From contig JAHDIE010000013.1 in NCBI GenBank assembly GCA_020630955.1, positions 1 to 64,000 on the forward strand: 64,000 nt of DNA, read 5' to 3'. Position numbers and translations under genes: made by a program. The stretch's first letter is position 1, and the number at the start of each line of letters is the position of its first letter. Source of the DNA: Saprospiraceae bacterium (GTDB taxonomy: Bacteria; Bacteroidota; Bacteroidia; Chitinophagales; Saprospiraceae). Positions 1 through 64,000 of this stretch are shown one piece after another. Below the pieces are notes generated by a model, which had not been told where the DNA came from, made no database searches, and saw only the letters and a program-made list of their open reading frames with translations.

Positions 1-26
1 CTGTTTTCATTACTTACGGTAAGGCA

Positions 27-64
27 TAAAAAATAAAAAAAGCAGATGCGTTACCACATCTGCT
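27..64 (-). terminator. Rho-independent terminator of the giant repeat protein gene
   Basis: Stem AGCAGATG/CATCTGCT (41-64) followed on the minus strand by a T-rich tract; lies ~70 nt past the stop of the minus-strand ORF ending at 132. Confidence 0.8.
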
Positions 65-131
65 CCATATGAATCAAAACTCCTGGATCTTTAGAGATTC
101 CTCACTAAAATCTAAGATCTGGGATTTAGTC

Positions 132-3100
132 TTAATTAATTTTTATAAATCGTTGGGTTTGAGAAAATCCTTTTGAATAAACCTCTAGAATGTAGGCCCC
201 TTCGTTGAGTTGCTTAATATCAATTCTAGGTTCTTCGCCAAACTCAAGATCAAACGATTGAGCAATTACTAATTTTCCAAAACTATTATAAACTCTTGCA
301 TTGATTTTTGATGCTGGTGCTTCGTTAAACTCTAGGCTTATCTCATCAACACCAGGGTTAGGATACAAGGAATATTTTGTTTCTATAGGTGATGGATCAG
401 TGAAAGAATTTTCTGTACAAACCGTTGGAGAATCTTCAGACCAATCAAACGAACTATTTCCAATTCCATCGTACTCAATACTATTTGTAATACTAAAGGA
501 CGGGACAAAATCTCCAGTTGTCCATATTCCTGCATCGACGGCAACAGAAGATCTCATATGACCTGAGGTTCCCCACTCAACATAATCAATAATGAAGTTA
601 CTGTTGTTAAAATCATTCATATCTATAACCTGATCATTATATAAGGCTATTTCTCCATTGTTTGGAGATAGTGTTGCATTGAATTCTACTACTAAAATTT
701 CCCCCGGATCTAGAATATAATCTACAGCACTGCAATCAAGAACAAGATTGGCAAGTTGACCGTAGGCAGGAAACTGACATAACCAATAACTAGAAACATC
801 GATACTTTGATCGCTTAGATTCTTAAGCTCTACTTGGTTTTCATCTGGAAAAATCTCATTTATGACAATACTATCATTAGACATCAAAACACAATCTTCT
901 TTAATTACCTGCACACTGTTTGAAAAACTATAACAGCCTGTAAGGTCTGAAATATTTGAACTTATATTCAAACCTAGCAACCCATCTTCATAGGTAATAT
1001 TATAAACAAGACAAGTTCCTAAATCAGAATCATCGAAATCATAGGTATCAATGTCAACTGGTAAGTCTAAAATTACTCCAGTAAGATCAGTAATGACCCA
1101 CCCATGATTGACTCCAACAGTGTCTACCAATGTAAGACCTAATAACAAATCAGGTAATCCATCCTTACAGAATGAATATGTAGTTGGAGATAAACTTCCA
1201 CCCAAAGGTTCAATTTTTGTAACGGCAATATTGTTGACTGAAATAGAATAACATCCATCTAAGTCCATGACGCTTTCACCAACAAATAATCCATCCAATC
1301 CATCTTCATAAGAAATGTGCCAAACAAAACATGTGCCTGGGCCTTGGTTATTGAAATTATAATTTAATATATCAGCAGGTACACCAAGAATTTCTCCAGA
1401 AGCATTGGTGATTAACCAACTTGAATTAGCACCTACATTTCCTGAAACACTTACATCAGTAACAAAGTCATCAACATTATCAATACAAAATTCAAATGAG
1501 TCACCACTCACTGTTCCTCCATTTGGTTCTGTTTTATTGACTGTGATAGGATCTGAAAGTGAAAAACAACCTTGCAGATTATCAATATTTCCATTAATCA
1601 CCAATCCTGTAATTCCTGTTTCAAAGGTTAAGTTATACACAAAGCAGGTGCCACCTCCTGTCTGGTCAAAATCTACCTCACCTAGACTTTCAACTAGATG
1701 GGTAATTACACCTTCACTATCCGTTACAACCCATGTAAGATTCGGACCTATAAAATCAGTTAATGAAATTCCAGTCAAATTATCAGCCACTCCATCTATG
1801 CAGAAGTTAAAAGGGCCCCCTGTCAATATTCCTCCTGAAATTTCATTTCTAGTGACCACAATATTATCAGTAAGATCAAAACAGCCATCAAGATTGGTAA
1901 GCATACTATCTACCTCTAATCCTTCAAGACCATCATTGTATGTTATACTATATATCAAACAAATACCCGCTCCTGCTTCATCAAAGTTTACATTTTCTAA
2001 AGTGTCAGGAACTCCAAGTATTACCCCAGCATTATCTGTAATAACCCAAGAAGTATTTGCGCCTGAATTTCCTGTCAAGTTAATACCTGTAACCATATCA
2101 GGGGTTCCTTCAACACAGAATTCAAAAGGACCACCAGTAAGCACTCCTGCTTCAGGGGTACTTCTGTTAACTTCTACAGAATTAGACAATCCAAATGCAC
2201 CCATCAGTTCAGAAATATTCGCTCCAACAGTTAAGCCTGTTAATGGTGGATCATAGGAAATTGAATAAATGTAGCATAAGCCAACTCCAGCTGCATTAAA
2301 ATCTACGGTTTGAATGCTTGTTGGCAATTCTAATATTTCTCCATTTGGATCTGTAACGATCCAAGTTGTGATACTTCCAGTATTCTCTGTTACTTCTAAG
2401 CCTGAAACGAAGTCTGACTCATCATCTATACAGAAGTTAAATGGTCCACCCGTTAAGGTTCCACCCATGGAAGCCATTTTAGTAACAGAAATTGAATTTG
2501 AAATGGCAAAACAACCTTCTATATCATCAAGGTTATTTCCTTCAATAAATCCTGAGATTCCATCTAAAAATCCAATATGGTAAATCAAGCATTCTCCAAC
2601 TTCTTGTGAGTCAAAATTTACATTTTCTATATCATCAGTAATGATATTTATAATACCCATCGGTGAAGCAACAATCCATTGTTCGTTTGGTGCCGAACCT
2701 CCAGTTACAGTAATTCCTGAGACATTGTCTTCAATTCCATCAATAGTGAATGAAAACGGTCCCCCTTCTAAAACTGCTGCCATTGGTTCAGACCTTGAAA
2801 CCATTATGCTATTTGAAAGATCATAACAACCCGCTAAGTCAGAAATGTTCCCTTGCTCCACCAATCCAGACAAGCCATCTTGGTAGGATATATTATAGAT
2901 GAAACAAATTCCTGAGCCTGCTAAATTAAAATCAACATTCGTGATGGTATCAGGCACACCTAAGATTAACCCTTCCTCATCCGTAATTAGCCATGAATTA
3001 TTATCTCCAGTTGCCCCTCCCAAGGTAATGTTGGACACCGTATCAATAGTCATATCTATGCAGAAATTAAAAGGACCTCCTTCTAGCGTACCCCCTGATA

Positions 3101-6100
3101 TTTGAGATCTTGTAACTTCTATGCTGTTTGACAAATTAAAACAGCCTTCAATAATGTTTAGTGGACTATCGTTGATCAATCCATTTATACCGTCTTCGTA
3201 AGTAATACTCCAAATCAAACAAGTACCAGGAAGAGCAAGGTTAAAGTCGATGTTTTGAATAGAATCTGTTACAGTAATGATGTTCTCGTTTTCATCTGTT
3301 ACAATCCATTGTGTATTGCTTCCCATGTTACCTGTAAGTACAAGATCGGTAATGAAATCTGATTCATCATCAATACAGAAACTATAGGGACCTCCTGAGA
3401 GCGTTCCTCCTGATGGCTGTGTTCTATTAACCACAATACTGTTGGAGAGCGCAAACGTTCCCATGATATCGGATAAGAAATTGCCTGTAGCGATTCCCAT
3501 CGTGTTATCTTCATAAGAAAGATGATAGATATAACATACACCGACACCTGCAGCATCAAAATCTACCATTTCAATATCAGCTGGTAAGCCTAGGATACTA
3601 TCCTGTGCATTCGTAATTACCCATTGTGAATTAGCGCCCATGGCTCCTGTAATAGTAATACCAGAAACCATATCCGCATTTCCATCTACACAAAAGTCAA
3701 ATGGTCCTCCTGCAAGAACTCCTCCTGCAGATGCTACCCGATTAACTGTAATGCTGTTTGAAGAAATTCCAAAGCATCCTATAAGATCTGAAATATTATT
3801 TCCAGCCACTAAGTTTTGAAGTCCATCTTCATATCCAATATACCATATCAAACATATGCCGGGGCCTGCCGCATCAAAATCCACTTCTTCGATATTTCCA
3901 GGAACTCCAATAATTTCTAGATTTTCATCAGTGATTATCCAAGAATAATTTGCTGCAGATGTATCTGAAACAATGATTCCTGAAACCATATCTGGTGTTC
4001 CATCAACTGTAAAATTGAAATCATCTGAACTTAGGCTTCCTCCTGAAGGTTGAGACCTAGTGACGACCAAACTATTAGAAAGAGCAAAGGTTCCTGTTAT
4101 GTCAGATAAAAAATTACCCGTTGAAATGCCCATTGCATTGTCTTCATAGGTTAGATGGTAGATATAACAAATACCTGCTCCTGCAGCATCAAAATCTACC
4201 ATCTCAATATCAGCTGGTAATCCCAATATACTATCTTGAGCGTTGGTTATGACCCATTGCATGTTTGCACCCATAGCTCCTGTCAATGTAATACCCGACA
4301 CCATATCAGCCACACCATCGACACAGAAATTGAAAGGTCCACCTTCCAGTACTCCACCTGCAGATGCAGTTCTTGTAACCGTTATACTATTAGAAGAAAT
4401 ATCAAAACAACCTTCTAAGTCGTTAATATTGTTTCCTAGTTCTAAATTTTGAAGTCCATCGCTATATCCTACATACCAAATCAAACAAATTCCAGGACCT
4501 GCAGTATCAAAATCTACATCCTCTATATTCGCTGGCAATCCTACAATCTCTAAATTTACATCGGTTACAATCCATGAATAATTGGCAGCTGAGGTATCAG
4601 AAACTACGATTCCAGAAACCATATCTGGAGTACCGTCAATAATAAAATCAAAGTCCTCTGAAGTAAGTGTTCCTCCTTCTGCAGAGGATCTCGTTACAGA
4701 TACACTATTTGAGATATCAAAACAACCTTGGAGATCTGAAATATTGTTCCCAGCATTTAATCCTAGAATTCCATCTTCATAACTAAGGTTCCATATCAAA
4801 CAAATGCCTGGAGTAGCTCCATCAAAATTGATGGTATCAACTTGATTGGTCGTTTCTAAAATATTACTGTCTGCATCCGTTATTAAGTATATTTTATTTG
4901 AACCTACTTCATCAGCCAAGTTAAGGTCATTAGCAAAATCGGATATTCCATCCAAACAGAAGTCGTAAGGTCCTCCAGTTAAGGTACCTCCTTCCACTGC
5001 AGTTCTTGATACAACAATACTATCGGAGATAGCAAAACAACCTTGAAGATCATCTACCATATTATTAACTTCTAAACCTACAATGTCACTGCCATATGAA
5101 ATATTCCAAATAAGACATACGCCAGCGCCAGCTCCATTAAAATCAATCGTATCTATTTCGTTTGTGACCCCTAGTATCTCTCCCATTGTATCTGTAATCA
5201 TCCAAGAAGAATTTACTCCAGCGTTACCAGCAACAGATACATCAGAAACCATATCTGGTTCGCCATCAATACAAAATTCAAATGGCCCTCCAGTCAATGT
5301 ACCTCCCATTGGGTTGGTACGATTAACCGAGATACTGTTAGAAAAACCAAAGCACCCTTCAAGGTTTTCAATATTGCCTTCTTCAACAAGGCCTGTCAAG
5401 CCATCTTGGTAGCTTATGTTATAGATCAAACAAACTCCTCCTCCAGCAGCATTGAAGTTAACTTCGGTAATATCTGCAGGTATGCCTAAAATGTTTCCTT
5501 CCTCATCTGTAATTAACCATGAACTATTTGTACCTGTATTATTTTCTAACACGATATCAGTAATAAAATCACTTTGGCCATCAATACAAAAATCATAAGG
5601 ACCACCTGTAAGCATACCTCCATTTGGGGTAGATCTTATGACTACAATACTATCTGAAATACCAAAACAACCTGAAAGATCAGACACATTTTCATTCAAA
5701 GACAAACCATCGACCTGTCCTGTCTGAGAAATGTTCCAAATAAGACACAGTCCAACTCCAGCAGCATCAAAATCTACTTCCTCAATGTCAGCAGGCAAAC
5801 CAAGAATAACTCCTTGTTCATCTGTAACGATCCAAGCATTTTCTTCTCCAGTTGCGTTGCTTAAAGTAATTCCCGATACATGATCTGCGACACCATCAAC
5901 ACAAAACTCAAAAGGACCTCCTTCTAGATTTCCTCCTGCTGGTTGTATTCTTTCTATTTGTATACTATTTGAAATGCCAAAGCATCCTGAAAGATCAGAA
6001 ATAGTATTATCGATCTCTAAACCTCCCAAAGAATCAAGGTATGATATGCCCCAAAGAAAACAAACTCCAGGACCTGCATCATTAAAATTAACCGATGTAG

Positions 6101-7598
6101 GATCATCAGGTATACCCAATATATTTAATTGCACATCAGTAATTACCCATGCTATTTCTAAATCATCTTCTATTTCCGTTAAGTTAATATCACTTATAAA
6201 ATCATCGACATCATCTACACAAAAATTAAATGGCCCTCCGACCAAAGTTCCTCCATCCAATATCCTTCTATTCACCAGCACTCCTGATGAAATATCAAAA
6301 CATCCCTCTAGATCTTCAATATCGGAATCAATAGCCAAACCAGTAAGCTCTTCATAACTTACATTATAGATAAAGCAATCACCGACACCTGCTGCATCAA
6401 AATCTACTTCCTCAATATTTTCAGGTAAGCCAAGAATGATTCCTGTAGGATCTGTTACGACCCATTGCATATTTGTGCCAGAATTTCCGGTAAGTGTCAA
6501 CCCTGAAACAAAATCTGAGCTTCCATCTACACAAAAACTAAAAGGACCTCCATCTAACATCCCTCCAACAGGGTTTATTCCTGTTACAGTAATTGAATTT
6601 GAAAGTGAATATACTCCTTGAAGGTCCCCAATATTTAAACCAAGAGTTAGACCAGCCAAGCCATTTTGGTATGAAATATTTTGAACAAACAAGGTTCCAC
6701 CAAGAGCAGCAAAATTCAATTCTTCAATATTGTCTGGTAGTGCAATGATCTCACCATCACCGTTAGTAACTACCCAATCTTGATTTTGACCAGTGGCAAA
6801 GAAAATTCCAATAGCAGGCAAAAAATATGATCCCGCTTCTATACAATAATTAAAAGGACCTCCTGTTATTTCACCACCATTTGTAATATTTTGATCAAGA
6901 CATATCGCAGTGATTTCTATATCTTCTACATCCCAAACATGCTGGATAGCTCCAATACCAATTGGACAATATGCCAGTAACTCGAAATTAAAAACAGTTG
7001 GTATTCCTACAGTAAATTCAGAACCTGCAAAAGTAAAACTTTCTAAAGACCACTCTTGAGTTGTTTGAATATCCTCTTGCTGATAGATAACCTCACCTTC
7101 TTTTAATACCCTTAAGGCATATCGGGTCGGATAATCATTTACGGAAGTAAAACCATCATTCCATGAAAATAGCTCCGGAGCCATCTCTTGAAAATTAAGT
7201 TCACTTAATTGAACAAATTTGTTCCCTGTTGGATTTAATTCAATATCAAAACGAATGGATTGTTCGCTGCCAGCTTGATAAAGACAATCTTCACTTGCTG
7301 ATACACACATGGCATTGGTTCCATTAAGTCCAGCAGTACACGAATGCCCATTTTCTTCTGGGATTAATCGGTAAAGGTGCCCACCTACAGCAGACATTGT
7401 AATTTCATTTGTATTTATGGCTGTTCCAATAAATTCTGAAAAGTCATTATTGTCATCAGTGGGTAACCAAGCATTACAAGAATCCAAGTCAAACTTAAAA
7501 GTTGCCGGATCACCAGTCAATGCAGAAGCTGTTAGTGAGTGTACCATGACGAGGAAAAGACATAGCGCCAAAGTCCATCTAATTAGTGATTGATTCAT
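132..7598 (-). CDS. Giant secreted repeat protein: N-terminal signal peptide, 19 x ~105-aa repeats, lamin-tail-like domain, T9SS type A C-terminal sorting domain
   Basis: ORF 132..7649; start probably at 7598 (MNQSLIRWTLALCLFLVMVHSLTASA signal peptide). Repeats GGxLxGGPFxFCxDG...WVITDxxGxILGLP...VDFDxAGxGxCLIYNISYEDGL...NISDLxGCFxLSNSIxVxR; LTD-like 'IVINEIFPDENQVELKNLSDQSIDVSSYWLCQ'; C-term 'YSLYPNPGVDEISLEF...YILEVYSKGFSQTQRFIKIN'. Confidence 0.92.
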   Translation of the reverse strand: MNQSLIRWTLALCLFLVMVHSLTASALTGDPATFKFDLDSCNAWLPTDDNNDFSEFIGTAINTNEITMSAVGGHLYRLIPEENGHSCTAGLNGTNAMCVSASEDCLYQAGSEQSIRFDIELNPTGNKFVQLSELNFQEMAPELFSWNDGFTSVNDYPTRYALRVLKEGEVIYQQEDIQTTQEWSLESFTFAGSEFTVGIPTVFNFELLAYCPIGIGAIQHVWDVEDIEITAICLDQNITNGGEITGGPFNYCIEAGSYFLPAIGIFFATGQNQDWVVTNGDGEIIALPDNIEELNFAALGGTLFVQNISYQNGLAGLTLGLNIGDLQGVYSLSNSITVTGINPVGGMLDGGPFSFCVDGSSDFVSGLTLTGNSGTNMQWVVTDPTGIILGLPENIEEVDFDAAGVGDCFIYNVSYEELTGLAIDSDIEDLEGCFDISSGVLVNRRILDGGTLVGGPFNFCVDDVDDFISDINLTEIEDDLEIAWVITDVQLNILGIPDDPTSVNFNDAGPGVCFLWGISYLDSLGGLEIDNTISDLSGCFGISNSIQIERIQPAGGNLEGGPFEFCVDGVADHVSGITLSNATGEENAWIVTDEQGVILGLPADIEEVDFDAAGVGLCLIWNISQTGQVDGLSLNENVSDLSGCFGISDSIVVIRSTPNGGMLTGGPYDFCIDGQSDFITDIVLENNTGTNSSWLITDEEGNILGIPADITEVNFNAAGGGVCLIYNISYQDGLTGLVEEGNIENLEGCFGFSNSISVNRTNPMGGTLTGGPFEFCIDGEPDMVSDVSVAGNAGVNSSWMITDTMGEILGVTNEIDTIDFNGAGAGVCLIWNISYGSDIVGLEVNNMVDDLQGCFAISDSIVVSRTAVEGGTLTGGPYDFCLDGISDFANDLNLADEVGSNKIYLITDADSNILETTNQVDTINFDGATPGICLIWNLSYEDGILGLNAGNNISDLQGCFDISNSVSVTRSSAEGGTLTSEDFDFIIDGTPDMVSGIVVSDTSAANYSWIVTDVNLEIVGLPANIEDVDFDTAGPGICLIWYVGYSDGLQNLELGNNINDLEGCFDISSNSITVTRTASAGGVLEGGPFNFCVDGVADMVSGITLTGAMGANMQWVITNAQDSILGLPADIEMVDFDAAGAGICYIYHLTYEDNAMGISTGNFLSDITGTFALSNSLVVTRSQPSGGSLSSDDFNFTVDGTPDMVSGIIVSDTSAANYSWIITDENLEIIGVPGNIEEVDFDAAGPGICLIWYIGYEDGLQNLVAGNNISDLIGCFGISSNSITVNRVASAGGVLAGGPFDFCVDGNADMVSGITITGAMGANSQWVITNAQDSILGLPADIEMVDFDAAGVGVCYIYHLSYEDNTMGIATGNFLSDIMGTFALSNSIVVNRTQPSGGTLSGGPYSFCIDDESDFITDLVLTGNMGSNTQWIVTDENENIITVTDSIQNIDFNLALPGTCLIWSITYEDGINGLINDSPLNIIEGCFNLSNSIEVTRSQISGGTLEGGPFNFCIDMTIDTVSNITLGGATGDNNSWLITDEEGLILGVPDTITNVDFNLAGSGICFIYNISYQDGLSGLVEQGNISDLAGCYDLSNSIMVSRSEPMAAVLEGGPFSFTIDGIEDNVSGITVTGGSAPNEQWIVASPMGIINIITDDIENVNFDSQEVGECLIYHIGFLDGISGFIEGNNLDDIEGCFAISNSISVTKMASMGGTLTGGPFNFCIDDESDFVSGLEVTENTGSITTWIVTDPNGEILELPTSIQTVDFNAAGVGLCYIYSISYDPPLTGLTVGANISELMGAFGLSNSVEVNRSTPEAGVLTGGPFEFCVEGTPDMVTGINLTGNSGANTSWVITDNAGVILGVPDTLENVNFDEAGAGICLIYSITYNDGLEGLEVDSMLTNLDGCFDLTDNIVVTRNEISGGILTGGPFNFCIDGVADNLTGISLTDFIGPNLTWVVTDSEGVITHLVESLGEVDFDQTGGGTCFVYNLTFETGITGLVINGNIDNLQGCFSLSDPITVNKTEPNGGTVSGDSFEFCIDNVDDFVTDVSVSGNVGANSSWLITNASGEILGVPADILNYNFNNQGPGTCFVWHISYEDGLDGLFVGESVMDLDGCYSISVNNIAVTKIEPLGGSLSPTTYSFCKDGLPDLLLGLTLVDTVGVNHGWVITDLTGVILDLPVDIDTYDFDDSDLGTCLVYNITYEDGLLGLNISSNISDLTGCYSFSNSVQVIKEDCVLMSNDSIVINEIFPDENQVELKNLSDQSIDVSSYWLCQFPAYGQLANLVLDCSAVDYILDPGEILVVEFNATLSPNNGEIALYNDQVIDMNDFNNSNFIIDYVEWGTSGHMRSSVAVDAGIWTTGDFVPSFSITNSIEYDGIGNSSFDWSEDSPTVCTENSFTDPSPIETKYSLYPNPGVDEISLEFNEAPASKINARVYNSFGKLVIAQSFDLEFGEEPRIDIKQLNEGAYILEVYSKGFSQTQRFIKIN
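890..6885 (-). repeat. 19 tandem ~315-bp coding repeats (~105 aa each)
   Basis: 19 successive GGxLxGGPFxFC-type unit starts counted in the translation; units 8+9 and 10+11 form a higher-order dimer duplication. Confidence 0.9.
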
Positions 7599-7865
7599 AA
7601 TAGTGAGTAATTTTCTTGAATCTAAATTATAAATGGATCCTATCGTCAAAGGAGATTTGTGTCAATATACAATAGATTTAATAACTAGACGACAAAAAAT
7701 TAGACTTATTGATAGAAAAAAATTAGCAGAAAATATTATATACGTTTTTTATCAATTTGTCCTCTACCCTTTTATTATTGTATACTACTTGTTTACCCTT
7801 AAGAGAAAATACCCACTTATCTAGTGTATAAGTTTTGTTTATTTTCTTCATATACTATTAGATCA

Positions 7866-9143
7866 ATGTTTGTTTCTTTCAAAGAGGATTTTTTACATTA
7901 TATCTGGAGGTTTCAAAAATATAATCATCATGATTTGAATACAACAACTGGTAATAATATTACTATTATTCATCCTGGATATCACAATGATAATGCTGGA
8001 CCTGATTTTTTAAATGCTAGAATTAAAATTGATGAAAATCTTTGGGCAGGTCATGTTGAAATTCATAAACATAGTTCAGAATGGAAACAACATAATCACC
8101 ATTTAGATCCAGCCTATGATAATGTAATTTTACATGTTGTATATCAAGATGACAAACCAGTAACTTATCGCAACAAAAAAAGAATACCTACCTTGGTACT
8201 AAATCATCGTATCCATATAAATAAGATCAACAAGTATCAAAAATTGATATTTAACCCAAATTGGATTCCTTGCGCCTCAAAAATTAATGCTGTAGATCAA
8301 ATTATTAAATCATTCTGGCTTACTAGAATGACAACCGAAAGACTAGAAGAAAAAACAAAACGAATTCTGCCAAACTTAAGCTTATTACAAAATGATTGGG
8401 ACCGACTAACTTACTACCTGATTGCTCAATACTTTGGCTTAAAAGTAAATGGTGATGCCTTTCGAAGATTGTTTGAGTCCATACCTTTTGAGGTCATTTT
8501 AAAAAACAGAGATAATCTTAAAACCTTAGAAGCAATCCTTTTAGGTCATGCAAACCTCCTACTTGATGGAAAAGATCAATATAGTATTGATCTACAAATG
8601 GAATATAATTTTCAGGCTAAAAAGCATGGTCTTTATCACATGTTAAAACATGAGTGGAAGTTTTCAAGAATGCGTCCAAGTAATTTCCCTGGACTGAGAA
8701 TCGCTCAGCTAGCACAATTAATACATCGAGAAGGACGAATTTTCCAAAAAATTCTAGAAACTTCAACACTTGACGAATTGAGAAGTTTGTTCTCTTCTAC
8801 TGCATCCGAATATTGGAATCAACATTATAGAATAGGAAAACTAAGCAATCCTAGCCCTAAAAAAATTGGTGCAAAAACATTAGATATTCTTATTATCAAT
8901 GTAGCTGTTCCTTTGATCTTTAGCTACGGAATTAAAACATGTAATTCATTTTACAAAGAAAAAGCAATTAAGTTTCTTGAATTAATCCCAGCTGAAGAAA
9001 ACAAAATAATCACAAAATGGAAGCAAGCTGAAATACCCATTAAAAATGCCGCTAACACGCAAGCATTACTCTACTTGAAAAAAAGTTATTGTGATAACTT
9101 TAAGTGTCTGAACTGTGCCATAGGAGCAAAGATCATGTCATAA
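7866..9143 (+). CDS. DUF2851 family protein
   Basis: ORF 7824..9143; 'EDFLHYIWRFQKYN...HPGYHNDNAGPDFLNARIKIDENLWAGHVEIHKHSSEWKQHNHHLDPAYDNVILHVVYQDD' is DUF2851-like; ATG at 7866 is a better start than GTG 7824. Confidence 0.85.
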   Translation: MFVSFKEDFLHYIWRFQKYNHHDLNTTTGNNITIIHPGYHNDNAGPDFLNARIKIDENLWAGHVEIHKHSSEWKQHNHHLDPAYDNVILHVVYQDDKPVTYRNKKRIPTLVLNHRIHINKINKYQKLIFNPNWIPCASKINAVDQIIKSFWLTRMTTERLEEKTKRILPNLSLLQNDWDRLTYYLIAQYFGLKVNGDAFRRLFESIPFEVILKNRDNLKTLEAILLGHANLLLDGKDQYSIDLQMEYNFQAKKHGLYHMLKHEWKFSRMRPSNFPGLRIAQLAQLIHREGRIFQKILETSTLDELRSLFSSTASEYWNQHYRIGKLSNPSPKKIGAKTLDILIINVAVPLIFSYGIKTCNSFYKEKAIKFLELIPAEENKIITKWKQAEIPIKNAANTQALLYLKKSYCDNFKCLNCAIGAKIMS

Positions 9144-9226
9144 AATCCCACGCAGCAGGATTGGTACAATATATTCATCGAAACAACTATGCTTTCAATT
9201 CGTTTATCTAATTTGCAATCCAATAT

Positions 9227-10288
9227 ATGCATCTACTAGGTCGAATATTATTGTCCCCATTTACGCTTTTATACAGCATAGGGGTAGGTCTAAGAAATAT
9301 CTTTTATGATTCTGGGCTTTTAAAATCAACCGCTTTTAACGTGCCAGTTATCAGTGTTGGAAACCTTTCAGTGGGTGGAGCTGGCAAAACTCCTCATGTT
9401 GAGTACCTTATCATGCTTCTTCAGAATTACCTAAATGTATCTGTACTGAGCCGAGGATATAAAAGGAAGAGCAAAGGATTCAGATGGGTTCACGAAAATG
9501 ATTCTGTGACTCAAACCGGTGATGAGCCATTACAGTTTAAACGAAAGTTTCCTGAGAGCTCAGTTGCTGTTTGCGAAAGCAGAAACATTGGTATCCCTAT
9601 GATGTTACAGGCAAAACCAAATATTCAAACCATCCTACTCGATGATGCATTTCAACATCGGTCAGTTGTTGCTGGCCTTAATATATTATTGACAACTTTT
9701 GAAACTCCGTATACACGCGATTACCTTCTGCCTTCGGGAAGGTTACGAGAATTTAGATCATCGGCCTCTAGAGCAGACATCATCATTGTAACAAAATGTC
9801 CTCAAGATCTTAATGAACAAACAATGGCTAAATATCGCTCAGAATTAAAACCCGAAAAATATCAAAAATTATTCTTCAGTAGTTATGAGTATTCAGATCC
9901 TTACTACATGTACAATCCAAGTATTCGCAAAAAATTGACAAGAGACACAAAGGTGATTCTTTTATCCGCTATCGCAAATGTCGAATACCTTTTAGATTAC
10001 CTTGATGTTAATTCTGACATTGTACAATTGCTCAAATATGAGGATCACCATTATTTCAAAGAAGAAGAAATAATTTTATTAGAAAAGATCATAAAGGAAA
10101 TAAATGACCCCAATACCATCGTTATAACTACAGAAAAGGATGCCATGCGTCTTGATCTCCATAGAGACAGGATCTTGCAAAGCAAACTTCCAATTTTTGC
10201 CCTTCCCATTAAAGTTAAAATTCACCCTGAGAACGAAAACGACTTTGATAAGTCTGTAAAAGACTTTTTACTCAACTTTACTTCCTAA
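9227..10288 (+). CDS. lpxK: Tetraacyldisaccharide 4'-kinase
   Basis: 'VPVISVGNLSVGGAGKTPHVEYLI' Walker-type motif, 'ILLDDAFQHR', 'LLPSGRLRE' are LpxK hallmarks. Confidence 0.95.
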   Translation: MHLLGRILLSPFTLLYSIGVGLRNIFYDSGLLKSTAFNVPVISVGNLSVGGAGKTPHVEYLIMLLQNYLNVSVLSRGYKRKSKGFRWVHENDSVTQTGDEPLQFKRKFPESSVAVCESRNIGIPMMLQAKPNIQTILLDDAFQHRSVVAGLNILLTTFETPYTRDYLLPSGRLREFRSSASRADIIIVTKCPQDLNEQTMAKYRSELKPEKYQKLFFSSYEYSDPYYMYNPSIRKKLTRDTKVILLSAIANVEYLLDYLDVNSDIVQLLKYEDHHYFKEEEIILLEKIIKEINDPNTIVITTEKDAMRLDLHRDRILQSKLPIFALPIKVKIHPENENDFDKSVKDFLLNFTS

Positions 10289-11967
10289 TGAATATAAGAG
10301 GAACATATTTTTTAATATTTCTAGCCATTTTATTTTCATCAAATATTTTGGTGGCTCAGTCTGCACATTATGGGCCATTTGCTAAGGCAACGCATTACAT
10401 TCAGTGTTTAGATATCCTTGATACCACTTCCGTAAATGTTCATACTGGTCTTAGAAATATTTATCGTAAAGATATAGTAGAATTTCTTCAAGGAGATCTT
10501 GATGATCTTAGAACAAGCTATTTGGTTCAAGACAATCCATTATTTGTAAAAAATTCAGCTTTAAATCAACCCACCAAGGGTTATTTAAAATCTTCAATTT
10601 TTAAAACACCAGCAAACCTAATCTCCATCAATAGAAAATCATTTGATCTCTATATCAATCCCATTTTAAATATATCCTTTGGAAATGAAAAACAGAGAGA
10701 TGGACTTCGTTTTACTAATTTAAGAGGGATCGAATTACATGGCTTAATTGATGAAAAGGTATATTTTTATTCTTCTATTTTAGAAAATCAAGGCAATTTT
10801 CACAATTACATTGAGGCAAAAATCCGCAAACACAAAACACTTCCAGGATATAGTTTTTTTAAACCTTTTAATAGTTCCATCATTGATCTCAATGGTCATG
10901 ATTATGCAAATGCAAAGGCATATCTTGGTGTGCCCATTAGTAAGCATATCAGCCTTGAATTAGGGCATGGAAATCACTTTATCGGGCATGGATACCATTC
11001 AGTACTTCTAGAGGATTATAGTAATAACTATTTCTACTTAAAACTTAACACAAGAATTTGGAAATTTCATTACCAAAATCTTTTTGCAGAACTTGCGCCG
11101 ATTAGCACACGAGCATTTAGCGGCGATGACCTACTGCCTAAAAAATATATGGCAACCCACTATCTAAGTTTTAAGCCACATAAAAATATTGAAATAGGTC
11201 TTTTTGAATCCATCATATTTTCTAGAGTTGATAATTTCGAATTTCAATATTTAAATCCTGTCATACTTTACCGAACCGTTGAATACTATCTTAATAGTCC
11301 TGACAATGTAATGATTGGCCTAAATGGAAAATGGAATCTTTTTAATAAAATTTCAGTTTATGGTCAATTTCTTGTAGACGATATCAAATTCAATGAGTTA
11401 AATTCTGGACTCGGATGGTGGGGAAATAAGTTCGCAGGCCAAGCAGGATTATTTTACCCAGATGCATTTGGTGTTGAAAACTTGGATCTAAGGATTGAAT
11501 ACAATGCTGTCAATCCATTTACCTACAGCCATAGGGATACTTTGGGAACATTTGATAACTATAGTATTGCAAATTATAGCAATTATAATCAGACTTTGGC
11601 TCATCCTTTGGGAGCGAATTTTCAAGAAGCATTAATTTTGATTAGGTATCAACCCATTAATAAGTTAGAATTATCAACTTTGATTTCTTATGCTCAACAA
11701 GGTAGAAGCGGTACCATAGTTAATGCTGGTGATGATATTTTATATCCAAATGGAACAAGAAGCGGGGACTACGGAATACATTTTCTTCAAGGTGACCTTA
11801 CTAACATTAGCAGTATAAGATTTCAAGGGAGTTATAGTTTTTATCACAACTATTATTTAGATTTTACCTTTTTAATGCGGTCGGAAGAAGGAATTATAAG
11901 CGTAGAAACCAATTATTGGGGCATTGGAATTAGAGCCAACTTTGATGGACATCGCCTCGATTATTAA
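10288..11967 (+). CDS. Outer-membrane protein, Wzi capsule-assembly / RemB-like
   Basis: Signal peptide (..ILVAQSAHYGPF), beta-barrel-like alternation, 'LELGHGNHFIGHGYHSVLLEDYSNNYFYLKLNTRIWKFHYQNLFAEL'; overlaps the lpxK stop by 1 nt (TAATG) and precedes a Wzz gene. Confidence 0.65.
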   Translation: MNIRGTYFLIFLAILFSSNILVAQSAHYGPFAKATHYIQCLDILDTTSVNVHTGLRNIYRKDIVEFLQGDLDDLRTSYLVQDNPLFVKNSALNQPTKGYLKSSIFKTPANLISINRKSFDLYINPILNISFGNEKQRDGLRFTNLRGIELHGLIDEKVYFYSSILENQGNFHNYIEAKIRKHKTLPGYSFFKPFNSSIIDLNGHDYANAKAYLGVPISKHISLELGHGNHFIGHGYHSVLLEDYSNNYFYLKLNTRIWKFHYQNLFAELAPISTRAFSGDDLLPKKYMATHYLSFKPHKNIEIGLFESIIFSRVDNFEFQYLNPVILYRTVEYYLNSPDNVMIGLNGKWNLFNKISVYGQFLVDDIKFNELNSGLGWWGNKFAGQAGLFYPDAFGVENLDLRIEYNAVNPFTYSHRDTLGTFDNYSIANYSNYNQTLAHPLGANFQEALILIRYQPINKLELSTLISYAQQGRSGTIVNAGDDILYPNGTRSGDYGIHFLQGDLTNISSIRFQGSYSFYHNYYLDFTFLMRSEEGIISVETNYWGIGIRANFDGHRLDY

Positions 11968-12022
11968 CTTTATTTCTCCACTATCAATAATATATTGATA
12001 TTTGTAACAGAATTATAAAAGC

Positions 12023-13123
12023 ATGTCCACAAAAGGTCAGGTAGAGCATAACGATGAAATAACATTAAAAGAAGCCATTTTGACTTCTCAGGATTACTTC
12101 CGGGAGATAATCAAAAGCATACCGATTATCTTATTAATCATGCTGCCTGTTTTATTATACCAGGTCTATAAAGCGATGAATGACGATTTGCTTTATGAAG
12201 CGCCTTTGAGTTTTATGCTCAATGACGATAGCTCGTCTGGTGGTGCGGGGCTTACAAGTATTTTAGGGTCAATTGGTCTACCCATTGGCGGTGGAGGCGA
12301 AGATAATTTGGATAAAATTCTTGAGCTTTCTAAGTCAAGAAAAATATCCTCGGCTACAATATTTACCAATTATAACATCCAAGGTAAGAATGATTTACTT
12401 TCCAATCACCTCATACAAATGCTTGAGGATAATGGAAAATGGAATGAAAGAAGTATTCTTGCTCCTGAACAAGAATACAATATTGATGGATTAAGATTTA
12501 AACATGATTCATTACCCGCATTTGATTTGATTGAAAACAATGGCTTAAAACATTTACACGAACACTTAATTGGTAATCCAAAAAAAGACATAAGGCCATT
12601 GATCACAACTAGTTATGACGAACAAACGGGAATCATGAGTATTGTTTCCAAAACCTTCAATCCCGAAATTTCTGTGGCATTAGCCAAAAATCTTTTTGAA
12701 GAATTAAGTAGCTATTATGTTGAAAAATCCATAGAGAAACAAGAACTAACATATCGATTAATCAAAGAAAAGACAGATTCTATCTACAATGAATTACAGG
12801 CCAAAAATTCTGCTTTAGCAAATTTTAAAGATAGTAGTATGGGTTTGTTTAAACGAGCAGATCAATTGACCGAAAAAAGATTGATGATAGACATACAAAA
12901 ACTTGGGGCCATGTATGGTGAAGCAACTAAAAATCTAGAAGTAGCTGACTTCGCTCTTAACAATAAAACACCATTTATTCAATTAATAGATGAGCCGGTA
13001 TTACCAATATTACCTCAAAAAGCTTCACTTTTAAAAGGAATCATCTTAGGTATTTTGCTTGGGTCCATCTTAGGTGTGATTTTTGTAATTACTAGGAAGA
13101 TGTTTAGGGACGCATTGGCATAG
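12023..13123 (+). CDS. Polysaccharide chain-length determinant (Wzz-like) membrane protein
   Basis: N-terminal TM (IIKSIPIILLIMLPVLLYQVY), central coiled coil, C-terminal 'PVLPILPQKASLLKGIILGILLGSILGVIFVITRK'. Confidence 0.85.
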   Translation: MSTKGQVEHNDEITLKEAILTSQDYFREIIKSIPIILLIMLPVLLYQVYKAMNDDLLYEAPLSFMLNDDSSSGGAGLTSILGSIGLPIGGGGEDNLDKILELSKSRKISSATIFTNYNIQGKNDLLSNHLIQMLEDNGKWNERSILAPEQEYNIDGLRFKHDSLPAFDLIENNGLKHLHEHLIGNPKKDIRPLITTSYDEQTGIMSIVSKTFNPEISVALAKNLFEELSSYYVEKSIEKQELTYRLIKEKTDSIYNELQAKNSALANFKDSSMGLFKRADQLTEKRLMIDIQKLGAMYGEATKNLEVADFALNNKTPFIQLIDEPVLPILPQKASLLKGIILGILLGSILGVIFVITRKMFRDALA

Positions 13124-13244
13124 CAAATTGGCCCCTTAATGAACAATAAATTATTCAAAATTTAGAGTCTTTGACCAAAAGATCCATCTATTTGTGTTTG
13201 TTGCAACAAATTTACCTAGAGTGAACATATTTATCGAAAGTTGA

Positions 13245-13252
13245 TATCTTTG
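13245..13252 (+). promoter_or_regulatory. Bacteroidota -7 element TATCTTTG upstream of cysC
   Basis: Matches TAnnTTTG, 26 nt before the TTG start at 13278; no clear -33 box found. Confidence 0.5.
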
Positions 13253-13277
13253 CAATCTTAATTAACGAAATATACCA

Positions 13278-13874
13278 TTGGAAAACATCCATCCAATTTT
13301 TGATAAAATTTTAAGTAGAAATGACAAAGAGTTATTTCTTAATCAAAAAGCTAAGGTTTTATGGTTTACTGGTCTATCTGGTTCCGGGAAAAGCACCATT
13401 GCCCAACATCTTGAAAAGAAATTATTTAGCGAAGGTTTCTTTATACAGCTTTTAGATGGTGATAATATCCGAACAGGAATCAATAATAATTTAGGTTTTT
13501 CACTTGAAGATCGAAATGAAAATATCCGTCGAATATCTGAAGTCGCAAAACTATTTTTAAATGCTGGTGTTATTTGCCTTAACAGTTTTGTAAGCCCAAC
13601 AATTGCAATTAGAAATTCAGCCAAAGAAATTATCGGTCATAAAGATTTCATTGAAATTTACGTTAATACACCATTGGAAATTTGTGAACAAAGAGACGTT
13701 AAAGGCTTATATAAAAAGGCAAGAGCTGGAGAAATCAAAGGATTCACAGGAATAGATTCACCTTATGAAGCACCTGAAAATCCAAATATTGAAGTCAAAA
13801 CAGAAAATCAAACCATTGAAGAATCAGTTGATCAAATTTACCAAGCTATAATCGGTCAACTTCAAAAACAATAA
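13278..13874 (+). CDS. cysC: Adenylyl-sulfate kinase
   Basis: 'KAKVLWFTGLSGSGKSTIAQHLEKKL', 'LDGDNIRTGINNNLGFSLEDRNENIRRISEVAKLF'; TTG start. Confidence 0.95.
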   Translation: MENIHPIFDKILSRNDKELFLNQKAKVLWFTGLSGSGKSTIAQHLEKKLFSEGFFIQLLDGDNIRTGINNNLGFSLEDRNENIRRISEVAKLFLNAGVICLNSFVSPTIAIRNSAKEIIGHKDFIEIYVNTPLEICEQRDVKGLYKKARAGEIKGFTGIDSPYEAPENPNIEVKTENQTIEESVDQIYQAIIGQLQKQ

Positions 13875-13883
13875 TAAATAAGA

Positions 13884-14786
13884 ATGGATTATCACATTAA
13901 CCATCTAAAGGAATTAGAAGCAGAATCAATCTTTATCATGAGAGAGGTAGCTTCTCAATTTGAAAAACCAGTATTAATGTTTTCAGGAGGTAAGGACTCA
14001 ATCCTTATGGTTCATCTTGCGCATAAGGCTTTTTTCCCTGCAAGAATACCATTTCCCCTATTACATGTAGATACCGGCCATAATTTTCCAGAAACTATTC
14101 GTTTTCGTGATGAACTTGTTGACCGTTTAGGAGCTAAACTAATTGTTGGATCTGTGCAAGAACAAATAGACAAGGGTCTAGTTACTGAAGAAAAAGGAAT
14201 CAATGCGAGTAGAAATGGTCTGCAAACGGCCGCGCTCCTTGAAGCTTTAGAAGTAGGAAAATATGATGCCGCATTAGGAGGTGCAAGAAGGGATGAAGAA
14301 AAAGCAAGAGCGAAAGAAAGATTTTTCTCACATAGAGATGAGTTTGGTCAGTGGGATCCAAAAAATCAAAGACCTGAACTGTGGAATTTATTTAATGGCA
14401 AACACCATATGGGTGAGCACTTTAGAGTTTTCCCTATAAGCAACTGGACTGAATTAGATGTTTGGCAATATTTAGCAATGGAAAAAGTACCTCTTCCATC
14501 TTTGTACTTTGCCCATACTAGACCTGTTTTTGAAAGAGATGGTGTCCTGCTTGCAGACTCAGATTTTATTATGAAGAAAGATTCAGAAAGTGTATTCGAT
14601 GAGATGGTAAGATGCAGAACAATTGGAGATATGACTTGTACAGGTGTCGCGAAATCCACTGCAAAAAATGTTGAAGAAATCATTCAGGAAATTGCTACAA
14701 CCAGAATTACTGAAAGAGGTGGAAGAACAGATGATAAACGTTCTGAAACAAGTATGGAGGACAGAAAAAAACAAGGATACTTCTAA
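13884..14786 (+). CDS. cysD: Sulfate adenylyltransferase subunit 2
   Basis: PP-loop 'VLMFSGGKDSILMVHLA', 'LLHVDTGHNFPETIRFRD', 'GGARRDEEKARAKERFFS', C-terminal 'TERGGRTDDKRSETSMEDRKKQGYF'. Confidence 0.97.
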   Translation: MDYHINHLKELEAESIFIMREVASQFEKPVLMFSGGKDSILMVHLAHKAFFPARIPFPLLHVDTGHNFPETIRFRDELVDRLGAKLIVGSVQEQIDKGLVTEEKGINASRNGLQTAALLEALEVGKYDAALGGARRDEEKARAKERFFSHRDEFGQWDPKNQRPELWNLFNGKHHMGEHFRVFPISNWTELDVWQYLAMEKVPLPSLYFAHTRPVFERDGVLLADSDFIMKKDSESVFDEMVRCRTIGDMTCTGVAKSTAKNVEEIIQEIATTRITERGGRTDDKRSETSMEDRKKQGYF

Positions 14787-14804
14787 ACAGATTAAAAAGA
14801 TACA

Positions 14805-16070
14805 ATGTCAAATAATTATAAAAATAGCGAACTACTTAGATTTACAACCGCAGGTTCTGTAGATGATGGAAAATCAACCTTAATTGGTAGACTTCTTTAT
14901 GATAGTAAATCTATCTATCAAGATCAATATGATGCAGTTGTCACTGCAAGTGAAAGAAGAGGAGAAGAAGAAGTAAACCTCGCTCTATTGACTGATGGTT
15001 TAAAATCGGAAAGAGAACAAGGAATTACCATAGATGTTGCATACAGATACTTTTCTACCCCAAAGAGAAAATTTATCATTGCTGATACACCAGGTCATAC
15101 TCAATACACACGAAATATGGTTACTGGGGCTTCAACAGCAAATGTTGCTTTAATTCTAATTGATGCAAGAAATGGAATTGTTGAGCAAACAAGAAGACAT
15201 GCAATCATTTCTTCCTTACTGCAAATCCCTCATCTGGTTGTTTGTGTTAACAAAATGGATTTAGTAGACTACAGTGAAGAGCGTTTTAATGAGATTCAAG
15301 ATAGTTTTGAAAAGTTTGCCGCTAAATTAGATGTAAACGATGTTCACTTTATTCCAATTTCTGCTCTTAGAGGAGATAATGTAGTCAACAGATCTGAAAA
15401 TACTGCTTGGTACGATGGACCTACTCTTATGTACTATCTTGAAAACGTACACATTGCAAGTGATCATAATTTTATTGATGTCAGATTCCCAGTACAGTTT
15501 GTAATTAGGCCTTATAACGATGAATATCATGATTATCGTGGTTATGCAGGAAGAATGGCAGGTGGTACCATCAAAAAAGGAGATGAAGTAATGCTTTTAC
15601 CATCTGGATTTAATAGCAAGGTTGACAAAATTATGGGGCCCGATGGTGAACAAAATGAGGCATTCCCACCTCAATCAGTTACTATTTTGTTAGAAGATGA
15701 TTTTGATCTTAGCAGAGGTGATATGATTGTCCGTACTAACAATCAACCCGAAATTACACAAGACATAGAACTGATGATATGTTGGTTTGACAATAACAAA
15801 CCTATTCAACCAAGAGGTAAGTATACAATAATGCATACTAGTAAGACCGCTAGATGTGTGGTAAAGGAAGTCAGATATAAACTTGACATCAATACACTTC
15901 ATAGAAATGAAGAAGAAAATACAATTAATATGAATGACATTGGAAGAGTTGTTATTAGAACAACGAGTCCGTTATTTACTGATGCCTACAGAAAAAATAG
16001 AATTACGGGAAGTGTAATCCTAATTGATGAAGGAACCAACAATACAGTAGGTGCAGGGATGATTCTTTAA
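14805..16070 (+). CDS. cysN: Sulfate adenylyltransferase subunit 1 (GTPase)
   Basis: 'LLRFTTAGSVDDGKSTLIGRLLYDSKSIYQDQ', 'IIADTPGHTQYTRNMVTGAS', 'VNKMDLVDY'. Confidence 0.97.
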   Translation: MSNNYKNSELLRFTTAGSVDDGKSTLIGRLLYDSKSIYQDQYDAVVTASERRGEEEVNLALLTDGLKSEREQGITIDVAYRYFSTPKRKFIIADTPGHTQYTRNMVTGASTANVALILIDARNGIVEQTRRHAIISSLLQIPHLVVCVNKMDLVDYSEERFNEIQDSFEKFAAKLDVNDVHFIPISALRGDNVVNRSENTAWYDGPTLMYYLENVHIASDHNFIDVRFPVQFVIRPYNDEYHDYRGYAGRMAGGTIKKGDEVMLLPSGFNSKVDKIMGPDGEQNEAFPPQSVTILLEDDFDLSRGDMIVRTNNQPEITQDIELMICWFDNNKPIQPRGKYTIMHTSKTARCVVKEVRYKLDINTLHRNEEENTINMNDIGRVVIRTTSPLFTDAYRKNRITGSVILIDEGTNNTVGAGMIL

Positions 16071-17062
16071 TTATAATATACACTGACCATTTTTTCAACA
16101 CGTTCTTTAAACTGTTTGAAGTCAGTCTCCATCTTTAGGAAAAATAATTCCCGGTATTGATAACCGTCAGAACTAATTAATACAGATCTCTTCTTTATCT
16201 TATTTATCCATTTGGTTGAGTAATTGAAAAAATGGCTATTTGAGGTAGTCAAAAATTGTGGTATATCATAGCCTATGAATCCAACTTTCACATCTTCCGA
16301 ATTGTATAATAATATATTTAAGTAATTCCCAAATTCATTCAAATAGATCTTTAAATCTCCTTCTTCCTTGCCCTCTCTTGAACCAGTAAATGCCACCTGC
16401 CTTAACTGTTCTATCAATGCATCCACATCCTTAATCAAGTTTTCAATATACTTTGTGTCTTCAAAAGCACGGATAGAAATCGAAAATACAATTTGTTGAT
16501 AAAGATTAGACAACATATTTGAATTCCAAATTTCAGTAATTGGTGAATTCGAATAATACTTGGTAATATCATTTCTGAAATTTTCTAATTTAAAATTGAT
16601 TTCTTTATTCTCAACAATTTTTAATCTTGTATCATCCCAATGAAGATGGTTCCAGATAGCCAATAGAAAATTAAAAATGTAGTGGTGAGAAAAGTAATAA
16701 AATATTGGTAATTCGTTGGCTAGATAGATCATATGACTTTCCTGGTCTCGCATCAAAGTGGCCATATACAATGAAAAACGATCCATAAAATCAACACTTG
16801 TCGTTCCTTCATCTTTCCAAAACGGATGAAACATTGAAATATATCTATCAGCCTGAAATACATTATCAAGCGATATATTAAAATGTTTAGATAGTTGTAC
16901 CATCTCTGCAGATGTAAGAGCAGTATCACCATTCATTCTTTTGTAAGTAGCACCTTTCCTAAGATTTAATGTATCCATTGTTTCATGTAAGACCATCTCC
17001 GGAGAGAATTTATTGGTCAAATACTTAAAAAATTGCTCCTGGTACTCTTTCTGTAAATTCAT
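16067..17062 (-). CDS. Helix-turn-helix (XRE-like N-terminus) protein of unknown function
   Basis: 'TLNLRKGATYKRMNGDTALTSAEMVQLSKHFNISLDNVF' resembles an HTH; long uncharacterised C-terminal region. Confidence 0.6.
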   Translation of the reverse strand: MNLQKEYQEQFFKYLTNKFSPEMVLHETMDTLNLRKGATYKRMNGDTALTSAEMVQLSKHFNISLDNVFQADRYISMFHPFWKDEGTTSVDFMDRFSLYMATLMRDQESHMIYLANELPIFYYFSHHYIFNFLLAIWNHLHWDDTRLKIVENKEINFKLENFRNDITKYYSNSPITEIWNSNMLSNLYQQIVFSISIRAFEDTKYIENLIKDVDALIEQLRQVAFTGSREGKEEGDLKIYLNEFGNYLNILLYNSEDVKVGFIGYDIPQFLTTSNSHFFNYSTKWINKIKKRSVLISSDGYQYRELFFLKMETDFKQFKERVEKMVSVYYN

Positions 17063-17221
17063 ACTATGAAAATATAAAGGATTCTATCTTAAAGAAATTA
17101 ATTAACTGCTGACGCCTTACTAATCTACGATTTATAAACAAATTTAACTATACCTAAGCAAGTTTTTATAACGTTATCTAAACAGATAAATAATCAAGAA
17201 TAAAATCTACTTGATATAAAC

Positions 17222-17229
17222 TAACTTTG
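17222..17229 (+). promoter_or_regulatory. Bacteroidota -7 element TAACTTTG upstream of galE
   Basis: TAnnTTTG match 15 nt before the ATG at 17244. Confidence 0.5.
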
Positions 17230-17243
17230 CACAAAGCAATAAA

Positions 17244-18236
17244 ATGAAAATACTAATTACTGGCGGTTGTGGATACATTGGCAGTCATACTATTGCGGAT
17301 TTAGTCAGTAAAAATTACGAAGTGATTTCGGTTGATAATTTCTTAAACAGTAGTCTTGAAGTTTTAAATCATTTGAAGGTACTAACAGGAAAAGACATTA
17401 TTAATTACAATATCGACCTTACAGATTTAGAAGCCACTAAATCATTATTCCATGAGCATCCAGATATTGATGGGATCATTCACTTTGCTGCATTGAAGTC
17501 TGTTCGCGAATCTACAGACCATCCTCTTCTTTACTTTCAAAACAATTTAAATTCTTTAACCAATATTCTTCACTGCCAAAGACAATGGAATATTCCACAT
17601 TTTATATTTTCAAGCTCCTGTTCCGTTTATGGAAATCCAGATAAATTACCAGTTATTGAAGAAACTCCATTCAAACCAGCAGAATCACCTTACGCTAGGA
17701 CTAAACAATTTGGAGAACAAATTATCGAAGACTTTGCAAGCAAGCATCCTGATTTAAACTTTGTCCTTTTAAGGTATTTTAATCCAGCTGGAATACATCA
17801 TACTGGTATTTTAAAAGAAAAAGCAAAAAGAGAAGTAGAAACATTGGTACCTATTATTCAAGAAGTCTATTGTGGCAAAAGAAAAGAATTAACCATCCAT
17901 GGAGGAAATTATCCAACTAGAGATGGTACCTGTGTTCGAGATTATATTCATATTGAAGATCTTGCAAATGCTCACACCTTATCTTTTGAATTTCTGAACA
18001 ATAAAAAAGAAAATGGGACTTTTGAAGTTTATAATATAGGAACAGGTACGGGTATTACCGTATTAGAAATGGTTAAGGCTATGGAGAAAGTATCTTCGAA
18101 AAAACTTAATTATTCTATTGGAGAAAATAGAGCAGGTGATGTTATAGAGGTATATGCTGATTTTTCCAAAGCAAAAAAGGACCTAGGTTGGGAACCAAAA
18201 AAAGGGATTGAGGACATTTTTAAAAGCATATTATAA
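17244..18236 (+). CDS. galE: UDP-glucose 4-epimerase
   Basis: 'MKILITGGCGYIGSHTIADLVSKNYEVISVDNF', 'FSSSCSVYGNP', YxxxK-type 'SPYARTKQFGEQII', 'LRYFNPAGIH'. Confidence 0.93.
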   Translation: MKILITGGCGYIGSHTIADLVSKNYEVISVDNFLNSSLEVLNHLKVLTGKDIINYNIDLTDLEATKSLFHEHPDIDGIIHFAALKSVRESTDHPLLYFQNNLNSLTNILHCQRQWNIPHFIFSSSCSVYGNPDKLPVIEETPFKPAESPYARTKQFGEQIIEDFASKHPDLNFVLLRYFNPAGIHHTGILKEKAKREVETLVPIIQEVYCGKRKELTIHGGNYPTRDGTCVRDYIHIEDLANAHTLSFEFLNNKKENGTFEVYNIGTGTGITVLEMVKAMEKVSSKKLNYSIGENRAGDVIEVYADFSKAKKDLGWEPKKGIEDIFKSIL

Positions 18237-18250
18237 CCATCGGCTCTTAG

Positions 18251-19552
18251 ATGACTTTCAAAAATATACTTAATAAGCTTGATGGAGACTCAATAGATTT
18301 AATAAAAGGTAGTGGAATTACTTTTTTTATTAGGGTTATTGGAATATTGCTTTTGTATGTATTCACCTTGATAATTACCAATCAATTTGGTGCAGAAATT
18401 TTTGGAGAATTTTCATTCTTTATACTTAGCCTTAAAATCCTGTCTTTATTAGCTATGGCTGGAATTGACACCTATCTTTTAAGGTATATTTCTAATGATC
18501 CAACGCAAAAAAAAATTAGCAACTTTGTTGGTAAAGGTAGTCTTGCCGTATTGCTAAATTCATTGATAATTATTGGAATAGTATTTTTCATCACTTCATT
18601 TTCTTATGAAACCTTTTTCTCTAATTATTACTATATCTGCCTAATTCTTTTAGGCATTATACCTTTTACCATACTTAAAATGAATGCCCAATCCTATAGA
18701 GCCATCAAGAATACAAGTATGTTCTCAATACTTGAATATACTGGCATTCCGTTAGTATCCATTATTACTTTTTATATACTAATACACTTTCAAGGAGTAA
18801 ATGATTTTACACCCACAACAGCTTATTTTATTGCTATTGTATTTATGTTTATCGCATCAATATTCCAGTGGCAATTAAAGTATAGGTCAGATATTTTAGG
18901 CAAATTAAAAAGCCACATCAAAAGTATTCCATCGACGAATAGATTCGCCCTTCCTTTTTTAATCGCAAGTTCTTCTATCTTTATTGGACAATGGATTGTT
19001 GCCTTAATTCTAAAGTATTTTGCAGGTAATGAAGGACTTGGAAATTTCGAAGCTGCATTAAGAATCGGATATTTACTCATGATGCCTTTGGTTGCAGGAA
19101 CCACCATAGCTGCTCCAATTATTTCGCGAAAATATGGTGCAGGTGAATTGGAAGATTTAAAGAGAATTTTGAAACAGACAACAAATACAATCTTTCTAAT
19201 TACATTTCCTATTCTTTTGATCATTTACATTTATAGTGACCAACTGATGAGTTTTTATGGAAATGACTTTACACAATCTGGGGAGGTTCTTAGAATACTT
19301 TTGGTTGGTTTATTTTTCAACGCTTTAACTGGACCAATTTCGGTAATGCTTCAAATGAGTGAAAAGCAAGTTCTAGTTCAAAATGTTTTCTTTGTTACCA
19401 CTTTTCTTAATGTTATTTTATCCTTTATATTGATAGATAAATATGGAATTATTGGCGCTGCATGGAGTAATGTACTTTACCAAATATTAATCAATGGAAT
19501 ATTACTCATCTACCTAAAGCGAAAATTCGGATATTTAAGCTTTGGCAAATAG
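18251..19552 (+). CDS. Polysaccharide/lipid-oligosaccharide flippase (Wzx/MATE-like)
   Basis: Polytopic membrane protein, 'TNQFGAEIFGEFSFFILSLKILSLLAMAGIDTYLLRYIS' typical of the Wzx family. Confidence 0.85.
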   Translation: MTFKNILNKLDGDSIDLIKGSGITFFIRVIGILLLYVFTLIITNQFGAEIFGEFSFFILSLKILSLLAMAGIDTYLLRYISNDPTQKKISNFVGKGSLAVLLNSLIIIGIVFFITSFSYETFFSNYYYICLILLGIIPFTILKMNAQSYRAIKNTSMFSILEYTGIPLVSIITFYILIHFQGVNDFTPTTAYFIAIVFMFIASIFQWQLKYRSDILGKLKSHIKSIPSTNRFALPFLIASSSIFIGQWIVALILKYFAGNEGLGNFEAALRIGYLLMMPLVAGTTIAAPIISRKYGAGELEDLKRILKQTTNTIFLITFPILLIIYIYSDQLMSFYGNDFTQSGEVLRILLVGLFFNALTGPISVMLQMSEKQVLVQNVFFVTTFLNVILSFILIDKYGIIGAAWSNVLYQILINGILLIYLKRKFGYLSFGK

Positions 19553-20963
19553 TTACATGGACAAAGTCTTAAATCCATATAGAATTATACAATTGCTTCT
19601 TTTTGCAATTACCTGGTTTGGCCTCCATATCAACCAATACAGTTATGATGCCTCAATATTGTATGTTTTTATAAGCATCATCGCAAATTTAGTATTGGTG
19701 TGGTGGAACAGTGGACTGATTTCAACAAAACTTATTCTTTCTTTTCTAATTTATTCTATAGCCTTAGTCCCAGGTATTGCCTATTTTCTACTCGATTTCA
19801 AACTGTACAGTTACGTAAATTTTGATCACCAGCTCAATGATGAAGTCTCTGTTAAGACCTATTGGCTTTACTATCTATCTAGCAACATATATACTTTTGT
19901 CGTCCTATCAAAGGATACAAAGTTTCCTGATCTAACTAAAACAATTCGCAACGAAACCAGGCTACCATTTTATTTCCTTTGTTTTTTGGTTTTAATTTTC
20001 GCGTATATCGGAAACCAAGGAAAAACTATTCTGAGCGTATCGTATGTTGAAATTATTGAAGAAAGATCGTCATTGGCAACATTAGCAGCTATCGCATCCA
20101 CCGTTTTTTGGGCAGATGCTTATGGCAAAATGCGAGTCTATGTAGTTCAAAATAACACCTTTAAAATTAAAGTATTTTGGTTGGTTACGATCATAATGGC
20201 GACTTGGTTGTTACTCCATGCGAGAAGAACTGAAGCTATCGGGATGATATCTATCATGCTTATTCATCAAAAGATACTTACTGGCAAGACTCCATATAAA
20301 TATATTCTGATTGCTATCTTTTTAGGCTTTTTATTATATATTATTGGTTATCTGCGAGTAGCTGCACTTTCTGAAATTGATATAGCAAAAACAGTTGACG
20401 ATTCATTAGCACTTTCGTTTGAAAGTGGTAGTTCAAATACTGAATTTGCCAATATGCCTTCAGGTTTGGGAAATATAACTGCTACAATGCAGACAACAGT
20501 ATACCACTTTGATTATATGTCTACGCCTTTACTTGGAGGAAGTACAATTTTTACTTATCCATTAAAACTTCTTCCAAGTTTATTGGTTTCAGGTTTTGGT
20601 CTCGCTGACACTGATGCCTATTATTACCACAATATAGTTCTAGAAGAATATTATTATAATGGTGGCTGTTATCTCTATGCACCAGCTTATGGTAATTTTG
20701 GAACAATAGGAGTCATTATAGCTTCATTTTTAATGGGCATCATGGTAAATTGGACGCAGAAAGCAATGAGGTCTGCTGACTACATAAAAATTGTTTCTGC
20801 AACAATCATCATATTTAGTTTTATCAAAATCTGTTGGTATAATTTTATCCCCCTTCCAAAGGCAATATTGTATAACTTAATTGTATTGTTTTATGTTGGT
20901 CTTGTTTTCAGAAAAAAGAAACAAACACTTGTAAATCCACAAGTAAAATTCAATATCAATTGA
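19542..20963 (+). CDS. Polytopic membrane protein, O-antigen polymerase (Wzy)-like
   Basis: ~10 hydrophobic segments; overlaps the flippase ORF; long loop before the C-terminal TMs. Confidence 0.65.
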   Translation: MANSYMDKVLNPYRIIQLLLFAITWFGLHINQYSYDASILYVFISIIANLVLVWWNSGLISTKLILSFLIYSIALVPGIAYFLLDFKLYSYVNFDHQLNDEVSVKTYWLYYLSSNIYTFVVLSKDTKFPDLTKTIRNETRLPFYFLCFLVLIFAYIGNQGKTILSVSYVEIIEERSSLATLAAIASTVFWADAYGKMRVYVVQNNTFKIKVFWLVTIIMATWLLLHARRTEAIGMISIMLIHQKILTGKTPYKYILIAIFLGFLLYIIGYLRVAALSEIDIAKTVDDSLALSFESGSSNTEFANMPSGLGNITATMQTTVYHFDYMSTPLLGGSTIFTYPLKLLPSLLVSGFGLADTDAYYYHNIVLEEYYYNGGCYLYAPAYGNFGTIGVIIASFLMGIMVNWTQKAMRSADYIKIVSATIIIFSFIKICWYNFIPLPKAILYNLIVLFYVGLVFRKKKQTLVNPQVKFNIN

Positions 20964-21083
20964 TTTTCTAATACGGTCAACGTCAATGTCTTAAACACTC
21001 AGTAAAAGTTTATAGACATGAGATAGCTAGAAGCTTACCAAAATACATTATTTATTGGGTTAATTTTTATGACTTAGTAAATT

Positions 21084-21117
21084 TAAAAAGGGGACAAACT
21101 CTAAGTTTGCCCCCTTT
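21084..21117 (-). terminator. Terminator of the cohesin/dockerin-like secreted protein gene
   Basis: Stem AAAGGGGaCAAACT...AGTTTGcCCCCTTT with a minus-strand T-run, 47 nt past the minus-strand stop; may also end the Wzy transcript. Confidence 0.75.
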
Positions 21118-21163
21118 CGAATTATATTCACAGGAATTTTGTCTATTTCAGACTTGAGTCATC

Positions 21164-24100
21164 TTACTCAACAACTATCATCTTCTTTGTAGCTGAATAT
21201 CCAGCTGCTTCCATTTGATAGTAGAAAATTCCTTTCGCTTGAAGATCCTCCGCATTCAACACAATACTATTTGTACCCTTGTTGAAGTTTTCAGAAATTT
21301 TCTTTACAAGCTTACCATTTACATCATAGATGGTCAATGATACAGGTCCGTCTACTGGCGTTCTGAAACTTATTGTAGTTTCTGAACCAAACGGGTTTGG
21401 AATGTTCTGGTATAAGGCATAACCTTCTCCCTCTACTTGACCATTAACAGTCAATTGAACATCCATAGATTCAAGTTCGTCTGTATATGCTTCTGCTCTT
21501 GTAATATCAGAATTAATTGATAATACATTTGATACATTACTTGTAGCTGTTGCAATAAAGTTGATTGTAAACAATACTTCATTGCTTTCTGCGCTTAATG
21601 CTTTAACATCATTCCAACTTGCTGTCACATATCCTTCTGCTAGGTATCTGTATCCGAAGTTTGCATCTGTAACAGCCATAGCTCCTGGTGTTACCCCATC
21701 AAACTCAACGATATCCGCATTGAAAGACATAGTAAACTGTGCACCAGCAATGTTATTAAAGTTAGCAGCAGTCACAGGTATTGATACATTCTCTCCAACT
21801 GTAAACTCATTGTTATCAACAACTAATTCTAAAGTGCTCGCTGTTCTTTCACTCACTGGAGCATCTACAAATCCATTGACAACAACTGTTGAGTTTACGT
21901 CACCAATCTTCACTGCAATGAAATTATTGTTTGGCATATCTTGATCATGATCACTGATTGTAATCTTCTCACTATATGGGAAAGGATTCATATCATCTGT
22001 CCAAGTTTGATCTGCATCAACAAATCTCCAAGGCATCTCATCATTAGGGAATCCATCATTTAACCCTAAGATTACCTTTCTGATTGTTATTAAATCAACT
22101 GCAGATACGCTACCATTTTTGTTAGCATCCGCTGCAATAATCTTATATGGAGAATCCAATAATTTAGAATTCAATATGTGCTTCTGAATCAATACAAGAT
22201 CCAAAGTACTTACACCATTTAAAGCATCATCTTCTTTCTCAGATGTAATATTATAGTCATTGTTTTGAGGCGCCATAAATAAGTAAGCTCCATCACCTTG
22301 TGTCATCATCTGAGTATTATATCCCTCAACAGTGCTTGCTATCTGGACCATTGCTTCCTCTAGCATCTCATTGTTTTCAGTATAAATATTACCACTAATC
22401 TCTCTTGAGTTTCCTCCATCACAAGCATCATTTGCATTATCCTGGAACAATACAGTAACCTCACAGTAATCAGCATTTCCGAATTCATCAGTTACCCACA
22501 TTTGAAGTAAGATGTCTTGAGAATCTCCATTTGGCATATCATCACAATCAAAAGACAATGAGGTACCTGTTTCTCCAGTCAACACATTTGTCAATGAGAA
22601 TAAAAGATCTCTATCATTACATTGTCCAGTAACATTGTCTTCACTTCCTAAATCAAAGTCTGTGGCCCAAATTTCTGCTGCACCAGTTCCTTCAGGCATA
22701 GTTACAACTACTACCTCTCCCAAACAATATGGAGTTGGTGGTTTGTTATCTCTAATTTCGAAGTTATAAGAACAGCTATTTACATTACCACAATGATCTG
22801 TAATAGTCCAAGTAATACTATGTTGTCCATAATCATGCACTCCATTTGCATTTCTTCCTGTTCCTTGAGCATCAACTGATCCATCTCTATCGTAATCAAT
22901 CTCATACTCAACATCATAATCTCTATCTAAGCTTTCAGAACATTCATCAAATCCTTCAGTTTCATCTAAGATTAAAATCTCATCTGTATCCAATGGAGTA
23001 GTATTAAGATTACAACTGTTTTCCGTACCCTCTATTGTCGTCGATGGAGGGTTACAGTTTAATACAGGTAGATCTATATCGTTGATCTTAATTACTTGTA
23101 CAAATTCTGCAACATTTTCAGTTGGATTATTAGTATCATAAGTACACCAATCTATAACAGTCCAAGTTCTAAGTACTTTCATACAAGCATTCTCAACATC
23201 ATCAAAAATTTGATCTTCATAAGTCATTGCTATCAATCCACATGGCGTGTCATTTACTGAAGGTGAACCAACATTTGCAGGATCCAATGTAACTTCATCT
23301 GGACAACCATTGATTGTACCATTGGTCAAAGCACTCCAATTAACATCATTTTCTGGATCAAATGGGTCTTCGTTTGAGAAATTTAATCTTACTGTATAGT
23401 TTATATCATCTGTCAATCCATTGGATGCAGTATATATAATTTCATAAGAACCATTTCCACAATCATCTATTTCACTTACCAATCTAGGTCCATCACATGT
23501 AATTGTCAACGGACAATCCTCTAAGTTATGGCTTGCTGAAAACAGACTCATATAAGTATCACATGTTGGCATATCATCTTCACAATCAAAATTGTAAACT
23601 GGATCTGCAGTAGAGTCCCAAATAATTCCAAATGGATTCTGTAATTCTACTTCAACAATACATGTATTTTCGTTTCCATCAAGGTCAACTACCTTCAACT
23701 CAACCAATTTTTGATCCTCCGTAAGGTCTGTACAGCAGTAATCTACATAAGGCCCAAAGTCATCATTAATATCCAATCTTCTCACTTCAAAATGTGAAAT
23801 ACCACAATTATCCCAAGATCCTTTATCAAATGACTCCGCTCCTGCATGAGCACATCCGTCTGATCCTAGTGACAATACTAAAAACTCAACACAAACAGGA
23901 TTTGGAACATCGTCATCGAGAACTGTAACCTCTGTAAGACATTGTGATGAGTTTCCACAATCATCAACTACTGTATACTGAATCCAAGTTTGACCTTGCG
24001 GTAAATCAGTTATCGTTACTGGAACACCATTTTCATAAACCACATTATCTGTTATGTATTCTCCATCTACTGGTGGCAAACCATCTTCGTCTGCAACTAA

Positions 24101-26227
24101 GTATGCAATCTCAAAAGGATAATCTTCACCATCTAGCTGTGATCCACAATCAAATACTTGCAGTGGCGGTCTAACATCCCAATCAGCAGAACAAGTGAAG
24201 CCATTGTCTGTGTATAAGAAATATGAACCTGCAACTCCCATTGAAGGATCAAAATCCTCAGTTGGTGAATCAGGAACACATACAATAATTGGTGGATCAT
24301 TATCTATCACTTTGATAATTTGTGGGTGTGTTAGGATCTCTCCAGTACACCAATCCAATCCAGTCCAATTTCTTACAATCTTCTTTGCAAAGTTTCCACA
24401 GATTGGTAAAATTTGATCTTCATAAGTAAAAGCATAGTTACCACATAATCCGATATCACCAAACGGTGCTTCAATAGTACCTGTTACTGATGGTAAAGGT
24501 GCTCCTTCAGCTGTCAACATATTTGTAATTAAAGATCCATTTCCATCAAAAAACTGCGAACAGAAGAATGGAGCAGAATCATTTCCGTCGTGATCTGGAG
24601 GTAATACCAATTGAGTAGTATTCTCATCTTCACCCAACATCCATGTCTTTATCGTTATTGTTTGAGAACAAGTAGATTCAACACCTGACGAAGCACTAAC
24701 TACAGTCCAAGTTCTCACTATAGTATTAGAAATACCTGGTGCACATTCGCCAGTCTCTTCATCTTCATATGATGCAGTATATGGCCCACAATTGTTATTT
24801 GGAATTGCAATTGTATATTCTGCATCACCAGTTTCAGTTACCGTTCCATCAAATGGATAAGGAACATTTCCATCATCGCCTATAAGTGAAAGAGACCCAC
24901 CTGTAATCGCCGCATCATCATTTTCACTGTGGTTAATAACGATTAAAGCCCACATTCCGTTTATGCCACTTCCGTTAAACGTTGAAAGTGCTTCGAATGG
25001 CTGATAATCACCGCAATAAGCATGATTTGCACCAAGACCACAATTTGAAGGAGATACCAATATATTGTGAGATCTAAACGCATCATCTGACAATATTAAG
25101 TCAAGACCAGATTCAGTACAAAAGTTACCTGACACTAGATCAAGTAATTGTACTTGAGTCCCATCTGGAGCTTCTAAAAATGCTTCAATTGTATTAATAC
25201 TAGGAGCATCGATAGACAATGCAATTTGTTCAAAAGACTGGACAGTTTGGTTGGTTCCAACAGTTGTAAGGTCAAAGAATATTGTATCAGTTCCAATTAC
25301 CAATGAGTCAACTGTTGGGTCAATCACTGAAGGCACTGTTGTTGTCGCTGGTACTATAACAGCATTAATAGGTGTAGCTATCCCTCCTGGATAATCTACA
25401 TATACTGGTGTACCATTAGCATCCACTGCTTGTGGAACAACATGATGATCTAATATAGGATCACCAGGCTCATAGGTCTGATTACAAAATATATCAAAGT
25501 CCTGACAATTTGTTAGTAAAGCACTAATCTTATCTTCAACTAGAATACTTCCCCAACATTGTTCTCCTGTTGGTGTTACTACACTTACGGTGTATTCACC
25601 TGGAGTATCAATTACTATTTCTGTTTGATCTTCTGCAACTCCGTCTATCGACATTAAATATTGAGACGAATAATCGCAAGCACCATTCTCTCCCTCTAGA
25701 ATCATATCTAGGGTTATGGTTGCCATACATTCTCCATCCATAGTTACTTGCACCTGATCGTTACAAGCTATAGAATTTGCAACTTTTAATTCAACTTCTG
25801 ATGTGCAACAAGCATCTGGCTGACCATCATTATTGTCTAAATCAAATAGATGCCAAAGCAACACATAGGTTCCTGGTTCATTAAAAGTTACAGTGTTCCC
25901 GGTACCAGTTCCATTAGTCGATGCAATAGTTCCAACCGCTGTTGTAGATGGTGGATTATTGTATTGAAATAATGAATACTCTGCTAATCGGACTTCGTAG
26001 TTAGTTCCAACACATGCTCCTGAACCTGTTAAGGCCGGTAATGTGTACACATAACTACATGCTGCATCAGCTATAAAAACCTCTGGTGTCTCTGGGCAAC
26101 CGTTGATATTACAGTCTACTGCAACAACATCACATGTTTGACCAAACGAAGTGATACTAAACAATCCTACCAATAACATCGGTAAGATGGCAGCACTCGC
26201 ATTTAGTTTTTGTAATAATGTTCTCAT
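21164..26227 (-). CDS. Large T9SS-secreted adhesin-like protein with P-domain-like, HYR-like, dockerin-like and cohesin-like modules
   Basis: ORF 21164..26257; likely start 26227 (MRTLLQKLNASAAILPMLLVGLFSITSFGQ). 'EAPDGTQVQLLDLVSG...GINGMWALIVINHS' P-domain-like; 'DANKNGSVSAVDLITIRKVILG' dockerin; 'VGENVSIPVTAANFNNIAGAQFTMSFNADIVEF' cohesin-like; C-term 'YALYQNIPNPFGSETTISFRTP...GIFYYQMEAAGYSATKKMIVVE'. Confidence 0.88.
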   Translation of the reverse strand: MRTLLQKLNASAAILPMLLVGLFSITSFGQTCDVVAVDCNINGCPETPEVFIADAACSYVYTLPALTGSGACVGTNYEVRLAEYSLFQYNNPPSTTAVGTIASTNGTGTGNTVTFNEPGTYVLLWHLFDLDNNDGQPDACCTSEVELKVANSIACNDQVQVTMDGECMATITLDMILEGENGACDYSSQYLMSIDGVAEDQTEIVIDTPGEYTVSVVTPTGEQCWGSILVEDKISALLTNCQDFDIFCNQTYEPGDPILDHHVVPQAVDANGTPVYVDYPGGIATPINAVIVPATTTVPSVIDPTVDSLVIGTDTIFFDLTTVGTNQTVQSFEQIALSIDAPSINTIEAFLEAPDGTQVQLLDLVSGNFCTESGLDLILSDDAFRSHNILVSPSNCGLGANHAYCGDYQPFEALSTFNGSGINGMWALIVINHSENDDAAITGGSLSLIGDDGNVPYPFDGTVTETGDAEYTIAIPNNNCGPYTASYEDEETGECAPGISNTIVRTWTVVSASSGVESTCSQTITIKTWMLGEDENTTQLVLPPDHDGNDSAPFFCSQFFDGNGSLITNMLTAEGAPLPSVTGTIEAPFGDIGLCGNYAFTYEDQILPICGNFAKKIVRNWTGLDWCTGEILTHPQIIKVIDNDPPIIVCVPDSPTEDFDPSMGVAGSYFLYTDNGFTCSADWDVRPPLQVFDCGSQLDGEDYPFEIAYLVADEDGLPPVDGEYITDNVVYENGVPVTITDLPQGQTWIQYTVVDDCGNSSQCLTEVTVLDDDVPNPVCVEFLVLSLGSDGCAHAGAESFDKGSWDNCGISHFEVRRLDINDDFGPYVDYCCTDLTEDQKLVELKVVDLDGNENTCIVEVELQNPFGIIWDSTADPVYNFDCEDDMPTCDTYMSLFSASHNLEDCPLTITCDGPRLVSEIDDCGNGSYEIIYTASNGLTDDINYTVRLNFSNEDPFDPENDVNWSALTNGTINGCPDEVTLDPANVGSPSVNDTPCGLIAMTYEDQIFDDVENACMKVLRTWTVIDWCTYDTNNPTENVAEFVQVIKINDIDLPVLNCNPPSTTIEGTENSCNLNTTPLDTDEILILDETEGFDECSESLDRDYDVEYEIDYDRDGSVDAQGTGRNANGVHDYGQHSITWTITDHCGNVNSCSYNFEIRDNKPPTPYCLGEVVVVTMPEGTGAAEIWATDFDLGSEDNVTGQCNDRDLLFSLTNVLTGETGTSLSFDCDDMPNGDSQDILLQMWVTDEFGNADYCEVTVLFQDNANDACDGGNSREISGNIYTENNEMLEEAMVQIASTVEGYNTQMMTQGDGAYLFMAPQNNDYNITSEKEDDALNGVSTLDLVLIQKHILNSKLLDSPYKIIAADANKNGSVSAVDLITIRKVILGLNDGFPNDEMPWRFVDADQTWTDDMNPFPYSEKITISDHDQDMPNNNFIAVKIGDVNSTVVVNGFVDAPVSERTASTLELVVDNNEFTVGENVSIPVTAANFNNIAGAQFTMSFNADIVEFDGVTPGAMAVTDANFGYRYLAEGYVTASWNDVKALSAESNEVLFTINFIATATSNVSNVLSINSDITRAEAYTDELESMDVQLTVNGQVEGEGYALYQNIPNPFGSETTISFRTPVDGPVSLTIYDVNGKLVKKISENFNKGTNSIVLNAEDLQAKGIFYYQMEAAGYSATKKMIVVE

Positions 26228-26556
26228 GATAAATTTTTTTGAGTTCTTACTTTTCAATTTTCCTGTTTAATAAATAAATTCTATTATCATTCTCGGTTTA
26301 ACATAAATTGCTGTCAGTCAGACAGTTATGTACCAAACCAATCACATATAAGTGATTTTTTTAATACATAACTCATTAATGACAAACATTATACCAATTT
26401 ATAATATGTATTGCCGCAATCGGCCAGAAGCCCCACCACATATGAGTTTCATAAATCGAAAAATATTTACGGAAGTATAGAAATCGAAGAATCAGATAGA
26501 AACTTAATAAGCCTTATTTCCTGTATTTTGGAGGTATTTAGATTAGATTTTAGCCT

Positions 26557-27204
26557 ATGAATATTGAAAAAAGCAGTGTTTTACCGCAATTTCCCCTTCC
26601 GATTGTAGCATTTCCAGGTGAGTTTCTAAACCTTCACATATTTGAATCAAGGTATATACAGCTGATTAATGATTGTTTGGAAAATAATGGTTGTTTCGGA
26701 ATTGCTCCTTTTTATAAAGGCGAATTAATATTCTATGGAACAGAAATGAAACTTGTAGAAATAACTAAAAAATACAATGATGGGAAAATGGATATTAAAA
26801 CACATGGTCAGAGATTATATCATATCCATCAGTTTGAAAAAGAAATGAAAAACAAATTATATCCTGCAGCCAATGTCTCATACCCCCTTACTTCAAAAGA
26901 CAAGGATCAATCTTTATCGAAAGAAATTTTAGAAAAAATAAAAATACTGTTTAAACATTTAAAAATAAATAAACCCATTCCTGAATTGGAAGAAAATTTT
27001 TCTAGCTTTAAAATTGCTCATCATGTAGGACTAAGTATGGATGACAAAATCCAATTACTCACCATCAGGTCAGAAATAAAACGACTTATATTAATAAAAA
27101 ATCATCTCAACGAATTTTTACCTAGAATACTTAAAGCAGAAGAAATAAAAGAAAGAGCTGCTATGAATGGTCACTTTAGGCACCTAAACTCGCCCGATTT
27201 CTAA
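26557..27204 (+). CDS. Lon N-terminal (substrate-binding) domain protein
   Basis: 'LPQFPLPIVAFPGEFLNLHIFESRYIQLINDCLENNGCFGI' is typical of stand-alone LON-LAN domain proteins. Confidence 0.85.
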   Translation: MNIEKSSVLPQFPLPIVAFPGEFLNLHIFESRYIQLINDCLENNGCFGIAPFYKGELIFYGTEMKLVEITKKYNDGKMDIKTHGQRLYHIHQFEKEMKNKLYPAANVSYPLTSKDKDQSLSKEILEKIKILFKHLKINKPIPELEENFSSFKIAHHVGLSMDDKIQLLTIRSEIKRLILIKNHLNEFLPRILKAEEIKERAAMNGHFRHLNSPDF

Positions 27205-28302
27205 TCAATACTTTGATTGAAAATCAAGCTTGGCAGAAAAAATATGAGAAATTAATGCTTCAGCAACAGTCCCAACATTGGTCAAAGCATAATCAATATG
27301 TAATCTCCCTAAATCTATTCCTACTCCAATATTCGGCTGCAATGAAAATTTTGTTGCCTGAGTATTGACCTCATTCAGTATATTCTGCATATTTCCGATA
27401 CCAAACCTTAAATAAGCTAGCTTATTATATCCCAGCTCTACGCCTACCGTTGGATCCAGAGAAAATCTATCACCAGATGCTATGCCTGCTTTAGTTCCAT
27501 CAGTAGACAACCTAAGGTCAGCCTCAACTTTATAACTTAAGGTCCCACTTTCCCCTTTTTTGGCTGCTGCCAAAACAAATTTTGGTAAAGCAATTTCTGT
27601 GCTTGAAATAGGCACATCATTTCCTGTTGCTAAGAAAATAGCTTCATTTTCAGGACTCAAGTCAAATGACCAAGCATTGACAGTTGTAGTAATGTCACGT
27701 GCCATCAAGCCTAATGAAAAACCACTTATTTCGTATTGAACACCCGCATCAAAACCAAAACCCCAAGCAGAACCAAAAGGACCTATCTTTCGATGTATAA
27801 CCTTCGCGGATACTCCATAGTTAAGATCCAAGCCTTTTAATTTTTTTCCTAATGACAATAAAACAGCATAATCTGCGGTAGAAAATTCTGTAACATTATC
27901 GTAGTTAATCGAACCATCAGGACCTACCAAGCTTAGAGTGTTAGGAATAGCATCTATCCCCATTCTAATCACCGATAAAGCTCCTACAGTATTGGTTCTA
28001 TCATTAATAACTTTTGCTGCACCGAAATAATCATAATTTGCAATACCCCCAAACCAAGAAGCATGCATTGCACTAATCTGTAAAGGATCCTCAATATTAG
28101 ACAAGCCAGCAGGATTCCAATATGCCGAACTTACATCATCCACAGTAGCAGCAACACTCCCAAACATACCATGAGAATCAGCACCCACGCCAATATTTAA
28201 AAATTCATTGACAAACTTTGGTGCTTGTGCATTTAGTTGGACTATACTTATTACTGAGAACGCTGCAATGTAATAGATTGCTCTAAAGTCTTGTAATTTC
28301 AT
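27205..28302 (-). CDS. PorV/PorQ family outer-membrane protein
   Basis: 'PKFVNEFLNIGVGADSHGMFGSVAATVDDVSSAYWNPAGLSNIE' is the PorV/UPF0164-type N-terminus. Confidence 0.85.
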   Translation of the reverse strand: MKLQDFRAIYYIAAFSVISIVQLNAQAPKFVNEFLNIGVGADSHGMFGSVAATVDDVSSAYWNPAGLSNIEDPLQISAMHASWFGGIANYDYFGAAKVINDRTNTVGALSVIRMGIDAIPNTLSLVGPDGSINYDNVTEFSTADYAVLLSLGKKLKGLDLNYGVSAKVIHRKIGPFGSAWGFGFDAGVQYEISGFSLGLMARDITTTVNAWSFDLSPENEAIFLATGNDVPISSTEIALPKFVLAAAKKGESGTLSYKVEADLRLSTDGTKAGIASGDRFSLDPTVGVELGYNKLAYLRFGIGNMQNILNEVNTQATKFSLQPNIGVGIDLGRLHIDYALTNVGTVAEALISHIFSAKLDFQSKY

Positions 28303-28365
28303 TTAATCTTGATTTAATGAAGTCTGAATCTATCTCAAGGATGGGTGTAGAACGTGATAGTTTCC

Positions 28366-28373
28366 CAAAGATA
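28366..28373 (-). promoter_or_regulatory. Bacteroidota -7 element TATCTTTG upstream of the PorV-like gene
   Basis: CAAAGATA on +; on the minus strand a TTTG lies 21 nt upstream (TTTG-N21-TATCTTTG). Confidence 0.6.
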
Positions 28374-28550
28374 GAGATACAACGATCAAAAACACAAATC
28401 TTAGAACGACAGAAAATTATTTCATATTTTACAAATCTTCAAAACAGGTATTCAAAATTGAAGATTTATTGATTAAAAACACTTCAAACACCTATAATTA
28501 TTGACTTTTTTGCATCAACACCAAATAGTCTTCGTTCAACAAAAGAATTT

Positions 28551-28967
28551 ATGATTAAAAATATTTTAGGGGGTTTATTAGCAGTTATCCTAGGAATGCT
28601 AATTGTAAGATTCTCAATCGGGTATTCTCAAAAACTTTATACTATCCCAGAAGGTCTAGATGCCTCAAATATAGAAGATAGAGCAATACTTGTTGAATCC
28701 ATAACTCGGGAAGCAAAAATAATCCTAGTTTGTGGGCATATGATAGGTGCTTTTTTAGCTGGTTTTATTGCAGCGAAAATGTCAAATAGAGCAAAGCTTG
28801 GCACTGGAATGATGGCTGGTATGGTTATCTTGATTGGAACCATTACCATGTTAATTATGATGCGTTTTCCAATTGGATTCTTCGCATTATTGACAACAAC
28901 TACATTATTTGCAGCTTATGCAGGTTCTAAAACGGGAAGTGGGTCTGAAGTAATCATAGATGCTTAA
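28551..28967 (+). CDS. Small multi-TM membrane protein, unknown function
   Basis: Intact 138-aa ORF with ~4 hydrophobic helices. Confidence 0.65.
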   Translation: MIKNILGGLLAVILGMLIVRFSIGYSQKLYTIPEGLDASNIEDRAILVESITREAKIILVCGHMIGAFLAGFIAAKMSNRAKLGTGMMAGMVILIGTITMLIMMRFPIGFFALLTTTTLFAAYAGSKTGSGSEVIIDA

Positions 28968-28970
28968 TAT

Positions 28971-29567
28971 TCACATTTCTGATTGACTAAAGTTTAATAT
29001 ATTTCCCATTTCATAGCATACCCTACATCGCGGTTCATACTTATCTTTCTCCCCTAGCACTACAGTTTCATCTTCATCTGATAGTCGATATGAATGGGTT
29101 GCTAGATTGCCACAATGAGGGCAGATTGCGTGTACTTTAGTAATATATTCTGCTACTGCTAATAAAGCTGGCATAGGTCCAAATGGAATGCCTCTGAAGT
29201 CCATATCAAGTCCCGCTATAATTACTCTTTTACCCTTGATTGCAAGACGCTGGCAAACTGTGACCAATTCTGCATCAAAAAATTGGGCTTCATCTATACC
29301 AACAACATCAATTTCTTTAACATGCTCAAAAATATCGGTACTTTTTAGAATTGGAATGGAAGGTATTGAATTTTCGTCATGGGATACAACTTGAACATCG
29401 TCATAACGCGTATCCTTTTTAGGCTTAAAGATTTCTACCTTTTGATTTGCAAATTTTGCTCTTTTAAGCCGCCGGATCAATTCCTCCGTTTTACCCGAAA
29501 ACATTGAGCCACAGACTACTTCTATCCAACCACTTCGTTGACCTCTAAAACTGGGCTCTAAGAACAT
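28971..29567 (-). CDS. tdk: Thymidine kinase
   Basis: '[25 protein letters not shown]', 'GIDEAQFF', '[22 protein letters not shown]', zinc cysteines CPHCG...CRVC. Confidence 0.97.
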
Positions 29568-29714
29568 ATTTTGACCGTTTGGGTTTAATAATTTATAACA
29601 CTCGCAAATATCTGATTTTCAGATGAGAATAAATCAGTCAAAACCTTTTTGAAATAAATATATTTGATCTCTACTTAATTTCGTTCTTAAAAACATCGGA
29701 TCAAAACAATAAAA

Positions 29715-30326
29715 ATGAACATTAAAGATTCAAACAGACATTTCGACAAATTGACCAACTTTTACAAGCAGATTAGCGCAGATGGACATATTAACAGCAT
29801 TGAACTAGACCTTCTAAAATCTTATACATTAAACTTTTATGAATCTTTGGTTATAGGTTCTCCCGCTTCATCAAATCAACCCAAAACAAATACAACATTG
29901 TCAACTGAACAAAAGGTAAGTGATTTCAAACAGACTCCTGAAGCACAACCAGTGGCAGAACAGGCACCTACAGAAGCACCCCCTAGTCCTGCACCAAAAT
30001 CAACTAAAAAGGAAAACAAGGACTTAGATCAATTATTTTCTTTAGAAACAGGAAATGAAATATCTGATAAATTGTCAATATCACCTATTAATGATATTAA
30101 CAAAGCCATGAGTATCAATGAAAGAATATTCACTATCAAAGAATTATTTGGCGGCAGCCAAGAAAGCTTTACTAAAACAATGAGTAAGCTAAACGAGTTT
30201 AGTACTTATGATGATGCTAAAAATTATTTGTCAGAAAACATTGTAGGAGATAATAATTGGCTTGATCCTGAAAAGAGCAAAAAAGTAAAAAATTTCCTAA
30301 AACTTATTTCTAGAAAATATATATAA
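29715..30326 (+). CDS. Hypothetical protein with P/E/Q-rich central linker
   Basis: Intact 203-aa ORF directly upstream of the rhomboid gene; no recognised domain. Confidence 0.7.
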   Translation: MNIKDSNRHFDKLTNFYKQISADGHINSIELDLLKSYTLNFYESLVIGSPASSNQPKTNTTLSTEQKVSDFKQTPEAQPVAEQAPTEAPPSPAPKSTKKENKDLDQLFSLETGNEISDKLSISPINDINKAMSINERIFTIKELFGGSQESFTKTMSKLNEFSTYDDAKNYLSENIVGDNNWLDPEKSKKVKNFLKLISRKYI

Positions 30327-30328
30327 TA

Positions 30329-31033
30329 TTGCCAGAACAGTCTAGACAACATATCCAAAACACCATCAAGTTTGCAGGAATATGCATTCTGTTGCTTTGG
30401 TCGATCCATATTTTAGGTTTTATAACAGGCAATTCATTTGCACAATACGGAATTTATCCAAGAAAATTGGAAGGATTAATTGGTATTATAACTGCACCAT
30501 TAATCCATGGTGATATTGAGCATTTATTCTCTAATTCATTTCCATTTTTTGTACTTACCGGAGTTATTTATTTTTTTTATCCCAAAGTTGCCATCCCATC
30601 TTTTATTTTTATCTACTTAATAACTGGTTTCATTGTTTGGTTGTTCGCAAGACCAATTCATCACATTGGAGCATCAGGTGTAGTTTATGGTTTATTAAGT
30701 TTTGTGTTATTTACTGGAATTTTTAGGAGGAATTTGAAATCAATCGCCTTGGCGCTTTCCGTTACTGTCTTGTATAGTGGGTATTTTTATGGCCTACTTC
30801 CTCTTGATGAAAAAATATCCTGGGAAAGCCATCTATTTGGAGCCTTGGTAGGTGTCTTGATCGCTTACCTATTCAAAGGACAGATTGAAGATGATGAACT
30901 AAGAATTGATCCATGGGCCAATGATGATGTTACAGAAGAGTATTTTTTACCAAGAGATATTTTTGACAAAACAAAAAATGAAAGAAATAGAGAACAACAA
31001 TCTTCCTGGGAACAAAATAATACTAATTATTAG
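30329..31033 (+). CDS. Rhomboid family intramembrane serine protease
   Basis: 'HGDIEHLFSNSFPFFVLTG', catalytic 'HHIGASGVVYGLLSFVLF', 'SWESHLFGALVGVLIAYLF'; TTG start. Confidence 0.9.
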   Translation: MPEQSRQHIQNTIKFAGICILLLWSIHILGFITGNSFAQYGIYPRKLEGLIGIITAPLIHGDIEHLFSNSFPFFVLTGVIYFFYPKVAIPSFIFIYLITGFIVWLFARPIHHIGASGVVYGLLSFVLFTGIFRRNLKSIALALSVTVLYSGYFYGLLPLDEKISWESHLFGALVGVLIAYLFKGQIEDDELRIDPWANDDVTEEYFLPRDIFDKTKNERNREQQSSWEQNNTNY

Positions 31034-31856
31034 TCAAACTTTGTAAAGCCTTTCTGACACTTCCAAATTTTATGAGTATCTCATTGGCGTCTTTGTAATT
31101 CAGCTGTGTTTGTTCCATAATAAATTTTGTACCTCTATCGACTAACTTGTTATTGCTTAATTGCATATCTACCATCTTATTATCTTCAACATGCCCTAAT
31201 TTGATCATAACAGATGTAGTCAACATATTTAGAACCAATTTTTGAGCAGTCCCAGATTTCATTCTTGTACTTCCAGTCACAAACTCTGGCCCTACAACTA
31301 CCTCAACTGGATAATCTGACACCTTTGATATTGGAGTTCCTTGATTACATGTAATACAGCCTGTCACAATACCTTCCTCTTGACATTTTTTAAGACCATG
31401 AAGTACATAAGGAGTAGTTCCAGAAGCAGCTATACCTATTACAATATCTTTATTATTTATATCATACTTACGTAAATCTGTCCAGGATAACTTATGATCA
31501 TCTTCTGCAAATTCCACAGATTTCCTAATGGCAATATCTCCACCGGCAATGATACCTATAACCAATTCATGAGGCACTCCAAAGGTAGGAGGGCATTCTG
31601 AAGCATCAACTACCCCTAACCTTCCGCTTGTTCCAGCACCAATATAGAATAACCTTCCTCCATGAGACAACTTTTCAAAAACTATATTTACTAATTTAGC
31701 AATGGAAGGAATTTGTTTTTCCACGGCATCTGCCACTGTTTTGTCTTCTTTATTGATATTCGTCAATAATTCAATCGTAGTCATTTTATCTAAATGTCTA
31801 TAATTTGAATTATTTTCTGTTGATTTTATAAATTTCTCACTTTTCATTAATTCCAT
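31023..31856 (-). CDS. murQ: N-acetylmuramic acid 6-phosphate etherase
   Basis: 'GGRLFYIGAGTSGRLGVVDASECPPTFGVP', 'GIAASGTTPYVLHGL', 'EVVVGPEFVTGSTRMKSGTAQKLVLNMLTT'. Confidence 0.96.
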   Translation of the reverse strand: MELMKSEKFIKSTENNSNYRHLDKMTTIELLTNINKEDKTVADAVEKQIPSIAKLVNIVFEKLSHGGRLFYIGAGTSGRLGVVDASECPPTFGVPHELVIGIIAGGDIAIRKSVEFAEDDHKLSWTDLRKYDINNKDIVIGIAASGTTPYVLHGLKKCQEEGIVTGCITCNQGTPISKVSDYPVEVVVGPEFVTGSTRMKSGTAQKLVLNMLTTSVMIKLGHVEDNKMVDMQLSNNKLVDRGTKFIMEQTQLNYKDANEILIKFGSVRKALQSLTNN

Positions 31857-31925
31857 TATTATTCATTTGCAAAATTAATTGAATAGCATCTCCATATTTC
31901 TTTTTTTTGTGAAAAATATTCGAAG

Positions 31926-32354
31926 ATGATACAAAGAATTCAAAGTGTATTCTATTTGCTTGCTGCCTTATGTGCTGGAGCTTTGTTTTTAATACCAATT
32001 GCTTCCAGTAATAATACAAACGCAATGTTTTTTGAAGATAAATTATTCAATGTTCAGGATCACATTGGCCTGTTAATAATAACAGGAATGGCAGTCCTGC
32101 TTCCATTGACTGTAATATTTTTATTTAAAAATAGACCATTACAATTAAAATTAGGATATGGCAGTTTGTTGTTACCATTATTCCTATTGACTATAATAGC
32201 TTATGTATATTTTAGCAAGGCTGATTCTTCAACTGTTATCTCAGCAAATGCAGGAATGTTTTTACCCTTGGGAGTAATACTCTTTCTTGTTCTAGGAAAT
32301 AATTTTGTAAAGAAAGACGAGGAGCTAGTAAAATCTAGTGAGAGGTTGAGATAA
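31926..32354 (+). CDS. DUF4293-like membrane protein
   Basis: 'MIQRIQSVFYLLAALCAGALFLIPI' N-terminus and four TM segments. Confidence 0.8.
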   Translation: MIQRIQSVFYLLAALCAGALFLIPIASSNNTNAMFFEDKLFNVQDHIGLLIITGMAVLLPLTVIFLFKNRPLQLKLGYGSLLLPLFLLTIIAYVYFSKADSSTVISANAGMFLPLGVILFLVLGNNFVKKDEELVKSSERLR

Positions 32355-32397
32355 AAAAAGGGGGAGCACAAACAATGTACTCCCCGCTTTTTCTTTT
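32351..32397. terminator. Bidirectional terminator between the DUF4293-like gene and exbD
   Basis: GGGGAG..CTCCCC stem flanked by A-run and T-run between convergent stops. Confidence 0.75.
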
Positions 32398-32404
32398 ATT
32401 GAAT

Positions 32405-32872
32405 TTACTTAGCTTCTTTTTTTGCAGAGTAGTTAACCTTTAATTGATTAGATTTTCTCAATTGAGTTTTAACATCTGAGACGATTCCCATGGTCACATC
32501 ACCATCAACTCTTAAAGAAGAAGTAATAAGAGGTTGTTGACTCTCTTGTATTTTCTCTTTATGTGTAGCAATGAACAAAGGAATATCTGACAATTCTGCA
32601 AATTTATCACCCAGTTGAATCCTAGGCTTAGTTCCATAAATTTTCTGTTCTTTTAGAAGAGGTTTCCCAACATAGATATAGTTAACAAGGGATTTCTTTT
32701 CTAATTTCGTTAATTCTGTGGCTTCTGGAAGATTGACCGTTACTTTCAAACTTGCATCTCTTAGTACTGTTACAACCATAAAGAAGAACAATAACATAAA
32801 AATGATATCTGGCAATGAAGCTGTAGAAACCTCTGGTGTGGAAGCACCTCTTTTCTTTTGAAATTTAGACAT
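32405..32872 (-). CDS. exbD: ExbD/TolR biopolymer transport protein
   Basis: 'VSTASLPDIIFMLLFFFMVVTVLRDASLKVTVNLPEA'. Confidence 0.85.
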   Translation of the reverse strand: MSKFQKKRGASTPEVSTASLPDIIFMLLFFFMVVTVLRDASLKVTVNLPEATELTKLEKKSLVNYIYVGKPLLKEQKIYGTKPRIQLGDKFAELSDIPLFIATHKEKIQESQQPLITSSLRVDGDVTMGIVSDVKTQLRKSNQLKVNYSAKKEAK

Positions 32873-32882
32873 AGTTTAAATT

Positions 32883-33437
32883 TTAATTTTCTTCACCAAA
32901 ATCAGTAGGTTCAGCTTCTGATAAAATCAATGGAACCTTGGCAATAATAACTTTTTTGTCCTCTCTATCCAGATCTGCAAAGTCTTTTCCAAATTCTCTT
33001 TGGGACTCTGTGTTTCTTAATTCTGTATAAGCTGCTTTCAGCTCGTTGTAAACTTTCAAGTAAGTCTTATACTTTGTACCTCTATCGTTTCTAAGAGAAA
33101 TAATTGCCTTTTGTGGTGTCTCTGCCATATCCTCACGTTTGTTCGGATTCATGATAAAGTTTTTAGCATTCTCTCTTAGCTCATCTACATTTGCTGGTTC
33201 ACCCCTTACAAGAAGTTCGTTATTGGCATTTACCAGAACAGAATAAACATTTCTTTTGTTTAATTTTTCTGTTTCAGGCTCATCCTCCGACCAAGGCGGG
33301 AGACGCACCAATACTCCACTATCAACTTGTATGGTAGTTGTTACAAGGAAGAATATCAGAAGTAAGAAGGCAATATCTGCCATCGAACCTGCATTCACCT
33401 CATTTTTCATCCGATCTCGTGAACTCTTTCTAGCCAT
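32883..33437 (-). CDS. exbD: ExbD/TolR biopolymer transport protein (second copy)
   Basis: 'NAGSMADIAFLLLIFFLVTTTIQVDSGVLVRLPP'. Confidence 0.87.
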   Translation of the reverse strand: MARKSSRDRMKNEVNAGSMADIAFLLLIFFLVTTTIQVDSGVLVRLPPWSEDEPETEKLNKRNVYSVLVNANNELLVRGEPANVDELRENAKNFIMNPNKREDMAETPQKAIISLRNDRGTKYKTYLKVYNELKAAYTELRNTESQREFGKDFADLDREDKKVIIAKVPLILSEAEPTDFGEEN

Positions 33438-33943
33438 TATTTAAATAGGTTTCTGATTTCTGAAACAAACATTAACAGAAGGGCACCACCAATCAAAACA
33501 CCGACTGATTTTATCCCACCCGAAATCCATTTACTGGCGGTATCTGATACACCAAATTTTTCGTGTAACATACCAATTCTTCCTGCAGTCTCTGGCTCAG
33601 ACATTGCATAAAATGCAAATGCTAATAACAACAGAACACCAAATCCAGCTAGAATTTTGATCGATCCTTTTGGATTATTGATTATCTGCATAATTCCAAA
33701 AATTAGAATTATTGCAATAATTATAATTACAAGAACCGGTGGAATGTAGGCTACCAAATTGAAAAAATCAAAGGTCTCCGTACTCTCCGGATTTTTAAGA
33801 ATCTTGTTTAGGTCTTCACCCATCTCATACTTGGCTGTAATACCAGAAATAGCCTGCATTAAGGTGATAAGAACCAAAGCTACTCCCAAAAGGAAAGCAA
33901 CCATTTGACCCTTGGTTGTAAAAAATTTATATAAGGATAACAT
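33437..33943 (-). CDS. Membrane protein of the ExbB/ExbD locus, unknown function
   Basis: Four TM segments, located between exbB- and exbD-like genes with a 1-nt overlap. Confidence 0.75.
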   Translation of the reverse strand: MLSLYKFFTTKGQMVAFLLGVALVLITLMQAISGITAKYEMGEDLNKILKNPESTETFDFFNLVAYIPPVLVIIIIAIILIFGIMQIINNPKGSIKILAGFGVLLLLAFAFYAMSEPETAGRIGMLHEKFGVSDTASKWISGGIKSVGVLIGGALLLMFVSEIRNLFK

Positions 33944-33959
33944 ATTCTTGTTTTAAAAC

Positions 33960-34706
33960 TTATTTGAAAACTCCATTTCTTGCCATAACATCTACCAAAC
34001 CGATTGATGCATCTTCCATTCTATTTACAATACCGTCTATTTTTGAAACAATGTAGTTGTAAAAGATTTGTAATATAATGGCAGTAATAAGTCCAAATAC
34101 TGTCGTTAATAGGGCTACCTTGATACCTCCGGCAACAACTGATGGAGAAAGGTCTCCAGCTTGCTCGATTCTATCAAAGGCAAAAATCATCCCGATTACC
34201 GTACCCATAAATCCTAGCATCGGTGCAATTGCTATAAATAGTGAAATCCAAACCAAACCTTTTTCCAAAAGTCCCATTTGAACAGATCCATAAGAAACAA
34301 TTGCTTTTTCAGCAGCTTCTGGGCCACCTGCAGAGTTTCTTAAACCTTCATATAATACACTTGCTGTTGGTCCAGGAGTTGATCTTGCAACTTCTTTTGC
34401 GCCTTCCATATCACCTTCAGCCAGTTTAGCTTCAATATTACTGAGTAATTTATCAGTATTGGTTGTGGCAATATTCAAAGTGATTATTCTTTCAATACAA
34501 AATGCTAATCCTAAGATTAAACATACAAGTACGAGGATCATAAATCTCCAATCCCCTTCAATAAATTTTTCCTTCAGCATTTGGAATCCAAATCCTCCAG
34601 TATCAGCTTCAGCTTGTGCTAATAAGTCTGTACCTCCAAATATTGCCAATAAGCAAAAAAGAGAACAGAGAGCAATTAATTTTCGCATAGTTACTTTGGT
34701 TTTCAC
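33960..34706 (-). CDS. exbB: MotA/TolQ/ExbB proton channel family protein
   Basis: 'GLVWISLFIAIAPMLGFMGTVIGMIFAFDRIEQAGDLSPSVVAGGIKVALLTTVFGLITAI'. Confidence 0.92.
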   Translation of the reverse strand: MKTKVTMRKLIALCSLFCLLAIFGGTDLLAQAEADTGGFGFQMLKEKFIEGDWRFMILVLVCLILGLAFCIERIITLNIATTNTDKLLSNIEAKLAEGDMEGAKEVARSTPGPTASVLYEGLRNSAGGPEAAEKAIVSYGSVQMGLLEKGLVWISLFIAIAPMLGFMGTVIGMIFAFDRIEQAGDLSPSVVAGGIKVALLTTVFGLITAIILQIFYNYIVSKIDGIVNRMEDASIGLVDVMARNGVFK

Positions 34707-35067
34707 GTTTTAATATTTCAATAAAAGATTATGAATCAGCCCTAAATTTAGAAATTATTGCAAAACATACACTAAGGCCAATTATATTTTTTATTTCTTG
34801 ATATGTGCATAACATCTATTTGAAAAGATGCAAAATTTTACAGTATTGGTGTACTTTATTGTGTAACTAACCAAATTCTCTACCTTGATAATTTCATCAT
34901 TTCCTTAAATACTCATGATAATCAATCATTTATAAATATTTTTCAATTAAATGTAAGATTTTTGATAAGGCATAAATTGATTTTATCATTTTTAGCATCT
35001 AGTCTTCGTTGATATAATATCCACAAAAAAATATTTTTTAACTCAATCGACTTTTACGACAGTTTTC

Positions 35068-35718
35068 ATGAAAAAATTCTTCTTTTTGACCTTCTGTTTT
35101 CTCATTTTCAGCCATTGTACAGACGAATGCAAAAATGATAATGTCAAATTAGGTGATATCGGTTTTTCTGATAATACCTCTATTTTTCTTGAAGCTTACT
35201 CTACGGCAGAATCTATTCAATTCGAATCAAACAACGGAACAATAAAAACTTTTTCTATTCATGAAGAAGATAGTGGAAATCCAAGATTATGTATAAAAGT
35301 ACTTTGTAGACCAAGTTTTGAGCTCGATGGAATGAATGGATGTGAATACTATAATGTAGATGATAAATATTATACGATAAGGAACGAAGACTTATTTTTA
35401 CACCTTAAGGCAGGGATAGAACTTTATAGCCCAGAAACAGACCTAATGTATGACTTTGTTGAAATTGGTTTAACTGAACAATTTGATAGTTATTTTGCAG
35501 GAATTATTACCAATAGTAACTTTGAAGAACCAACTATTGACACAAGCGCAACTGTTCTCAATAATCAGTTGACCTTTTTTGAACAAGATACACTAGGTGG
35601 ATTTCAAAATGTTTGGGTGTACAACAATACCATTGATGATGTGTATCTAATATTTGATCAATTAAAAGGGATAAAACAATACAAATACAACGACGAAATA
35701 TGGACTTTAATAGAATAA
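35068..35718 (+). CDS. Hypothetical lipoprotein
   Basis: 'MKKFFFLTFCFLIFSHCTDEC' lipobox-like signal. Confidence 0.7.
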   Translation: MKKFFFLTFCFLIFSHCTDECKNDNVKLGDIGFSDNTSIFLEAYSTAESIQFESNNGTIKTFSIHEEDSGNPRLCIKVLCRPSFELDGMNGCEYYNVDDKYYTIRNEDLFLHLKAGIELYSPETDLMYDFVEIGLTEQFDSYFAGIITNSNFEEPTIDTSATVLNNQLTFFEQDTLGGFQNVWVYNNTIDDVYLIFDQLKGIKQYKYNDEIWTLIE

Positions 35719-35776
35719 CTTGTTGTGCAGAACCATAAATATTCTATTTCTAAAATTTTATTAAGAAATTTATACC

Positions 35777-36805
35777 ATGTTTCGATTTGAAGAAGGTTTT
35801 TATCTATACCTAATAATTTTTGTCCCAATCTTACTTGGGCTATTCTATTTTCTTGTACAATGGAAAAAAAGAAGGCTTCAAAAATTTGGAGATTCTGAGG
35901 TTGTTGAACGATTACTTCCTGAATGGTCTTTAAATAGAGAATGGCTAAAAACAAGTATGTTTTCTTTTGCCTTAATTTTAATGTTTATTGCACTAGCTAA
36001 TCCTCAGTGGGGGACCAGAAAACAAAAAGTAAAAGCAAAAAGTGCTGACATCGTAATTGCTTTAGACATATCTCAAAGCATGCTTGCTACTGATATTTCT
36101 CCAAACCGAATGGAAAAAGCCAAAAGGTTTACATCTCAACTCATTAAAAACTTAAAAGGCGAAAGACTTGGCTTGATATTTTTTGCAGGAAGTGCCTATT
36201 TACAAATGCCACTCACGGCAGATTATGCAGCCACAGAATTATTCATCAAAAGTGCAAACCCTAGACAAGCAGGTACACAAGGGACAGTAATTGCAGATGC
36301 AATCAACCTAACAAAAAATATTTTCTCTAATGACAACCCCTATCAAAAGGCCTTAATATTAATAACTGATGGAGAAAATCATGAATCCGAAGCCATTGTT
36401 GCTGCAAAAGAGGCAGCAAAGGATGGCACCTTTGTCTTTTGTATTGGTGTTGGGTCCCAAGAAGGCTCCGCTGTGCCTATTATTCAAAATGGCAGAGAAG
36501 TATATAAAAAAGACAAACAAGGCAATCCAGTTTTAAGCAAATTAAATGTCACTCTGTTACAAGATATTGCTGATGCTGCTAATGGACAATTTTATCTTTT
36601 GGATGATGGCTTTTCTTTAACACGTAAAATTGTAAATGATCTCGCTAAAATTGAGAAACAAGAAGTAGAACAAAGATCATTCACTGATTACAATAGCTAT
36701 TTCCAATATTTCTTGATAATTGCATTTCTAACTTTACTATTTGAATATTTTATTTCAAATAAAAAGACAGGTTTATTCGATTTTAATAAATGGTTTAATC
36801 TATGA
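35777..36805 (+). CDS. batB: vWA-domain membrane protein, BatB-like
   Basis: 'ADIVIALDISQSMLATDISPNRMEKAKRFTSQLI' MIDAS motif, 'ALILITDGENHE', N-terminal TMs and C-terminal TM. Confidence 0.85.
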   Translation: MFRFEEGFYLYLIIFVPILLGLFYFLVQWKKRRLQKFGDSEVVERLLPEWSLNREWLKTSMFSFALILMFIALANPQWGTRKQKVKAKSADIVIALDISQSMLATDISPNRMEKAKRFTSQLIKNLKGERLGLIFFAGSAYLQMPLTADYAATELFIKSANPRQAGTQGTVIADAINLTKNIFSNDNPYQKALILITDGENHESEAIVAAKEAAKDGTFVFCIGVGSQEGSAVPIIQNGREVYKKDKQGNPVLSKLNVTLLQDIADAANGQFYLLDDGFSLTRKIVNDLAKIEKQEVEQRSFTDYNSYFQYFLIIAFLTLLFEYFISNKKTGLFDFNKWFNL

Positions 36806-37566
36806 TCTTATTCAAACAAATATTATTGACTTGCATGGTCACATTTGCGGTAAGCGTAAACTTAAATGCTCAAACTCAGCAACACAAATCTCTCTTAAAA
36901 GCAGACCGATTTTATAACGCTGGAGAATTTCAATTGGCAGAGGAAAATTATAGAAAGGCGAGAGAAAAGGAAAAAGAAATAAAATCGACTTTCAATTTGG
37001 GTAATGCAGTTTTTAAACAAGAACGATATGAAGAAGCCATAGATCATTATACAGCAGCAACACAGCTCGCACCTGATAATACAAAAAGATCCGACGCCTA
37101 TTATAATCTTGGAAATGCACAATTCCAAAGTTCTAAATTAGAAGAATCAATAGATTCTTATAAAGAGGCAATTCAATTGAATCCAGCTAATGATCATGCT
37201 AAATACAATCTGATGGTTGCAAAAATGGCACTCCGACAAGCAAAAAATCAAGAACAACAACAGCAACAGCAACAAAATCAAGAACAACAGGAAAACCAAG
37301 AACAACAAGAACAAGAGCAAAACCAAGAAAGTCAAAATCAACAAGAAGGGGAAAACAAAGAACAAAATGAACAAGAAGCTCAAGATTCTACAAGTCAAGA
37401 AATTCAAGAAGGCGCAGCTTTTGACACAAGCCGATTGGACAAACAAACTTTAGATAGTCTTGATGCGATGAAACTTCTTCAGGTTATAGAAAACGAAGAA
37501 AAAAAGGTTCAAGAAAAATTAAAGAAATTTAATTCGAAAAGAAAAAAACCAGAAAAAGACTGGTAG
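36802..37566 (+). CDS. batC: TPR protein, BatC-like
   Basis: Two TPRs ('AYYNLGNAQFQSSKLEESIDSYKEAIQLNP') and Q/E/N-rich tail; ATGA overlap with the vWA gene. Confidence 0.8.
   Translation: MILFKQILLTCMVTFAVSVNLNAQTQQHKSLLKADRFYNAGEFQLAEENYRKAREKEKEIKSTFNLGNAVFKQERYEEAIDHYTAATQLAPDNTKRSDAYYNLGNAQFQSSKLEESIDSYKEAIQLNPANDHAKYNLMVAKMALRQAKNQEQQQQQQQNQEQQENQEQQEQEQNQESQNQQEGENKEQNEQEAQDSTSQEIQEGAAFDTSRLDKQTLDSLDAMKLLQVIENEEKKVQEKLKKFNSKRKKPEKDW
37245..37400 (+). repeat. Low-complexity CAA/GAA-rich coding tract (poly-Q/E/N)
   Basis: gaacaacaacagcaacagcaacaaaatcaagaacaacag...; encodes QEQQQQQQQNQEQQENQEQQEQEQNQ. Confidence 0.85.
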
Positions 37567-37632
37567 TTATTTAGATTATTTAAATGTGATAAATACCTAA
37601 AATTTGGTAGCTAACCTGATTTTTTATCACCT

Positions 37633-37640
37633 TACTTTTG
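37633..37640 (+). promoter_or_regulatory. Bacteroidota -7 element TACTTTTG upstream of the FG-GAP lipoprotein
   Basis: TAnnTTTG match 19 nt before the lipoprotein start ATG at 37660. Confidence 0.45.
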
Positions 37641-37659
37641 TATGATAAAAATATCCCTA

Positions 37660-40600
37660 ATGAAATACCTTTCCTTTTGTGTATTCTTGAGCTTAATGTT
37701 GTTGAGTTGCAGCGATGAAAAAACAAAAACAGAACTAAGCAATAGCACTACTAGTAGTGGTAAACTTTTTACAAAACTAACGCACAATTCTACTGGAATA
37801 GATTTTAAAAACAATCTAAGAGAAGATGTAAATTCAAATTTTAATATTCTTTCTTTTGATTTTTACTTTAATGGTGCTGGGCTCGCTCTTGGGGACATCA
37901 ATAATGATGGATTAGAGGATATCTATTTTGCTGCAAATACAGGTCCTGACAAATTATATCTTAATAAAGGAAATATGAAGTTTGAAGATATTACTTCTTC
38001 TGCAGGCATAAAACCTGGAAATTGGTCCACTGGTGTTAATATGGTTGATATCAATAAAGACGGATTGATAGACATCTATGTCTGCCAAGCAGGACCAGAT
38101 AATACTCCTGGAAAAAGAAATAACTTACTATATATCAATAAAGGCAACAACAAATTTCAGGAACAAGCAAGTAGTTACGGTTTAGCAGATCCAAGATTGA
38201 GTATGCAATCTGCCTTTTTTGATTACAACAGAGATGGTCTTATAGATTGTTATGTTATGAATGAATCTAAATATGTCAGAATGGATGTTCAAAAGGTAAG
38301 AGAGGATTTGAAAGACCCAAACAAATTAAGTGCAGCAAGTGGGGTGTTGTATAAAAATGTTGGAGGAAGATTTGTGGATGCTTCTAAAGAAGCAGGTATC
38401 TTAAGATATGGATTTGGATTAGGTTTAGCTGTAAGTGATTTTAACAATGATACATGGCCTGACTTATATGTCGCAAATGATTACTCTGTTCCCGATATGA
38501 TGTGGATTAATCAAAAAAACGGAACTTTCAAAGATGAAATAAAATCAAGAACTGACCAGACCTCTTGGTTTTCTATGGGGATAGATGTAGCGGACATTAA
38601 TAATGATGGACATCTAGATATCGGGGTGGTGGACATGTCAACACAAGATCATTATTATGGCAAAACTTTGATGGCACCAATGGACCCAGGACTTTTTAGA
38701 TATACTCATGAGTATCTAAATTATCAACGTCAGCATATGTTCAATGCTCTTCAAATCAATCAAGGCAATGGAACATTTTCCAATATTGCTGGCATGACTA
38801 AAACATTAAGCACCGAATGGAGTTGGGCATCTCTTTTTGCAGATTTTGATAATGATGGCGACAAAGACTATTATGTTTCAAATGGCTACAAAAGATGTCA
38901 CCGCGATAATGATTTTCAAAATAAGTTAAAGGCTACCTCAAAACAATACAATAAAAATATTCCATCCGATATCAAACAAAAACTGTATGATGAAATTCCT
39001 ATTTACAAAAGTAAAAACATGCTTTTTGCCAACAGGGGTTTTGCCGATTTTGAAAATGTTGCTGAGGAATGGGGTGTAGGTGATTTATCCTTTTCCAATG
39101 GTGCAGTCTATGGGGATCTTGACAATGACGGTGATCTTGATTTAGTAGTTAATAATATCAATGATTATGCTTTTGTCTATGAAAACAATGCTTCCGCAAA
39201 TTATCTTAGGGTTGAATTAATAAGTGATTCCTATGCTTATGGAACAAGAGTCTACTTGTATCACGATGGACAAAAACAGCTTCAAGAATATAACCCTGTT
39301 CGTGGTTATCAATCAAAAGTAGAAGACAAATTACATTTCGGTATTGGACAAACTAATACTATTGATTCATTAATCGCCATTTGGCCTGACCAAACAATTC
39401 AGAAACTTTATAATGTAAAAGCAAATCAGAAATTAAGCCTTAATAATAAAGACGCTTCAAGACAAAAATTTTATAAAAATTCTGGAAAGTCTGTCGTATT
39501 CAAAAAAGGAAAGGAAATAGATTTTAAACATCAAGAAAATGAATTTGATGATTTTGAAAAAGAAATTCTATTACCATACAAACAATCAACCTTAGGTCCT
39601 TTTATATCAAAAGCAGATCTTGATGGAAATGGCTATGAAGATTTCTATGTAGGTGGTGCAAAAGGTCAACCAGGCACTTTGTATTTGCAAGACAAAGGAG
39701 AACAGTGGAAAAAATCTTCAACAAATGTATTTGCAAAACACGCAGCTTGTGAAGATATGAAATCTCACTTCTTTGATGCTGACAATGATGGCGATCTTGA
39801 TCTTTATGTAGTAAGTGGAGGAAGTGAATTCTCAGAAGGAGAAAAAGCACTAAAAGATAGATTATATCAAAATGATGGTAATGGAATTTTTTCTGATAAT
39901 AGTCAGGCCCTTCCCAATAACAACTTTGCAGGAATGAAAGTCTGTAGTGCTGATTTTGATGAAGATGGAGACCAAGATCTTTTTGTAACTGGAAGAATCA
40001 TCCCACAGAAGTACCCATATGCTGCAAAATCTATTTTGTTGGAAAACCAAAACGGGAATTTTAAAGAAGCAAAATTGGAGGAAGGCATATCGAATGGAGG
40101 CATTCTTAATGATGCCATTTGGATGGATGTAGATCAGGATAATGATATGGACCTTGTCACCGCAGGAGAATGGACCAAAATTAAATGGTTTGAAAATAAC
40201 AATGGTAGCTTTAGTGAAAAGTCAGTGAGCAATGATTTGACAGGTTGGTGGTTTTCTCTAAAAGCTGTTGATCTTGATAATGATGGAGACAAAGATATCA
40301 TAGCAGGAAACCTAGGACTAAACTCCAAATTTTCAGCTTCTCAAGAAAAGCCATTTAGTGTTTTTGCTGATGATTTTGATGGCAATGGAACCTGTGATGT
40401 AGTTCTTTCAAAATTTTATAAAGGAGAGCAAGTTCCTGTCAGAGGTAGACAATGTTCAAGTGAACAAATGCCATATATTAAAGAAAAATTTGAAACCTAT
40501 TCTGATTTTGCAAATGCTAACATTACTGATATGTTAGGATTGGACAAAATCTCCAACGCATTACAGCTAAGTGTTAATACTTTTGAATCTTTTGTATTTA

Positions 40601-40950
40601 TCAATGATGGTAATGGAAATTTTAGTTCCTTTGCATTACCCAAACAAGCGCAAGCATTTCCTATCTGGGGTATAGAAGCAGCCGATCTAAACAATGATGG
40701 CTTTTCTGATCTAATACTTACTGGTAATCTATATGGTATGGAGATTGAAACACCAAGATTAGATGCGGGAAAAGGCCTCGTTTTAATCAATAACAAAAAT
40801 GGTACATTTCAGCCTCTCAGCCCACAAGAAAGTGGTATTTTAATTAATGGCGATCTTAGAGATGTTGCCTTGTTAAAAGCCTCAAACAAGAAAATATTAA
40901 TTACCACAAGAAATAACAATAGCCTTACAACTCATTATCTCAATGAATAA
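37660..40950 (+). CDS. FG-GAP/VCBS repeat lipoprotein with ASPIC/UnbV-like region
   Basis: ORF 37642..40950; 'MKYLSFCVFLSLMLLSCSDEK' lipoprotein signal begins at 37660; many DxDNDGxxD motifs (DINNDGLEDIYFA, DFDNDGDKDYYVS, DLDNDGDKDIIAG); 'IDSLIAIWPDQTIQKLYNVKANQKLSL' UnbV-like. Confidence 0.9.
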   Translation: MKYLSFCVFLSLMLLSCSDEKTKTELSNSTTSSGKLFTKLTHNSTGIDFKNNLREDVNSNFNILSFDFYFNGAGLALGDINNDGLEDIYFAANTGPDKLYLNKGNMKFEDITSSAGIKPGNWSTGVNMVDINKDGLIDIYVCQAGPDNTPGKRNNLLYINKGNNKFQEQASSYGLADPRLSMQSAFFDYNRDGLIDCYVMNESKYVRMDVQKVREDLKDPNKLSAASGVLYKNVGGRFVDASKEAGILRYGFGLGLAVSDFNNDTWPDLYVANDYSVPDMMWINQKNGTFKDEIKSRTDQTSWFSMGIDVADINNDGHLDIGVVDMSTQDHYYGKTLMAPMDPGLFRYTHEYLNYQRQHMFNALQINQGNGTFSNIAGMTKTLSTEWSWASLFADFDNDGDKDYYVSNGYKRCHRDNDFQNKLKATSKQYNKNIPSDIKQKLYDEIPIYKSKNMLFANRGFADFENVAEEWGVGDLSFSNGAVYGDLDNDGDLDLVVNNINDYAFVYENNASANYLRVELISDSYAYGTRVYLYHDGQKQLQEYNPVRGYQSKVEDKLHFGIGQTNTIDSLIAIWPDQTIQKLYNVKANQKLSLNNKDASRQKFYKNSGKSVVFKKGKEIDFKHQENEFDDFEKEILLPYKQSTLGPFISKADLDGNGYEDFYVGGAKGQPGTLYLQDKGEQWKKSSTNVFAKHAACEDMKSHFFDADNDGDLDLYVVSGGSEFSEGEKALKDRLYQNDGNGIFSDNSQALPNNNFAGMKVCSADFDEDGDQDLFVTGRIIPQKYPYAAKSILLENQNGNFKEAKLEEGISNGGILNDAIWMDVDQDNDMDLVTAGEWTKIKWFENNNGSFSEKSVSNDLTGWWFSLKAVDLDNDGDKDIIAGNLGLNSKFSASQEKPFSVFADDFDGNGTCDVVLSKFYKGEQVPVRGRQCSSEQMPYIKEKFETYSDFANANITDMLGLDKISNALQLSVNTFESFVFINDGNGNFSSFALPKQAQAFPIWGIEAADLNNDGFSDLILTGNLYGMEIETPRLDAGKGLVLINNKNGTFQPLSPQESGILINGDLRDVALLKASNKKILITTRNNNSLTTHYLNE

Positions 40951-40958
40951 CTTAGGAA

Positions 40959-41405
40959 ATGAAAATTCTTATGGTCTGCTTGGGCAATATCTGTCGTTCG
41001 CCTTTAGCACAAGGTATCATGGAAGATATTGCAAAGCAAAAAAACTTAAACTGGACAATTGACTCTGCTGGAACAAGCTCGTTCCATAATGGTGAAGCAC
41101 CTGACCCAAGATCCATCAAAGTTGCTAATATAAACAACATTGATATTTCTCATCAAAGATCAAGAGAAATCAAAAAAGAAGATTTTGATCACTTTGATTA
41201 TATCTTTGCAATGGATAAATCTAACTTAAGAGATATCCTAAATTTGTGCCCTGCAAATCATAAAGCTAAAGTGAAATTATTTCTAGAATTTGGTGATAAT
41301 ACTGAAACAGTTGAAGTACCAGACCCATATTATACCTTAGGTTTTGCTGAAGTTTTTAAATTAATCAATGATGCTTGCGAAATAATCTACCAAAAATTAA
41401 GTTAA
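40959..41405 (+). CDS. Low-molecular-weight protein-tyrosine phosphatase
   Basis: 'MKILMVCLGNICRSPLAQGIME' P-loop and 'VPDPYY' motif. Confidence 0.95.
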   Translation: MKILMVCLGNICRSPLAQGIMEDIAKQKNLNWTIDSAGTSSFHNGEAPDPRSIKVANINNIDISHQRSREIKKEDFDHFDYIFAMDKSNLRDILNLCPANHKAKVKLFLEFGDNTETVEVPDPYYTLGFAEVFKLINDACEIIYQKLS

Positions 41406-42353
41406 ACCTTTCTTGTACTCAGATGGATTGACTCCATACCAACTTTTGAAGGCTTTTTCAAAGGCACTTCTCTCAGAATATGCCAATAAAGTACTAACCT
41501 CTTGGATGCACAGATTAGCATCTCGAAGGTATTTCATTGAAAGCGCCTTTCTTATTTCTTCTTTCAAATGTCGAAACCCTGTTCCTTCCTTCTTCAATAG
41601 TCTTTGCAATGTTCTTACCGAAATATTCAATTTCCCGGCAATTTCTTCTACAGAAAATCCTATATCTCTGTACAAAAAATAAGATATTTTCTCGCTCGTT
41701 GTTTCTTCATTTGTTTTTTCAACAAAACTTTTTATCCTACTGAAAGCTATTTCCTTATTACTTATATAAGGTATCAAATCAAAATTTAAAATTTGAACTT
41801 GTGAATAACAAGCTTCTAAAATTTGAGCATTAGCTTTAATGCTGGCCTTAGAACCAAAAATGATCATAAACATTCGATCTAATAATCCCTTGATGATCTC
41901 TTCTAAAAATGGATATCTTATTTTAAAATCTATTTTAATTATTTTATGCAAGTTTATTTTAAGCTTTAAACTTTGATCATAAGATACCAGAGACATTTTT
42001 AAAAAATTTATTTCATTCCTCCAATCTATTTCAATATTGGCATTATTATAAATACTGGTAAAAATTAGGGAATTAAATTCATGAGAAATGTTGCCGATTT
42101 TATAAAATTGATCTATAGAAATATTAGACTTTCTAACAAGATCTATGAATTCAAAAAGGTATTCTAATGGAAGTTTTCTAACCAAAACGGTATTGTACAG
42201 GTCTATTTCAGAAGTAAATTGTCTTAGCTTGAAATGAAAAATTTCATTTAGATCAAGTTTGTAGGTATTCTCTATGAGAAATTTTAATATCCGCGAGGAT
42301 AAGAACAGTTGATTATTATCAAAGTCAAGTATTTTTTTTTCTTCACTCATCAA
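41397..42353 (-). CDS. AraC family transcriptional regulator
   Basis: C-terminal 'FSVEEIAGKLNISVRTLQRLLKKEGTGFRHLKEEIRKALSMKYLRDANLCIQEVSTLLAYSERSAFEKAFKSWYGVNPSEYKKG'. Confidence 0.92.
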   Translation of the reverse strand: MMSEEKKILDFDNNQLFLSSRILKFLIENTYKLDLNEIFHFKLRQFTSEIDLYNTVLVRKLPLEYLFEFIDLVRKSNISIDQFYKIGNISHEFNSLIFTSIYNNANIEIDWRNEINFLKMSLVSYDQSLKLKINLHKIIKIDFKIRYPFLEEIIKGLLDRMFMIIFGSKASIKANAQILEACYSQVQILNFDLIPYISNKEIAFSRIKSFVEKTNEETTSEKISYFLYRDIGFSVEEIAGKLNISVRTLQRLLKKEGTGFRHLKEEIRKALSMKYLRDANLCIQEVSTLLAYSERSAFEKAFKSWYGVNPSEYKKGLT

Positions 42354-42505
42354 ATATTTATATATGTATTAAATTGAAAGTCATTCAATGATAAATATAG
42401 AATTAAAAATATGTTGATTCTGAAAAAATTATTTTCAAATCATTGGGGGTAGGCACCCAATTTCATGTCTATTAAACAAAGGGTGTTGAAAATTATTCAA
42501 AAAAT

Positions 42506-42535
42506 AACCCGCTCAGAAGTGAGTGGGTTTTTTTT
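42506..42535. terminator. Bidirectional intrinsic terminator
   Basis: AACCCGCTCA-GAAG-TGAGTGGGTT then T8 on +; A/T run on the other side; downstream of the minus-strand methyltransferase gene. Confidence 0.8.
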
Positions 42536-42537
42536 AT

Positions 42538-42567
42538 GCCTAAAACTAAGTTAGTTTCAACCTAGGC
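42538..42567. other. Second stem-loop adjacent to the terminator
   Basis: GCCTA...TAGGC outer arms with a perfect inner AAACTAA-G-TTAGTTT palindrome, between the methyltransferase stop and the terminator. Confidence 0.5.
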
Positions 42568-42586
42568 AAAAAAACATGACATGTAA

Positions 42587-43198
42587 TTACTTTGTAGCAA
42601 TTCCTTGGATCGGCTCATAAAGAGATCCTATTCCTTTGAATGGTTTAGGATAAAAATATTCCGAATTCTCAAAAGACGAGTTTTCAATTAAATTCTCAAT
42701 GTCTCGAGTTAAGTTGCAACCACAGGCAATACTTTTATTTACTCCATTAAGCAATTTTTGATATCTTCTTATCCTAGCAATTCTTGAAAGGCCATGTTCC
42801 AGAAAATAATATTTTCCAAGTGGTTTCAAAACTCGGTAAATTTCTTTGAGTACTTGAGCAGGTTCTTCGACAGAGCAAAGTAGACCAGTAGTAACCACCG
42901 TATTAAAAGAATCCTTTTCGAATGGTAAATCTTCCGCAACACCAATATGCCAATTAATTAAAATAGAATTCCTTTCACCCTTTTTCATAGCAATAGATTG
43001 CATTGCTCTTAAAGGCTCTATGGAAGTCAAGTGATTTATTCTCTCCGGATAGTATGCAAGATTAGAACCGGTACCAATTCCTATCTCTAATATATCATCT
43101 TGTACATCTGCTAAATTAGACTTTCTCAGAGTAGCCATTTCCTTTGGCTCAGTATGATCAAGAATCAACGGAAATATATTGTCGGAATAAAAGCTCAT
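42587..43198 (-). CDS. SAM-dependent methyltransferase, METTL7/TMT1-like
   Basis: 'DILEIGIGTGSNLAYYP' motif I, 'NTVVTTGLLCSVEEPAQVLKEIYRVLKPLGKYYFLEHG', C-terminal 'GCNLTRDIENLIENSSFENSEYFYPKPF'. Confidence 0.85.
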   Translation of the reverse strand: MSFYSDNIFPLILDHTEPKEMATLRKSNLADVQDDILEIGIGTGSNLAYYPERINHLTSIEPLRAMQSIAMKKGERNSILINWHIGVAEDLPFEKDSFNTVVTTGLLCSVEEPAQVLKEIYRVLKPLGKYYFLEHGLSRIARIRRYQKLLNGVNKSIACGCNLTRDIENLIENSSFENSEYFYPKPFKGIGSLYEPIQGIATK

Positions 43199-43199
43199 G

Positions 43200-43649
43200 T
43201 TATAAATCGATTTCTAATTCATACGCTTTAATCATTTCTATGGCATCTTCAGAACCTGAAATTTGTAAAGCAAAGCCTTTGTTAAAAGGTAGAATTGAAA
43301 CATCAAATTTGAAAAAAGGACAGCATAATCTTTCAATCATCATATGCTCTAACACAGATTCCAACAAATTGGGTTCGTCATTAAAATAAAAGATGATCCC
43401 ATTTGAATCCTCTTTTCTCTTTTCAACTTTAGAGAAGATCGTTTTTTTTAATTCTTCTTTCCGAATATTTAAATCTTCCGGTATTAAACTACACTGTACA
43501 ACTCCATGAAATATTTGCTTATGACTTTCCCATGAAATCGGAATAAATGCGGTGCTATCTGAAGGGATTGAAAATTTCTCATAGTAATAACCTGAAACCA
43601 AAAAAAAAGCAAGAATTATCCAACCCAATCCCAAAATTATATTCTTCAT
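43200..43649 (-). CDS. Small membrane-anchored protein with an ERLCCPFF motif
   Basis: 149-aa ORF with N-terminal hydrophobic segment and 'MMIERLCCPFFKFDVSILP'; 1-nt gap to the methyltransferase gene. Confidence 0.75.
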   Translation of the reverse strand: MKNIILGLGWIILAFFLVSGYYYEKFSIPSDSTAFIPISWESHKQIFHGVVQCSLIPEDLNIRKEELKKTIFSKVEKRKEDSNGIIFYFNDEPNLLESVLEHMMIERLCCPFFKFDVSILPFNKGFALQISGSEDAIEMIKAYELEIDL

Positions 43650-43676
43650 TACATCAGTGATTTGATTTAAGAATCA

Positions 43677-43710
43677 CAAAGATAAACCGTGGAGTATAGT
43701 CAACGGTCAA
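43677..43710 (-). promoter_or_regulatory. MerR-type promoter/operator: TTG -33, 23-nt spacer with 22-bp dyad, TATCTTTG -7
   Basis: Minus strand TTG-ACCGTTGACTATACTCCACGGTT-TATCTTTG; dyad ACCGTkGAsTATAsTCmACGGT at 43686-43707. Confidence 0.75.
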
Positions 43711-43737
43711 GGGTTTTCTTAACTTTATTGAAAAAAG

Positions 43738-44133
43738 ATGTTGATTCGAGAAATATGTAAGAAAACTGATCTGTCAAAAGATACCATACGATTTTATGAA
43801 AAGAAGGGACTATTAAAAGTTAACAGATCAAAATCTGAGTATAATAACTATAAAGAATATAATGATGAGCATGTTGAAACATTGTTACTTATAAAAAAAG
43901 CCAAACGTTTTGGATTTACATTAAGTGAAATTGGCAGTCTTCTGGAATTGGTAAACAACAATCTTGCTACATGTACAACTCTTAAAATGATGGTTAATAA
44001 TAAAATCTCGGATATAGATAAAAGAATTGCTGATCTAATTGATATGAAAAATATAATATTAACTAGTCTTTCAAATGCAGAAGAAATATGCTTTGCCAAT
44101 ATAGAAAGCAACAATTGTAAGCAACTTAATTAA
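43738..44133 (+). CDS. MerR family transcriptional regulator (metal-responsive type)
   Basis: 'IREICKKTDLSKDTIRFYEKKGLLKVNRSKSEYNNYKEY' winged HTH; cysteines C79, C118, C127 around the dimerisation helix. Confidence 0.9.
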   Translation: MLIREICKKTDLSKDTIRFYEKKGLLKVNRSKSEYNNYKEYNDEHVETLLLIKKAKRFGFTLSEIGSLLELVNNNLATCTTLKMMVNNKISDIDKRIADLIDMKNIILTSLSNAEEICFANIESNNCKQLN

Positions 44134-44208
44134 ATTAATAAGGTGCGACTAACATCGTGTGATCACAGCATATCCTCCTTTGTCGGAAACGCTGGATACC
44201 CTTAATCG

Positions 44209-45216
44209 TTAAGGCATTAACAAGCCATATACCATCTCTCTTAAAAGTTGTCCTTGAGGTGTCGATACACTGCCTACTCCTTTACTTTTCAAATCCGTTT
44301 CCTTCAGAATTTTAAACGCATTTCTTAATTGCTTTCCACTATAATTTCGTGCTGCCATAGTATACTGTTGTACAAAATAAGGAGAAACGCCTAGTAATGA
44401 GGCAAGATCTCCAGCTCTCGCGTTTGGGTTAGATTTTGCTAGAGCAATTTTTTGATAGAAACCAATTAAAGATCCAAGAATTGGGACTATATGTACCTTC
44501 TTGGCATTCTCTCCAAAATAATCAGCAATACGATAAGAAGCCAATGTGTCTTTCTTCCCTAATGCATTCTGAAATTCAAAAACATTAAATTCCTTACTTA
44601 TACCAATTTGTTCATGGACATCATCTTTGGTGACCGTACTTCCTTCTTCTTTAACAATAGAAAGTTTATTAATTTCATTCATCACTTTAGAAAGATCATT
44701 ACCAAGATAGGTTGCCATCATGTCTGCAGCATGTGGTTCTATATTAATTCCTAATCCATTCAATTGCTTAGAAATAAATGCTGGTATTTTATTGTCATAA
44801 ACTTTCTTTGACTCAAAAGATGTTGAATTTGCAATAGCGGTCTTCCAAAATTTTTTCCGTTTATCTAATTTTTTATGCTTATGGGCTAAAACCAATATGG
44901 TTTGGTCTGCAGGTTTTTCAAAATAGACAGCCAGACCATCCATATCTTTCATTTCTTGAAGTTCCTTGACGATCACGACACGTCGACTTGACATCATTGG
45001 AAACTGATATGCATTGTCAAGTATGTTTTGGTAATTGATTTCCTTACCATAGAGGACAATTTGATTAAATGCTTTTTCTCCTTCTGTAAGAATATGCTTT
45101 TCAGCAAATGAGATAAGGTCGTCAATAAAATACTCCTCTTCTCCATACAACAAATATATGGGATCAAATTTGCCCTTTTTCCAATCTGATAAAATACTAT
45201 TGTGTGTTGTTGCCAT
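44209..45216 (-). CDS. holA: DNA polymerase III subunit delta
   Basis: 'FDPIYLLYGEEEYFIDDLISFAEKHIL', 'FPMMSSRRVVIVKELQEM', 'NEINKLSI', 'YFVQQYTMAARNYS'. Confidence 0.92.
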   Translation of the reverse strand: MATTHNSILSDWKKGKFDPIYLLYGEEEYFIDDLISFAEKHILTEGEKAFNQIVLYGKEINYQNILDNAYQFPMMSSRRVVIVKELQEMKDMDGLAVYFEKPADQTILVLAHKHKKLDKRKKFWKTAIANSTSFESKKVYDNKIPAFISKQLNGLGINIEPHAADMMATYLGNDLSKVMNEINKLSIVKEEGSTVTKDDVHEQIGISKEFNVFEFQNALGKKDTLASYRIADYFGENAKKVHIVPILGSLIGFYQKIALAKSNPNARAGDLASLLGVSPYFVQQYTMAARNYSGKQLRNAFKILKETDLKSKGVGSVSTPQGQLLREMVYGLLMP

Positions 45217-45782
45217 TAGCTAAAGCTATTTTCAAGATGGAAACCTTTAACATTTTTATAAATGTTTTCTATTTCTTCCAAATCTGTTTTTGGATCATCT
45301 GTTGTATATATTAAATCCTTCCAAATAAATTCTTTCTTTCCAAAATCAAATACTATGGGTAATATTGGAACATTAGCTCCTTTTGCAATGTAATAAAATC
45401 CTGTTTTAAATCTCTCTACCTTTTTCCTTGTTCCTTCAGGAGCAAACAAAATGGCCAACTCGTCTTTTTCAGAAAATACTTTTATCACAGAGTCAACAAA
45501 ATTATTACTTTTAGTCCTATCCACTGGTACCCCACCCCATTTCTTCATCAACCAACCCAATGGTGGTTTGAACAATGATGCCTTCCCAACATATTTGACA
45601 TGAGCCTTTGTTACCGATCGAATCAATAAACCAATTGGAAAATCCCAGTAAGAGGTATGTGGAGCAGCAATGACTACTAATTTTTTAATATGCCTCGGAT
45701 ATTCACCTTTAATAGTAAATCCTAACAATTTCAATATTAACCCACTAAGTCTAGACCACATTTTTAAAAAATTTAACGGCAA
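45216..45782 (-). CDS. 1-acyl-sn-glycerol-3-phosphate acyltransferase family protein
   Basis: 'VVIAAPHTSYWDFPIGLLIR' (H-x4-D), 'FAPEGTRKKVERFKTGFYYIAKGANVPILPI'. Confidence 0.9.
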   Translation of the reverse strand: MPLNFLKMWSRLSGLILKLLGFTIKGEYPRHIKKLVVIAAPHTSYWDFPIGLLIRSVTKAHVKYVGKASLFKPPLGWLMKKWGGVPVDRTKSNNFVDSVIKVFSEKDELAILFAPEGTRKKVERFKTGFYYIAKGANVPILPIVFDFGKKEFIWKDLIYTTDDPKTDLEEIENIYKNVKGFHLENSFS

Positions 45783-45845
45783 AAATGCAAATAATATCTT
45801 AGTGTTTTAAACTTAATAGCGTCCATGTAGTCTAATCAATAATTA

Positions 45846-46388
45846 ATGAACAAAGAGGATACAGAAATATTAGATTTATTAAAAAGTTCAAACTCATTTG
45901 AGCAGGGCTTTAATAAGCTGGTTTCCAAATACAAACAACCACTTTATTGGCACATTAGAAGAATGGTTCTTATACACGAAGACGCAGATGATATTTTGCA
46001 GAATGTTTTTATTAAGGTGTATAAATCAATAGGAAAATTTAAACGCCAATCAAAGTTATTTACGTGGCTTTATAGGATTGCATCGAACGAATCAATCTCT
46101 TTTTTAAATAAGAAAAGATCTTTACAAAATTATTCAGCAAACTTAAGATCTAGCTTAAAAGCGGACCCATATTTTAATGGAGACAATATTCAGCTAGCCC
46201 TAAAAGAAGCCATTGAAGAATTACCGAAAAAACAAAAACAAGTTTTCATCTTGAGATATTATGATGAATTAAATTATAAAGACATGGCTGAGATTCTGGA
46301 CACAAGTGTTGGTAGCTTAAAAGCCTCCTATCATCACGCAAGTAAAAAAATTGAAGAATACTTAATACAGATGGATGTCAAAGTTTGA
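45846..46388 (+). CDS. ECF-type RNA polymerase sigma factor
   Basis: 'HEDADDILQNVFIKVYKSIGKFKRQSKLFTWLYRIASNESISFLNKKR' and region 4 'LPKKQKQVFILRYYDELNYKDMAEILDTSVGSLKASYHHASKKI'. Confidence 0.95.
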   Translation: MNKEDTEILDLLKSSNSFEQGFNKLVSKYKQPLYWHIRRMVLIHEDADDILQNVFIKVYKSIGKFKRQSKLFTWLYRIASNESISFLNKKRSLQNYSANLRSSLKADPYFNGDNIQLALKEAIEELPKKQKQVFILRYYDELNYKDMAEILDTSVGSLKASYHHASKKIEEYLIQMDVKV

Positions 46389-46884
46389 GAATAAAAATAA
46401 CGAGGAAGTTCCTAAAGATTTCTTTATCAAATTTGGAGAAAAAATGAAGGACAAAATATTGGAAGAGGAAATTTTTAATGTTGAGGATTTTCCTTTATTA
46501 CACAGCATTAAAAAAGAGGAAGATTTTCACACTCCAGAATCTTATTTTGAAAAAATAAATTATAGAAACTATATCAAAGTAAGAAAAAGCAAATTGCTTG
46601 TTCCTGTTATTTCTATCGCTGCCTCGCTTTTAATTATTTCATCAATATTTCTTTTCAAACAACAATCAAAAGTATCCAACGAAGTTTTTGCAATGAATGA
46701 TGAAACACAATTTGAATTATTGGTTCAAGAATCCATTTTTTCCGATGATATAGAAATAGAAGAGCTAGATTTTCTATTTGAAAGTTCAAATTCGGAAATG
46801 GATCTTACTGAATTTGATACAGACGTTATAATAAATTATTTATTAGAAGAGTCAGAGTTGTATGACTTGGCACTTGTTTACTAA
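46375..46884 (+). CDS. Single-TM protein, putative anti-sigma partner
   Basis: 14-nt overlap with the sigma gene; one TM (LLVPVISIAASLLIISSIFLF); acidic C-terminus. Confidence 0.65.
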   Translation: MSKFENKNNEEVPKDFFIKFGEKMKDKILEEEIFNVEDFPLLHSIKKEEDFHTPESYFEKINYRNYIKVRKSKLLVPVISIAASLLIISSIFLFKQQSKVSNEVFAMNDETQFELLVQESIFSDDIEIEELDFLFESSNSEMDLTEFDTDVIINYLLEESELYDLALVY

Positions 46885-46898
46885 TCAAAAATAAAAGA

Positions 46899-47366
46899 AT
46901 GAGAAGTATTTTAATTTTATCCTTAGTCCTATTTGTAATATCACTTACAGCACAAAAACCTGGTCCTAGACATGGTAACCAAGCTCATAAACATGAAAAA
47001 GCATCAACAGAAAAATTAGAAGCACAGAAAATTGCTTTCTTTACAACAAAGTTAGAATTAAGTCCTCAAGAAGCACAAGCATTTTGGCCAGTTTACAATG
47101 AATATTCAGCTGCGAAAAAGAATATTCGAATGCAAGGAAAAGAAAAGCCCAATCTTCAAGAAATTAGCAATGAAGAAGCTGAACTTTTAATTGAAGAACA
47201 TTTAGCACGCAAACAAAAAGAATTAGAAATTGATCAAGAATATGTCGTGAAGTTTAAGCAAGTTCTTCCCTCAAAAAAGGTTATACATATCTTCATTCTG
47301 GAAAGAAGGTTTAAAGAAGAAATGCTAAGACATGTTCGAAAAAGGTTGAACAGTGAGGGGAAATAA
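46899..47366 (+). CDS. Secreted Spy/CpxP-like helical protein
   Basis: Signal peptide then 'EKLEAQKIAFFTTKLELSPQEAQAFWPVYNEYSAAKKNIR' typical of Bacteroidota sigma-operon third genes. Confidence 0.65.
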   Translation: MRSILILSLVLFVISLTAQKPGPRHGNQAHKHEKASTEKLEAQKIAFFTTKLELSPQEAQAFWPVYNEYSAAKKNIRMQGKEKPNLQEISNEEAELLIEEHLARKQKELEIDQEYVVKFKQVLPSKKVIHIFILERRFKEEMLRHVRKRLNSEGK

Positions 47367-47741
47367 TAGATTAAATAATATGATCTAGAATTTTGATTTT
47401 CTTCAAAAACACAAAATTTTGAGGCGATTTAATTAATTTCTATCTACCCATAATATGGTAAATGTAAAGCAATATTTTTTCTAATGTAACGAAGTATATA
47501 TTACATTTTTTAAGAGTTTATCTATTTACAATATATGTTATCGAATGATTAAGAATGGATTAAAAAACTAATAAAAACAGATACTTCCAAAATGAAGTAA
47601 AAGACCCCTTCTAAATGTTCAAATTATGCAAAAGCGATCGTACAAGAAAAAATGAAAAAAACATTGAGAGAAATCTACAATGAATCCAATAATGTTATAT
47701 TTACGTCAAGTTAAATCCCAAGTTTAACAACGTAAAACTCA

Positions 47742-49154
47742 ATGGACCAAAAATTAACACGTAATCTAGAGATAATTAATTTGGTGTCAGATTTTGAAGA
47801 AATGTGCTCAACTGGAGAGAGTATCTTTCTAACTGAGAAATCATTTATCGACATCATCAATTATTACGAAGACGAAAATCAACTGGATCGCGCTTTGAAT
47901 GTTTGCAATCTTGCAATTGCTCAATTCAATTATCGCGTAGAATTCTATATTACCAAAGCAAAAGTTCTAAGTAAATTAAATAGACCTGCAGAATGTCTTG
48001 AAGTACTTAACATTGCTGACAGCATCGCTCCATCAGAGCTTGAAATCAAATTAATAAGAATTAAAATTTATGCTTACTCAGGAAGAATTGATGAAGCACA
48101 AAATATTCTAGATGATTTGAAAAGTCATGTAGTGGGTAGTGATCGTGCAGAAGTATTAATCTGCGAATCCTACATCCATGAAGTCAATCAAGACTTTAAT
48201 AGAATGTATGACGTTTTGAAAGAGGCCATCGTTAACGATCCACAAAATGCAGAAGCCTTAGATCGTTTTTGGTTTTCGATAGAATTCTCAAAAAATTATT
48301 TTGGAGCAATCGCTTTTCTAAATAAGATAATAGACCGAACACCATATTCATTTATGGCGTGGTATAATTTAGGAGAAGCCTATTCTTGTGTTGGTGAATA
48401 TAATAAAGCAATCTCTGCCCTGGAGTATGCATTTATCATTAAGCCAGAGTTCCAAATTGCTTATTATGAATGTGCAGAACTTTGTCTTCAAACCAAAAAG
48501 TATGCTAAAGCATTAAGCATCTATAAAGAAGCAGTTGCTCTTTTCGGAGTAGACGAAGATGTATTTATTAATATGGCAGATTGTCACAAAGCTCTAGGCA
48601 ATCTTTCAGCAGCAAAGTACAACCTTTACAAAGCTTTAAAATATGATCCCTATAATGATGAGATCTATTTTAAACTTGGCAACTGTTATGCTTCTGAAAA
48701 GAACTGGAATAATGCGGTAAAATCCTACCACAAGGCCATAGCGATAGAAGACAATACTGAAGAATACTTCCTGCAATTGGCCGAGGCTTATTATACCTTA
48801 GGTAGTTATGAAAAAGCAGATTTTTTCTACCGAAAAGCAACAACCATTGCTCCAGAAGAAAGTTTCTACTGGTCAAAATATGCTACCTTCCTAATTAAAA
48901 CAGGAGAAAGAAAATTAGCACTCCAACTTCTTGAAAAAGCAGAAGATTTTACCTTTGGAGCAAACATTCTTTATTGTAAATCAGCAGCTTTAATTTTATC
49001 CAAGGACAATGCCAAAGGTTTGGATGTACTTAGAGAAGCATTAGAAGAAGACCATAGCGATCATAAGTTATTGTTCAAAATAGAACCAGAATTGGCTCTT
49101 GACAAACAAATTACGGCAATGATCAATTACTATAAACCAGAAATAGGCCAATAG
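47742..49154 (+). CDS. Tetratricopeptide repeat protein
   Basis: Multiple TPRs, e.g. 'SFMAWYNLGEAYSCVGEYNKAISALEYAFIIKPEFQ', 'DEIYFKLGNCYASEKNWNNAVKSYHKAIAIE'. Confidence 0.9.
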   Translation: MDQKLTRNLEIINLVSDFEEMCSTGESIFLTEKSFIDIINYYEDENQLDRALNVCNLAIAQFNYRVEFYITKAKVLSKLNRPAECLEVLNIADSIAPSELEIKLIRIKIYAYSGRIDEAQNILDDLKSHVVGSDRAEVLICESYIHEVNQDFNRMYDVLKEAIVNDPQNAEALDRFWFSIEFSKNYFGAIAFLNKIIDRTPYSFMAWYNLGEAYSCVGEYNKAISALEYAFIIKPEFQIAYYECAELCLQTKKYAKALSIYKEAVALFGVDEDVFINMADCHKALGNLSAAKYNLYKALKYDPYNDEIYFKLGNCYASEKNWNNAVKSYHKAIAIEDNTEEYFLQLAEAYYTLGSYEKADFFYRKATTIAPEESFYWSKYATFLIKTGERKLALQLLEKAEDFTFGANILYCKSAALILSKDNAKGLDVLREALEEDHSDHKLLFKIEPELALDKQITAMINYYKPEIGQ

Positions 49155-49187
49155 GCGATTAATTGGCAATACTCAATCCAACTCATA

Positions 49188-49221
49188 AGCAGCTACTTTA
49201 ATCAAAGTGGCTGCTTTTTTT
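49188..49221 (+). terminator. Terminator of the TPR gene
   Basis: AGCAGCTACTTT-AATC-AAAGTGGCTGCT followed by T-run. Confidence 0.85.
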
Positions 49222-49323
49222 GTCCCACAATTACATCTCAGATCTTATTTTCAGATTAATTGCCCAAATAAGGCCTGTTCTCAAGTCAAATTTTTATTTT
49301 ACGAATGAATTAAAAATTAAATA

Positions 49324-51129
49324 ATGAGCTTCGACATCAAAAGTCAAGGGACCGTACTTAATCACCCCTCTGGTCTCTTTGTTTTATTCTTTACGGAAAT
49401 GTGGGAAAGATTTTCATACTATGGTATGAGAGCCTTGCTTGTATTATTTTTAGTAGCATCTATAACCGATGGTGGATATGGTTGGGAACGAGATAATGCA
49501 TTACAACTTTATGCACTTTATACTGGTCTTGTCTATTTTACTCCATTGTTTGGAGGGATGCTTGCTGATCAATTATTAGGGTATCGTAAAGCAGTCATTA
49601 TAGGTGCCTTTGTAATGGCATTTGGTCATCTATGCATGGCACTCCAAAGTCAAACTTTCTTCTTTATCGGTTTAACAGCCTTAATTCTTGGAAATGGTTT
49701 GTTTAAACCTAATATTTCATCAATTGTAGGACAATTGTATGATGACCCAGATAAAAAAGATGCCGCCTATACCATTTTCTATATGGGTATTAATGCTGGC
49801 GCATTTCTAGGCATTTTACTCTGTGGGTACATTGGTGAAACTGTAGGATGGCATTATGGATTTGGTTTAGCCATGGTATTTATGATTGCTGGAGCGGTCC
49901 AGTTCTGGTTATCAGGAAAACTGTTTGGGCCTATTGGCCTTGCCCCTGAAAAGGATACGGTTGCAGATCTCAATGCTAACTTCGATGCTGATGAAATCAA
50001 ACAAGTTGAACAGCATGTAAAGACACAAAAATCTTCAGGTCGACTAGGAAAATGGATTGGAATAGCGGCAGTAGTAGCCATTTCTATTTTTTGTTTAAAT
50101 AGGTTTGGTTTGTTTGTTTCAGAAGTAGAATCTTTTGGCGTTCTTGCGTTCTTTAATAAAATTGTAATGTCTGCCTTAATCCTTGCAGCTTTTGTAGGAA
50201 TCATAGGATATATCGTAACAGATCCCACCCTAACTAAAGTAGAAAAAGACAGGGTTTGGGTTATTGTAATCCTCACCTTATTTACAGTTTTCTTTTGGTG
50301 GGCTTTTGAACAAGCAGGTGGATCTATGACCATTTTTGCAGCCGATTATACGGATAGAACCCTTGAAGGAGGACAAGCAAGTACTTTTAATACAGTCAAC
50401 ACCTTATTGACGGTTGTTCCAATGATTGTTATTACCTGGGTACTTGGAAAACTTGTATCCCAAACTTTTGGAAAAATATCTGTAGCTAACATTATTCTCT
50501 CTTTAGCATTCTTTGTAATCTGGATTATTGTCATCATTATGTTGGGATTTGAATGGGGATATTTTGGTGGATTAGCAGAAAGATTTGGTGTTACCTTGGA
50601 TCCCAATATTACAGAAGTTAAAGCTTCATGGTTTGGAATCCTCAATTCATTCTTCATCATTGCTTTGGCACCATTGTTCTCAAAGTTTTGGGATATGAAA
50701 ATCATCAAGTCTGGTCCTATCAAATTCGCTATGGGTCTATTACTTTTAGCATTTGGATTTGGTCTTTTAGCATTTGGAAGTTATGGAATACCTCAAGGTG
50801 CCAAAACCGCATCTGTTAGCATGGTTTGGTTAATTCTTGCCTATTTATTTCATACACTAGGAGAACTTTGTCTTTCCCCTGTTGGTCTTTCTTACATTAG
50901 TAAGTTAGCACCTTTAAGATTGATTGGAATTATGTTTGGTGTTTTCTTCCTATCTAATTTCTTGGCCAACTGGGCAGGTGGTATGACAGGAAGTTATATT
51001 GACACAATCGTTGAAAAAAATAGTATGACTGCTTTCTTTTTAATATTTACAATTATTCCTGCAACTGCAGCAGTAATTTTAATATTATTAAAACCAAAGC
51101 TTTCAAAAATGATGCACGGTATAGACTAA
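49324..51129 (+). CDS. POT/PTR2 family peptide:H+ symporter
   Basis: 'FFTEMWERFSYYGMRALLVLFL' (ExxERFxYY), 'ALYTGLVYFTPLFGGMLADQLLGYRKAVIIG'. Confidence 0.95.
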   Translation: MSFDIKSQGTVLNHPSGLFVLFFTEMWERFSYYGMRALLVLFLVASITDGGYGWERDNALQLYALYTGLVYFTPLFGGMLADQLLGYRKAVIIGAFVMAFGHLCMALQSQTFFFIGLTALILGNGLFKPNISSIVGQLYDDPDKKDAAYTIFYMGINAGAFLGILLCGYIGETVGWHYGFGLAMVFMIAGAVQFWLSGKLFGPIGLAPEKDTVADLNANFDADEIKQVEQHVKTQKSSGRLGKWIGIAAVVAISIFCLNRFGLFVSEVESFGVLAFFNKIVMSALILAAFVGIIGYIVTDPTLTKVEKDRVWVIVILTLFTVFFWWAFEQAGGSMTIFAADYTDRTLEGGQASTFNTVNTLLTVVPMIVITWVLGKLVSQTFGKISVANIILSLAFFVIWIIVIIMLGFEWGYFGGLAERFGVTLDPNITEVKASWFGILNSFFIIALAPLFSKFWDMKIIKSGPIKFAMGLLLLAFGFGLLAFGSYGIPQGAKTASVSMVWLILAYLFHTLGELCLSPVGLSYISKLAPLRLIGIMFGVFFLSNFLANWAGGMTGSYIDTIVEKNSMTAFFLIFTIIPATAAVILILLKPKLSKMMHGID

Positions 51130-51155
51130 TATGTCTTGTAAATAAAGATGATTAG

Positions 51156-51190
51156 AAAAGCCATAGCATTTGCTGTGGCTTTTCTTTATC
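51156..51190 (+). terminator. Terminator of the POT transporter gene
   Basis: AAAAGCCATAGCA-TT-TGCTGTGGCTTTT + T-rich tail. Confidence 0.85.
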
Positions 51191-51223
51191 TTTATATTTA
51201 ATCTTTTACTTCAATCGGCAATT

Positions 51224-52531
51224 ATGAAAATAATTCTCCTTTTCTTTTTCACTATCCTTTCTATAAATCTTCAGTCTCAGGCTACCTTAAATATGGAAAC
51301 ATTGGGTGACTTTGATTATACTACAGACGAATGGAGTGATATCTGGGGATATGTAGACGAAGAAGGAAATGAGTATGCAATTTCTGGAACTCAAGATTCT
51401 ATCTACTTTATAGATGTAACCGATTGCGCCAACCCTCAAGTTGTCTATCAATACAACGGCAATTCTCCCATTTGGAGAGACTTCAAAGTGTATCAAGATT
51501 ATGCATATTCTGTATGCGATGGCTCAACCTGTTCGGAAGGATTGAGAATTTTTGATCTATCTGCGCTACCTGGAGGCAGTATCACATTTGCGGGAGCGAA
51601 AACAACCTGGTTCACTCGTGCTCATAATATTTTTATTGATGAAGATAATGGAAGACTTTATGCCTGTGATGTCTATAAATCAGGAAACAAGAAAGACCTT
51701 GTAATTCTTGACATTGCTACCGACCCAGAAAATCCAATATTGCTTTACGAAGGTTCCTTAGGCGGCGGATATCTCCACGACCTAAATGTAAAAGACAATA
51801 TTATATATGGATCATATTTCAATGGAGATGACTTTAGAATATATGATGCCAATGATCCAGACAATATATTTTTAATAGAAGAATTAAGTGGTATGGATGG
51901 CGCACACGCCAGCTGGAATGATGCTGAAGAACAATGGGCATATCTCATCGAAGAAAAAGCAGATCACACCATCAATGTCATCGATATGTCAAATTTAGAT
52001 GACCCAAACAACGATATTGAAATCGTCAATCAAATTTGGGATCCTCTGGAGTCTGATAACGGTTTGATCGCACATAATCTCTTCGTAGTCAATGATTTTT
52101 TGTACATGTCTCATTATGAAGATGGTGTCAAAGTCTATGATATCACAGACAGAGAAAATCCTGTCATTGCAGGATACAATGATATCTATACTCAAAATGG
52201 AAATATCTATACAGGTTTTGAAGGCACCTGGGGAATATACCCATTCCTTCCATCTGGATGTATTGTTGCTTCAGATATAACCAATGGTATCGTAACCATG
52301 CAATTGGATTGGACCATTGCTGATACTTGTACTCCAGTGGTTAATATTGAAAGTCCACAACCTGGAGGACTCTATTCCGCTTCTAATCATTTGATTTCAA
52401 AAGTTCAGGTAGATCAAACCAATCCAACCATCTACCAAGGTGTCTTAAGTATAGAATTATTACCTGGCTTTGAAGCATCAAGATTGATGGATTTCGAAGC
52501 AAAAATTGAATCGTGTGTTCCTAACAATTAA
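51224..52531 (+). CDS. Choice-of-anchor B / LVIVD-repeat secreted protein
   Basis: ORF 51170..52531; real start probably 51224 (MKIILLFFFTILSINLQSQA). 'WSDIWGYVDEEGNEYAISGTQDSIYFIDVTDCANPQVVYQ...RDFKVYQDYAYSV'. Confidence 0.85.
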   Translation: MKIILLFFFTILSINLQSQATLNMETLGDFDYTTDEWSDIWGYVDEEGNEYAISGTQDSIYFIDVTDCANPQVVYQYNGNSPIWRDFKVYQDYAYSVCDGSTCSEGLRIFDLSALPGGSITFAGAKTTWFTRAHNIFIDEDNGRLYACDVYKSGNKKDLVILDIATDPENPILLYEGSLGGGYLHDLNVKDNIIYGSYFNGDDFRIYDANDPDNIFLIEELSGMDGAHASWNDAEEQWAYLIEEKADHTINVIDMSNLDDPNNDIEIVNQIWDPLESDNGLIAHNLFVVNDFLYMSHYEDGVKVYDITDRENPVIAGYNDIYTQNGNIYTGFEGTWGIYPFLPSGCIVASDITNGIVTMQLDWTIADTCTPVVNIESPQPGGLYSASNHLISKVQVDQTNPTIYQGVLSIELLPGFEASRLMDFEAKIESCVPNN

Positions 52532-53232
52532 GCATTCTTTCTTAGATGCGGTAACAAGACAATAAAGAAGAGAAAAAACATCAAACCGTACACACTTACA
52601 ATGTACCATGGCCATGGACCAAAATGATCTAAAATCGATGCCACCTCAGGCTTTGCTGAAAGGTAATTGTAATTTGCCTTGAGCATAAAATTAACAATGG
52701 ATGAAAAAATTGTAAAAACAATTGTTCCTAAAACCGCATTTCGATAATCCTTCCACCCCACTTTAAATTTATACACAAATACACCATACAGAATCGTTGC
52801 AATGAGCATGGTATGATATACCCAATACAAACTATATTCCCAATGACCAAGCCCTTGTTGCAAATCAGGAGTAATAATCGCATTCATCGTTCCTGCAAGA
52901 ATCCAGAAATATAAAATGCCCAATAGAAATCTATTTCTGTAATAAAAAACAAAGGGAAGAATCAATGCCATGAATCGGCAAAGAAAAAATGGTAAATCAA
53001 GTTTTGGATCAAAGTTTCCTACATACAATAGATATGACATCCTTCCGAGTACACAGCTAAAAGGGATTATTGCCATCAATACGCCCAAAGCTGTCTTTGC
53101 TTTCTCATTCAAATACTTATTGCCTATATAAATAGCAAAAAAGCCTACAGCAAATGCAAGCATTATAGGCAAATAATGCTCCATGGTGAAAGCATCAAAT
53201 TCAGTATTTGAAAATGAGAAAAATGGCAACAT
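52528..53232 (-). CDS. YwaF/TIGR02206-like integral membrane protein
   Basis: 'FFLCRFMALILPFVFYYRNRFLLGILYFWILAGTMNAIITPDLQQGLGHWEYSLYWVYHTML'. Confidence 0.8.
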   Translation of the reverse strand: MLPFFSFSNTEFDAFTMEHYLPIMLAFAVGFFAIYIGNKYLNEKAKTALGVLMAIIPFSCVLGRMSYLLYVGNFDPKLDLPFFLCRFMALILPFVFYYRNRFLLGILYFWILAGTMNAIITPDLQQGLGHWEYSLYWVYHTMLIATILYGVFVYKFKVGWKDYRNAVLGTIVFTIFSSIVNFMLKANYNYLSAKPEVASILDHFGPWPWYIVSVYGLMFFLFFIVLLPHLRKNA

Positions 53233-53286
53233 TGTCTTTTTGCTGTTTAACTTTTATAATTTAGCAATCATTAAAATACGCTACTA

Positions 53287-55443
53287 ATGAAAATTATAAG
53301 AATTTCGATAACAATTGTTTTGATTTCTATGGCAAATCTCCTATTTGCAGGGGATGGAATGTGGTTGCCTCTTTTGCTAAAAGCCTTAAACGAAGGGGAA
53401 ATGCAATCAATGGGTATGAAATTGACAGCTGAAGATATCTATAGTGTCAACCAAGGTTCTCTCAAAGATGCCATTGCTCATTTTGGTGGATTTTGTACTT
53501 CGGAAGTCATCTCAGATCAAGGTTTGTTATTGACCAACCACCATTGTGGATATGGTCAAATTCAATCCCATTCTACATTAGAAAACAATCTTTTAAAAGA
53601 TGGTTTTTGGGCGCAATCCCAAGATGAAGAATTAGCAAACCCAGGTCTGTTTGCCAGATTTATCGTCAGAATGGATGATGTAACTGATAAGATATTAGCA
53701 GGGGTTACCAAAGATATGGATGAAAAAGAAAGGCAATCTGTTGTTGATAAAAACATTGAAGAATACAAGGGAACTTTAAGGTTGAAAGAATTTCACGATG
53801 TCATCATCAGGCCATTCTATCATGGCAACCAATATTTTTCCTTCCAAACCGTCACCTTCAATGATGTAAGATTGGTAGGTACTCCTCCGGAATCTATCGG
53901 AAAATTTGGAGCAGATACAGATAACTGGGAATGGCCAAGACATACCGGTGACTTTTCCTTATTTAGAATCTATGCAGGACCAAACAATGAGCCAGCAGAA
54001 TATGCCGAAGAAAATGTTCCATATAAGCCTAAGCATTTTCTTCCGATTTCCTTGGATGGTGTAGAAGAAGGGGATTTTACCATGATCTTTGGTTTCCCTG
54101 GAAGAACCAACCAATATCTTCCCGCTTCAGCAGTAGAACAAATTGTTGAAACTCTAAATCCCGCAAAAATAGAAATTAGAGAAAAGGCTCTTGCCATCTT
54201 GGATGAAAAAATGAGAGCAGATGAAGAGGTAAGAATTCAGTACGCATCTAAGTTTGCAAGAATCGCAAACTACTGGAAAAAATGGATTGGTGAAAGTCAA
54301 GGTTTGGTTAAAACAAAAGCAATCGATAAGAAAAAAAGATTTGAGGAAGAATTCAAAATGAAGAATCGATCCAACCCAAGTAACGTTTCTTTGCTTCCGC
54401 AAATGGATCAACTTTACAAAGCGAATGAGTCTTATGCTTTTACTAGAGATTACTTTAGTGAGGTGGCCTCAAGAAACATCGAACTACTATCCGTATCATC
54501 AATTCTTGGTCGTCTTGTAAACAGATATGAAAACAATGGTGAAGATGCATACAATGGATATCTGGGAAGAGTCAAAGGCTACTTGAAAGGCTTCTACAAG
54601 GATTATAGACCAGATATTGATCAAGAGGTCTTTGCTGCCTTGACTGAAATGTATGTCAAAAATGTAAACCCAATGTATGTTCCTGACGAATTAAAAAATA
54701 TAAAAGGAACCAAAGGTTTCCAAATGCTTGCCAGCAATCTCTATGGAAATTCTTTCATTTCCAACGAAGACAAGATGATGGAATTGCTTGATCTGGAACC
54801 AACAGCCGCCATAGAAAAACTGAAAATGGATCCTGCATATATGCTATCCAGTGCATGGTCATCCATGATCGACGAAAAAGTCAACAAACCATACAACGAA
54901 AACAAAGCCCAATTGGATGAATTACAAAGAAAGTACATGCAAGCCATCATAGAAACATTCCCTGAAAAACGATTCTACCCAGATGCTAACTCAACCATGA
55001 GGGTTAGTTATGGCCAAGTCAATGGTTACAAACCCAAAGATGGTGTGTGCTATACCCCTGTGACTTATTTGGATGGAGTCATTGAAAAATATGTGCCTGG
55101 TGATTATGAGTTTGATGTACATCCTAAACTTATTGAGTTACACGAAAGCAAAGATTATGGTCAGTACGCTGACACCAACGGGCAAGTTCCTGTTTGCTTC
55201 TTAGGTTCGAATCATACAACAGGAGGAAACTCAGGAAGTCCAGCCATCGATGCACATGGGAATTTAATCGGTCTTAATTTTGATAGAGTATGGGAAGGCA
55301 CCATGAGTGACATCAATTATGACAAATCAATTTGTAGAAACATCATGGTAGACGCAAGATTTGTCCTTTTCATAATTGATAAGTTTGCTGGCGCAAGTCA
55401 CTTGATTGAGGAGATGGAATTGGTGCATCCGAAGGGGGAATAG
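53287..55443 (+). CDS. S46 family dipeptidyl-peptidase (DPP11-type by residue pattern)
   Basis: 'GFCTSEVISDQGLLLTNHHCGYGQIQ', 'WEWPRHTGDFSLFRIY', 'GGNSGSPAIDAHGNLIGLNFDRVWEGTMSDI'. Confidence 0.93.
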   Translation: MKIIRISITIVLISMANLLFAGDGMWLPLLLKALNEGEMQSMGMKLTAEDIYSVNQGSLKDAIAHFGGFCTSEVISDQGLLLTNHHCGYGQIQSHSTLENNLLKDGFWAQSQDEELANPGLFARFIVRMDDVTDKILAGVTKDMDEKERQSVVDKNIEEYKGTLRLKEFHDVIIRPFYHGNQYFSFQTVTFNDVRLVGTPPESIGKFGADTDNWEWPRHTGDFSLFRIYAGPNNEPAEYAEENVPYKPKHFLPISLDGVEEGDFTMIFGFPGRTNQYLPASAVEQIVETLNPAKIEIREKALAILDEKMRADEEVRIQYASKFARIANYWKKWIGESQGLVKTKAIDKKKRFEEEFKMKNRSNPSNVSLLPQMDQLYKANESYAFTRDYFSEVASRNIELLSVSSILGRLVNRYENNGEDAYNGYLGRVKGYLKGFYKDYRPDIDQEVFAALTEMYVKNVNPMYVPDELKNIKGTKGFQMLASNLYGNSFISNEDKMMELLDLEPTAAIEKLKMDPAYMLSSAWSSMIDEKVNKPYNENKAQLDELQRKYMQAIIETFPEKRFYPDANSTMRVSYGQVNGYKPKDGVCYTPVTYLDGVIEKYVPGDYEFDVHPKLIELHESKDYGQYADTNGQVPVCFLGSNHTTGGNSGSPAIDAHGNLIGLNFDRVWEGTMSDINYDKSICRNIMVDARFVLFIIDKFAGASHLIEEMELVHPKGE

Positions 55444-55494
55444 AAGGGTATTAATTTTGAAGGTAATTGCGTCCCCAATTATATTTAAGTAGAG

Positions 55495-55526
55495 CTAAAA
55501 ATCTCGAATTTCCATGAGATTTTTAG
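55495..55526. other. Perfect 11-bp inverted repeat, possible transcript-end hairpin between convergent genes
   Basis: CTAAAAATCTC-GAATTTCCAT-GAGATTTTTAG. Confidence 0.5.
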
Positions 55527-55652
55527 TGCTATTGTTATGAATCAGGGTCGTCTCATTTAGACAGTTTGCAAGGAGCATATATGTGTTTCTCGTGGTTTGT
55601 AAAAGTTTAAATTTATAGAAGCTAAAGACTCCTTTTAAAAACAAACTAACTC

Positions 55653-57023
55653 CTATAAGTTCATCCTCCCAAAATATCCCCTGGCCTCTTTCATAACCTT
55701 TGGTGCTAAAATAATCGTACTGATCATTGTAGGAATTGCCATCAATGCAAAAAATCCATCAATAAGATTTAACATGATTTCCAAAGAGGTCACGGATGCA
55801 ATGACTATACTTAAAAGATAGATATATTGATAGTAGTGCTTCTTGTCAGCTCCAATTATAAATGACATACACTTACTTCCATAATATGAATAAGAAAAAA
55901 GTGAAGAAACAGAAAAAACCGCAACACATAATAAAAGAAGATATTTCCCAATACCTGGAATAGAATTATTAAAAGCATTGGCTGTAAGACTAACTCCATT
56001 ATCACCACTAGTCTCCCAAACGCCGGTGACAAGAATGACCAAAGCAGTTAATGTACATACAATTAATGTATCGATAGCAGGCCCTAACATGGCAACCAAA
56101 CCTTCTCGTATTGGCTCCTTTGTTTTCGCAGCACCATGGGCCATTGGAGCCGTACCTATCCCTGCTTCATTAGAAAAGGCTCCTCTTCTAATTCCTAACA
56201 ATATTAAGGCCCCGACCATTCCACCAAACATCGGCTCTCCTTTATAAAGCGAAGCTGAGAAAGCTTCTGTAAAAATCAAACCTAGATATTTTGGAACCTG
56301 ATCAATATGAAGAAATAAAATAATGATCACTGATAAAAAGTACAAGATCACCATAAAAGGAACCAACTTCGAAGCTGCTTTACTAATTCTAGAGATACCT
56401 CCTAGAACCACAACCGCCGTAAGGACCAATAATATAATGCCAATACTTAGATTTGAAACAAAGCTTTCTTCTATTCCATTAGGAATAAGTAATATATCTG
56501 TAACAGCTTGTGTTAGTTGATTAACATTGAAAACAGGCAGAGCCCCTACAAGACCAGCAATACTAAAAAATATAGCAAGTGGTTTCCACACCTCCCCCAA
56601 ACCTTCTGTAATAAAGTACATGGGACCCCCTTGAATCTCTCCATTGCTGTCTTTCCCTCGATATAGAATTGCTAAAGAACAGGTAAAAAACTTAGTCGAC
56701 ATTCCTATAATTCCACTAACCCACATCCAAAATATAGCGCCTGGACCTCCAAGTGTGATGGCAACCGCAACACCTGCTACATTGCCCATACCGATGGTCG
56801 ATGATAGAGCCGTTGTCAATGCTTCAAAATGATTGATCTGTCCTGGATCATTTGGATCGTCGTATTTGCCTTTCAACACTTTCAAAGCATGTCCCAAATA
56901 CCTAAATGGTATAAACCTAGAAACAAATAACAAATAAAGTCCACCACCAATTAATAGAATCAGTAAAGGCATTCCCCATACAAAACTGGCAAATTCAGCT
57001 ACCAACTTATTTACTGATTCCAT
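55653..57023 (-). CDS. Alanine/glycine:cation (Na+) symporter family protein
   Basis: 'HFEALTTALSSTIGMGNVAGVAVAITLGGPGAIFWMW', 'RRGAFSNEAGIGTAPMAHGAAKTKEPIREGLVAMLGPAIDTLIVC'. Confidence 0.95.
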   Translation of the reverse strand: MESVNKLVAEFASFVWGMPLLILLIGGGLYLLFVSRFIPFRYLGHALKVLKGKYDDPNDPGQINHFEALTTALSSTIGMGNVAGVAVAITLGGPGAIFWMWVSGIIGMSTKFFTCSLAILYRGKDSNGEIQGGPMYFITEGLGEVWKPLAIFFSIAGLVGALPVFNVNQLTQAVTDILLIPNGIEESFVSNLSIGIILLVLTAVVVLGGISRISKAASKLVPFMVILYFLSVIIILFLHIDQVPKYLGLIFTEAFSASLYKGEPMFGGMVGALILLGIRRGAFSNEAGIGTAPMAHGAAKTKEPIREGLVAMLGPAIDTLIVCTLTALVILVTGVWETSGDNGVSLTANAFNNSIPGIGKYLLLLCVAVFSVSSLFSYSYYGSKCMSFIIGADKKHYYQYIYLLSIVIASVTSLEIMLNLIDGFFALMAIPTMISTIILAPKVMKEARGYFGRMNL

Positions 57024-57068
57024 ATTATGTTTTTACTAATTCTAAAATACTAAGTCAAATGTTAACTC

Positions 57069-58145
57069 TCAATCTTCCAAAATTTTTTTCCAACGTAGAG
57101 TATCTGATTTTGAAGACAGGATTTTCTTCAATGCCTTCCTCTGTTGTTCCACCTCATTTGGTTTCAAAAAGATTATTTCTTCTTTCCCCACTGTGTCCAA
57201 AGATGTTATAGCTAACCCCCACCTTTGTAAAATACTTTTCAATGGGTTACCATCCCACAAAAATGCTTTTTTACCAGCAAATAAAAGTGGAATAATCGTA
57301 CCCACACCTTGTTGTCTTAAATGACCATAGACTACAAAACTCACTTCTTGCATCATCTCAAAAAACACCGTTGGAGCCATGTATTTTTCAATCAAAACAA
57401 TATTTGCTTTGGATTTTTGCTTAGCATGATTCAACGCTTCAAAATACTCTGGTTTTGCTCCAGCAATAGGAATTATAATTTTTTGCTGAGGTTGTACTAC
57501 TGACTCTAACTTGTCCAAAGTATCAAGATGATTATTCATCGGATCATCTGAGTTTCCTAATAAGATTGTACCATTCCCTTGATTGATAGGAGGTAAATTC
57601 AATTCTTCGATATTAAAATAATATTCCCATGGCAGAAACTTCATCCGATGACCGAGTTCCATTTGCGTAAGCTTAAATTCCTCCTCATATCCTACGAAAT
57701 AATCCAGATGTGGGAATATTTCCATAATATACTTCGAAGAAGGAAGTCCCAAAAATTGAATTATTCTAGAACGAAAACCTTTGTTCCTCCATGCAAATGA
57801 TTTCGATATAGGTAAGTAATATTTATCACTAAATTTTGGCAAACCATAGAAATCAGCTCCCCACATAATCCAATAACAGGGTTTCTTTTTAAGGCCGGTC
57901 TTGTGAAGAACATATGCGATCGAAGAACTTAAAAAATGAATGTAACATCGTGAAGGATTTATAGTGATCAAGTGTCTGTTTAACTTGATTAATGACATCT
58001 CTCTGTTACCATTTTTATCTTGAAAAAGAACGTCATTATGGGTACGAATACGCACAAAACAAATCTCGTCTGAACAAAGATTTGCCATTTTTTTTACAAT
58101 CCTATCTGTATAAAAAGGGGATTCTATGAGTAGATGCAATTGCAC
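57069..58145 (-). CDS. GT56 / WecF-like TDP-Fuc4NAc-type glycosyltransferase
   Basis: ORF 57069..58241; GTG at 58145 (VQLHLLIESPFYTDRIVKK) is a plausible start. 'CYWIMWGADFYG', 'ILLGNSDDPMNNHLDTLDKL', 'MAPTVFFEMMQEVSFVVYGHLRQQGVGTIIPLLFAGKKAFL'. Confidence 0.82.
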   Translation of the reverse strand: MQLHLLIESPFYTDRIVKKMANLCSDEICFVRIRTHNDVLFQDKNGNREMSLIKLNRHLITINPSRCYIHFLSSSIAYVLHKTGLKKKPCYWIMWGADFYGLPKFSDKYYLPISKSFAWRNKGFRSRIIQFLGLPSSKYIMEIFPHLDYFVGYEEEFKLTQMELGHRMKFLPWEYYFNIEELNLPPINQGNGTILLGNSDDPMNNHLDTLDKLESVVQPQQKIIIPIAGAKPEYFEALNHAKQKSKANIVLIEKYMAPTVFFEMMQEVSFVVYGHLRQQGVGTIIPLLFAGKKAFLWDGNPLKSILQRWGLAITSLDTVGKEEIIFLKPNEVEQQRKALKKILSSKSDTLRWKKILED

Positions 58146-58259
58146 AATGCAATATAATACAGTCTCACTAGAATATTGCTGACATTTTAACGAATAAGAT
58201 AAACTATTACTCCAGTAATATAAGTTGATATTTAATTTCAATTGGTTAATTTTGGACTT

Positions 58260-60857
58260 ATGAGAATCTTTGGCTGTTTACTCTTATTTCTATTGGCATT
58301 TTCTTGCAAGCCTAAGCAGGTTATTGTACAAGAACCAATTGACATGAGAAATCTCGACACCTTGGTCGTTTCTGCCAAAGCTATTCCGAAAAAGGATGAA
58401 GTTGTTATACCAGATACATTGCCAATATACAATGGCACCTATGAAAGGGTTCACGATCTACTTCATACCAAATTAGAGCTTGCATTTGATTGGGAAAAGG
58501 AACATGTTCTTGCTAAAGCCACACTGGATCTGTCACCTATCTTTTATGTTTCTGATAGACTAGAATTAGATGCTGTTGGTTTTGATATTCATTCCATATC
58601 AGAAGGCAATGGCCGCCCTCTTAAATATAATTACGACAGTACAAAAATCGATATCAAATTAGACAGGCCCTACCGGCGGGGAGAAAAATATAAAGTGATT
58701 ATTGATTATACCGCAAAACCATCTGAAAATGAAGATAGCGGTAGTGCTGCAATCACCAGTAATAAAGGACTATTTTTTATCAACCCGCAAAATGATAATA
58801 TTTATAAGCCTCAGCAAATTTGGACACAAGGCGAAACCGAAAATAACTCAAAATGGTTTCCAACCATAGACAAACCAAATGAAAGATGTAGCCAAGAAAT
58901 ATTTATTACAGTTGAAGATCGATTTGAGACCTTATCCAATGGAAAATTAATAAGTTCAACAAACAACCAAAATGGCACCAGGACCGATTATTGGAAACAA
59001 GATAAAACACATACACCCTACTTATTCATGATGGCCATTGGTGAATATGCTGTTGTTCAAGATAATTGGCAAGACTTAGATGTTAATTATTATGTAGAAC
59101 CAGAATATGAAGCTGACGCAAAAATGATATTTAATCATACACCGGAGATGCTTGAATTTTTCTCAGACATTTTAGATTATAAATACCCCTGGGACAAATA
59201 CAGCCAAGTTGTTGTGCGTGACTTTGTATCTGGAGCTATGGAGAACACTTCAGCTTCGGTTTATGGAGACTTTGTTCAGAAAACCACCGAAGAACTTATA
59301 GACAACCACAATGATAACATTGTTGCTCATGAATTATTCCATCATTGGTTCGGTGATTTGGTTACTTGTGAAAACTGGGCTAATCTAACGCTAAACGAAG
59401 GCTTTGCTAACTATAGTGAATACCTTTGGCAGGAGCATAAATATGGTCTCAGTGCTGCAGAACATCATCGTCAAGATGAAATGAAAACATATTTTGATGC
59501 TGCATTAAACAACACCCACCCGCTCATACATTATGGTTATGAAGACAAAGAGGATATGTTCGATGCACACAGTTACAATAAAGGTGGCTTGGTATTGCAT
59601 ATGCTTAGAAAGCTTGTGGGAGATGAGGCATTTTTTGATTCCCTAAGCAAGTATTTAAAAGACAATGAGTACTCTAGCGTAGAAGCTGATGCTCTTAGAT
59701 TTGCTTTCGAAGAAGTTACCGCTAAAGATCTAAGGTGGTTCTTTGATCAATGGTACTTTACAGAAGGGCACCCAATTCTTGATATCGACTATGATTTTGA
59801 CTTTAAGTCAAACATCTTGACCATAAATGTAGATCAAATTCAAGAAGAATCAGATCATAAATACATCTACATACTTCCTGTAGATGCTGCCATTTACTAT
59901 AAAGATGGGAGAGTAGAAAAATTTCCACTCGAGATCAACAAAAGAAAACAAAAATTTATCCTACAATTAAAAGAAGAACCTGCGGTCAGCATATTGGATG
60001 GAAATAGATATTTATTAGCTGAAACCAAAGAAGTATTTTCTACTGCACAACTAAAATATTTATTTGAGCTTTCTCCTCATTTTATAGACAAAAAACTTGC
60101 CCTCACCAAGCTTAGAAATAATGATCGTGCTAAAGATGTTTTTAAAAAAGCACTGGACGAACCCTATCATGAATTTAGAAAATTAGGTCTTTCTTACCGA
60201 TACATGGATTTTGATACAGAAAAAATCAAAAGCATGGCAATGCAAGACAAAAACTCGAGAGTAAGAAAAGATGCCCTTCGCCTTCTTTCAAAAAAAGCAC
60301 CAGAGGTCGCCTTTGAAGCAGCAACATCCATATTGGACAAAGAACAAGCAGTCCCAGTTCTTTCTCAAGCCATTAAAATTGTACATTCCCAAAATGAAAA
60401 ACTTGGTTTGGAAATAGCTGAAACTATGTACAAAAAGTACAAGAAATCAATGGCAATAACACTGCTAGATCTCTTTTCTAAAGGTTCCGATCCTCAATAT
60501 TTACCTTACCTTAATGAGGCTCTTGTCGCCGCAGACATTTATAAATTCTTTCCTATTTCGACTTATCATTTTGATCTTGCAAGCAAATGCAATCCAGAAA
60601 ACATGCTTGTTGCAGCAAGCACACTCAAAAAAATTGCTACAAAAAAAGAGGAAAATAGTTACAAAAAATATGTCTCAACAAGCAACATCATTAAACTCAA
60701 AGAAAATTTAGTTGCTCAACTTCAAGAAATACCTGAAGGTGATTCAAAAGAGCTAACTTCTACCATTGACAAACTCAACAAAATGGTCGAAGAAATCATT
60801 CAAAAAGAGGAGGATGAGGAATTAATTATAAAATATAGAACCAATCTAGGTACTTAA
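58260..60857 (+). CDS. M1 family metallopeptidase (aminopeptidase), lipoprotein
   Basis: ORF 58242..60857; lipoprotein signal 'MRIFGCLLLFLLAFSCKPK' from 58260; 'GAMENTSASVYGD', 'VAHELFHHWFGDLVTCENWANLTLNEGFANYSEY' (HExxH-x18-E). Confidence 0.95.
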   Translation: MRIFGCLLLFLLAFSCKPKQVIVQEPIDMRNLDTLVVSAKAIPKKDEVVIPDTLPIYNGTYERVHDLLHTKLELAFDWEKEHVLAKATLDLSPIFYVSDRLELDAVGFDIHSISEGNGRPLKYNYDSTKIDIKLDRPYRRGEKYKVIIDYTAKPSENEDSGSAAITSNKGLFFINPQNDNIYKPQQIWTQGETENNSKWFPTIDKPNERCSQEIFITVEDRFETLSNGKLISSTNNQNGTRTDYWKQDKTHTPYLFMMAIGEYAVVQDNWQDLDVNYYVEPEYEADAKMIFNHTPEMLEFFSDILDYKYPWDKYSQVVVRDFVSGAMENTSASVYGDFVQKTTEELIDNHNDNIVAHELFHHWFGDLVTCENWANLTLNEGFANYSEYLWQEHKYGLSAAEHHRQDEMKTYFDAALNNTHPLIHYGYEDKEDMFDAHSYNKGGLVLHMLRKLVGDEAFFDSLSKYLKDNEYSSVEADALRFAFEEVTAKDLRWFFDQWYFTEGHPILDIDYDFDFKSNILTINVDQIQEESDHKYIYILPVDAAIYYKDGRVEKFPLEINKRKQKFILQLKEEPAVSILDGNRYLLAETKEVFSTAQLKYLFELSPHFIDKKLALTKLRNNDRAKDVFKKALDEPYHEFRKLGLSYRYMDFDTEKIKSMAMQDKNSRVRKDALRLLSKKAPEVAFEAATSILDKEQAVPVLSQAIKIVHSQNEKLGLEIAETMYKKYKKSMAITLLDLFSKGSDPQYLPYLNEALVAADIYKFFPISTYHFDLASKCNPENMLVAASTLKKIATKKEENSYKKYVSTSNIIKLKENLVAQLQEIPEGDSKELTSTIDKLNKMVEEIIQKEEDEELIIKYRTNLGT

Positions 60858-60982
60858 CACTTTATACTTCAAGTATTATTGACTTTTTAGTTATAAAAGA
60901 CGAATTTTATAACTTCTTGATAGGTCTACTTAAGGCCTAAATTAGAAATTGGGTATTTTCCACAAAGCACTTAAGGAATATA

Positions 60983-63900
60983 ATGGAGAAAATGAGTAGT
61001 TATGATTTGTTGATTCAGAAACTTGATCAATTCATCAGAAAGTTTTATTTAAATCAACTAATTAGAGGAACCCTTTACAGCATAGGAATCATTCTCGGCC
61101 TATTTTTAGCTTTTAGTTTATTAGAACATTATTTTTATTTTGATAAAGGAATTCGTAAGCTATTCTATTATAGTTTCATTGGTGTATCGCTTGCCTCCTT
61201 TAGTTACCTCGTATTAATCCCTCTTCTCAAATACTTTCGATTAGGTCAAGTTATTAGCCATGAACAAGCAGCAAGTATAATTGGCAACCATTTTGGAGAT
61301 GTCAAAGATCGCTTACTCAATATTCTACAACTAAAGCAACAAAGTACACATGTTGCCGATAATTCATTGATTGTTGCTAGTATCAATCAAAAATCGGAAA
61401 AAATAAAGCCTATTCCCTTCAGATCAGCCATCGATCTAAAGAAAAACAAAAAATATCTTAAATACGCACTACCTCCATTTTTACTTTTATTATTAATTAT
61501 AACAACTGCGCCAAGCCTTATTAAAGATAGCACACACCGTTTAATAAATAATGATATTGAATTCGAAAGAGCTGCGCCATTTCATTTCAACTTAATTAAC
61601 AAAGACTTAACTGTTATACAATATCAAGATTACACGCTAGATATTGATGTTTCAGGAGAAGCAATACCCAATGATGCTTATATAAGATTTGGAGACTTTC
61701 AATACAGATTGAATAAGATCGCTCCAGGCAAATTTCAATATGTATTCAACAAGGTTCAAAAAGATATCGATTTTGAAGTCTATGCTGGGTCTGTTTCTTC
61801 TAGAACAAATACCTTAAAGGTGCTACCAAAGCCAAACCTTTCTGGGTTTACCTTGAAGATGGATTACCCATCTTACATTAATAGAAAAGATGAAGCAGTT
61901 AGCAATATTGGAGATATGGTGGTTCCTTTAGGAACCAAACTTACTTGGAATTTCGACACAAAAAATACAGACAAAATTCAACTGAATTTTCAGAACAGCA
62001 AAATATCAAAACAAGCAGAAAGACAATCACCAGATAGATTTAGATTTTACAAGCAAATCTTTAAAGATGATGTTTACAAAGTTTATTATTCCAATGAACT
62101 GATCCCAATTCCTGATTCTGTAAGTTATAGTCTAAGAGTAATTCCTGACAACTACCCAACAATCAATGTTGAAAAATTTCAAGACAGTCTTGACAATGAA
62201 TTGATATACTTTATTGGAAATGCTTCCGATGATTATGGTCTTAGCTCTTTGACTTTTAATTATACATTAAAGGACAAGAATGGTTTGACCAAAAAATCAG
62301 AGAGTCAGGTTCTACTGCAACCTAAAGATAGAAATGTTCAATATGACCACTCCCTTGATATTAGAGAGTTTGACCTTAAACCTGGCGATCAATTAAGTTA
62401 TTATTTTGAAACAAAAGACAATGATGCCATCAATGGAAGCAAAGCTGCTAAAACAGCCATCATGAATTTTGAAAAGCCTACTTTGGAAGAGTTTGTCGAA
62501 CAAGAAGATGAAAACGAAGAAGACATTACCAAGACCTTAGAAGAGTCCTTAAAAGAGTCCAAGAAGATTCAAGAAGACTTAAAAAAGCTTAGAGAAAAAT
62601 TATTGCAGAAGAAAGAAATGAGTTTTCAAGAGCAACAAGAAATGGAAAAGCTTTTGGAACGACAAAAAGAACTCGAAGAAAATCTTAAAAAGGCAAAAGA
62701 AAAATTTGAAGAAAATCTAGAAAACCAAGATGAGTTTTCTGAAAGAGAAGAAGAAATTCTTGAGAAGCAAGAAAAAATTCAAGAAATGTTCGAAGAAGTT
62801 CTTGATCAAGAAACGCAGGAATTAATGCAAAAAATTCAAGACCTAATGCAGGAATTGAACAAGGACATGATGATGGAGATGATGGAAGATATGGAGATGA
62901 GTGAAGATACCATGGAAAAAGAAATGGATAGACTTTTAGAATTATTCAAATCGCTAGAAGTCGAAAAAGAAATCAAGGACATGGTCGAAAAGCTCAATAA
63001 AATGGCCGAGAAGCAAGAAGAACTTGCTGAAAAAACAGAAAAAGAAGAAAAACCTAATGAGCAGTTACAAAAAGAACAGGAAGAGCTCAATAAGGAAATG
63101 GAAGAGGCAAAAAAGAAAATGGAGGAAATAGAAAAGAAGAATGAAGAATTGGACAAACCAAAAGATATAGGCGAAGACAATCAAGAGGAAATGGAGGATA
63201 TCCAACAAGATATGGACGATAGTGAAAAAGAAATTGAGAAAAAAGAAAATAAAAAAGCGGCAAAAAAACAGAAAAAGGCCGCTGACAAAATGAAGAAAAT
63301 GGCCGGTAATATGGAGATGAAAATGGCCAGTTGTAATGGAAAACAATCTCAAGAAGATATTGCTGCCTTACGTCAGCTTTTGGAGAATTTAGTAACCTTA
63401 TCCTTTGATCAAGAGGAACTTATAAGTGATATTTCTTCAACAGATAAGACCACGCCAAGATATGTCTCCCTAGTCCAGACACAATTTAAATTAAAGGATG
63501 ATTTTGGACTAATTAGGGATAGTTTAGAAGAATTAAGCAAGAGAGTTGATCAGATTGCCACTTTCGTAAATGAGAAAGTTGCAGAGATTGATGTAAATAT
63601 GGCAGAGTCTTTGGATGAATTAGAAGAGCGAAAGGTTCCTGAAGCTGAAGAGCATCAAAGAAGAACCATGAAAAATGTCAATGATCTTGCTCTAATGCTA
63701 AGTGAATCTATGCAACAAATGCAAGAACAAGCAGCAAGCTCAATGCCTGGCAATCAAATGTGTGATAAACCTGGTGGCAAAGGAGATGGTGGCAAAAAAG
63801 GAAATGTGCCCATGGATAAGATAACAGAAGGGCAAGATCAGCTCAATGAAGACATGAAGAAAATGGGTGAAAAGATGGGCAAAGACGGCCAAGGCAAAGG

Positions 63901-64000
63901 AGGAGATAAAGGTATGGCCAAAGAATTCGCGCAAGCAGCTGCAAGACAAGCAGCACTTAGAAAAGCTCTTGAAGACATCAAAAGAAGTCAACAAGAACAA
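60983..64000 (+). CDS. DUF4175-like membrane/coiled-coil protein, truncated by the window end
   Basis: Open frame from ATG 60983: MEKMSSYDLLIQKLDQFIRKFYLNQLIRGTLYSIGIILGLFLAFSLLEHYFYFDKGIRKLFYY...; ends in frame at 64000 (1006 codons, ...KALEDIKRSQQEQ). Absent from the ORF track because there is no stop in the window. Confidence 0.85.
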   Translation, partial: MEKMSSYDLLIQKLDQFIRKFYLNQLIRGTLYSIGIILGLFLAFSLLEHYFYFDKGIRKLFYYSFIGVSLASFSYLVLIPLLKYFRLGQVISHEQAASIIGNHFGDVKDRLLNILQLKQQSTHVADNSLIVASINQKSEKIKPIPFRSAIDLKKNKKYLKYALPPFLLLLLIITTAPSLIKDSTHRLINNDIEFERAAPFHFNLINKDLTVIQYQDYTLDIDVSGEAIPNDAYIRFGDFQYRLNKIAPGKFQYVFNKVQKDIDFEVYAGSVSSRTNTLKVLPKPNLSGFTLKMDYPSYINRKDEAVSNIGDMVVPLGTKLTWNFDTKNTDKIQLNFQNSKISKQAERQSPDRFRFYKQIFKDDVYKVYYSNELIPIPDSVSYSLRVIPDNYPTINVEKFQDSLDNELIYFIGNASDDYGLSSLTFNYTLKDKNGLTKKSESQVLLQPKDRNVQYDHSLDIREFDLKPGDQLSYYFETKDNDAINGSKAAKTAIMNFEKPTLEEFVEQEDENEEDITKTLEESLKESKKIQEDLKKLREKLLQKKEMSFQEQQEMEKLLERQKELEENLKKAKEKFEENLENQDEFSEREEEILEKQEKIQEMFEEVLDQETQELMQKIQDLMQELNKDMMMEMMEDMEMSEDTMEKEMDRLLELFKSLEVEKEIKDMVEKLNKMAEKQEELAEKTEKEEKPNEQLQKEQEELNKEMEEAKKKMEEIEKKNEELDKPKDIGEDNQEEMEDIQQDMDDSEKEIEKKENKKAAKKQKKAADKMKKMAGNMEMKMASCNGKQSQEDIAALRQLLENLVTLSFDQEELISDISSTDKTTPRYVSLVQTQFKLKDDFGLIRDSLEELSKRVDQIATFVNEKVAEIDVNMAESLDELEERKVPEAEEHQRRTMKNVNDLALMLSESMQQMQEQAASSMPGNQMCDKPGGKGDGGKKGNVPMDKITEGQDQLNEDMKKMGEKMGKDGQGKGGDKGMAKEFAQAAARQAALRKALEDIKRSQQEQ

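Follow-up and report, generated by a model that had tools for sequence, protein, structure and literature searches.

A probable MerR-type operator fills the spacer of a Bacteroidota promoter

A 22-bp dyad that occupies the spacer between TTG and a TAnnTTTG -7 element in a Saprospiraceae genome very probably belongs to an operator-promoter under the control of a MerR-type metal(loid) sensor, which would activate transcription by untwisting the spacer. The dyad lies in an 88-nt gap between two divergent transcription units, a merR-type gene on one side and genes for a Cys-Cys protein and a methyltransferase on the other. All coordinates refer to the window, i.e., the whole 64-kb stretch of DNA that was analysed. 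The relevant features are:

43710..43677, minus strand: whole promoter block, TTGACCGTTGACTATACTCCACGGTTTATCTTTG (from the sequence)
43708..43710, minus strand: TTG, a -35/-33-like element in the context CCCTTGACC (sequence; orthologues)
43686..43707, minus strand: predicted MerR-type operator dyad ACCGTTGACTATACTCCACGGT, 22 bp, 9 of 11 pairs (symmetry; orthologues)
43677..43684, minus strand: -7 element TATCTTTG (TAnnTTTG; T, A, T, T, T, and G kept in 10/10 orthologues)
43720..43727, plus strand: -7 element TAACTTTA (TAnnTTTA) of the probable merR promoter (sequence; most closer orthologues)
43738..44133, plus strand: merR-type regulator gene, 131 aa with Cys79, Cys118, and Cys127 (Pfam, profiles, structures)
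43200..43649, minus strand: first gene of the operon, 149-aa membrane-anchored Cys-Cys protein with a CCPFFKFD motif (ten loci)
42587..43198, minus strand: second gene of the operon, class I SAM methyltransferase (1 nt behind the first gene)

Read from 43710 to 43677 on the minus strand, the block consists of TTG, ACCGTTGACTATACTCCACGGT, a single T, and TATCTTTG. The dyad starts right behind TTG, its end is separated from the -7 box by 1 nt, and TTG-N23-TATCTTTG is an exact match. Both the TTG-(23 nt)-TAnnTTTG arrangement and the near-perfect 22-bp palindrome with two mismatched pairs (43707..43686), as reported in the initial annotation, were recovered from the sequence. The annotation had also assigned the promoter to the TTTG/TAnnTTTG architecture. 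This holds for the downstream box, whereas the upstream element reads CTTG, i.e., TTG without the full TTTG. In sigma-70 hexamer notation, the promoter is TTGACC-N20-TATCTT, again with the 22-bp dyad filling the spacer. A sigma-70 scan of the region yielded fewer sites than its shuffles, and a sigma-70 hexamer promoter was rejected.

When the 88-nt intergenic region was dinucleotide-shuffled 20,000 times, 1.8% of the shuffles contained a 22-bp dyad with at least 9 of 11 pairs anywhere and 1.6% contained TTG-N18..25-TAnnTTTG, but a dyad within such a promoter was never obtained (0 of 20,000). A search of the window's own genome that allowed up to 3 mismatches revealed no second copy of the operator, and the regulator is therefore probably local. 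If the -7 box spans -12 to -5 (PMC9723704), the transcription start is predicted near 43672, and the leader would be about 23 nt long.

On the plus strand, TAACTTTA probably represents the -7 element of the merR promoter. The DNA 19-22 nt upstream of this box falls within the dyad, so that bound MerR should repress its own gene. The merR leader expected from the TAnnTTTA box is only about 6 nt long.

Conservation of the promoter block in orthologous loci

Scanning genomes with the Cys-Cys protein revealed relatives in Saprospiraceae/Chitinophagales, and 10 orthologous loci were picked by gene content alone (Cys-Cys gene and divergent merR). The MerR proteins of these loci share 37-67% identity with the MerR of the window. 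The 34-nt promoter block shows a mean identity of 90% across the 10 loci, compared to 63% for the merR-side flank and 41% for the leader. TTG itself is found in nine loci, with TAG in its place in L015, and the TTG-to-TA distance is N23 in all ten. The bases T, A, T, T, T, and G of the -7 box are invariant, while both n positions vary; six fixed bases and two free positions thus make up the TAnnTTTG signature. The dyad retains 7 to 10 of its 11 pairs, with very little variation in the central TATA and at most edge positions. A distinct version, ACCTTGGAGTATACTCCAAGTT, is found in L029, where 10 of the 11 pairs match. The initial annotation had named conservation of the dyad in orthologous loci as a check on its reading, and the reading withstood it.

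Both L015 (TAG) and L056 (ATA) have lost the -33 TTG but retain the dyad and the -7 spacing. At a Lewinella locus (L032:1711-2880), a transposase-like ORF interrupts the Cys-Cys gene, and the promoter and merR are intact.

Spacing and promoter class

In Bacteroidota, the -33 element is weak and variable in its spacing (PMC7366714, PMC2483708) and is dispensable at some promoters (PMC2483708). Calling the promoter over-spaced therefore leans on a modest enrichment of N19. The spacer census was too sparse in 64 kb and in 392 kb, and 1.13 Mb of the own genome gave a weak peak, with TTG at N19 from 7 of 117 intergenic TAnnTTTG boxes compared to 2.2% in genes. In tandem gaps of the same genome, 51 TAnnTTTG boxes were found in sense and 30 in antisense orientation. 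The annotation had placed the spacer at the long end of the range with a consensus of about 19. N23 is indeed at the long end, beyond this modest N19 peak.

The likeness to Bacteroidota primary-sigma promoters (TTTG/TAnnTTTG) lies in the -7 element, which is present in the window and invariant in all 10 orthologues. The locus differs from them in its TTG-TA distance of 23 instead of about 19-20, in CTTG as the upstream element, and in the dyad that fills the spacer. TTTG at the usual -33 spacing was not found in the promoter; CTTG at N23, as opposed to about N19, is expected if the promoter is a MerR target. It is possible, though rather doubtful, that Bacteroidota MerRs correct a larger spacing defect than those of sigma-70 bacteria, with TTG-N23 against an N19 optimum (+4, not +2/+3) and a primary sigma factor unlike sigma-70, and that remodelling differs in detail. 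In that case, L015 and L056, which lack TTG but keep the dyad and the -7 spacing, would indicate that MerR is able to stand in for part of the -33 contact.

The regulator and the operon it is predicted to control

The neighbouring gene codes for the winged-HTH and MerR-DNA-bind domains of the MerR family (Pfam MerR_1, 1.1e-15; MerR-DNA-bind, 5.4e-14). The closest solved structures are CueR, MerR, and CadR, and the nearest NCBIfam profiles are CueR, ZntR, MerR, and CadR-PbrR. The best score against these NCBIfam models was 87.9 bits, below their equivalog cut-offs of 143-168, and we therefore did not file the regulator under any of the four names. Relatives found in a plasmid search were all <40% identical among the matches listed. 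All of the 12 homologues compared have Cys79 and Cys118, and ten of them have Cys127. The protein thus has the Cys at about 77-82 and the two C-terminal Cys that characterise the metal-sensing MerR subgroup (MerR/ZntR/CadR-PbrR); in MerR proper, these are Cys82, 117, and 126 (PMC9478572).

The Cys-Cys protein has a single N-terminal membrane helix. Searches of Pfam, NCBIfam, PDB sequences, and PDB folds gave nothing usable for it (model pLDDT 77). Its distant relatives are found in ars operons with ArsR, arsM, arsC-like or ACR3 and YnfA genes, and in L015 the operon order is MerR, Cys-Cys protein, MerT/MerF-like membrane protein, YnfA, and ArsR. Among the orthologous loci, the methyltransferase gene is retained only in L021. 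Judging from gene content and the Cys triad, the inducer is likely a thiophilic metal(loid), and the operon probably serves metal(loid) sequestration or detoxification. The Cys-Cys family, which is uncharacterised, is thereby indicated as a likely component of metal(loid) defence.

Members of the Cys-Cys family (43200-43649 in the window, L006-L020, L053, and L054) repeatedly stand beside ars genes in Bacteroidota. They share the pattern CxLT...RK...GyxfxF...ErxCCxFFxFxLxI...LxxtG, for which there is no Pfam or NCBIfam model.

Alternatively, the regulator could sense a non-metal signal, such as redox or electrophile stress, via Cys79/118/127. Its relatives NmlR and SoxR, both weak NCBIfam matches, respond to such signals, and a methyltransferase as the product of the second gene would fit as well. 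We nevertheless consider this unlikely, given that a Cys at 79 combined with two C-terminal Cys spaced by nine residues makes up the MerR/PbrR/ZntR pattern (PMC9478572) and that relatives of the Cys-Cys protein are encoded in ars operons and next to a MerT/F-like gene.

Proposed mechanism of activation

At PzntA, the dyad begins right behind TTG and ends 1 nt ahead of TA. The locus resembles ZntR/PzntA and MerR/PmerT in this placement of the dyad, in the 20-bp hexamer spacer, and in the adjacent MerR gene with a Cys triad. It differs from both in that TAnnTTTG replaces the -10 hexamer, the operator sequence is another one, the targets are a Cys-Cys protein and a methyltransferase rather than a P-type ATPase or merTPA, and Cys79 and Cys118 are 39 residues apart, not 35. 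CueR/PcopA is similar in its profile (TIGR02044 is the most similar one, 5.4e-25, below cut-off) and in the edges TTGACC...GGTTTA, but the regulator described here has a divalent-type Cys79, its dyad is 22 bp long, and the operon has no copper gene. Judged by sequence, the operator and its register are the general ones of MerR systems, and the -7 box is the part that differs. The initial annotation had proposed that MerR-type activation was transferred to the Bacteroidota promoter architecture. The dyad, its register, the over-spacing, the adjacent merR with its Cys triad, and the conservation all speak for such activation at a promoter with the Bacteroidota -7 element, though not for a transfer as such. 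The operator is in the general MerR/ZntR register, and the -7 box alone is different.

MerR regulators act at 19-20 bp spacers, where the DNA is bent and under-twisted (PMC8113463, PMC10028694). From the anatomy, conservation, and fixed geometry of the promoter, the Cys triad, and the single genomic operator, we infer the following course. A dimer of the 43738-44133 product would occupy the dyad that separates TTG from TATCTTTG. As long as no inducer is present, these elements would be about 3-4 bp too distant and off-phase, so that the primary sigma factor could not use the promoter. A thiophilic metal(loid) bound at a Cys79'/Cys118/Cys127 site formed across the dimer would cause MerR to bend and under-twist the spacer. 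The primary sigma factor could then read TTG and TATCTTTG together, RNA polymerase would open the promoter, and the Cys-Cys membrane protein and the methyltransferase would be switched on, while the same bound dimer would overlap the merR promoter and repress merR.

MerR could also act purely as a repressor that covers the promoter and leaves it upon metal binding, as ArsR-type repressors do, with no untwisting involved. Some Bacteroidota promoters can do without the -33 element (PMC2483708), and the absence of TTG from L015 and L056 would agree with this. However, a plain repressor would not need a fixed N23 and a 1-nt gap between dyad and -7 box, whereas activation of an over-spaced promoter predicts just such a geometry, which is found in 10 loci and with different operator sequences; repression alone is thus distinctly improbable. 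A constitutive promoter that contains the palindrome by chance or for unrelated reasons is scarcely credible, since, even though the 64-kb window contains 23 22-mers with 9 of 11 pairs, the block, its spacing, and the partner genes are conserved in 10 loci, which refutes this explanation at the level of conservation.

Comparable promoters at other loci

Few genomes of the class (11 of 192) encode a metal-type MerR. Several of the MerR loci with Cys triads in the phylum have TTG-N23-TAnnTTTG over a different, mercury-like dyad (L058, L059, L062, L063, L068, L077, L078, and L098). These loci were selected partly by the TTG-N23-TAnnTTTG pattern itself, and most of the sites also hold TATTAT at N20, which makes the N23 reading not unique (L078 is unambiguous); they are therefore weaker evidence than the orthologues. 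An order-wide, spacing-neutral pattern scan returned mostly chance matches; just three loci, all of them already known, were clearly real. Outside this promoter type, the same register was found in a cyanobacterial plasmid relative (ACTGTGGAGTATACTCCATAGT, followed by a TACGCT box) and at proteobacteria-like CadR sites with a sigma-70-like box. The layout noted in the initial annotation is thus present at the locus but not peculiar to it, since other Bacteroidota MerR loci show the same one.

The recurrence of the layout in distant relatives suggests that in Bacteroidota the MerR switch works with an unusual type of promoter. Its mechanism is established, and the novelty lies in the class of promoter on which it acts here. 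In the open-licence literature, we found no description of a MerR dyad in a TAnnTTTG promoter, and a search for TAnnTTTG together with MerR returned one unrelated review. MliR of Bizionia, a MerR-like regulator, has been described without a metal site or operator analysis. The untwisting model for MerR was derived from sigma-70/sigma-A promoters with TATAAT-like -10 boxes, and conserved natural TAnnTTTG promoters at N23 make it testable with a different primary sigma factor. The fixed N23 set may also help to mark the -33/-7 distance that is optimal in Bacteroidota and, in a phylum for which genetic tools are scarce, could be used directly as a source of metal-inducible promoters.

Regulators with a single C-terminal Cys that are related to the metal-type MerRs have TTG-N20 promoters. 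Such MerR-like proteins were found in L148, L152, L154, L060, L088, L102, and L104, near a divergent promoter that reads TTGTAGGTT...TAnnTTTG with an N20 spacer. Five loci (L145, L146, and L156-L158) in genomes assigned to Bacteroidia encode CadR/MerR-type regulators whose operators are proteobacteria-like and are combined with sigma-70-like boxes; four of these loci lie in one genome (G789), reflecting either recent transfer or bin contamination.
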